From positions 1-30,808 of IMG/VR virus record IMGVR_UViG_3300005824_000036: a stretch of 30,808 nt of DNA; one strand, written 5' to 3'. Below are positions 1 through 30,808 of the stretch, in pieces. The first letter of the stretch is position 1. Each line of letters starts with the position of its first letter. The translations under genes and the position numbers were made by a program. The DNA is from a virus. Below the pieces are notes generated by a model that did not search any database, was not told where the DNA came from, and saw only the letters and a program-made list of their open reading frames with translations.

Positions 1-1
1 C

Positions 2-1597
2 TTCATGGAACCTCTCCTGATCGCCCGGGCCGAAAAGGAGGCCCAAAAACGCGGCCGGGAAGTGAATCGGGATGATCTTGAACGGGAGATCGATCACTTC
101 CGGACCGACCCCATGTATCGTTACGGCCCCGCCCGTCTCCGGGTCGAGGGAGAGCTCAACGGGCAACCGGCCTTCACCCGCGAGTTTGATTTGGATTCGG
201 TGGCCTCGTTCAACTCTGCCACCGAATCCAAACTGGTTGCCGCCTCTGCTGGTGGGGTATGGGAACTGGGCGATACCCCGATCGAGGTCAGTTCCCAAGC
301 TGTGACCGAATTAGCCCCGGCTGGAACCTTCGGCAACGATCGCTGGCAGACCGAGAACTTCCGCAAGGCCGACGAAACCGGCGTCATGGTCATGTGCAAT
401 GGCGAGGACGATGCCCAGATCTTCAACGGATTCTCTCTGACCACATTATCGACCGTAGGCACCGACCCGGAACTCAGCCTGACTCCGAACTTTATCGGGT
501 GCCTGACCTTCAAGGGCCGGATGTACTACTGGTTGCCGAACGACAACGCTTTTTACTACACGCAGGCGGGATCGTATCAGGGCGAATTCCAGAAGTACGA
601 CCTTGGATCCTTTACCCGCAAGGGTGGACATTTGACCTTGGTCACAACGTGGACCCAGCAGGACTCTGGCGACGGTAAGGACGATTTCATAGTGTTCGTG
701 TTCAACACGGGCGAAGTGCTGGTTTATCAGGGTGATGACCCACAGACCGAAGGCTTTTTCGAGATGGTGGGCCGGTATATCACGGCCGAGCCACTGTCGA
801 TTCGTGGAACTACCAACTACGGATCCGACAGCATCCTGATGACCCGGGATGGCTACGTGGCCCTGTCGACCATTATTCAGGAGGGCAGGACCTCGGACGT
901 GCCGCAGTTCAGCAGGATGATCCACAACGCGATCGTGCAGAGGACACAAGCCCTGAATCCACTGTTTGGATGGGACGTTAACCTGTTCCAGCGACAGGGG
1001 CTGATGATCTTCAACGTGCCGATATCGGATGACGTGTACGAGCAGCATGTCCTGAACACGGTGACCCAGCGTTGGTGCCGATTCAAAGGGATCCCCACAA
1101 ACTGCATGACCGTACACAAGGAGAGGCTGTTTGGTGGTACCCCGGACGGCCGGGTGCTGGCCCTGCTCGAGACTACGGCAGATCTCGGCAACCCGATCCT
1201 TTACGACTGCCTGATGGCATTCAACTATCTGGATAATCCGGGGGTGCATAAACACCTCACCGCGGCACAGGTATTGACCACAATCGGGGATCCTCTGGAC
1301 ATACAAATCACCGGATATGCCGACTTCAATGTGCCTATCCTGACCCCGATCCCGTTGCCGGTCGCACGTAAAGGGGCTGTTTGGTCAATCAACCCAGCCA
1401 CACCACCCTCACCGCTGGGAACATACTGGGATACGGAATTCTGGTCGGCCGAGGGCGTACCATACACATCAAAGGGCTGGCAGAACGTATCCGCATTCGG
1501 CTATGCGGTGAGCGTTTTGGTCCGGTTCTACTCGGTCAACGAACAAATCACATGGCGATCAACCAGCTTGAGATACCATAATGCAGGCGCACAGTAG
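2..1597 (+). CDS. Tail/virion structural protein, propeller-like, 5' end cut by window
   Basis: The frame is already open at the left edge (a Phe codon precedes the first Met at base 5), so this is probably the C-terminal 530 or so residues of a longer protein. The visible protein is rich in beta-strand-like segments with recurring aromatic blocks such as FKGRMYYWL, RDGYVALS and KERLFGGTPDGRVLAL. This blade-like pattern is seen in podovirus tail-tube and packaged-DNA-stabilisation proteins. A tail or neck role fits the fibre genes that follow directly (next start 11 bases after the stop). No catalytic motif is visible. The family match is by pattern only; a structural role is likely, a specific tail position is inference. 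Confidence 0.6.
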   Translation, partial: FMEPLLIARAEKEAQKRGREVNRDDLEREIDHFRTDPMYRYGPARLRVEGELNGQPAFTREFDLDSVASFNSATESKLVAASAGGVWELGDTPIEVSSQAVTELAPAGTFGNDRWQTENFRKADETGVMVMCNGEDDAQIFNGFSLTTLSTVGTDPELSLTPNFIGCLTFKGRMYYWLPNDNAFYYTQAGSYQGEFQKYDLGSFTRKGGHLTLVTTWTQQDSGDGKDDFIVFVFNTGEVLVYQGDDPQTEGFFEMVGRYITAEPLSIRGTTNYGSDSILMTRDGYVALSTIIQEGRTSDVPQFSRMIHNAIVQRTQALNPLFGWDVNLFQRQGLMIFNVPISDDVYEQHVLNTVTQRWCRFKGIPTNCMTVHKERLFGGTPDGRVLALLETTADLGNPILYDCLMAFNYLDNPGVHKHLTAAQVLTTIGDPLDIQITGYADFNVPILTPIPLPVARKGAVWSINPATPPSPLGTYWDTEFWSAEGVPYTSKGWQNVSAFGYAVSVLVRFYSVNEQITWRSTSLRYHNAGAQ

Positions 1598-1607
1598 GGA
1601 GTAGTTT

Positions 1608-2390
1608 ATGCCTTGGCAACTAAATGGGACATTCGTAAGGGTAAACACTGATTTCAGTGGCCCTACGGTATGGCAACAGGACCAGTCTGCGGCGATCAAA
1701 ATCATCGCCTCGAGGCACGATACACACGATCAGGATCTGGCAACAGGTATTGAGCAATGCTTGAACCTCGATGGTTTCAACACCATGCGTGCCCCGCTGA
1801 ACATGGGCGGTCGACCGATCACAGATCTAGGTACTGGATTCGCAGAAACGGATGCAGCAACGATCGCTCAGGTTGTGGCCCTACAGAACCTGATAACAGC
1901 CAATACGGAGGCGATCGCAGCGATCGAAACCACCAACCCGGATAACATCATCGACAGCATGTCGTGGAACGGAAGTGTCCTTAATGCCCAAAGGGTGTCA
2001 GGCAACTTTACCGTCGACTTCAAACTGTTCAATACCTTCAAATCCGGTGGTGTCATCCGGCACAAGGCTGCTGTGATCCCCTACGCTACAGCCGTAACCA
2101 TCGATTCACTGAACATGACCCGTTTCCACCTGACCAACAGTGGCAATATTGCCCTGACGATCAACAAGCCGATCGGTGCCGATGCGGAACTGGGTGAAAC
2201 CTACGAGATCGAGGGCTCGATCATCATCACCAACACAGGCGCACCGGGATCCATCACCCTCGTGGGCGTGACGGGCGACAAGGTGATTGGTGCCCCGCTG
2301 ACGAACCCGAACGTCCAGTACACCCTCAGCTACCTGATTATCCGTACTGCGACCGATTACAAAGAACAGTACGTCTGGTCTACTCCATGA
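1608..2390 (+). CDS. Tail fibre/adaptor protein
   Basis: A 260-residue protein. Its N-terminal block (about residues 24-75, including HDTHDQDLATGIEQCLNLDG followed by APLNMGGRPITDLG) is a pattern that recurs in phage tail-fibre and appendage N termini, where it precedes a linker and variable distal domain. The stretch at about 80-108 (ALQNLITANTEAIAAIE) looks like a short trimeric coiled coil. The rest is predicted beta-rich. A GGGAG ribosome binding site lies 7-9 bases before the ATG. The stop overlaps the next start as ATGA, so the two are probably translationally coupled. It likely attaches or forms a fibre near the tail. Confidence 0.65.
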   Translation: MPWQLNGTFVRVNTDFSGPTVWQQDQSAAIKIIASRHDTHDQDLATGIEQCLNLDGFNTMRAPLNMGGRPITDLGTGFAETDAATIAQVVALQNLITANTEAIAAIETTNPDNIIDSMSWNGSVLNAQRVSGNFTVDFKLFNTFKSGGVIRHKAAVIPYATAVTIDSLNMTRFHLTNSGNIALTINKPIGADAELGETYEIEGSIIITNTGAPGSITLVGVTGDKVIGAPLTNPNVQYTLSYLIIRTATDYKEQYVWSTP

Positions 2391-2935
2391 CCGTTTTTGC
2401 TACAGGCTACGATTTCATGACCACGGCCCAGAATGAATCTGGGGCGACCAGCCTGTGGCAAAACCCCCAGAACGTCCTGCAGGATCCAGCCAACTGCACC
2501 AAGAACATCGCGTCGAACGGCAGTATCTCCAAGCTGGAGACTGCGATCCCAAAGGCAGGTCTGCTGGTCCCCGGAGGATTTCCCCTGCTGCCCGGGGTGG
2601 TGCTGGTTGGCATCGATCTCTCGGTGCGGATGCGGCGTAGCAACACAGGCCAGAGTTTTGAGGTGGATCACCTGATTGGTGGTGCCAATAGCTACCTCCA
2701 CATGATGTTGGCCGACAGTGATACGGCCTACAGAACCTTCACAGTCGAGCGGGATCTGTCTGAGTGGGGCCTGACCCAGCAGGAGGCGGTCGACTTCATC
2801 ACCGGAACCACCAAGCTGTACACCGATGTGTTCCGAGGCCCCAATGGTGGAACCACGCTGAATATCCAGTGGATCAAGGCTCAGGTCCGTTATGACTACA
2901 CTCCGACCGGAAACTCTATTCCAAGGTTGTTTTGA
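2387..2935 (+). CDS. Hypothetical virion protein in fibre operon
   Basis: A 182-residue protein that overlaps its neighbours on both sides (ATGA with the upstream fibre gene, TGATG with the downstream collagen-like gene). It has no signal peptide or transmembrane segment and a beta-rich, aromatic-containing C terminus. I do not recognise the family. Position between two fibre genes suggests a structural or receptor-binding accessory role, or a fibre connector; that is inference from context only. Confidence 0.6.
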   Translation: MTVFATGYDFMTTAQNESGATSLWQNPQNVLQDPANCTKNIASNGSISKLETAIPKAGLLVPGGFPLLPGVVLVGIDLSVRMRRSNTGQSFEVDHLIGGANSYLHMMLADSDTAYRTFTVERDLSEWGLTQQEAVDFITGTTKLYTDVFRGPNGGTTLNIQWIKAQVRYDYTPTGNSIPRLF

Positions 2936-5463
2936 TGCCTAAGTACCGGATCGAGAGGGCCAACCTCCACGATGTGCGAAAACAGGTCAGTGATGCACTC
3001 AATGATCTGTTCGAAAATGGGGGCACACCGGGACCACCCGGCCCCCCGGGCGAGTCCTTCAAGATCGTCGGCTACTTCGGCAATATCCGCACGCCTGCTG
3101 AACTCCCAACCGATGGATTCATCCCTGCCAACTGGGATGGTCCGGGCAGGCCTGCCAGTGACTACCAGATGGATGCCAGTGAGGCACTGAACTACCAGCC
3201 AGCCGCTGGACCCACGGATCCCGGGTGGGGCGATATCTACGCTTACTACCCGATCGATCAGTTCTGGGTGAACATCGGCAAGCTGACCGGCCCACAGGGG
3301 CCTCAGGGTGAACCCGGTGAACCCGGTGAAAAGGGTGACAAGGGCGACCCGGGTTCCACCGGACAAATGGGACCTATTGGCCCAACAGGACCAAAAGGCG
3401 ATCAGGGCGACCAAGGCATCCAAGGTCCTCAGGGTGTCCAAGGAGAGCAGGGACTACAGGGTGACACAGGCCCACAGGGTGAAACGGGCCTGACGGGGCC
3501 TCAGGGGCCTCAGGGCGAGGATGGATTACAGGGTGTCAAGGGTGATACCGGCGATACAGGGCCTCAGGGACCTCAGGGCGACCCCGGACTGCAGGGTGAT
3601 CCCGGCCCACAGGGTCCAGAAGGCCCACAGGGGCCTCAGGGACCTCAGGGCCTGAAGGGTGACACCGGATTAACGGGTCCACAGGGTGAGCAAGGTATTC
3701 AGGGTGAGCAGGGTATTCAGGGTGTTAAGGGTGAAACCGGCTCGATCGGACCGGAGGGACCAAAGGGCGACACAGGAGATCCGGGTGAGGCTTTCCAGAT
3801 TGTTGGATACTTCGGCGATATCCGTACTCCTGCTGAACTACCCAGCGATGGATTCCTACCGGCCAACTGGGACGGCCCGGGCAGACCTATCAATGACTAC
3901 CAGATGGGTGCCGGTCAGGCACTGTACTACCAGCCACCCACTGGACCCACTGACCCCGAGTACGGAGTTCTCTATGCATACTTCCCTATTGAACTTGATT
4001 GGGCAAATGTCGGCAAGATTCTTGGACCCGAGGGACCCATGGGACCTATCGGGCCTCAGGGACAGCAAGGCGAAAAGGGTGATACGGGATCACAGGGCCC
4101 ACAGGGCATCCAAGGCCCCCAAGGCGAGGAGGGATTACAAGGCGATCAGGGCGAACAGGGTATTCAGGGGCCTCCGGGAGGCGTAGGTCCACAGGGTCCG
4201 AAAGGCGATACCGGCGAACAGGGCCCGGCTGGAAAAAACGCCCAGAGTTTCGTGCCGTACAATCTGGTTGTTGGTACAGGCACAGCTAACCCCGGATCCG
4301 GCAAAGTGGTTCTGACCTACCGAGCAGCCACTGATGACTACCTGCTGGCGATCAGCAAGAACGACACGGAAGGAGATAACCCCCCCCTCGAGAACATCAT
4401 TGCGGGTGACGTGATCAGCTTTGTGGATAACCCGGATTCAGCCACGGTCACGGAGCAGGGCCGGTTCATGGTCACGCCGAGCATTACCAACAACCTGAAC
4501 TGGGTCCAGTTCGTCGTGCAGCGAATCGACACCGACGACCAGTACCCAACCGGATATCCAAATCCCACCCTGTTATTTGTGGATCTGGGTTATATCAGTA
4601 CCGGTAACTTCTCGACGACGCGGTTCCGAATCATGACCAGTACGTTTACGGCGATCCCGGGCGGAATGTATGCACTCGACACTCGAGGGGGTGGTTTCAA
4701 CATCAATTTCCCGGCAGTCGGGGACACACAGGCTGGCGCAATCATCGCCTTTATTGATCCCTATGGAACGTGGGGAGATGACCCAGCCACACTGGTCAGA
4801 TCGGGTGGTACGATCGCAGGAAGATCTGAAAACTTCGAACTCAATATCGACTACGCCACGGCCGAGTTCATCGCCGCACCACCCAACGACTGGGCGGTAT
4901 CCCCGGACGCGATCGGCAGTGAGGGTCCACAGGGCGCACAGGGTAATCCCGGTGCCGATGGCCCACAGGGTATCCAAGGTGAGCAAGGTGAGCGGGGAAT
5001 TCAGGGCATCCAAGGTATTCAGGGTCCACAAGGCCCTCAGGGTCCACAGGGACCACAGGGTGAGGCGGCAGAACTGGACTTTACTACACTCCCTCCATCA
5101 AACGGGTGGTTTGGAAACACAGCTACATTCGTGGCCGGGGCAACGATCAGTTACGGTAATGTCGTATCCTTGGCATCAGCAGCGATTGGTGTAGAGGTCG
5201 TTCCTGCCTCGTCGGCAAATAATGCGCCATTGGTAGGTGTGGCGGTAGAGGCTGCTTCCGACGGTCAGGATGTACGCATTCTGGTCTACGGGACCATAAA
5301 TATAACCACCATTTTGAGCCCGGTTCTGATTTACGTTGGCTCGACAGCAGGCAGCATGACTGTATCACCACCTACCAGTGGATATGCCAAAATTGTAGGT
5401 TTCAAGGGGTCGAATAATGCGGTGTTTGTGAACCCACAGTTCAACAACGTGGGTGTCAGCTAA
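2935..5463 (+). CDS. Collagen-like tail fibre protein with duplicated module
   Basis: An 842-residue fibre. I start it at the ATG at 2935, which overlaps the upstream TGA by one base; a TTG one codon earlier is possible. Order: short N-terminal helix (about 1-28); a first Gly-X-Y patch; module A (about 43-117, starting SFKIVGYFGNIRTPAELP); collagen repeats (about 118-285); module B (about 286-365, starting AFQIVGYFGDIRTPAELP), a near copy of A; more collagen repeats (366-436); a central beta-rich domain (437-662); a third collagen run (664-712); and a C-terminal domain of about 130 residues that may be the receptor-binding head. Gly-X-Y tracts rich in PQG and KGD are expected to form triple helices, giving a trimeric shaft. 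The neighbours are also fibre genes. Confidence 0.85.
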   Translation: MPKYRIERANLHDVRKQVSDALNDLFENGGTPGPPGPPGESFKIVGYFGNIRTPAELPTDGFIPANWDGPGRPASDYQMDASEALNYQPAAGPTDPGWGDIYAYYPIDQFWVNIGKLTGPQGPQGEPGEPGEKGDKGDPGSTGQMGPIGPTGPKGDQGDQGIQGPQGVQGEQGLQGDTGPQGETGLTGPQGPQGEDGLQGVKGDTGDTGPQGPQGDPGLQGDPGPQGPEGPQGPQGPQGLKGDTGLTGPQGEQGIQGEQGIQGVKGETGSIGPEGPKGDTGDPGEAFQIVGYFGDIRTPAELPSDGFLPANWDGPGRPINDYQMGAGQALYYQPPTGPTDPEYGVLYAYFPIELDWANVGKILGPEGPMGPIGPQGQQGEKGDTGSQGPQGIQGPQGEEGLQGDQGEQGIQGPPGGVGPQGPKGDTGEQGPAGKNAQSFVPYNLVVGTGTANPGSGKVVLTYRAATDDYLLAISKNDTEGDNPPLENIIAGDVISFVDNPDSATVTEQGRFMVTPSITNNLNWVQFVVQRIDTDDQYPTGYPNPTLLFVDLGYISTGNFSTTRFRIMTSTFTAIPGGMYALDTRGGGFNINFPAVGDTQAGAIIAFIDPYGTWGDDPATLVRSGGTIAGRSENFELNIDYATAEFIAAPPNDWAVSPDAIGSEGPQGAQGNPGADGPQGIQGEQGERGIQGIQGIQGPQGPQGPQGPQGEAAELDFTTLPPSNGWFGNTATFVAGATISYGNVVSLASAAIGVEVVPASSANNAPLVGVAVEAASDGQDVRILVYGTINITTILSPVLIYVGSTAGSMTVSPPTSGYAKIVGFKGSNNAVFVNPQFNNVGVS

Positions 5464-6182
5464 TGATGACCTTCCAAGAGGTTGATCGGTACAACACGAA
5501 CAGCAGTACGCAGAGAGTCTGCACCCTGACCTATGGGGGTCCGATCGGTCCTGACCAGATGCTGCTGGCTATCTGTTTTACTGCTGACCAGTTTGGTAAC
5601 TACCCGACGTTTGACAATGGAACACTGATCCTCGAGGCTGGCAACACCACCTCAGATGTGACCATGACGGCAGTCCATTCCAAGGACCCGGGCACCTTTG
5701 TGTTCACCACCGGCAGAGACAACAACTTCCCCAGCGGCCTGTTGTTTCTGGTTTCCGGGGTCAATGCCAACAATCCGGTCGACAAGGTGGGTGCATTCAC
5801 ATCGGCGACCGGCACCAGCCGGGTCGTGAACCCACCCACCGGCCAGACCGGAGTGGGTGTCCTGCTGGGTGGGTCCGACACCACGTATAGTGGTCTGGGT
5901 CTGGCACCGGGAGGATCGTGGCAGGCCCCCATATTCGTGCAGTCTCCGACCTCAAATGGCGCAATCGGCGCGACCGGACTCGTATCGTTCAATGACGTGG
6001 TGGGAGAAACTGCCACCCTGACCCTGACCTCCAGTGACGGGGTGGGTGGCATCCAGTTCAGTCTGAATCCCCCCTCACCGGGACCCTCATTCAGCCGCGA
6101 TGGCGTGGATCCCGGCAGTATTGCGTCGATAGACGGCATCGAGGCAGGTAACATTGCCTCAACAGACGGGGTAGACGCATGA
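5463..6182 (+). CDS. Hypothetical fibre-associated beta-sandwich protein
   Basis: A 239-residue protein starting at an ATG that overlaps the previous stop (TAATG); a second ATG follows at once. The sequence alternates short hydrophobic strands with Gly/Thr/Ser-rich turns, for example FPSGLLFLVSGVNANNPVDKVGAF and GVGVLLGGSDTTYSG, typical of secreted or virion beta-sandwich domains. The C terminus has a short repeat, SIASIDGIEAGNIASTDGVDA, perhaps a linker to another subunit. It ends as an ATGA overlap with the next fibre gene. No enzyme motif is seen. Probably an appendage component, exact role unknown. Confidence 0.6.
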   Translation: MMTFQEVDRYNTNSSTQRVCTLTYGGPIGPDQMLLAICFTADQFGNYPTFDNGTLILEAGNTTSDVTMTAVHSKDPGTFVFTTGRDNNFPSGLLFLVSGVNANNPVDKVGAFTSATGTSRVVNPPTGQTGVGVLLGGSDTTYSGLGLAPGGSWQAPIFVQSPTSNGAIGATGLVSFNDVVGETATLTLTSSDGVGGIQFSLNPPSPGPSFSRDGVDPGSIASIDGIEAGNIASTDGVDA

Positions 6183-7177
6183 CCAAGCTATCTGATTACA
6201 TTCCACAGAATCAGGGATCGATCCCCGCGGGTGGCACGACCAGCCAAGTGCTGGGCAAGATCTCCGACAACGACTTTGACGTGGGCTGGCAGGATCCAAC
6301 CTCGGGTGGAGGCGGGATCCCAGAGGCCCCGATCAACGGATCCCCGTATGGTCGACGCAATGCAGCGTGGGTGATCGTCCTGAATCAGTCGGTAGCTGAC
6401 ACCCTGTATGCCCCTATCAGCCACACGCACAGCCAGTACCTGACCGATGCGTCCAGTACTGGATCACCCTACGGCCGGCTGAACGGCACGTGGCAGGTGG
6501 TTCTGAATCAGGCCTCAGGAGATGCCCGGTATTCCCAGCTTGGTCACACACATGCCCAGTACCTGACCGATGCCCCCAGCGACAGCAAGACCTACGGCCG
6601 GAACAACGGAGCGTGGGTAGAGGTTACGGGTGGATCCGGTGGCGATGCCTCCACCCTCGGCGGCGTGCCTCCCAGTGGCTATCTGCGATCCGATGTGGCC
6701 GATGACAAGACTGCAGGCGACCTGAGATTCCTCGATAACGTCAAGCTGTCGCTGGGCACGGGTAACGACTGCCAGTTCTACGTCAACGGGGTTCACGCAT
6801 ACATCGATCTGAATTCGGGAATAGGCAACCTGTACATCCGCGATGGAACCGCCACACGGTTCACATTCGATGACAACGGCACATTCACTTCGACCGGCGA
6901 TATCACGGCATTCTCCGACGAGCGATTGAAGGAAAACGTGCAGCCTATCTACAACGCACTGGGCCGGGTCAGGTCCCTCGAGGGCGTGACTTTCAACCGG
7001 ATTGACCAACCCAACCAGAGGCGCACCGGCCTGATCGCACAGAACGTGCAGATCCATATGCCTGAGGCGGTATCAAATATCGATGGCTACCTGTCTGTGG
7101 CCTACGGCAACTTGGTCGGGCTGCTGGTGGAGGCAATCAAGGAACTCGAGGATAGGGTCGATGCCATTACCCAGTAG
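6179..7177 (+). CDS. Tail fibre/spike with C-terminal S74 intramolecular chaperone
   Basis: A 332-residue fibre protein. Residues about 58-145 hold three tandem copies of a unit reading roughly SPYGRxNxxWxxVLNQ...Y...HTHxQYLTDA; the first two carry a H-T-H motif, an HxH arrangement known in fibres that bind metal along the trimer axis. The C-terminal 87 residues match the peptidase S74 / intramolecular chaperone family, with the signature SDERLKENVQPI and the presumed nucleophile Ser246. In that family the chaperone drives trimerisation and is then cut off before the Ser. The protein should therefore mature to about 245 residues. It overlaps both neighbours, and sits in the host-recognition cluster. 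Confidence 0.88.
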   Translation: MTKLSDYIPQNQGSIPAGGTTSQVLGKISDNDFDVGWQDPTSGGGGIPEAPINGSPYGRRNAAWVIVLNQSVADTLYAPISHTHSQYLTDASSTGSPYGRLNGTWQVVLNQASGDARYSQLGHTHAQYLTDAPSDSKTYGRNNGAWVEVTGGSGGDASTLGGVPPSGYLRSDVADDKTAGDLRFLDNVKLSLGTGNDCQFYVNGVHAYIDLNSGIGNLYIRDGTATRFTFDDNGTFTSTGDITAFSDERLKENVQPIYNALGRVRSLEGVTFNRIDQPNQRRTGLIAQNVQIHMPEAVSNIDGYLSVAYGNLVGLLVEAIKELEDRVDAITQ

Positions 7178-7808
7178 CGGCCCCCTGAGCATCAACAATA
7201 TCGCCGGGGAATACGGAGGATCCCAGCCACACCAGATGGGTGAATACTTCTCTGGTGGCAGCAACGTCCCATCAGGGACCGAAGGTATCAACGGACCCAT
7301 CCCGTCATCCGGTCAACTGAAAATCAGCGACTTCTACGGATCCCCGGTATCGGTGGAGCCCACCTTCGATGTGGAATTCTGGTTCATCATTGGACAGGAC
7401 GACGATATACCTCCGGGTGTGTTTCCATCAGTCACCACCTTGCGTGGATGGAACACAGTCTGGCCAGATGGCGGCTACCCTTACGGACAGATCGACAGCG
7501 GAAACCCTAACCACGATGACGGCTGGGGTATCGCTGGCATCACACTGTTTCGATCTGTCGATGGGTTCGATCACGGGTACTTTGTCAACTTCACCAACGA
7601 CAACTATCTGAGCAGCACCTTCCTGATTGTTCTCGATGGTGTCATCGTTCTGGATTCCGATTTAGCCGATAATGACACCACGACCCTAGTGAACTATGCC
7701 GGCGGGGTGAAGAACGTACGGCAGTTGTGGTTTAACATGAAGTCCACCCTGCCGAACAACTGGCCCCTCGGTGGCTACGTGCTGGTGCAGGTAGACCGGA
7801 TCAATTAA
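7161..7808 (+). CDS. Fibre-tip-like protein
   Basis: I choose the ATG at 7161 (215 residues), which overlaps the S74 gene by 17 bases; the same frame extends further upstream but only as an unlikely Trp/Arg-rich stretch. Residues 1-57 (starting MPLPSSGPLSINNI, ending IPSSGQLKISDFYGS) match a recurring phage fibre-tip pattern in which two 'PSSG-x-(I/L)S' blocks and a terminal SDFYG frame a short loop. The remaining 150 residues are aromatic-rich and beta-rich and may be a receptor-binding domain. No catalytic residues are seen. The first part is moderately sure; the C-terminal role is inference. Confidence 0.65.
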   Translation: MPLPSSGPLSINNIAGEYGGSQPHQMGEYFSGGSNVPSGTEGINGPIPSSGQLKISDFYGSPVSVEPTFDVEFWFIIGQDDDIPPGVFPSVTTLRGWNTVWPDGGYPYGQIDSGNPNHDDGWGIAGITLFRSVDGFDHGYFVNFTNDNYLSSTFLIVLDGVIVLDSDLADNDTTTLVNYAGGVKNVRQLWFNMKSTLPNNWPLGGYVLVQVDRIN

Positions 7809-7818
7809 GGACGAAACC

Positions 7819-8685
7819 ATGAACCTGAATGAAATCAAAATCCAATCCCTGACAGATCTCGGGTTTTCGGGTCCAGCGATCGAAATGGAAATGGCGTGGC
7901 TGGCCGCGAACACGGGCAACAACTACGGCACCTACAACGAGCGATGGATGGATCTGCTGGGCAATGCCGGGTACACCGGCAGTCTGCAAGAGCGGCAGAT
8001 GAAGGCGTGGTCCAACAACGGTCTGGTGGGAAGCTGGAATGAAATGGCCCGGCAGTTCTGGGAGGGTGGGGCAGATCTGGGGTCCGTTATCGAGGACCCG
8101 GTGTTCATTGGTCCGGATGTAAACGATTTTGTGCTATTCAGGAATCAGGCCATGGCACCGGTCGATCTGAGCGATCGATTCACGGGGGGTGACTTGAGTT
8201 ATGGCCGGATCGGGGTATGGCCGGCCGGGGTAAACCTGTCGATCGATGGGATTATCAGTGGCACACCCAATGGTGTTCCATCGACGCATCCAGATCTGTC
8301 GGTGTTCGTGCAGAACGCACTGGGGCAGGCCCTGTCGAACGATTTCATCATTACGGTAAATCCAGAGGGAGTCCTGATACTGGTGCAACAGGCAGGTGCG
8401 AATACTGTCATGGTTCCACCAATCACCATCCTGTCGCCTGAGGGTATCCCGGTGGTCCGGTTAGGCACTGTCGGCGCAACCAGATTGTTCATTGAACTGG
8501 ATGGGGGGCGGAGGGATGCAGCGGATCCTCGAGTGGTTCTGGATCTGCCTTCTGGGGTCGAAACGATCGGCATGGTCTGGCACCCGGGAACCAGCAGATA
8601 TCGGAGCGGTCCTGAGCCCGGTTTGAGGCTGAAACTGCTGGCCTCTGTGGGCCATACGATCCGTGTCGCGTTGTCGTGGTCATGA
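7819..8685 (+). CDS. Hypothetical virion protein with putative Ig-like domain
   Basis: A 288-residue protein with AAGGA 7 bases before its ATG. The N-terminal 90 residues are helical and Trp-rich (LTDLGFSGPAIEMEMAWLAA, then repeated LL/W...G patterns), resembling modules found in phage fibre-cluster proteins of unknown role. Residues about 95-180 fit a putative immunoglobulin/cadherin-like (He_PIG-type) domain, with the LSIDGIISGTP turn and a closing FIITV strand. The C-terminal 100 residues are beta-rich. Such domains bind surface carbohydrate or mediate virion adhesion in other phages. It is the last large gene of the fibre block. Confidence 0.6.
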   Translation: MNLNEIKIQSLTDLGFSGPAIEMEMAWLAANTGNNYGTYNERWMDLLGNAGYTGSLQERQMKAWSNNGLVGSWNEMARQFWEGGADLGSVIEDPVFIGPDVNDFVLFRNQAMAPVDLSDRFTGGDLSYGRIGVWPAGVNLSIDGIISGTPNGVPSTHPDLSVFVQNALGQALSNDFIITVNPEGVLILVQQAGANTVMVPPITILSPEGIPVVRLGTVGATRLFIELDGGRRDAADPRVVLDLPSGVETIGMVWHPGTSRYRSGPEPGLRLKLLASVGHTIRVALSWS

Positions 8686-8951
8686 GAAAGCACGTTCTCG
8701 AGGATCTGCTGATCGCCATGCTGGTGTTGATAGCGATCCTGTACCTACTGTTCCTGCTGCAAGGCTGTGCCGCGATCACGCACCGCAACGTAGGGTTTAG
8801 CTATTCGAAAACCTGCACCATCACCTTGGCCGGAACAGAGGCCACAAAATCGGTGAACATTGCCCGTGGCATTGTGATGGATGATTGCAACATGGACCTG
8901 CACAGTGATGCCCGTGTGGAAGAAGAAAAGGCCAAATCAGGCGACGAGTGA
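8682..8951 (+). CDS. Small membrane-anchored protein, possible lipoprotein
   Basis: I start at the ATG at 8682, which overlaps the previous TGA, giving 89 residues. The N terminus is charged (MRKHVLEDL) then strongly hydrophobic (LLIAMLVLIAILYLLFLL) and ends in LQGC, a plausible lipobox with Cys at about residue 29. The remaining 60 residues are hydrophilic with an acidic tail (EEEKAKSGDE). It could be a lipoprotein, an outer-membrane spanin-like component, or a simple membrane anchor; no partner spanin is visible, so lysis is only a guess. Its last codons lie inside the terminator hairpin that ends the opposing minus-strand operon. Confidence 0.6.
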   Translation: MRKHVLEDLLIAMLVLIAILYLLFLLQGCAAITHRNVGFSYSKTCTITLAGTEATKSVNIARGIVMDDCNMDLHSDARVEEEKAKSGDE

Positions 8952-8980
8952 CGGGATCTCGCTCTTGTCCTGATTTGGCC
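8930..8980 (-). terminator. Intrinsic terminator of the leftward operon, overlapping the plus-strand gene end
   Basis: A perfect 12-bp inverted repeat, GGCCAAATCAGG at 8930-8941 and CCTGATTTGGCC at 8969-8980, with a 27-base loop that holds a smaller hairpin. Read leftward, the stem is followed by a T-rich run (TTTTCTTCTTCC), as in a Rho-independent terminator. Read rightward there is no T-tract. It should stop minus-strand transcripts leaving the secreted-protein gene before they run into the fibre genes. The left arm and part of the loop are the last codons of the plus-strand lipoprotein gene. Confidence 0.75.
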
Positions 8981-9050
8981 CTGAATACCGCCCGGAGTGC
9001 TCGGAGAGAAGGCGGCAGCAACATAAACTAGCCGGTACCGTGACCCCTGA

Positions 9051-9569
9051 TCACTGAGGGCCCCAGATCTTCGTGGGGAAATTGTGCGTGGTCGAGTAGA
9101 TGTGACTGAACGGTGAGATCGCCACACCTGTCCTCAGTACGTCCAACTGGTACCCGGTGGGTGTCTTGACCAGAATAAACAGGCCAATACTCCGGGGTGA
9201 TGCCAAGGCAAAGTTCAGATCAACAAATGGGAAGTCATCATTCGCGACAGCCATCAGCAGATTACCCACAGCCTGCCCACCAATCATCGGGTGCGCGGTA
9301 CTCTGGAACCAGATCGGCTGGGGTCGGCAGAAGTTGAAGCTGGGTGAGTCAATGAACGCCTCGTTCGAAAAAGACTCCAGATTGCAGCGTTTGATGTAGC
9401 CGAAGAACGAGAACTGGATGTAGCCTCCGCTCTGGAACACCTGCAAGGATTCGCCACCCCGCGCTGGATTGATAAACAGGCCTGAGTTTTCAAGGGCTGG
9501 CAGCAGTGGCTGTGCCTGAGCGGTCAGGGTGAAAAGTGATAGTAGGATACCTGTGAGAATTGCTTTCAT
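9051..9569 (-). CDS. Secreted protein with signal peptide
   Basis: A 172-residue protein with a textbook Sec signal peptide (MKAILTGILLSLFTLTAQA, cut predicted after residue 19). The mature N terminus includes SGLFINPARGGES, resembling the 'GL(Y/W)xNPxRxGxG' motif common in exported proteins of gammaproteobacteria. Two cysteines (in KRCN and NFCR) could form a disulfide in the periplasm. GGAG sits 8 bases before the ATG. It is the last gene of the leftward operon, just before the terminator. An exported non-virion protein here suggests a host-modifying cargo gene; the function is unknown and it may derive from a host. Confidence 0.7.
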   Translation of the reverse strand: MKAILTGILLSLFTLTAQAQPLLPALENSGLFINPARGGESLQVFQSGGYIQFSFFGYIKRCNLESFSNEAFIDSPSFNFCRPQPIWFQSTAHPMIGGQAVGNLLMAVANDDFPFVDLNFALASPRSIGLFILVKTPTGYQLDVLRTGVAISPFSHIYSTTHNFPTKIWGPQ

Positions 9570-9609
9570 GTCATTACTCCAATAAGTGGCCTATGCCACG
9601 TCAAATATA

Positions 9610-9999
9610 TCAGTTTGTGTCAGGACTTGCAGTGTCGTCTAGGGCCTTACGCAGCATTTTGACAGCGTGGCTATTGGTGCATTGCGTATCGAGGTCAGTA
9701 ATTACTTTCTCAACCCGCGCAAGTTTGGCTTCGGCGGCTTCGGCGCGGCTCACGAAATCAGGCACATGTTTAGCGATACCATTAAGTGCTGCGGGGGAAA
9801 GGTCGTGCCAATTGCCCGGACACAAGACAGCCTCACCACAAACTCTCAAAACACGCTCCAACTCTTCAATGCGTTGGCGATCTTCGAGCATTGATTCAAG
9901 CAGTTCCAAAACCTCATGACCCTGAATGTCTATCAGTGCGGTTCCTTCTGCGAGTGACTCCATCCACTCGGAAAACCTTTCATCCGTCATCCTGCTCAT
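9610..9999 (-). CDS. Hypothetical coiled-coil protein
   Basis: A 129-residue protein starting MSRMTDERF; the ATG overlaps the previous stop as ATGA, which decides the start over longer options. Residues about 30-60 (VLELLESMLEDRQRIEELERVL) and about 88-115 (RAEAAEAKLARVEKVI) are heptad-like and probably form coiled coils. Two short cysteine-containing segments lie between. No known family is recognised. It is co-transcribed with the SSB-like and DUF7694-like genes and may be an accessory DNA-metabolism or structural adaptor protein, but that is only context. Confidence 0.6.
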   Translation of the reverse strand: MSRMTDERFSEWMESLAEGTALIDIQGHEVLELLESMLEDRQRIEELERVLRVCGEAVLCPGNWHDLSPAALNGIAKHVPDFVSRAEAAEAKLARVEKVITDLDTQCTNSHAVKMLRKALDDTASPDTN

Positions 10000-10358
10000 T
10001 TCAGCCCCACGAATATAGTTGGCGGAAGATCGTAATCGTGCTTTACCTTCTTCCACAGGTGCAGGCAGTGCGGGTGGTTGTTCACGTATTCCGACTTCTT
10101 CGGGTGGAACTGGACCACGGTTTCCTCCTCGTCCCAGAACAGATCCTTGATGATGCACATCTCAGTCCAGTTGGGGCAGCGTTTCTCCATGGACACACTG
10201 ACATGCTCCCAGTCTGGGTCACAGGTGCCGCTCGAGATAATGAACAGGCCCCGTTTGGCGGCGTAAAAGGCCCCGTGCATGTCGCCGGGCTCGGATGGAG
10301 GAAACGAGCGAGGTTGGATCCTCGCTCTCTCCAGTTGGGGTGGTGGGGTGGATCTCAT
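9996..10358 (-). CDS. DUF7694-like phage protein
   Basis: A 120-residue protein. The central block (about residues 48-104: DWEHVSVSMEKRCPNWTEM, then KDLFWDEEETVVQFHP, then YVNNHPHCLHLW) matches a family of unknown function, widespread in phages and plasmids, that I recall as DUF7694. Conserved Trp, His and Cys residues hint at a compact fold with possible metal binding. The ATG lies two bases after the SSB-like stop; an internal Met at residue 27 is an alternative start, closer to the conserved block. Its steady association with phage recombination genes suggests a role in DNA metabolism, unproven. Confidence 0.7.
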   Translation of the reverse strand: MRSTPPPQLERARIQPRSFPPSEPGDMHGAFYAAKRGLFIISSGTCDPDWEHVSVSMEKRCPNWTEMCIIKDLFWDEEETVVQFHPKKSEYVNNHPHCLHLWKKVKHDYDLPPTIFVGLK

Positions 10359-10360
10359 GG

Positions 10361-10645
10361 TCAGAACGGGATGTCGTCTTGAGTGCCAGCCTGACCGGAT
10401 CTGCCAGAGTCACGGAAACCCTGCTGCTTTTGCTGCCTCGGTTTCTGGCTGCTGCTGTTGTCATCCTCGAACACCGAGAACCAGATCCCCTCGGGGTGTT
10501 CCACCAGTGGCAGGGACTCCAGCTTGACCCGCAGTCCGTTGTCCGTTTGCAGCACGATGCCGTGGAATGTCCAGCGAGTTTTCTCCTCGCCGTCCTTCTG
10601 GTACTTACCTGCAGGGCAGGCTAATTTTCCGACTACTGTGGCCAT
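10361..10645 (-). CDS. Small single-stranded-DNA-binding-like protein
   Basis: A 94-residue protein whose layout copies bacterial SSB: an N-terminal beta-rich region (about 1-63, ending EGIWFSVFED) large enough for a compact OB-type fold, a Gln/Ser/Arg-rich flexible linker (65-88), and a terminal acidic-hydrophobic tip, DDIPF, the same ending used by SSB to recruit partner proteins. It lies downstream of an annealase and exonuclease, where an SSB is expected. Its start overlaps the previous TAA (TAATG). The N-terminal fold is not one I can match by sequence, so SSB identity rests on the tail, architecture and neighbours. Confidence 0.6.
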   Translation of the reverse strand: MATVVGKLACPAGKYQKDGEEKTRWTFHGIVLQTDNGLRVKLESLPLVEHPEGIWFSVFEDDNSSSQKPRQQKQQGFRDSGRSGQAGTQDDIPF

Positions 10646-10827
10646 TACAGCCCTCCTTTGCTTTTGATGCCGCGAACAATCTCGCTGATTCGCACGGCAG
10701 TCACGTCGAACAGTTCTGCCAGTGCACGTTGCGGGATGAAGGGAAACTCGGTTTTAAACGCTCGGATCCGGGCCCGTTGTTTCGGGCTGATCGTCAGCGG
10801 TTTCTTGCAGTGTCTACACGGTTCCAT
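10645..10827 (-). CDS. Small DNA-binding protein with CxxC and HTH-like region
   Basis: A 60-residue basic protein. I start it at the ATG at 10827, which has AGGA 7 bases upstream; an ATG 36 bases earlier would overlap the exonuclease gene by 50 bases. The N terminus has MEPCRHCKK, half a zinc-ribbon. Residues about 15-55 (ISPKQRARIRAFKTEF, then IPQRALAELFDVTAVRISEIVRG) resemble a helix-turn-helix in which ALAELFDVTAVRISEI forms the turn and recognition helix. It probably binds DNA, as a regulator or recombination accessory. It sits between the exonuclease and SSB-like genes. Confidence 0.6.
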   Translation of the reverse strand: MEPCRHCKKPLTISPKQRARIRAFKTEFPFIPQRALAELFDVTAVRISEIVRGIKSKGGL

Positions 10828-11440
10828 ATTCGATTCCTGTGATTTCGATGAAGGCGGTTTCAAACGCCTCCTTGTAGTTGGCCATCATGTTCCTCAGGGT
10901 CGCCGTGTATTCGTCAGGCAGCACTTTGATGATGATGGGCTGGGTAAGGGGGCAGTACGCGATAAAGTAGGCGTACGGGGCCCCTGTGATCGCCAGAGCG
11001 AAGTGAACCTGAGGCAAGTGCTCGGTCGGAACTCCGCCATCGAGGATCCACTGGATCATGGTCGTGGGTGCAGGCACCTTGGCCTCGATCGGGATCAGTT
11101 GATCGCCGTCCCACATGATCGCGTCCGGGCTTAAACCAAAAACGTGATCGTCCGATTCGATGAATCCACAGGGCTCGGTTTCGCCAACCTCCACAGCAAA
11201 CCAGTTCAGGCACTCCTGCTCCATGTCGATGCCACGCTGTACCCAGTAGGTGGGGTGGAAGGATTCTGGATCCTGCCACCCCATTTTCTCTGCGATGTTG
11301 CGAGCGATCGACTTTTTGTACTGGCTCGATGGCTTGCCGGTCGGGGTGATCAGGGTGCTGGCCTCCGATGCCGTCATCTTGCCGACACGGAGTTTGTGCC
11401 ACTCCTCAGATCGTTGTTCCAGTGAGAGGTGAAGGATCAT
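10814..11440 (-). CDS. YqaJ/lambda-exonuclease family recombination nuclease
   Basis: A 208-residue PD-(D/E)XK nuclease of the YqaJ family, which resects double-stranded ends 5' to 3' for strand annealing. Key residues are visible: Glu74 in RGIDMEQE, Asp106 in GLSPDAI, Glu119 and Lys121 in PIEAKVP, and Gln144 in the following helix (LPQVHFALAITG). The N-terminal SLEQRSEEWHKLRVGKMTASE is also typical. Length fits stand-alone phage members. The start overlaps the annealase stop (ATGA), so the exonuclease and annealase are translated together, like lambda Exo and Beta in function though with a different annealase fold. Confidence 0.9.
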   Translation of the reverse strand: MILHLSLEQRSEEWHKLRVGKMTASEASTLITPTGKPSSQYKKSIARNIAEKMGWQDPESFHPTYWVQRGIDMEQECLNWFAVEVGETEPCGFIESDDHVFGLSPDAIMWDGDQLIPIEAKVPAPTTMIQWILDGGVPTEHLPQVHFALAITGAPYAYFIAYCPLTQPIIIKVLPDEYTATLRNMMANYKEAFETAFIEITGIEYGTV

Positions 11441-12081
11441 TTACCCTTCCTCATTTTCTTCTCAGCAGCCTCGGCCTTGATGCGTTTCACCTTGGCCTCG
11501 AGCAGGCCTTTGGCGGAGGTGAACCGCTCACTGGGCAGATCCTTCAACTCGTCCACCTCGCACCAGCGCAGGAAGGTGTGGATCTGGGTGTCCGACTTGG
11601 CGATCAGATCGGTCAGGATCTCCAACTGTGCCTCGGTGATCGGGTCGTCCAGCTTGCCCACGGGGATCGCGTGATCGGACCACAGGTTCAGGCCCAGACC
11701 GGCGAATGCCAGTGCCTTGACCAGCACACGCTGGCGGCTGTCGTTTACCTGCCGTGCAGTGGGGTTGGGGATCGGGTTGAAAAACATGTCCATGACAGCC
11801 AGCCGGGCATTGGTGAACTGCTGGTTCTTGCCATCGTCGGAGATGATCACATCGACCTCGACCTCGACCGTACCATCCGGGTGAATCAGATCCTTGCGGT
11901 GAGAGTAGGTCGATGCGGGGAACTTGCGTTTCAGAAGCATCCATGCGGTAGACCACGACAGGTAGCATACGGCAGGGCGTTTGGCGGTTGCCTCGATCCA
12001 CTCGATGTGGACATCGGTTTCAATGCGGGAAAGGGTTTTCCAGACATACTCTGGAAACAGTACTGACTGTTCGTCTGACAT
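11437..12081 (-). CDS. DUF1071/Sak3-type single-strand annealing protein
   Basis: A 214-residue protein with the marks of the DUF1071 (Sak3-like) annealases: YLSWSTAWMLLKRKFP, then a beta-rich stretch, then FTNARLAVMDMFFNPIPNP, and the signature NDSRQRVLVKALAFAGLGLNLW. These proteins pair complementary single strands made by the partner exonuclease. The C-terminal 65 residues are helical and charged, ending KAEAAEKKMRKGK, perhaps an SSB-binding or DNA-binding tail. The start is preceded by GAGGATTTTGAAATG, the ribosome binding block reused at several early genes. A promoter (12119-12148) faces it, and an operator overlaps this promoter. Confidence 0.82.
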   Translation of the reverse strand: MSDEQSVLFPEYVWKTLSRIETDVHIEWIEATAKRPAVCYLSWSTAWMLLKRKFPASTYSHRKDLIHPDGTVEVEVDVIISDDGKNQQFTNARLAVMDMFFNPIPNPTARQVNDSRQRVLVKALAFAGLGLNLWSDHAIPVGKLDDPITEAQLEILTDLIAKSDTQIHTFLRWCEVDELKDLPSERFTSAKGLLEAKVKRIKAEAAEKKMRKGK

Positions 12082-12118
12082 TTCAAAATCCTCTTGGCCG
12101 TGAAATTACGGTAGGTTA

Positions 12119-12148
12119 ACTATACCATAGTGTTGTTTGGTATCACAA
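12119..12148 (-). promoter_or_regulatory. Sigma70-like promoter for the annealase operon
   Basis: Read leftward: TTGTGA (12148-12143), an 18-base spacer, and TATAGT (12124-12119), giving a start near 12112 and a leader of about 30 bases to the annealase ATG. The spacing is good, the -35 is partial. It overlaps the inverted repeat at 12122-12143, so a protein bound there would block it. Confidence 0.5.
12122..12143. promoter_or_regulatory. Candidate operator between divergent promoters
   Basis: An inverted repeat ATACCA, 10 bases, TGGTAT. The 16-bp centre-to-centre spacing, about one and a half helical turns, suits a small dimeric HTH repressor. It covers the -10 of the leftward promoter and touches the -35 of the rightward one. 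The HTH gene it faces is the natural candidate regulator. Confidence 0.45.
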
Positions 12149-12162
12149 GTGTCCTGTACTAT
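12133..12162 (+). promoter_or_regulatory. Sigma70-like promoter for the HTH regulator gene
   Basis: TTGTTT at 12133-12138, an 18-base spacer and TACTAT at 12157-12162, with a likely start near 12169. It reads into the HTH gene whose ATG is at 12213. It overlaps the divergent annealase promoter, suggesting that the two are controlled together. Confidence 0.45.
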
Positions 12163-12212
12163 GCGGCATGGTGATTAAATCATCTCACCCCAACAATGTA
12201 CGGAGAAAAAAC

Positions 12213-12413
12213 ATGTCGTTAATGAAAGTACTGGCATCGAACGTCAAACGTCTGGTGGAAGCAAAGGGTCGGAAGCTGCACATGGGCCTGCCCAACACCT
12301 CAGCCCGGCAGTTGTACCGGATCAAGAAGGGGAACACGGATCCAAAGCTGTCCACTCTGGAAGCACTCGCTGAAGATCTGGATGTCCGGGTAGTGGATCT
12401 GCTCGAGGAGTAG
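12213..12413 (+). CDS. Small HTH (XRE/Cro-like) transcription regulator
   Basis: A 66-residue protein. The ATG at 12213 is preceded by GGAG with a 7-base gap; an earlier in-frame GTG at 12168 lies at the predicted transcription start and is less likely. The fold pattern is Cro/C1-type: a first helix (LASNVKRLVEAKG), then NTSARQLYRIKKGNTDPKLSTLEALAEDLDV, where SARQLYRIKKG is the recognition region and STLEALAEDLDV the fourth helix. No dimer or cleavage domain is present, so it is Cro-sized, not a full CI repressor. It faces away from the annealase operon with a shared operator between them, so it probably represses that operon and itself. Confidence 0.75.
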   Translation: MSLMKVLASNVKRLVEAKGRKLHMGLPNTSARQLYRIKKGNTDPKLSTLEALAEDLDVRVVDLLEE

Positions 12414-12418
12414 TAAGT

Positions 12419-12464
12419 AGGGCCTGCCGGATTGAAATGACATCAAGCCTGACCGGCAGGCCCT
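12419..12464. terminator. 12-bp inverted repeat between convergent genes
   Basis: AGGGCCTGCCGG at 12419-12430 and CCGGCAGGCCCT at 12453-12464 form a perfect GC-rich stem with a 22-base loop. It begins six bases after the HTH stop and ends seven bases before the convergent DUF1364 stop. Neither side has a T-tract, so it is not a classic intrinsic terminator; it may stop or protect transcript ends from both directions. Confidence 0.5.
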
Positions 12465-12471
12465 GTGAGGA

Positions 12472-12780
12472 TCAGGCCTGACCCAATTTGATTATACCGA
12501 TGCGAATGAAGTATCGCTGGGTTTCGTAAATACCCCGCAACCACGCCTCCGCAATGTCTACCGGCTCAACCATCGCTTGATGCGCCGGGGTGCGTCCATC
12601 AACGATATCGTGACAAGATCTGCAACCAAACGCCGCCCAGTGATCAGGGGATTTGAATCCTCGTCCGTCATCGATGCAGGGTGCGTGGCAGAGGACTGTT
12701 TCCTCTGGCGCATTAGTGCAACCCGGCAACCGCAGGGAACAAGGGCGCATTTTTGCAGCCTCTCTGAACCGGTCAGGCAT
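12472..12780 (-). CDS. DUF1364 HNH-like putative nuclease
   Basis: A 102-residue protein matching the lambdoid DUF1364 family: MRPCSLRLPGCTNAPEETVLCHAPC, then GRGFKSPDHWAAFGCRSCHDIVDGR. The conserved Cys pairs (CSLRLPGC, CRSCHD) and the His in LCHAPC suggest a zinc-stabilised HNH-type fold. The family lies with NinB-like and resolvase genes in lambdoid phages, so a nuclease role in recombination or DNA processing is likely, though activity is not shown for most members. Its ATG follows the upstream TAA directly. Confidence 0.8.
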   Translation of the reverse strand: MPDRFREAAKMRPCSLRLPGCTNAPEETVLCHAPCIDDGRGFKSPDHWAAFGCRSCHDIVDGRTPAHQAMVEPVDIAEAWLRGIYETQRYFIRIGIIKLGQA

Positions 12781-13125
12781 TTACTTGGTAACTCGACGGG
12801 ACAGTTGACGTGTACCGCCACCGTAGTGGGGGACCTCGCCTTGACCGGTGACAAGTGAAATGACGTGCTCTCTGTTGGAAACAACATACACTGGCCCTCC
12901 CATCCATTCCTCTGCCCATGATTTCTGGTTTTTGTTCAGCCCTTTGCGGCCGTAGCCGGTCTTGGGATTCTTGATCTCGACGAGGATATATCTCGTGCGA
13001 CACCATACAAGTATATCAGGTTTGCCGTCTCCAAGTAACGATAAATCAATGACATGGCAGAACATACTCTCGAACCACTTCACCACTTCCTTGTGGTTCA
13101 GGTCCTTTTTGCCGCGCTTATGCAC
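12781..13125 (-). CDS. VRR-NUC-like PD-(D/E)XK nuclease, GTG start
   Basis: I start at a GTG at 13125 whose eight bases GTGCATAA overlap the previous stop; it gives 114 residues. The frame stays open to an ATG at 13251, but that would overlap the upstream gene by 134 bases with an unlikely Cys/Trp-rich leader. The VRR-NUC pattern is clear: a helix (NHKEVVKWFESMF), then GDGKPDILVW with the catalytic Asp, and ILVEIKNPK with the Glu-x-Lys, followed by LNKNQKSWAEEW with a conserved Gln. Such stand-alone domains act as Holliday-junction or flap nucleases. It is grouped with NinB-like and helicase genes. Confidence 0.75.
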   Translation of the reverse strand: MHKRGKKDLNHKEVVKWFESMFCHVIDLSLLGDGKPDILVWCRTRYILVEIKNPKTGYGRKGLNKNQKSWAEEWMGGPVYVVSNREHVISLVTGQGEVPHYGGGTRQLSRRVTK

Positions 13126-13336
13126 TGGGCATCTGCATGTAACCCACCCGGTGCAGGTAGTTACATGCCCGTAACACACGATCCTGTTCGTTTCCCAAGG
13201 CCAGCCGGGAGGCTTGTTCCAGCGAGTCGCCGCAGGACAGCAGCAGGCCAAACCTCAGGGCATCCAGATCATGGATCATCAGGCCGTACTCACGGATGAA
13301 ATCACGGGGGGTCATCTCTCGTACTTGGATACTCAT
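13118..13336 (-). CDS. Hypothetical small helical protein
   Basis: A 72-residue protein, mostly helical (DFIREYGLMIHDLDALRFGLLLSCGDSLEQASRLAL). It overlaps the NinB-like stop (ATGA) and its own stop overlaps the next start by eight bases. I do not recognise a family. Its place inside the recombination operon suggests an accessory role in DNA processing. Confidence 0.55.
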   Translation of the reverse strand: MSIQVREMTPRDFIREYGLMIHDLDALRFGLLLSCGDSLEQASRLALGNEQDRVLRACNYLHRVGYMQMPSA

Positions 13337-13731
13337 TCGATCACCTCGTTCGGTTGGGGTATCAGCAGGCCCAGATTCTCAGCAGCCCACGCGATGATCC
13401 AGTCCCAGAACTGGCCGATCTCCTCGGCATTCATCGCGCTGGTACGTTTGATCGGTCGCTTGCGTTTGGATCCCAGCACCTCAAAAACCTCCCAGCCAGC
13501 ATACTCGCCCAGCAGGTAGTCCTTGATGTCCTCGACCGTGTGTCCCGTGTGATCCGCGATCATCTTCAACGGTACCGCATGAAGGTAACTGTTTTGTGGG
13601 AGCGTGCGTTTCTTCACGAACGGGGTGACGTTCACCTGCCATACCTTTTCGGGTGACAGGCTGCTAATCAGGTCACAGATCCTCCGCCTGTGTGCCTCAC
13701 CGGCAACGCCCTTGGCAATGATCTGTTTCAT
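13333..13731 (-). CDS. ninB: NinB-like recombination protein
   Basis: I start at the ATG at 13731, overlapping the previous TGA as ATGA; the frame is open further upstream but reads as a shadow. The 132-residue protein fits lambda NinB (Orf) in length and pattern: KRTLPQNSYLHAVPLKMIADHTG, then EDIKDYLLGEYAGWEV, and a C-terminal MNAEEIGQFWDWIIAWAAENLGLLIPQPNE. NinB binds single-stranded DNA and SSB and stands in for RecFOR in phage recombination. The SSB-like protein at 10361-10645 is a natural partner. Confidence 0.75.
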   Translation of the reverse strand: MKQIIAKGVAGEAHRRRICDLISSLSPEKVWQVNVTPFVKKRTLPQNSYLHAVPLKMIADHTGHTVEDIKDYLLGEYAGWEVFEVLGSKRKRPIKRTSAMNAEEIGQFWDWIIAWAAENLGLLIPQPNEVIE

Positions 13732-14201
13732 GGTGCGATCCTCAGTAGTTTGAACGAGCAAGGGGGCAGGCCGTAGTTCTCCACAATCAGGTCCTTTTCC
13801 TTGTCCTTGATCTTCACCACGGCAAACTCTGGGGCCTTGCTCACATCGAGCATGAAGGCATGGGTCAGCGTGTTGTCGACCACCATGACCAGATCCGGCG
13901 GTGCTTTGTTGTCCCACGACCTGACCGTGCTGAACACGATCATCGGGAAGTCGTTGATCTGCTCCATGCTGTAGTTCAATCCCTTCGCGTCGACAATGCG
14001 GGTCTTGCCGTTCTCGGGTGTGATGTGCAGATCCCCGGAGTCGGTTTCCCGGTCGTCGACATCCTCTGGCACGTGTAGCCGGGGGCAGAACACGTCGTAC
14101 CTGCCCGACCGGATGAAGAAGGAAGCTATCGCCCCCACTGCTGCCGTAGACCGTTTAAGCCTTTCACGGAACAATTCAAATCGTTCTTCTGCTGTTGTCA
14201 T
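13728..14201 (-). CDS. Hypothetical protein, PD-(D/E)XK-like pattern
   Basis: A 157-residue protein overlapping both the helicase stop and the NinB-like start by four bases. The middle part reads DSGDLHI, about ten residues, then RIVDAKGL, which resembles the Asp...Asp-x-Lys core of PD-(D/E)XK nucleases, followed by a helix-like stretch (MEQINDFPMIVFSTVRSW) and PPDLVMVVD. The N-terminal helix and the EVxK-like strands support an alpha/beta fold. I do not recognise a named family; a nuclease or DNA-end-binding role is inferred from the pattern and its position beside a helicase and NinB. Confidence 0.6.
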   Translation of the reverse strand: MTTAEERFELFRERLKRSTAAVGAIASFFIRSGRYDVFCPRLHVPEDVDDRETDSGDLHITPENGKTRIVDAKGLNYSMEQINDFPMIVFSTVRSWDNKAPPDLVMVVDNTLTHAFMLDVSKAPEFAVVKIKDKEKDLIVENYGLPPCSFKLLRIAP

Positions 14202-15643
14202 TTCGCGTACTTCCTCTTGATTGCGTTGTGTGCGGTAAACTTGCGATGTTCCTCAGCCAACCATGCCTGTAGCTTGGGTGACGGGGTGAGGATCTGCGAT
14301 CGGTTCAGGCCTTTGGGCCAGACCCCGGTGAGGGCCCGGTACTTGTGCGAGATCCAGCCGGTGCTGAAACCCTTGGACTGTGCCACGCAGTTGAGCATCG
14401 AGTAGATCTCCTGCTTGGATCCGTTGCGGGTCATCTCCTGCAGGTTCTCCTCGACTACCTCGATATCGGTCTTGGCTGCTGCCCTGAATCCACAGCAGGC
14501 ACAGATCCGGGTGCCCCGGGGTACCAGTGAATGGCACTTGGGGCAGTTCCATGGCAAGGGGTCGTCCTTCTGCCGAGTGTCACTATTCACGCCTTTTTCA
14601 CGGATGTCCAACTCGGTCGGCAGGTCGTCATCAGGGAATCCTAATCGTTCGATGTTGCCGGCATGGTCCAGTATCAGGGCGTGGTCCTTGTCGGGGTGCG
14701 TGCGAAGCAACCTGCCCAGCATCTGGATGTGGGTCGACAGGCTCCGGGTTGGCTTGGCGATGATGCCGCACATGATGTCCGGTTGGTCGTAACCCTTGGT
14801 CAGGACCTCGCAGTTCATCAGGACTTGGATCCTGCCATCGGAGAACCTGCCCATGACATCACGCCTGCGTTCCTCGGTATCCCTGCCGCACACGAAGTCT
14901 GCCTCCACGCCATGCAATCTGAATTGTTCGGCAAGGTGCTCGGCGTAGGCTACGTTGGGGGTGAACCCGATGGTCTTGAGCCCCTCGGCGTGTTTCTTCC
15001 AGTGCGACACGATGCCCCCGGTCAGGACATTCATCCGTTCGGCGGCATCATTGGCAGAATAGTCGCCGCCAGACTGCCGTACGCCCACCAGATTAGGCGA
15101 GGACGGGCCAAAAGCCCTGTACCTAGACAGGTACCCTGCCTCGATCAATTGTCGCGTTGTAGCCCCAACCACGAGGTCCTGCCAGTGGTTGCCCAGTCCC
15201 CGGGTAAATGGCGTAGCCGACAGACCGATGTACTTGCGGCTGTTCCAGCGTTCCATGATGTCGTAAATGATCTGGTGTTGGTCGTGCGCCTCGTCGACGA
15301 TGAACAGATCCGCCTGTGGCCAGTACTCCTTGGGCCTACGCTTGAGCGTCTGCAGTGAAACGATCTGAACCGGGGCGTGGGGTCGTTTCAACGGGTGGTT
15401 TCCCTGTATCACCCCGACATCGATGCCGTCCTCGATGAACCGATCGACGGTCTGGTCCAGCAGGGTCAGGCGATCGACGCAAAAGTTGATCCGCCTGTTG
15501 TGCTTCAATCCGTGCTTGATGATGTCGGATGCGATGCAAGACTTTCCTGAACCTGTCGGTAGCTGGAGCATGGTCCGGTCGTTCTGGCGGAGGGATCCGT
15601 ATATACCCCTCACGGCATCGACTTGGTAGGGTCGGAGGATCAT
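14198..15643 (-). CDS. SF2 DEAH-box helicase with zinc-binding insert
   Basis: A 481-residue superfamily 2 helicase. Visible motifs: Q-like RPYQ at 4-7, Walker A PTGSGKS at 29-35, Walker B DEAH at 117-120, motif III SAT at 142-144, and motif VI QMLGRLLR at 307-314. A zinc-ribbon-like CPKC...CACC (Cys367/370/381/384) follows the helicase core. The last 90 residues (YSMLNCVAQSKGFSTGWISHKYRAL) are helical and may contact DNA or a partner. It heads the recombination operon and probably unwinds or remodels DNA at replication or recombination intermediates. Its ATG overlaps the stop of an 11-codon leader ORF. Confidence 0.9.
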   Translation of the reverse strand: MILRPYQVDAVRGIYGSLRQNDRTMLQLPTGSGKSCIASDIIKHGLKHNRRINFCVDRLTLLDQTVDRFIEDGIDVGVIQGNHPLKRPHAPVQIVSLQTLKRRPKEYWPQADLFIVDEAHDQHQIIYDIMERWNSRKYIGLSATPFTRGLGNHWQDLVVGATTRQLIEAGYLSRYRAFGPSSPNLVGVRQSGGDYSANDAAERMNVLTGGIVSHWKKHAEGLKTIGFTPNVAYAEHLAEQFRLHGVEADFVCGRDTEERRRDVMGRFSDGRIQVLMNCEVLTKGYDQPDIMCGIIAKPTRSLSTHIQMLGRLLRTHPDKDHALILDHAGNIERLGFPDDDLPTELDIREKGVNSDTRQKDDPLPWNCPKCHSLVPRGTRICACCGFRAAAKTDIEVVEENLQEMTRNGSKQEIYSMLNCVAQSKGFSTGWISHKYRALTGVWPKGLNRSQILTPSPKLQAWLAEEHRKFTAHNAIKRKYAK

Positions 15644-15675
15644 AGCACCCTCCTGTCATTGCTTGGGTATGGCAT
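15640..15675 (-). CDS. Candidate 11-residue leader peptide coupled to the helicase
   Basis: A tiny ORF, MPYPSNDRRVL, whose start is preceded by GAGGATACTGAAATG, close to the ribosome binding block used by other early genes. Its stop overlaps the helicase start (CTATGATC gives TGA and ATG). The helicase has its own AGGAGG 5-10 bases upstream, inside the leader codons. It could set helicase translation by coupling. The peptide itself may have no function. Confidence 0.45.
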   Translation of the reverse strand: MPYPSNDRRVL

Positions 15676-15698
15676 TTCAGTATCCTCATGTTGTGATC

Positions 15699-15717
15699 GT
15701 CATGTCTCACATGACAA
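15699..15717. promoter_or_regulatory. Palindromic operator at the helicase promoter
   Basis: The plus-strand element GTCATGTCTCACATGACAA contains a perfect inverted repeat GTCATGT, CTC, ACATGAC (15699-15715). It starts at the -10 and covers the expected transcription start. A second copy matching 16 of 19 positions lies at 20346-20364, also at a leftward promoter start. A shared regulator is likely; the sites make repression more likely than activation. Confidence 0.55.
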
Positions 15718-15722
15718 GTATA
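15717..15722 (-). promoter_or_regulatory. Candidate -10 of the helicase operon promoter
   Basis: Read leftward, TATACT at 15722-15717, giving a start near 15710. The 17-base upstream position falls in the T-run of the terminator at 15739-15762, so the -35 is poor. An activator or phage factor may be needed, or transcription may reach the helicase by read-through. Confidence 0.35.
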
Positions 15723-15738
15723 GCCCTTTTAATGGGCA

Positions 15739-15762
15739 GAAAAAAGCCCCGGTTAAGGGGCT
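15739..15762 (-). terminator. Intrinsic terminator before the helicase operon
   Basis: Read leftward: AGCCCC, loop TTAACC, GGGGCT, then a run of six or seven T. This is a strong Rho-independent terminator at the end of the 129-residue gene transcript. It separates the early accessory genes from the helicase operon. Confidence 0.85.
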
Positions 15763-15772
15763 GAGTGGCGAG

Positions 15773-16162
15773 TTATTCGGGTGGGTAAGTGAGCCGGTGA
15801 ACCGTCTCGGTCAGTTCATCGACCTGAGCCCTCAGTTCAGCGATCTGTTTATCCTGACTGACAATCATTAATCGTTGTGCCTCAAACTTCTGATCGTTCG
15901 ATGGCTTGACGGGATCCGGCTTGGCAAAGCGTTCCCGGCTGGGTGCCTTCGGTTTATTGAATTTACGCTGGGACTTTTTGAGTTGCTGCTCACAAACTTT
16001 GCAGACAGCACGGGTGGGGTGATCGGTGGATCTCCAGTTGCTTACCTTGAGCGTTCCGCCGTCCATCGTTCCGTTTTTCCAGCATCGGCAGTAGGTGTCG
16101 TCACCGTTGAGAATGTGGCACTTGAGGTTTTCACGGCCATTGATTCGGGTTATGTAGATCAT
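15773..16162 (-). CDS. Hypothetical protein with Cys pairs and C-terminal coiled coil
   Basis: A 129-residue basic protein. Cysteines and a histidine occur at C-H (about 15-16), CRC (25-27) and CKVC (about 53-57), which could bind zinc. A Lys/Pro-rich linker (about 60-90) leads to a coiled-coil-like tail (RLMIVSQDKQIAELRAQVDELTETVHRL). The start follows GAGGATTTTGGAATG, a variant of the shared early ribosome binding block. It ends 11 bases before the terminator. It is not a family I recognise; a small DNA- or RNA-binding protein is plausible. Confidence 0.6.
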   Translation of the reverse strand: MIYITRINGRENLKCHILNGDDTYCRCWKNGTMDGGTLKVSNWRSTDHPTRAVCKVCEQQLKKSQRKFNKPKAPSRERFAKPDPVKPSNDQKFEAQRLMIVSQDKQIAELRAQVDELTETVHRLTYPPE

Positions 16163-16551
16163 TCCAAAATCCTCGATTTTTTGGGGGTCTATAGGTACTT
16201 AGTAGTAAGTTATCTTGTTAGCTGTTTTTGCTTTTTCCACATCCCCCCCAGCCCCGCAGCCGTTTTTTGTGGCGTGCAAGTAGTGGGCTAGGGGGTATAA
16301 CCATGGCTTTTCACCATAGTCAGCAACGGCATTTCAAAAATTAGAAGGCACTGTACCCGATCTCATGACACTCACCGTTGCAACCCAGCCTTGTCGATCA
16401 GCCGAGAATCCGAGTGTCAATCAAGTGTTATTCCGGTACGATCCCGCTTGTGCTACAACCCAGATACCGGCACTCGAGGCGCGGTCATCGTGGTACGCAG
16501 GGGATTAAGCCAGTCGTCCACGCTTGTTGCGCGTCTCTACTGGTCTTGGGT
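16163..16551. other. Gene-poor stretch with promoter-like sites
   Basis: No convincing gene is seen. Near the 5' end of the minus-strand gene there is a possible -10 (TATAGA, 16193-16188, leftward) and an inverted repeat ACTTA, GTAG, TAAGT at 16197-16210, perhaps an operator. The leftward strand has a 13-codon frame (15 bases of TTTTTGAAATG-like lead without GAGG) at about 16331, which may be a decayed copy of the shared start block. The remainder, about 16340-16550, has no recognisable feature beyond short GC-rich inverted repeats. Confidence 0.4.
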
Positions 16552-16580
16552 TTGCTGACTTGAGAGGGAGATGTTAGAAT
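16552..16580 (+). promoter_or_regulatory. Promoter of a candidate small RNA
   Basis: TTGCTG at 16552-16557, exactly 17 bases, then TAGAAT at 16575-16580 preceded by TG one base upstream (extended -10). No good coding frame follows. The expected start is near 16587. Confidence 0.6.
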
Positions 16581-16586
16581 CATCCT

Positions 16587-16691
16587 TCTGGTGGCAGCGA
16601 AACCTTACCAGATGTGACTCAGGCTACACTAACCCCTTTGTGCAGTCAAGAGTCAGAAAAAAACCCCGGCCTAGACTCCGGGGTTTTTTTT
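16587..16691 (+). ncRNA. Candidate structured small RNA, about 105 nt
   Basis: The segment runs from a good sigma70 promoter to a strong intrinsic terminator, with no useful coding frame. Predicted stems: CTGGT (16588-16592) with ACCAG (16607-16611); GACTC (16616-16620) with GAGTC (16650-16654), enclosing a CAC/GTG stem; then the terminator stem-loop with its T-run. Promoter, compact paired segments and terminator are the layout of a regulatory small RNA. A target cannot be named. It is transcribed opposite to the flanking early genes. Confidence 0.55.
16657..16691. terminator. Bidirectional intrinsic terminator
   Basis: CCCCGG (16664-16669), an eight-base loop and CCGGGG (16678-16683) are flanked by a run of seven A on the left and eight T on the right. 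Both strands therefore end in a stem plus T-tract. It serves the small RNA on the plus strand and the small membrane-protein operon on the minus strand. Confidence 0.9.
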
Positions 16692-16693
16692 GC

Positions 16694-16798
16694 CTACTCA
16701 CCGGCAAACCACCTCAGCAGAAAGTACCCTACAATCAGGCACTTGGCGATGATGTACCCGTAGTAGATCAGGGCCTCGCCCCACTCGTGCTTATCCAT
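16694..16798 (-). CDS. 34-residue membrane peptide
   Basis: Starts at the ATG of ATGGATAA, so the start overlaps the previous stop by eight bases, and the stop lies three bases before the A-run of the terminator. The peptide begins MDKHEWGEALIYYGYII and has a hydrophobic segment (about 9-30, containing AKCLIVGYFLL) that can span a membrane, with charged ends. It is too short for confident family assignment. A holin-like, toxin-like or membrane-accessory role are all possible. Confidence 0.5.
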   Translation of the reverse strand: MDKHEWGEALIYYGYIIAKCLIVGYFLLRWFAGE

Positions 16799-16952
16799 GG
16801 GGCACCTCCATCACGGCCCACCAGAGCACGATGTATACCCACATGACCAGCAGGATCACGGCTCCGCCGATCACCTGCCATGCCATGGTGGCTGCTGCTT
16901 TCAATCGCTGGATCCGGTTGGATGGTTGGATGTAGCGGTTACGTTTACTCAT
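16791..16952 (-). CDS. 53-residue single-span membrane protein
   Basis: The frame extends upstream, but the ATG at 16952 in ATGAGTAA overlaps the previous stop by eight bases and gives a sensible protein: a basic N terminus (MSKRNRYIQPSNRIQRLKAAA), one strong transmembrane segment (about 24-48, with AWQVIGGAVILLVMWVYIVLWW), and a short tail. By the positive-inside rule the N terminus should face the cytoplasm. It is paired with the next membrane peptide in an overlapping chain, so the two may work together. Family unknown. Confidence 0.6.
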   Translation of the reverse strand: MSKRNRYIQPSNRIQRLKAAATMAWQVIGGAVILLVMWVYIVLWWAVMEVPHG

Positions 16953-17298
16953 GCCACAACCCTGCCTGCCGATCGTCCTCGTACTTCTGGGCGATCCGCT
17001 CCGACTCGTTGATGACCCACTCGCGCACTGCCATGCGGATATCCTCGAGTTCCGTTGCTGAGTGCAGGTAGGCCGGGTTGAACCGCCTGTGTGGCTTGTA
17101 ATCCACGTACAGTTCATCCGGCAGGACGACCGGCTCACCGATCAGGTCCATGGCCTGCTCCCACTCCTCCAGCGTAACGATTGATCTGAATCCTTCGGCC
17201 AGCAGGCACGGGGGCAGGTTACACTCTGCCTCGTTCCTGTTTTCACTGGTCGGGGTTGCTGCGTCCGGGATCTCCGGCGGCAGGAATCGCTCGTCCAT
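16945..17298 (-). CDS. Hypothetical early protein
   Basis: A 117-residue acidic protein starting at the ATG that overlaps the previous stop (TAATG). Residues about 45-80 (EEWEQAMDLIGEPVVLPDELYVDY) and a C-terminal helix (ELEDIRMAVREWVINESERIAQKYEDD) are the only clear segments; the first 35 residues are Pro/Glu/Asn-rich and perhaps unstructured. No motif is recognised. It is the second gene of a four-gene leftward operon ending at the bidirectional terminator. Confidence 0.6.
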   Translation of the reverse strand: MDERFLPPEIPDAATPTSENRNEAECNLPPCLLAEGFRSIVTLEEWEQAMDLIGEPVVLPDELYVDYKPHRRFNPAYLHSATELEDIRMAVREWVINESERIAQKYEDDRQAGLWHE

Positions 17299-17576
17299 TA
17301 CACGTCCTCCTTATCAATTTCACCAAAGCTAATGTAATCAGCCTCACTTTCACGGGCTGGCCTGATCAGGTCGTAGTCCCCATCAGTACCCGCGGTCTTG
17401 CCATCGGCATCCCAGTACATGTTCAGGGCCCCGGCACAGACGATCGACAGGTAGCCCAGATAGGGGTATGAACTGTCCTCCCCACCATCGTGCTCGATTA
17501 CCAAAACGATCCGGCCACAGCGAGTGACCCACAGGGTACCCGGGTGAAAATCGTGTCCATTTATCGTGTGTTTCAT
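17298..17576 (-). CDS. Hypothetical early protein
   Basis: A 92-residue protein, first gene of the leftward four-gene set 17576 to 16694. The start is preceded by GAGGATTTTGAAATG, the shared early ribosome binding block. The N-terminal half is beta-like (TLWVTRCGRIVLVIEHDG), with an acidic C-terminal tail (EIDKEDV). I recognise no family. A repeated two-hairpin element lies just upstream. Confidence 0.6.
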   Translation of the reverse strand: MKHTINGHDFHPGTLWVTRCGRIVLVIEHDGGEDSSYPYLGYLSIVCAGALNMYWDADGKTAGTDGDYDLIRPARESEADYISFGEIDKEDV

Positions 17577-17596
17577 TTCAAAATCCTCATTTAAAC

Positions 17597-17640
17597 GATG
17601 CGATAGTGCATCAGCTTACCCCCTCCTCCGAAGGGGCAAG
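17597..17640 (-). repeat. Two-hairpin intergenic element, copy 1
   Basis: Short stem GATGC / GCATC (17597-17601, 17608-17612) followed by a larger stem CTTACCCC / GGGGCAAG (17615-17622, 17633-17640) with one A-C mismatch. It lies between the DUF932-like stop and the next start block. See copies 2-4 for the shared plan. Confidence 0.6.
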
Positions 17641-17648
17641 GTGCTGTA

Positions 17649-18401
17649 CTATGCGGCTGCTTGAAAGCTGGGAGTGAACCCAGTCTCGGCATCCATGATG
17701 GCCTGCAGTTCGATCGTGCGGCGTGGCATATCGTGGGGTGGTGCCCCCTTCAATGCTTCCGTGCAGGCATTGAACAATCGCCATGCGCGGCGTGGTCCGT
17801 GATCGACCCGGGGCTCATACCACTCGGTCACCAGCTTGTCGAAACGACTGGTGTTGATGGCATCGCGCCGGATCATCTCGATCATCAGGCGATCGGCCCG
17901 GGCATCCGTGAGTTTGAAATCCCGGTAAACCTCGAACCGCTGGTCCTGAACATAGGACATGGCCTTGGTCTGGCCCACGCCGGCAGCGACCAGATCCGGC
18001 AGATCTCGCAGGATGTGCGTGGTGTGCTTGCGCCCGATGACCACCTCTGCCGAATAGCTGAGGTTGTCACACAGGAACACGTAGGCCCCAAACAGCACGG
18101 TCGCGGCAAAAGCCTTGTCGTAACTGTTACGTACGCCCATAACCAGTGCGTGCTCATCCTGCTGGGATCCGTTCATCAACTGGACCATGCTGAAACTGCG
18201 CTGGCCGTTGCGGGTCAGGCTGTGAACCTGAGATCCGAAGGTGAACCCAACATCCCTCATTTTGTTCTCGACCAGATCGATGAAGTGGTCGTGAGCAATG
18301 GGCTGGTAGGTGTCAGTGGCCTCAGGCATGGGTGCCAGTGCCAGTTCGCTGCGATCTACTGCTGTGGCTCCACAGTGGAGTACCAAATTTGCGTTTTTCA
18401 T
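17649..18401 (-). CDS. DUF932-like phage/plasmid protein
   Basis: I start at the ATG at 18401, preceded by GAGGAAATTGAAA; an upstream start at 18440 has no such site. The 250-residue protein fits the DUF932 family found in phages and conjugative plasmids: VMGVRNSYDKAFAATVLFGAYVFLCDNLSYSAEVVIGRKHTTHILRD, where the GAxVFxCDNLxFSxE and KHT blocks are diagnostic, followed by a helical C terminus. The function is unknown; these genes are early, accessory and often near replication or anti-defence islands. It is the largest gene of the early accessory cluster. Confidence 0.78.
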   Translation of the reverse strand: MKNANLVLHCGATAVDRSELALAPMPEATDTYQPIAHDHFIDLVENKMRDVGFTFGSQVHSLTRNGQRSFSMVQLMNGSQQDEHALVMGVRNSYDKAFAATVLFGAYVFLCDNLSYSAEVVIGRKHTTHILRDLPDLVAAGVGQTKAMSYVQDQRFEVYRDFKLTDARADRLMIEMIRRDAINTSRFDKLVTEWYEPRVDHGPRRAWRLFNACTEALKGAPPHDMPRRTIELQAIMDAETGFTPSFQAAA

Positions 18402-18422
18402 TTTCAATTTCCTCTGATTAAA

Positions 18423-18464
18423 GTATCGGATTGATACCATCGTGCCCCCTCAGAGAAGGGGCAC
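18423..18464 (-). repeat. Two-hairpin intergenic element, copy 2
   Basis: Short stem GTATC / GATAC (18423-18427, 18433-18437) then stem GTGCCCC / GGGGCAC (18442-18448, 18458-18464). Nearly the same short stem occurs in copy 4. It lies between the 103-residue gene and the DUF932-like start block. Confidence 0.65.
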
Positions 18465-18471
18465 TGTGCTA

Positions 18472-18783
18472 TCAACTTTGCTCGATCGCCGCCTTGCCAC
18501 GGGCTGCTTTCACCCGTGGCCCACGTTTGGTTTTGCCCTGAACGTACAGAACCGTGTCGACCTTGATCAGCTTTTCGGGATCCACCTCAGGCACATAATT
18601 GCCGATGCGATACTTGGCATCACTGGGCAGCAGCACTTTATAGACGCTGTACCCACGGGGCTGCATGTAAGTGCATTCCCGATCAGCAGCCTCCTGCAGT
18701 CGGATGCATTCACGCAGGCTTGCGTTCGTGGTCCAGTTGGAGGCGGATGATGTGAAGAAGTGGTAATCACGCTGTTGGGACAT
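18472..18783 (-). CDS. Hypothetical early protein
   Basis: A 103-residue basic protein with AAGGAAATTGAAATG at its start. The C terminus (QGKTKRGPRVKAARGKAAIEQS) is Lys/Arg-rich and may bind nucleic acid; the middle (YSVYKVLLPSDAKYRIGNYVPEVD) is beta-like. No family is recognised. It is flanked on both sides by two-hairpin elements. Confidence 0.6.
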   Translation of the reverse strand: MSQQRDYHFFTSSASNWTTNASLRECIRLQEAADRECTYMQPRGYSVYKVLLPSDAKYRIGNYVPEVDPEKLIKVDTVLYVQGKTKRGPRVKAARGKAAIEQS

Positions 18784-18802
18784 TTCAATTTCCTTGTTAA
18801 GC

Positions 18803-18844
18803 CGGCAAAGGTGCCGTGCTAACCCCCTCGAGTGAAGGGGCTAG
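18803..18844 (-). repeat. Two-hairpin intergenic element, copy 3
   Basis: Short stem CGGCA / TGCCG (18803-18807, 18812-18816) then stem CTAACCCC / GGGGCTAG (18819-18826, 18837-18844) with the same single A-C mismatch position as copy 1. The short stem sequence differs from other copies but stays paired. Confidence 0.65.
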
Positions 18845-18853
18845 ACCAGACCT

Positions 18854-19144
18854 TTACTGGGCCAGAAAATCCTTAGCCCACTGTTGAAAACACTCATCAC
18901 GGTCGCGGATTGAGCGGCCCACGATCGCGCCCCCCAGTTGAGAAACCCGGTGGTGGAGTGCTTTTTCCATGGCTGTGATACCCGACTTAGCTACCGGGTA
19001 TTTATCCACGCCATGCAAGGCGCACATGATCTGTACCCGGCGTTTTCTGTTGGCATCGCCAGACAGGCTCCAGACGGTAAAGTATCCCCGGCTGGACTCG
19101 GATAACAGGGTGAGTGCTTCCTTTGTTTGTGCTTCGATATTCAT
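18854..19144 (-). CDS. Hypothetical early protein
   Basis: A 96-residue protein with the GAGGAAATTGAAATG start block. It is helical and basic in the middle (SGDANRKRRVQIMCALHGVDKYPVAKSGI, then MEKALHHRVSQLGG) and could be a small nucleic-acid-binding or host-takeover factor. No family is recognised. It lies between copies 3 and 4 of the hairpin element. Confidence 0.6.
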   Translation of the reverse strand: MNIEAQTKEALTLLSESSRGYFTVWSLSGDANRKRRVQIMCALHGVDKYPVAKSGITAMEKALHHRVSQLGGAIVGRSIRDRDECFQQWAKDFLAQ

Positions 19145-19162
19145 TTCAATTTCCTCGGCTCA

Positions 19163-19205
19163 GTATCGGATTGATACCAGTTTGCCCCCTCAATGAAGGG
19201 GCAAA
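19163..19205 (-). repeat. Two-hairpin intergenic element, copy 4
   Basis: Short stem GTATC / GATAC (19163-19167, 19173-19177) then a perfect 8-bp stem TTTGCCCC / GGGGCAAA (19181-19188, 19198-19205). No T-tract follows, so it is not a standard terminator. Confidence 0.7.
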
Positions 19206-19211
19206 TAGCTA

Positions 19212-19604
19212 TCACTCGTCAAGGTCAACTATGTTGGTCATTCGTGGGTCATTGGTGTCGTCATCGACCTCGATCCACGGGCCTTGCTCGGATTTTTCTA
19301 TGGCAATTTCCTCGGCATCATCCTCGTCATCCGCCTCGACCACGATCCGCTTGACATAAATGATTTCCTTGGTGACCGTCACCTCGAACCGTTTCTGCAC
19401 ATCAGGCAGGAGTTCCGGGTCGAATCGGTAGGGTGCTATGTCGCTATCCATAAACTCGATGTCACCATCGCTGTTAGCGGTTTCGCGCCAGCCCTTCACC
19501 CACGACCGGGCCTCAATGAGGGTTTCCCGCACGGCTGTGTAACAGTTCAACTCTGTCTCGCCCTTTACCTTGTAGGCAATACTTGCTGCGTATAAAACTT
19601 TCAT
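19212..19604 (-). CDS. Hypothetical acidic early protein
   Basis: A 130-residue protein with the GAGGAAATTGAAATG start block. The N-terminal half is mixed alpha/beta (KVLYAASIAYKVKG, TAVRETLIEARSWVKGW); the C-terminal part is strongly acidic (VVEADDEDDAEEIAIEKSEQGPWIEVDDDTND). Acidic small phage proteins often bind host nucleic-acid-binding proteins or mimic DNA; that is inference only. No family is recognised. Confidence 0.6.
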   Translation of the reverse strand: MKVLYAASIAYKVKGETELNCYTAVRETLIEARSWVKGWRETANSDGDIEFMDSDIAPYRFDPELLPDVQKRFEVTVTKEIIYVKRIVVEADDEDDAEEIAIEKSEQGPWIEVDDDTNDPRMTNIVDLDE

Positions 19605-19628
19605 TTCAATTTCCTCAGTTATCGACCA

Positions 19629-19677
19629 AGAGCGGCCGTGCCAGCCTGCTATAATTAACAGGCTGGACCAGTGCTCT
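19629..19677 (-). repeat. Cruciform-like intergenic element, divergent copy 5
   Basis: Outer stem AGAGC / GCTCT (19629-19633, 19673-19677) around an inner perfect stem CCAGCCTG / CAGGCTGG (19641-19648, 19659-19666). It fills the same place between a stop and a GAGGAAATTGAAATG block but lacks the CCCC/GGGG core, so it may be a different variant. Confidence 0.45.
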
Positions 19678-19680
19678 CGT

Positions 19681-19992
19681 TTACAGATCTCGCATGGTTT
19701 TTAGTGCAGAATTCAGGTCATCAATGCACTGCTTGGCGAAGGCTCGTAATGTACGGGCTGTGGCATAGTCGCCAGCCCGGTTCATGACGATTTTTTCAAG
19801 CCGTTTGGCAGTCAGTTCGGAGACAATCTGCGGATCCAGATTGGGGTACAGCTTGCCGTTTATGGTGTTATACGACCGCCCAGCCAGTTCGATCACCCAC
19901 TCGTGGGGTTTCGCGTTCTGGTGGATCTCACGCATTTTCACCCGTGCAAGTTGCAGTTCCAGTTTGGCTTGTTCCAGTACAGGGTTGGTCAT
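19681..19992 (-). CDS. Hypothetical helical protein, first of the leftward early block
   Basis: A 103-residue protein starting at the ATG at 19992, after GAGGAAATTGAAA; a TTG two codons earlier is less likely. It is helical, with EQAKLELQLARVKMREIHQN at the N terminus and RTLRAFAKQCIDDLNSALKTMRDL at the C terminus. No known family is recognised. It is the first clear gene after the strong leftward promoter at 20369-20397. Confidence 0.6.
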   Translation of the reverse strand: MTNPVLEQAKLELQLARVKMREIHQNAKPHEWVIELAGRSYNTINGKLYPNLDPQIVSELTAKRLEKIVMNRAGDYATARTLRAFAKQCIDDLNSALKTMRDL

Positions 19993-20009
19993 TTTCAATT
20001 TCCTCAGTA

Positions 20010-20073
20010 GATGCCAATTGCATCAGCAAAAGCCCTCGTTTGAAGGCCCTTGATGATGCCCCCCCGGAGGGGG
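20010..20073 (-). repeat. Two-hairpin intergenic element, copy 6
   Basis: Short stem GATGC / GCATC (20010-20014, 20020-20024), then an imperfect stem around 20029-20050, then CCCCC / GGGGG (20060-20064, 20069-20073). The first short stem matches copy 1; the second stem is shifted further from the start codon than in copies 1-4. Confidence 0.45.
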
Positions 20074-20341
20074 ACAGCATAAGGAAAAGGATTGAAAAGC
20101 TACTCACTACCCACCGCCGTTTGTTGGCCTCCAACTTAGCCCCGCATGAATAGTGCAGGGTTCAGGTTCTGTCCCGGGTTGTCCCGGGAGGTGCTTTTGC
20201 AGTGCCATGACTGCGAGGCCTGTTTTCGACCTCCACCTGTATCTTGGTGCGCTTTCCCCCCGCACGCATTCCGATCACGCTCTGGGGGTTCAGCCTTGCG
20301 GCTGGCGGTCCGGATGTCTCCGGTATCGGGCCCCGTGCCCG
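20074..20341. other. Early leader region, no convincing gene
   Basis: GC-rich leader between the strong leftward promoter and the first clear gene. It holds a direct repeat of GTCCCGGG (around 20170-20189), a CAGCC/GGCTG hairpin near 20292, and a minus-strand frame of 62 codons (20350-20162) that starts about 12 bases after the predicted transcription start. That frame is Arg/Pro-rich, lacks a good ribosome binding site, and I do not call it a gene. Confidence 0.35.
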
Positions 20342-20345
20342 GTCA

Positions 20346-20364
20346 GTCATGACTCAACTGACAA
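20346..20364. promoter_or_regulatory. Palindromic operator at the strong leftward promoter
   Basis: Plus-strand GTCATGACTCAACTGACAA matches the helicase-promoter element at 15699-15717 in 16 of 19 positions. It also overlaps a longer inverted repeat, GTCAGT / ACTGAC at 20342-20362. It sits at the predicted transcription start. Confidence 0.6.
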
Positions 20365-20368
20365 AACG

Positions 20369-20397
20369 ATTTTAAATGAACGGCAACAGGATGTCAA
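20369..20397 (-). promoter_or_regulatory. Strong sigma70-like leftward early promoter
   Basis: Read leftward: perfect TTGACA (20397-20392), 17 bases, TAAAAT (20374-20369), the best promoter match in the window. The start should be near 20362. It faces the early block of small genes from 19992 to 16694. Confidence 0.75.
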
Positions 20398-20487
20398 CAC
20401 TTATCGCACAGTTTAAATCAGAGGGTAGAATGAAAAGCCAATAACAGCAGTGCATAAGGTACTGACAAATAAAACATGACATAGGGG

Positions 20488-20516
20488 TTGCACCACGATT
20501 CTAATTGTGAGACAAT
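20488..20516 (+). promoter_or_regulatory. Candidate rightward promoter with overlapping palindromes
   Basis: TTGCAC at 20488-20493, 17 bases, GACAAT at 20511-20516. Two overlapping palindromes cover the -10: ATTGT-GAG-ACAAT (20504-20516) and ACAATC-TT-GATTGT (20512-20525). The TGTGAGACA core also appears in the helicase operator (minus strand). A regulator binding here would control rightward transcription toward the terminase genes. Confidence 0.4.
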
Positions 20517-20582
20517 CTTGATTGTTCGGTGAGCGAAACGCCCCGGACGGTGCTCTCTCAAAGGGCGGAGGTGATTCCAAGG

Positions 20583-20798
20583 ATGGAAACACGAGTGACG
20601 ATGCGGAGATTGGTTTCTCCCTCTCGACGGCCCCCTCCCCAGCAGCACAGGCAACAAGGTTCCTTAACAATACGGCAGCAAGGCAACCCCCCAAACGCGG
20701 AGGCTTGCAGGCATCGACGCAACGTGAGATTGAATCCACAACGGCGCAGACTATTGCAGTTCACGAAGTACCGGCTAGGCGAGAAAGTGAACCCATAG
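20583..20798 (+). CDS. Possible small very basic protein
   Basis: A 71-residue frame with 15 Arg and 2 Lys and only 3 acidic residues, rich in Gln and Pro. A near-perfect Shine-Dalgarno, GGAGGTGA (20567-20574), lies eight bases before the ATG. Against it: Arg-rich shadow frames are common in GC-rich DNA, and another frame also reads through. If real, it would bind nucleic acid. Low confidence. Confidence 0.3.
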   Translation: METRVTMRRLVSPSRRPPPQQHRQQGSLTIRQQGNPPNAEACRHRRNVRLNPQRRRLLQFTKYRLGEKVNP

Positions 20799-20813
20799 AT
20801 AGACGGCTGAAAA

Positions 20814-20822
20814 TGGTATAAT
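20814..20822 (+). promoter_or_regulatory. Extended -10 promoter toward the late genes
   Basis: TGGTATAAT: a perfect TATAAT with TG one base upstream. The -35 region (CATAGA) is weak, as is common with extended -10 promoters. A start near 20829 would read the packaging and virion genes. Confidence 0.55.
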
Positions 20823-20869
20823 CAAAGGGCGCAAACAGGCTTGCAGGCTTACGGAATAAAGGTGATGGA

Positions 20870-20986
20870 ATGCACGCTACCTGCTGGCCTAGCACGGCCG
20901 GTGAGCACGCAAACCAGATCCGATACATTCACGAGTGTTTTCGGGTGATTTTCGGCAGAATCTGGAAGCCACCCAAAAGCACTTAA
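20870..20986 (+). CDS. Small protein in the late leader
   Basis: A 38-residue frame starting 41 bases after the predicted transcription start of the late promoter, with AAAGGTGA four bases before its ATG. The peptide starts MHATCWPSTAGEHANQIRYI and continues with HECFRVIFGRIWKPPKST; it is amphipathic and basic. It may be the first gene of the rightward unit or a leader peptide. No family is recognised. Confidence 0.4.
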   Translation: MHATCWPSTAGEHANQIRYIHECFRVIFGRIWKPPKST

Positions 20987-21033
20987 CCACCACTACCCTG
21001 TAGACCAGCACGCAATAGAGCGTAAACAGCCAA

Positions 21034-21057
21034 CAGGAGGCCACACAGGAGGCCACA
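21034..21057. repeat. Tandem 12-bp repeat
   Basis: Two head-to-tail copies of CAGGAGGCCACA upstream of the terminase genes. They contain AGGAGG and could act as ribosome binding or protein binding sites; the short frame after them is not convincing. Confidence 0.4.
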
Positions 21058-21198
21058 AGGCGGTTAAATGTTCCGGGGGTTGCACAGGGTCAATTCAGCA
21101 AAATACTTGCTTACCCTCCACCCTACCAAGTAGCATGAAACACCCCAATACCTGCTAGAAAAAACCTATGAAGAATCAATTATCAATAGGCAACCCCT

Positions 21199-21540
21199 AT
21201 GGCACGAGATAAACCACTCGTTAACCCATTGAATGGTAAGCTAAATTCCCATAATGAGAGACTTCGGCAGAAGATCAGAACAGGGATGATTGTTACCCGG
21301 CTTGGCAAGCACGTAAAGGGTGAGATCGAGATGAGTTCCACCCAGATACAGGCCGCGAGGATCCTGCTGGACCGGACGCTCCCACCCTTAAAACCCTTTG
21401 ATACTCAAGCACTTAGCAATGGGATCAAGGACGTGAGCCACTTGACTCCCCAGTTCCTGCTGTCCGTTATCGAAGGGCAGGCAAGCAGGAAGTCCACCAA
21501 GCCGATAGACGCAGCCTATAGCGACGACGAGTCGGATTGA
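21199..21540 (+). CDS. terS: Terminase small-subunit-like protein
   Basis: A 113-residue basic protein directly before the large terminase gene, the standard position for the small subunit. The centre, KIRTGMIVTRLGKHVKGEIEMSSTQIQAARILLDRTLPP, is a pattern found in phage small terminases that contact packaging sites: a helix, a 'GExEMSxTQIxAA' turn and a second helix. The ribosome binding site is weak (AGG, about nine bases). Its TGA overlaps the large terminase ATG by one base. DNA recognition and stimulation of the ATPase are inferred from the family. Confidence 0.7.
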   Translation: MARDKPLVNPLNGKLNSHNERLRQKIRTGMIVTRLGKHVKGEIEMSSTQIQAARILLDRTLPPLKPFDTQALSNGIKDVSHLTPQFLLSVIEGQASRKSTKPIDAAYSDDESD

Positions 21541-23570
21541 TGGAGTTAACCCGGGAGCAGGCACGCAACATCCTGCAGGCCCAAGCACTAGGCAGGGCAA
21601 CGCTTTGCGGGTATGCACGTTACATTGATGTACCCGGGGTCCCCCAAGATACAGACGTGAATGACAGGGAGTTCGAGGTGGTTCCGACCGAACTGGCCCG
21701 GCATCACATCGTGCTGCTGCAGACATTGCAGTTGATGATGCAGCGATGTCTCGTGTATGACCCGCAAGTGCTTGATTCTCCTGTGGATTTCCCGCTGCTT
21801 CGGGCGGATATCTCGGCTGGCGAAACCCCCGTGCGGGGTCCGATCCGGGAGGGGGGGTCCCCAATACAGGTGCATACCCCCTCTACCAACCCCACCAAAT
21901 CCCAAACCTCCCCATACACCCATAAGGACGCTGAAACCCTTACTACGCTTGACGGCGACATGACGGGTATGGCGGAAAGTGCCGAAAATCACGGGGATAT
22001 ACCGGCTGAAGAGGGCGAAACGGTTTATGCTGCTGATGGTGACTTAACTGGCATGTACGAGCCCCCTGCTGACCCTGAAAAGGCGAAACGGTATTCCGAT
22101 GTTCAGGTCGTGCTGGAGGCCTTGCTGAGTGGCCGGATGCCGGAGATGGATGCACGGAGTTTGATCGCCCGTCAATCGCCGGGTCTGGAGGTGTGCACAC
22201 GGGTGATGGTGATGGAGCCGCCGGGATCGGCCAAATCGACGTATGCGAGCGTGGTGGCACCGACATGGTGTCTGGGACGCGAGAAGATGTTCGAGATGAT
22301 CCTGACCGGCTGGGGTGACCCGATCTGCAAACGGCATGGCAAACGGGCGCGGCAGATCTGTGCCAGTCCCCAGTTCTCGGCGATCTTCGGTACCGGCATG
22401 GATCCCAAGACCACCGCGGCAGAGGACTGGGCCCTGCTGAACAACTCCAGCTACAAGTCGAGCGGTATCCTGTCCGGTGTCTCGGGTTTCAGGTGCATGG
22501 GGCTGGTCTGGGACGACCTGACCAAAAACCGCAAGGAGGCCGACTCGCCGACCATACGTAACGATACCTACAACGAGTACATCGACTCGGCCCGGTCAAG
22601 GAAAACCCCCAGCGCATGGGAGATCGGTATCGGTACCCGCTGGCATGAGGATGAAATCATGGGCAAGATCCTGCCCGAGGGCTATGCCGGTGAATCCGGG
22701 TTCATGAAATGCCGCGACGGCAACGTCTGGTTCGTGATCTGCATGGCCGCTGAATGCGAACGGCACGACGACCCACTGGGTAGAGAGATCGGTGAGATGA
22801 TCTGGCCGGAATGGTTCGGTGAGTCCTACTGGCAGGAGAAAAAGGTCAACCCCCGCTCATGGGCCTCACTCTACCAGCAACGTCCCGCACCCGAAGAAGG
22901 CATCTGCTTCAAACGCGAGGACGATATCCGCTCCGAAGGCCACATCGAGGGCGATTACTACATCTCCTTCGACCCCGCGGTCACGGCCGAGGAAACCAAC
23001 AACAAGGCCGACGATACCGCCATCCACGTCTGGTGCGTCGACGAGAACGCCCGGGTCCACGAGGTCGACGAATGGGTGCGGAAATGCACCATGGATGTGT
23101 GGATCGACCAACTGCTGCACTTCGTCCAACTCTATAAACCGATCGAATGCATCTCCGAGGCCGGCGTCATCCGCCGCGCCGCCGAACCATTCATCAAACG
23201 CGCCATGCAACGCAAAGGCGTGTTTACCAAGTTCCACTGGGTCACCCGACATGCCGATAAGGTCGCCATGTCCCGCTCCGCTCAGGCCATGCACGCCTCC
23301 GGCCAGATCCTGCTGCTGCCCGGACCCAAAGGCGATCGCTTCATGGACGAACTGGTCGCCTTCCCAGCCCGGGCCGATGACCACCGGGTCGACTCACTCG
23401 CCAACCTCTGCCTCCGGCTCGAGGTCCTGTGGGAATCCAACCCCCCTCGCCCACGTGAGGAAAAATCAGTTAAACTGGGCGCGTTTGGCGGCGATCCCAT
23501 CCCCATCAAACAGTTCATGCCCGAGCGTCACCCCAAGAGGAAATCACGTTGGACGAGAACCACCCACTAG
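21540..23570 (+). CDS. terL: Terminase large subunit
   Basis: A 676-residue packaging motor; the ATG at 21540 overlaps the previous stop by one base. Motifs: a Walker A variant PPGSAKS (about 227-233), a Walker B-like GLVWDD (about 321-326), the TRWHEDE block (about 366-372), and a C-terminal RNase H-like nuclease beginning YYISFDPAV with catalytic Asp478 and later acidic residues. It is longer than the usual 450-550 residues because of a Pro/Thr/Asp-rich insert at about 90-180 that contains two copies of a DGDxTGM motif. It packages DNA into the prohead and cuts it, with the portal (next gene). Confidence 0.9.
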   Translation: MELTREQARNILQAQALGRATLCGYARYIDVPGVPQDTDVNDREFEVVPTELARHHIVLLQTLQLMMQRCLVYDPQVLDSPVDFPLLRADISAGETPVRGPIREGGSPIQVHTPSTNPTKSQTSPYTHKDAETLTTLDGDMTGMAESAENHGDIPAEEGETVYAADGDLTGMYEPPADPEKAKRYSDVQVVLEALLSGRMPEMDARSLIARQSPGLEVCTRVMVMEPPGSAKSTYASVVAPTWCLGREKMFEMILTGWGDPICKRHGKRARQICASPQFSAIFGTGMDPKTTAAEDWALLNNSSYKSSGILSGVSGFRCMGLVWDDLTKNRKEADSPTIRNDTYNEYIDSARSRKTPSAWEIGIGTRWHEDEIMGKILPEGYAGESGFMKCRDGNVWFVICMAAECERHDDPLGREIGEMIWPEWFGESYWQEKKVNPRSWASLYQQRPAPEEGICFKREDDIRSEGHIEGDYYISFDPAVTAEETNNKADDTAIHVWCVDENARVHEVDEWVRKCTMDVWIDQLLHFVQLYKPIECISEAGVIRRAAEPFIKRAMQRKGVFTKFHWVTRHADKVAMSRSAQAMHASGQILLLPGPKGDRFMDELVAFPARADDHRVDSLANLCLRLEVLWESNPPRPREEKSVKLGAFGGDPIPIKQFMPERHPKRKSRWTRTTH

Positions 23571-25519
23571 AAAAACCCTCCAGCGACGAACTCGCCCGGT
23601 TACAGAAAATCTGGCTCAACCGCCTGTCCCGTGAAGAAAAAGCCCATCAGGACTTCCGCGATCGATCCGAGGAGATCGAGGAGATCCTCAACGTCGAAAT
23701 CGATCAGGAGGTCTACGAACCCCTCTACTGGTCCGTCTGTAATGTCGAACACGTCGGGGTCTACTCCAACCAGCCCTCACCCGATGTCAGGCCCAGAAAC
23801 GACAAACAACACCCGGCCTACATCGCAGTATCACAACTGATCTCGAGAGGCCTCGAGTTCTGCGTCGATGAGAAATCCTTCGACGACAACTTCCACCGCT
23901 GCGTCGATGACTTCCTCGGTATGGGCCTCGGCATCCCACGGGTCAAGATCGATTCGGTGATCACCGAGTCCACCGTCACCGAACCAATCAACGATGCGCT
24001 CGGTCAACAGGTCGGGTTCCGTGAACAGACCGTGGAAAAGGTCGGCGACCAGACCCTGCGCTGGGAACACATCCCATGGGCACGCTTCGGATGGGAACCC
24101 TGCAACAACTGGCGGCACTGCGACTTCATCTACATCAAACACCCCATGACCCGCATACAGGCCAAGGCGCGGTTCGGCAAAACAGTCAACTTCTCGAAAA
24201 CCGAACGGGCCGGGGTCAGTGAGGACTTCAAGGAAAAAAACGGCGACATCTACGAGATCTGGGATCGCCCCAACCGCCGGGTCATCTTCCTCGCCAAAGG
24301 CGAACTCGAACCGCTCGAGATCATCGAGGATCCGCTGGAATTAAAGGACTTCTACCCCTGCCCCGCACCCATGATGACCAACCTCGGGTCCGAGGAACTG
24401 GTACCGAAATCCGACTACAACTTCATCGAGCAATACGACCTCGAGGTCAACCGACTGCAGGAACGTCGCGCCTCCCTGCTCGAGCAGATCAAGGCCGCAG
24501 GAGCCTACGACGCCGGCCTGCCCGAACTGGGCGAGATGCTGGAACTGGACGACGGCCAGTACAAGCCCGTCAATAACCTGATCGGCCGACTCACCGCAGC
24601 CGGGATGTCCATGGACAAGGCCGTCTACCACCTGCCGCTGCAGGAAAAGGCCGACGTGCTCAGAATCCTCACCGAACAGATCGGGTTCGTCAAAGCACAG
24701 GTCGACGAGATACTGGGCATCTCCGATATCGTACGTGGCGTGACCGCGGCATCAGAAACCGCCACGGCGCAGGAAATCAAGGGCCGCTGGGTCGGCGTGC
24801 GGCTCACCCGTAAACGCGAAATCGTCCAGTACACCGTGCGCGAGATGATGCGGATCATGGGCCAACTGCTGGCCTCCCACATCACCCCGGAAAACCTGCA
24901 ACGCATGACGCAGATGGAAATCACCGAGGAGATGCAGCAGATCCTCGCCACCGACATGCTGATGGAGTTCTCGATCGATATCGAAACCGACTCCACCATC
25001 GCCAAGGACGAGTTCCGCGAACGCGAAACCTTCCAAGAAATGCTCAACGGCGTCGCCCAGTTCGCCCAGTCCGTGCTGCCCATGGTGCAACAGAACGCCA
25101 TGCCAGCCGATATCTCCTCCGCCATCCTGCGTGCCGCACTCTCGCCCTACTCACGGGCCGATCGGGGCCTCGAGGAAGCGATGGCGCAACTGCCCACATC
25201 CACCCAGCAACTGCAGCAACTCAGCCAGCAGATGCAACAAACACAGATGCAACTACAAGAGGCCCAGATGCAGGCCCAGCAGTGGCAAGCCTTCGCCACC
25301 CAACTGCAGCAGCAGTCCACCGAGGCCGCAACGCACCAGAAACACGCCGATGCCGCCTACAAGGAGGCCAAGGCCGAGGAAACCAAGGCCAATACCCGCG
25401 ACAAGATGGGAGAACTTCCGTTCAATGAACTGCGTGAAACCGCGGAGATCAGCGAGATCCAGTCCCGCGCACGCATGAATGAGCGTAACAAGGGCAATAC
25501 CCACGGTCAGGGGAACTGA
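23549..25519 (+). CDS. Portal protein
   Basis: A 656-residue protein starting at a TTG (MDENHPLEKP with TTG read as Met), preceded by AGAGGAAAT; it overlaps the terminase end by 22 bases. It fits podovirus portal proteins of about this size: an N-terminal helical domain (EEIEEILNVEIDQEVYEPLYWSVCNVEHVGVYSNQP), a wing-like domain, and a long crown helix. The last 130 residues are Gln-rich helical repeats (QLQQLSQQMQQTQMQLQEAQ and similar) like the C-terminal barrel of P22-type portals. The ring connects head and tail and is the DNA gate for packaging and ejection. Confidence 0.88.
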   Translation: MDENHPLEKPSSDELARLQKIWLNRLSREEKAHQDFRDRSEEIEEILNVEIDQEVYEPLYWSVCNVEHVGVYSNQPSPDVRPRNDKQHPAYIAVSQLISRGLEFCVDEKSFDDNFHRCVDDFLGMGLGIPRVKIDSVITESTVTEPINDALGQQVGFREQTVEKVGDQTLRWEHIPWARFGWEPCNNWRHCDFIYIKHPMTRIQAKARFGKTVNFSKTERAGVSEDFKEKNGDIYEIWDRPNRRVIFLAKGELEPLEIIEDPLELKDFYPCPAPMMTNLGSEELVPKSDYNFIEQYDLEVNRLQERRASLLEQIKAAGAYDAGLPELGEMLELDDGQYKPVNNLIGRLTAAGMSMDKAVYHLPLQEKADVLRILTEQIGFVKAQVDEILGISDIVRGVTAASETATAQEIKGRWVGVRLTRKREIVQYTVREMMRIMGQLLASHITPENLQRMTQMEITEEMQQILATDMLMEFSIDIETDSTIAKDEFRERETFQEMLNGVAQFAQSVLPMVQQNAMPADISSAILRAALSPYSRADRGLEEAMAQLPTSTQQLQQLSQQMQQTQMQLQEAQMQAQQWQAFATQLQQQSTEAATHQKHADAAYKEAKAEETKANTRDKMGELPFNELRETAEISEIQSRARMNERNKGNTHGQGN

Positions 25520-25554
25520 CCATCCCAAAAATCAAATGAAAGGAGAAATACACT

Positions 25555-25731
25555 ATGTCAAAAGCCTACATTATGGTCCGTACCGACCTCGCCACCGCAG
25601 CAGCCGTAGCCAGCGAAGTAACGGCTAACCCGGACGACTTCACCCTCGGCACCCAGATCGTCGCCGCCGATGGCAGTATCTCGGCCGTGACCGCTCCGGG
25701 TACCGTCAGCGTCATTACGTTCGCAGTTTAA
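25555..25731 (+). CDS. Small hypothetical virion-cluster protein
   Basis: A 58-residue protein with AGGAG nine bases before its ATG. It reads MSKAYIMVRTDLATAAAVAS at the start, then alternates Ala/Val/Thr-rich strands. No family is recognised. Its place between portal and the next virion gene suggests a minor structural or head-decoration protein. Confidence 0.6.
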   Translation: MSKAYIMVRTDLATAAAVASEVTANPDDFTLGTQIVAADGSISAVTAPGTVSVITFAV

Positions 25732-25744
25732 ACGGTAACCCACC

Positions 25745-27547
25745 ATGGCCTACCCCAAAGCAGTCGGAGAGTCAGCACTGCAACTGCTCTCCGAGGCCCT
25801 CATGGGCTATGGCGCACTGGGCGCGGAGGCGATCATGTCTCCGCGCCTTTTTGCTCAGGGGTTTTCGGACGAAAATGCCGCCAATGAGTTTGCCCGACTG
25901 CGGGATCAACGAAAAAGCCAACTGCCCACCTATAAACCCTCCGAGGGGACGCAAAAAATCCAACAAGCCCTGCTTGAACCCCTGATTTCGGGTGCCAAAC
26001 AGATGTATGGTAAGGTTCAGGAGAAATTTCCAGAGGAAACCTACGCCGTCGGACAGTATTTTGATGACCCCAGAGTCATGCACACCCTCGGTGCGCTGGA
26101 ATTAGGCCTACCGTCCGGTGCCCGGGCCGCAAAAGCACTGCAAAATCGCCCCGATATCGACTATAGACCCAGTGCCCACGGCACACCCGGTTCACAGCAG
26201 GGTGCGATCGAATTTATAAACGGGGTTGGCTACCAACGACCCGATCCCAGACTCCGTGCACAGGATCTGCAACCGGCCAGCAACATCACCCAGAAACGAG
26301 CCTTTGCCAGTAACCTCGATGCCGCCCGAGAGGCGATGACGTTGCAAAACCGGGCTCAGGTCGATCGCATGGATCCCGACAGCTTCACCGGAACGGTCTA
26401 TTCCAACCGGGAAGGCACCGCTGGGTTCAGTCTCGACCCCACCGGCTACATCAGCCACGCCTACAAAGCACCTGACTCTGGTCTGGAGGAGGTCGCCGAG
26501 GCCCTGATGACCAAGGCCCGGGCCGAGGGTGCCACCCGGCTCGATGCGATCGATGGCTACCTCCCGTCCATGTACAAAAAAACCGGCGCAAGGGAAATCG
26601 GCCGGGCCCCATGGAACCCCGACTACGCCACCGACGAAATGCTCGAGGCCTTCGGGGCCAGAAAGCCCGATTACGTGTCCCTCGATGTCGGCGGCGTGTT
26701 CGATGAGTACAAGCACTCGAAAATCATCGGTCCACGGGATCAGTTTGACCTCAATCGCTATGAAACCACCCCCACCGGCAGACCGGTCGCTACACCGATC
26801 GAGGTAAAGGATCTGCTGCGGCCTGAAAACATGGACAAAATGATGCGGCTGATGGATGCCGGCATCGAAAAGGGCGGCGACAAGTGGTACCACCTCGCTG
26901 GCGTACTGGACCGGTTCCTCGCCCAGAAAGGCCCAGAGGAGGGCCTCAAGGCCTTCGATAAATTCATGAGTTATGGTGCCGCCCTCTCGCCCCGCTCAAA
27001 TGTAGCGACTGAGATCAAACGGGCATCGCACCTGATGCGGCGAGAAAATGAAGGCCTGTCGAACCTGAACCTGAAGGGTGACCAATTTCCTGAAGGCTAT
27101 GGCCACTTTGCCAACCTAGTCCACAGTAAACTGATCAACCAACTGCTGAAAAAGGGCCAGATCGGGGATCCGCAGAAGGCCCAGAAGGCCCCCAGCTACG
27201 ACCAGAACAAACGACTGAACTACGACCCGGTAACCGTGGATACCCACAACTACATGGCATGGACCTTCGACCCGGAAACCGGGCTGGCGACCAAGAAAAG
27301 CCCGACCGCGGCCATGTACCCCTACCTCGAACGGGCACAAAAGGAACTGGGTCAGGACCGGGGTTTACAGGGCGCAGAGGTCCAGTCATCCATCTGGGTG
27401 GGCGGCAGTGACATTACCGGGGTAGCGGATCCGAGGAACTACACCGCGGCACTGAACAGGCGGATTGCGAAAACGGCTGAACTGATGGATTTGCCGGAAG
27501 ATGTGGTGACGGAGATGTTTATTGACGGGAAGATCGACCTGCAATGA
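25745..27547 (+). CDS. Large virion-associated protein with GNAT-like and SPRSN domains
   Basis: A 600-residue protein. The N terminus (1-130) is helical. Residues about 205-325 (MDPDSFTGTVYSNREGTAGFSLD, then EVAEALMTKARAEGATRLDAIDGYLPSMYKKTGAREIGRAPWNPDYA) follow a GNAT-like acetyltransferase pattern found in large phage proteins. Residues about 375-530 (DKWYHLAGVLDRFLAQKGPEEG, AALSPRSNVATEI, YGHFANLVHSKL, DPVTVDTHNYMAW) match another domain that recurs in phage virion polyproteins, often with SPRSNV and VTVDTHN; its activity is unknown. The combination in one stand-alone protein is notable. It could be ejected with the DNA or sit in the head. Its 3' end overlaps a minus-strand gene. Confidence 0.7.
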   Translation: MAYPKAVGESALQLLSEALMGYGALGAEAIMSPRLFAQGFSDENAANEFARLRDQRKSQLPTYKPSEGTQKIQQALLEPLISGAKQMYGKVQEKFPEETYAVGQYFDDPRVMHTLGALELGLPSGARAAKALQNRPDIDYRPSAHGTPGSQQGAIEFINGVGYQRPDPRLRAQDLQPASNITQKRAFASNLDAAREAMTLQNRAQVDRMDPDSFTGTVYSNREGTAGFSLDPTGYISHAYKAPDSGLEEVAEALMTKARAEGATRLDAIDGYLPSMYKKTGAREIGRAPWNPDYATDEMLEAFGARKPDYVSLDVGGVFDEYKHSKIIGPRDQFDLNRYETTPTGRPVATPIEVKDLLRPENMDKMMRLMDAGIEKGGDKWYHLAGVLDRFLAQKGPEEGLKAFDKFMSYGAALSPRSNVATEIKRASHLMRRENEGLSNLNLKGDQFPEGYGHFANLVHSKLINQLLKKGQIGDPQKAQKAPSYDQNKRLNYDPVTVDTHNYMAWTFDPETGLATKKSPTAAMYPYLERAQKELGQDRGLQGAEVQSSIWVGGSDITGVADPRNYTAALNRRIAKTAELMDLPEDVVTEMFIDGKIDLQ

Positions 27548-27731
27548 CCAAACCGTCCTCCAGCATACGATTTACCTTGTTATGAGGTATCATGTAATCG
27601 CATCGACCACGGAGGTTCCAGCCAGTGTTCCAGTGCGCCCATTCCAACGCCTTGTCACTGACAACACGGTACAGACCCACGCCGATGTTCACGGGTCGAA
27701 TGAAGATGACATCTGGGAAATCGATAACCAT
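27519..27731 (-). CDS. Probable small minus-strand gene, possibly leaderless
   Basis: An ORF on the strand opposite to the virion genes, starting at the ATG at 27731 (70 residues) or at an ATG at 27746 (75 residues). The protein has a clear hydrophobic/aromatic pattern (VNIGVGLYRVVSDKALEWAHWNTGWNLRGRCDYMIPHNKVNRMLEDGLV), unlike a random shadow. An extended -10 (TGTTATACT, core 27742-27737) puts the transcription start at about 27731, the A of the ATG, so the mRNA may have no leader. Its end overlaps the 600-residue gene by 29 bases. Function unknown. Confidence 0.55.
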   Translation of the reverse strand: MVIDFPDVIFIRPVNIGVGLYRVVSDKALEWAHWNTGWNLRGRCDYMIPHNKVNRMLEDGLVIAGRSSRQ

Positions 27732-27736
27732 GACCA

Positions 27737-27745
27737 AGTATAACA
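27737..27745 (-). promoter_or_regulatory. Extended -10 for the minus-strand gene in the virion cluster
   Basis: Read leftward TGTTATACT. The sequence around it resembles the helicase promoter: plus-strand CATGACCAAGTATA here, CATGACAAGTATA at 15710-15722, differing by one inserted C. The -35 position (TTCTCC) is weak. Confidence 0.4.
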
Positions 27746-27770
27746 TGACACACAGGGCAGGAGAAGCAAA

Positions 27771-28385
27771 ATGGGCTTGTTAGATTCGTTGTTTGGCAAC
27801 CTTTTCGGAGGCGGAGGCAAGCAAGCCTCTCCTGACTGGGGCCAGATCGAAAAGCTGATGAAGCTGGAGACTGAACTCAACCGCACCAACCGCCAAGGCA
27901 TCTTCGGTGGCTGGGATTGGTCCGAAAACCCCGACGGAACATGGACCCAGAACCAGAATCTGGCCCCCGGAATGCAGCCCGGTGCCGATCGCCTGATGGC
28001 CCGTGCCGCTGGAGGCCAAGGTTTCGGCAACTACCAACAGCCCGAACAAATGAGCCAGATGCTCGACGCCCTGATGGCGACCCAGATGGACCGTATGAAC
28101 ATAGGACAAGGAAAGCAAACCCCTGAACAGGCCGGATTTGGGCCCTCCTCGGCCAGCCAGTTCGCCGCACAGAATCCCCCTCCACCGCAACCTCCACCGC
28201 AGCAGGCACCCCCTCAGCAAGCCCCCCCGCAGGGTGGTATGGGTAATGCCCCGATTCAGGGTGGTGGTGGACAGAACTACGGCCCCGGCATGGGTCAGGG
28301 CCGTCAAGGCTTTGAACGTCCGTGGGGCGATCAGGGCCGCGATCCACGCGACATGTGGGACCAGTTGAGCCGGTTGGGCCGGTAA
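27771..28385 (+). CDS. Hypothetical virion/internal protein, Pro/Gln-rich
   Basis: A 204-residue protein with AGGAG 7-9 bases before the ATG. It starts with a hydrophobic Gly-rich patch (MGLLDSLFGNLFGGGG), then a helical stretch and a Pro/Gln-rich region (NPPPPQPPPQQAPPQQAPPQGG). It may be an unstructured internal or ejection protein. No family is recognised. The next gene starts at its stop codon (TAATG). Confidence 0.6.
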   Translation: MGLLDSLFGNLFGGGGKQASPDWGQIEKLMKLETELNRTNRQGIFGGWDWSENPDGTWTQNQNLAPGMQPGADRLMARAAGGQGFGNYQQPEQMSQMLDALMATQMDRMNIGQGKQTPEQAGFGPSSASQFAAQNPPPPQPPPQQAPPQQAPPQGGMGNAPIQGGGGQNYGPGMGQGRQGFERPWGDQGRDPRDMWDQLSRLGR

Positions 28386-30058
28386 TGGAGAACCGTTTCG
28401 GCCTCAATATCGGCGGTATAGAGAACCCGGATGAATACCGGGCTATGCTCGATGCCGAACGGGCGAATAAGTACCAGCAGATCTATGGTGCCCCGGAAGC
28501 CTACGGTTTTGGGCCCTATAAACCCAACCCTCAGTACTTCGATCCCAGCAATGGCGAGGCCTCGGGACGCTGGTCACAACAGCACGGCTACCAGTCGTAC
28601 GCGGATCTCAATGGCAACAAGCCTGCTGCCATGCCTCCGCCTCCGACTACGCCACAGCAGGGCTTTACACCTCCGCCCTCAGGGCCGCACCCGGAAGCAC
28701 CTCCACCGGCCCAACCACCGGCCCAACCACCGGCCCAGCAACCGGCCATGCAAAACACCGGACTCAATTCGTCGGTATCCCTGCCGCCTCCAACCCGGGC
28801 AGCAGATGTCGGCCAGATGACGAGCGGGAATCAGGATACAAACCACAAGGTCACTGTGGAGGTTCAGGCCCCGCAGCAAGGAGCCAGCACAATGCAAGCA
28901 CAATCAAACATGATGGCACCGACGGTACTGCCCTCCACAGGTGGAGGCTCCGTTGCACAGCAACGGTTTATGCCCATGCCGCCTCCGTCATCCACCGGAC
29001 CCGTGCAGCAAGGGCCCAACATGCAGACCACGATCGCACCACCCGGTCAACCACCCACGGCCATGAGCCCGAGACCCGGACAGTTCTCGCCATGGGGCAA
29101 CAACCCACAGCCCGTGGCAGGCCCAACACCACCTCCAACACCACCGACACCACCACCCTCGATGGCGGCGAAAGGAGTAGGTGGACAGCCATCATTCGGG
29201 GGTCAGTGGGATAAATTTAATCCCAATGAAAAAAACACCTACGGCCCACAACAGATTGCCGGATCTCGGCCTGATCAGGCCGACTACGGATCGGTGCAGA
29301 ACTATGCCGACGCGGCCATGCAGAACGCAAACCGCTATCTGGATCCAGCGATGGCGCAACAGGACCGCCGGATGCAGCAGGAGATGATCAACAAGGGCAT
29401 CGATCCCAACTCGCCGCAGGGTCAGGAGATGATGAAGATGAAGGGGATGCAGCAGGCCGATGCACGCAACGCCGCTGCCTTCAATTCACTCGGATTCGGC
29501 CAAGGGATCCAAAACCAGATGGCGCAGCAGGATCTGGCACGCTCTGGTATCGCAGGAGACATGCAGAAGGCCCTGTGGAATGCCCAGTTGGGTTCCTCGG
29601 GTCAGGATCTGCAACGCTACCTCGGTAACCAGCAGGCCGGATTGGCCAGCCAGCAAATGCAGAACCAGATGTCTCTGGGCAATGCCGGTCTGGCGAACCA
29701 GATGGCTATGGCCAACATGCAGAACCAGTTGGGTTACGCCGGTCTGGACAACCAACGCTACGGCTTGGACCTGAACCGCTACGGTATGGACCTGCAGAAC
29801 CAGCAGTTCATGGGTGGACTGGATCTGAGCCGTCAGGGTCAGGAGTTCAACCAGATGATGGGGCTGGAGAACAACCAGTTCCGCAACAACCAGTTCAATT
29901 TCGGCCAGCAGCAGTATCAGGACCAGTTGATGATGGCCCTGATGGGCATGACCCCGGTCCCGGGTGTCGCGCAGATCTCCCCGGGTGGTGCGTACAACGC
30001 TGGATTAGGATCTGCCGGTCAGGATCGAGGTATTCTGGGCGCACTATTCGGAGGTTAA
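28385..30058 (+). CDS. Large Gln/Asn/Pro-rich virion protein
   Basis: A 557-residue protein starting at the ATG that overlaps the previous stop (TAATG). The first half is Pro/Gln-rich with a PPAQPPAQPPAQQ tract. The second half has repeated NQ-rich units (about 400-520) like QNQLGYAGLDNQRYGLDLNR, which may form helical repeats. The end, GAYNAGLGSAGQDRGILGALFG, is echoed in the third gene downstream (30391). It is probably an internal virion or ejection-channel component. Confidence 0.6.
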   Translation: MENRFGLNIGGIENPDEYRAMLDAERANKYQQIYGAPEAYGFGPYKPNPQYFDPSNGEASGRWSQQHGYQSYADLNGNKPAAMPPPPTTPQQGFTPPPSGPHPEAPPPAQPPAQPPAQQPAMQNTGLNSSVSLPPPTRAADVGQMTSGNQDTNHKVTVEVQAPQQGASTMQAQSNMMAPTVLPSTGGGSVAQQRFMPMPPPSSTGPVQQGPNMQTTIAPPGQPPTAMSPRPGQFSPWGNNPQPVAGPTPPPTPPTPPPSMAAKGVGGQPSFGGQWDKFNPNEKNTYGPQQIAGSRPDQADYGSVQNYADAAMQNANRYLDPAMAQQDRRMQQEMINKGIDPNSPQGQEMMKMKGMQQADARNAAAFNSLGFGQGIQNQMAQQDLARSGIAGDMQKALWNAQLGSSGQDLQRYLGNQQAGLASQQMQNQMSLGNAGLANQMAMANMQNQLGYAGLDNQRYGLDLNRYGMDLQNQQFMGGLDLSRQGQEFNQMMGLENNQFRNNQFNFGQQQYQDQLMMALMGMTPVPGVAQISPGGAYNAGLGSAGQDRGILGALFGG

Positions 30059-30061
30059 CGC

Positions 30062-30388
30062 ATGAGTATGTTTGACAACATGATGAACGCAGGGCGAGGG
30101 ATCCACAGCCTGTTCGATGACGAGGATCCACACTCGGCCAGCTTCAATGGTGGCTATACCCCCGGTGTCAGCGACATCGAGGACGCCTTGATGATGCAGA
30201 ACCTCCAATCCCAGCCAGTGAATCCACAGGCCGGAACGATGTTTGGTATGCCGGGATCCCCGGGCGCACGTCCCAACACGGTCGTGGATGAAATGCAGGC
30301 ACCACCACAACACGGTATGCCCGGATTCGAACCGCCAGAAGGCGGGATCCTGACCAACATTATGAAAGCCTTTGGTATGGGAATGTAA
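30062..30388 (+). CDS. Hypothetical small virion protein
   Basis: A 108-residue protein separated by three bases from the previous stop. It is Met/Gly/Pro-rich with an N-terminal helix (MSMFDNMMNAGRGIHSLFDDED) and an amphipathic C terminus (GGILTNIMKAFGMGM) that could contact membrane. No family is recognised. It fits a set of small, low-complexity internal proteins. Confidence 0.6.
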   Translation: MSMFDNMMNAGRGIHSLFDDEDPHSASFNGGYTPGVSDIEDALMMQNLQSQPVNPQAGTMFGMPGSPGARPNTVVDEMQAPPQHGMPGFEPPEGGILTNIMKAFGMGM

Positions 30389-30390
30389 CC

Positions 30391-30808
30391 ATGATGAACC
30401 CCGCAATCTTCGGCATCCTGCAATCCATGATGGAACTCGGTCCCAAGGTGGATCAGGTCATTCAGGGGCCCTCCTCCTCTGGTGCGTATCAAGCCGGACT
30501 GGGTTCTGCTGGTCAGGATCAGGGGATGCTGGGTGGTTTGATGGGAGGCGGCATGATGGGTGGTCGTCCATCGAACCCACAGGCCGACCTGATGGCCGCG
30601 CTGCTGGGTCAGGACAACACAGAGGCACTGGCCAAGGCCTCGATGCAGTACGACGACACCCAGAACCGTCGATTCGGTAACACGATCGCAGGAGGGATCG
30701 AGGGAGTGGTCGATGCCTTCCGTGCTGGCGGTAAGCAGGACGAACTGGCCGCGCAGATGGGTCAGGCGGCACAGAACAAGATGGCGATGGCGCAGGCCGA
30801 GAAGCAAC
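30391..30808 (+). CDS. Low-complexity virion protein, 3' end cut by window
   Basis: Starts MMNPAIFGILQSMMELGPKV two bases after the previous stop and is open at the right edge (139 codons seen). Residues about 30-52 (SSGAYQAGLGSAGQDQGMLG and so on) match the C terminus of the 557-residue protein, suggesting duplication within the block. The rest is Ala/Gly/Met/Gln-rich and helical (QADLMAALLGQDNTEALAKASMQY). It is probably an internal virion protein. Confidence 0.65.
   Translation, partial: MMNPAIFGILQSMMELGPKVDQVIQGPSSSGAYQAGLGSAGQDQGMLGGLMGGGMMGGRPSNPQADLMAALLGQDNTEALAKASMQYDDTQNRRFGNTIAGGIEGVVDAFRAGGKQDELAAQMGQAAQNKMAMAQAEKQ

Follow-up and report, generated by a model that had tools for sequence, protein, structure and literature searches.

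Between about 17.3 and 20.0 kb of the window, by which we mean the whole stretch of DNA analysed here, a 30.8 kb record of an uncultured phage, small leftward genes follow one another on the minus strand, and the gaps between them hold recurring hairpins that raise the question of what such elements do for the phage. One of the genes (17649-18401, minus strand) encodes a DUF932-domain protein (PF06067, E 2.7e-7) and served for finding relatives. Upstream of the run lies a good sigma70-like promoter (TTGACA-N17-TAAAAT, 20397-20369, minus strand) with, just 3' of it, a probable structured untranslated leader RNA (20085-20362, minus strand; MFE z -3.7) that has no Rfam match at gathering or relaxed thresholds, and the orientation and spacing of the genes suggest that the cluster shares one transcript. 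Downstream of the cluster an ordinary intrinsic terminator, CCCCGGAGTCTAGGCCGGGG then TTTTTTT, was read from the sequence at approximately 16665-16692 on the minus strand; its GC hairpin stands between A and T runs and may act on both strands. Elsewhere in the window, the long protein predicted at 2932-5463 (plus strand) has collagen-like GPQG repeats and is probably a tail or fibre protein. Isolated phages have no DNA similarity to the window, the nearest terminases are at most about 43% identical to its own, and a terminase scan of bacterial genomes found no relative.

A sequence-only reading of this locus had described a common plan in four gaps (17597-17640, 18423-18464, 18803-18844 and 19163-19205), consisting, on the minus strand, of a stop codon, a CCCC/GGGG hairpin, a short hairpin and a block resembling GAGGAAATTGAAATG. 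We found this plan in all four, with a short hairpin of 5-6 bp and with the short stems GATGC/GCATC, GTATC/GATAC and CGGCA/TGCCG that had been listed. Two further copies, taken for divergent (19620-19679) and partial (20007-20060), proved to be full members of the set, and each of the six gaps that precede the small leftward genes (17594-20060, minus strand) contains a cassette; we name these c1 to c6. The two-hairpin layout is correct in its large hairpin, P2, and its short hairpin, P3, but a third helix, P1, had been overlooked. P1 forms a clamp at the foot of P2. The 5' strand of P1 is found at the upstream stop codon or directly 3' of it or, in c6, after the leader, and its 3' strand is the P3 5' strand or falls within the P3 loop. 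Cassette c1 (17594-17652), in the gap downstream of the DUF932 gene, has P1 ATAGT/ACTAT, P2 CTTGCCCCTTC..GAGGGGGTAAG and P3 TGATGC/GCATCG, and c2 (18420-18475), in the gap upstream of the same gene, has P1 TTGATA/TATCAA followed by a 1x1 G.G mismatch, CA/TG and a 2x2 loop, then P2 GTGCCCC/GGGGCAC and P3 GGTATC/GATACT. The next three are c3 (18799-18857; P1 AAAGGT/ACCTTT, P2 CTAGCCCC/GGGGTTAG, P3 CGGCA/TGCCG), c4 (19160-19215; P1 TGATA/TATCA, P2 TTTGCCCC/GGGGCAAA, P3 GGTATC/GATACT) and c5 (19620-19679; P1 GAGAGC/GCTCTT, P2 CCAGCCTG/CAGGCTGG, P3 CGGCC/GGTCG). The last, c6 (20007-20060; P1 GCATCA/TGATGC, P2 AAGGGCC/GGGCTTTT, P3 GATGC/GCATC), separates the leader RNA from the first gene; its register was defined by hand, and the automatic finder picked another. 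All six are on the minus strand.

The same layout recurs, with different sequences, in four related phage contigs (L001, L013, L016 and L018). Because the 3' strand of P1 is shared with P3, the two helices compete and each cassette can therefore adopt either of two folds: fold A, in which P1 and P2 together make an irregular 14-21 bp stem interrupted by small internal loops, or a predicted fold B made of P2 and P3. The energy difference between the two ranges from -6.8 to +3.3 kcal/mol across 17 cassettes. In c1, c3, c5 and the L001 cassette Lb the P1 3' strand sits inside the P3 loop, and in c2, c4, c6, La, d2, e1 and f2 it overlaps the P3 5' strand, so that full P1 and full P3 cannot form at once. 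The stop codon falls within P1 in c1-c4 and f3; it is not required by the cassette, however, since c6, La and e1 come after an untranslated leader. The start block GAGGAAATTGAAA is exact at four window gaps and differs by one or two changes in the remaining pair, and the Shine-Dalgarno block is left uncovered by both P2 and P3. A shared regulator setting translation of the small genes, one of three roles offered by the sequence-only reading, fits poorly with this uncovered Shine-Dalgarno block and with cassettes whose upstream neighbour is a structured leader that is not translated, the first gene lying on their other side.

We compared the gaps with shuffled controls. MFE z-scores of the six window gaps were -3.1 to -5.0, and the complete P1-P2-P3 layout appeared in 0 to 1.2% of their dinucleotide shuffles. 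Across five phages, 15 of 20 gaps contain the complete layout, where dinucleotide shuffles predict 0.09. This statistic is partly circular, as most copies were already known from visual inspection when the layout finder was devised; the clearest copy due to the finder alone is e2, from L016. The five gaps failing the strict finder were d1, d3, d5, f1 and f5, with d1 and f5 assigned by hand. A whole-locus scan of the first set of loci yielded 26 matches at a score of at least 22 versus 6 in shuffles, concentrated in the window minus strand, L001, L013, L016 and L018. The 17 cassettes contain 17 different P1 strand pairs and 13 different P3 pairs, all complementary within their cassette, which is a matter of definition, given that the helices were defined by pairing. 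When P1 and P3 strands were exchanged between cassettes, pairing fell to only 42-46%, and none of 5000 permutations reached the observed value. Helix sequences are too divergent among cassettes for reliable automatic alignment. The earlier proposal of a selected RNA fold, made from the changing short stems, is supported by these comparisons.

Cassettes in the same gap of different phages show this variation as well. The DUF932 protein of L001 is 72% identical to that of the window, and L001 has three window-type cassettes in one gene cluster, La, Lb and Lc. Lb (L001:4803-4861) occupies the same gap as c1 and is nearly identical to it over about 45 nt, with P1 changed from ATAGT/ACTAT to TTAGT/ACTAA. 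Counterparts of c2 in the gap upstream of the DUF932 gene are Lc (L001:3938-3994) and f4 (L018:5881-5934). In c2, Lc and f4, respectively, P1 reads UUGAUA/UAUCAA, UUGAUA/UGUCAA and GUGAUA/UGUUAC, followed by a 1x1 mismatch, 2-3 pairs and a 2x2 or smaller mismatch before P2, and P3 reads GGUAUC/GAUACU, GAUGUC/GGCAUC and CGGUGU/ACACCG; pairing is thus kept in both competing helices despite changes on both sides. The near-identity of c1 and Lb between phages is what one might expect if the cassettes were mobile or recombinogenic DNA repeats that sit at the borders of genes, without RNA function. We regard this as highly improbable, as the many different P1 and P3 pairs always keep their pairing and the position, strand and spacing of the cassettes relative to the genes are constant.

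Within the collections searched and at the sensitivity used, the cassette was found only in the phage lineage of the window, that is, in the window, L001, L013, L016 and L018. Distant DUF932 relatives from viral and bacterial collections gave 62 cassette-finder matches versus 32 in shuffled sequence, about twice as many, and the start block is not seen in those sequences. A DNA pattern combining the big hairpin and the start block had no matches besides L001 and a terminator of L107 that is unrelated, and a second pattern, built on the L018 start block, produced no convincing new cassettes. In L034 and L040 a DUF932 gene is present with neither cassette nor hammerhead seen beside it; in L034 a tRNA-Leu gene (6861-6947) lies just 3' of the DUF932 gene, in the gap holding a cassette or hammerhead in relatives, and is possibly an alternative cut marker. 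The contention that no named family has this layout holds for Rfam 15, in which no family matched at gathering and relaxed thresholds gave chance-level matches only; with L001 as query, too, none of the families fitted the cassettes at either setting. Further untranslated stretches were noted in relatives. Structured-looking leaders before the first cassette or hammerhead were seen by eye at L001:2520-2790, L013:1430-1800, L016:1320-1500 (minus strand), L017:4590-4880 and L018:4570-4760. GC-rich untranslated stretches before the helicase region (L001:5460-5740, L013:5330-5660 and L018:7680-7910) end in a shared TCTTAATTGAC then CTAT, with CGCTTCAAGACGGCGG common to those of L013 and L018; they have no Rfam match and are possibly an undescribed phage RNA.

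Stable intergenic GC hairpins with competing helices also recall intrinsic terminators and attenuators, and we therefore considered whether the cassettes end transcription. Unlike those elements, in which a U-tract follows the GC hairpin, none of c1-c6 has a T-tract after P2 or P3, as had been noted before, and an ordinary terminator with seven T stands at the cluster end. A role as terminators or attenuators is accordingly very unlikely. That the phage has a normal terminator elsewhere, yet no T-tracts at its cassettes, counts instead in favour of processing. Two cassette-like folds in L031 (5885-5960 and 6734-6810) do have a short hairpin followed by TTTTTT and look terminator/antiterminator-like.

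In sister phages, comparable gaps hold hammerhead ribozymes. Descriptor searches identified two candidate type I hammerheads, with complete cores and all stems, in two other gaps of the L001 cassette cluster; they scored 25.6 and 20.0 bits against RAGATH-1-hammerhead, for which gathering is 56.3. In L017, four type II hammerheads occupy successive gaps, one directly after the leader; two of them match Rfam RF02276 at 49.6 and 38.1 bits, above the gathering value of 37, and the remaining two were identified by descriptor only. Three more type II copies were found in L044, one with a sub-threshold Rfam match. The complementarity between loop I and the 3' tail, which corresponds to the type II pseudoknot described earlier (PMC3088659), spans 4-6 nt of differing sequence and is kept in six of the seven type II copies. 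No hammerhead arose in shuffles, at one shuffle per newly fetched locus; a hammerhead-like descriptor match in L026 was taken as chance. In the window itself, neither the descriptor search, run in all three permutations, nor Rfam returned a hammerhead, and the window cassettes, unlike hammerheads, have no CUGANGA and GAAA cores and no invariant core of any kind. The notion that cassettes are decayed type II hammerheads, suggested by CTGATG after P2 in c1, Lb, Lc and c6, was set aside because too few nucleotides are in common.

Cleavage by a type II hammerhead occurs between stem III and stem I, and the upstream mRNA consequently ends in a GC hairpin while the downstream mRNA starts with a hairpin, the same arrangement as the P2|P3 plan of the cassettes. 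Two-ended capping is not universal, as cleavage by the candidate type I hammerheads of L001 would leave no evident hairpin at the new 5' end. Clusters of hammerheads flanking single genes in phages and prophages were reported in 2011 with function unproven, and the proposal was made that they divide long transcripts of the phage into mRNAs the length of a gene (PMC3088659). That L001, L017 and L044 have type II (RF02276) or candidate type I hammerheads in gaps of this kind suggests that here, too, one long message is chopped into single-gene messages with protected ends.

Taking this comparison further, one may ask whether the cassettes are themselves small self-cleaving ribozymes of a new class, taking the place of hammerheads in like gaps and cutting near the P2-P3 junction, with P1 and P3 forming a pseudoknotted catalytic core and rearranging during the catalytic cycle. 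Cassettes do adjoin hammerheads in one L001 gene cluster, and the P1 3' strand in the P3 loop of c1, Lb, c3 and c5 would permit a pseudoknot. Known small ribozymes, on the other hand, possess conserved cores; across the 17 cassettes there are no invariant unpaired nucleotides, the strand overlap in c2, c4, c6, La, d2, e1 and f2 bars full co-formation of P1 and P3, and no Rfam ribozyme matches. We consider such a ribozyme improbable. The variable junction nucleotides, which speak against a catalytic RNA core, are as expected for a nuclease that reads structure.

The early RNase III sites of phage T7 (R0.3, R0.5, R1, R1.1 and R1.3) provide a yardstick for such a nuclease, as they likewise lie in gaps of a polycistronic early transcript. 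Folded in the same way, they show a P1 that a small internal loop separates from a P2 of about 9-13 bp, resembling P1-P2 of the cassettes, and their cut positions, which we take to lie just after the P2 3' strand, would correspond to the junction between P2 and P3. The cassettes thus have the structure of a T7-type site, an irregular intergenic hairpin of roughly two turns with an internal loop, on what is probably a shared transcript. Cleavage at R1.1 yields products of 47+13 nt (PMC4858673, PMC6121014), and after the T7 cut the upstream mRNA has a hairpin at its 3' end (PMC4858673), comparable to the P2 end predicted for the cassettes. Differences exist as well: internal loops are smaller and more symmetric in the cassettes than the 4/5-nt loop of R1.1, and the short hairpin that competes with P1, standard in cassettes, has a P3-like equivalent detected by the finder in only one of five T7 sites.

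Collectively, these data lead us to favour, with some confidence, the view that each cassette is an intercistronic site of RNA processing, probably by RNase III, which provides both newly made ends with a hairpin cap. As the transcript emerges, P1 would stack on P2 to give the single irregular hairpin of about 14-21 bp, as the predicted fold and the compensatory variation indicate. A nuclease, which from the geometry is most likely host RNase III, would cleave the RNA between P2 and P3, 3' of the internal loop. The P1 3' strand freed in this way may then refold as P3, a helix backed by compensatory variation and by the near-equal energies of the two folds. After the cut, the upstream mRNA would end in P2 and the downstream mRNA begin with P3 followed by the ribosome-binding block, and the long transcript would be resolved into a released leader RNA and separate mRNAs, both ends of which are presumably guarded and stabilised; in the sister phages hammerhead ribozymes would do the same job. 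A hairpin at the extreme 5' end of an mRNA, as in papA, slows entry of RppH and RNase E and 5'-end-dependent decay (PMC3997798). P3 would resemble such stem-loops in lying at or near the 5' end once the RNA is cut, and would differ in being released only by processing. Among the roles listed in the sequence-only reading, RNase processing is therefore the best supported, through the hammerheads of relatives and the T7-like geometry, and mRNA stabilisation fits as its consequence, with a hairpin on each new end.

The same hairpins might also act without being cut, with P2 stopping 3' exonucleases, P3 insulating the ribosome-binding site and the P1/P3 exchange serving as a passive or translation-linked switch. 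GC-rich hairpins placed after stop codons agree with this possibility, as does the stop codon inside P1 in c1-c4 and f3, where a terminating ribosome would block P1 and so favour P3. It leaves unexplained, however, both why relatives have hammerheads in such gaps and why some cassettes follow an untranslated leader, and the Shine-Dalgarno block is covered by neither hairpin; we judge uncut hairpins unlikely.

Hammerheads and a hairpin element that is not a hammerhead appear interchangeably at the gene borders of a single phage lineage, and the product ends predicted for the two are the same. Should this hold, comparison of the phages would provide evidence that their hammerheads function in mRNA processing, and it would offer a testable design in which competition between two helices lets a cut cap each new end with a hairpin.
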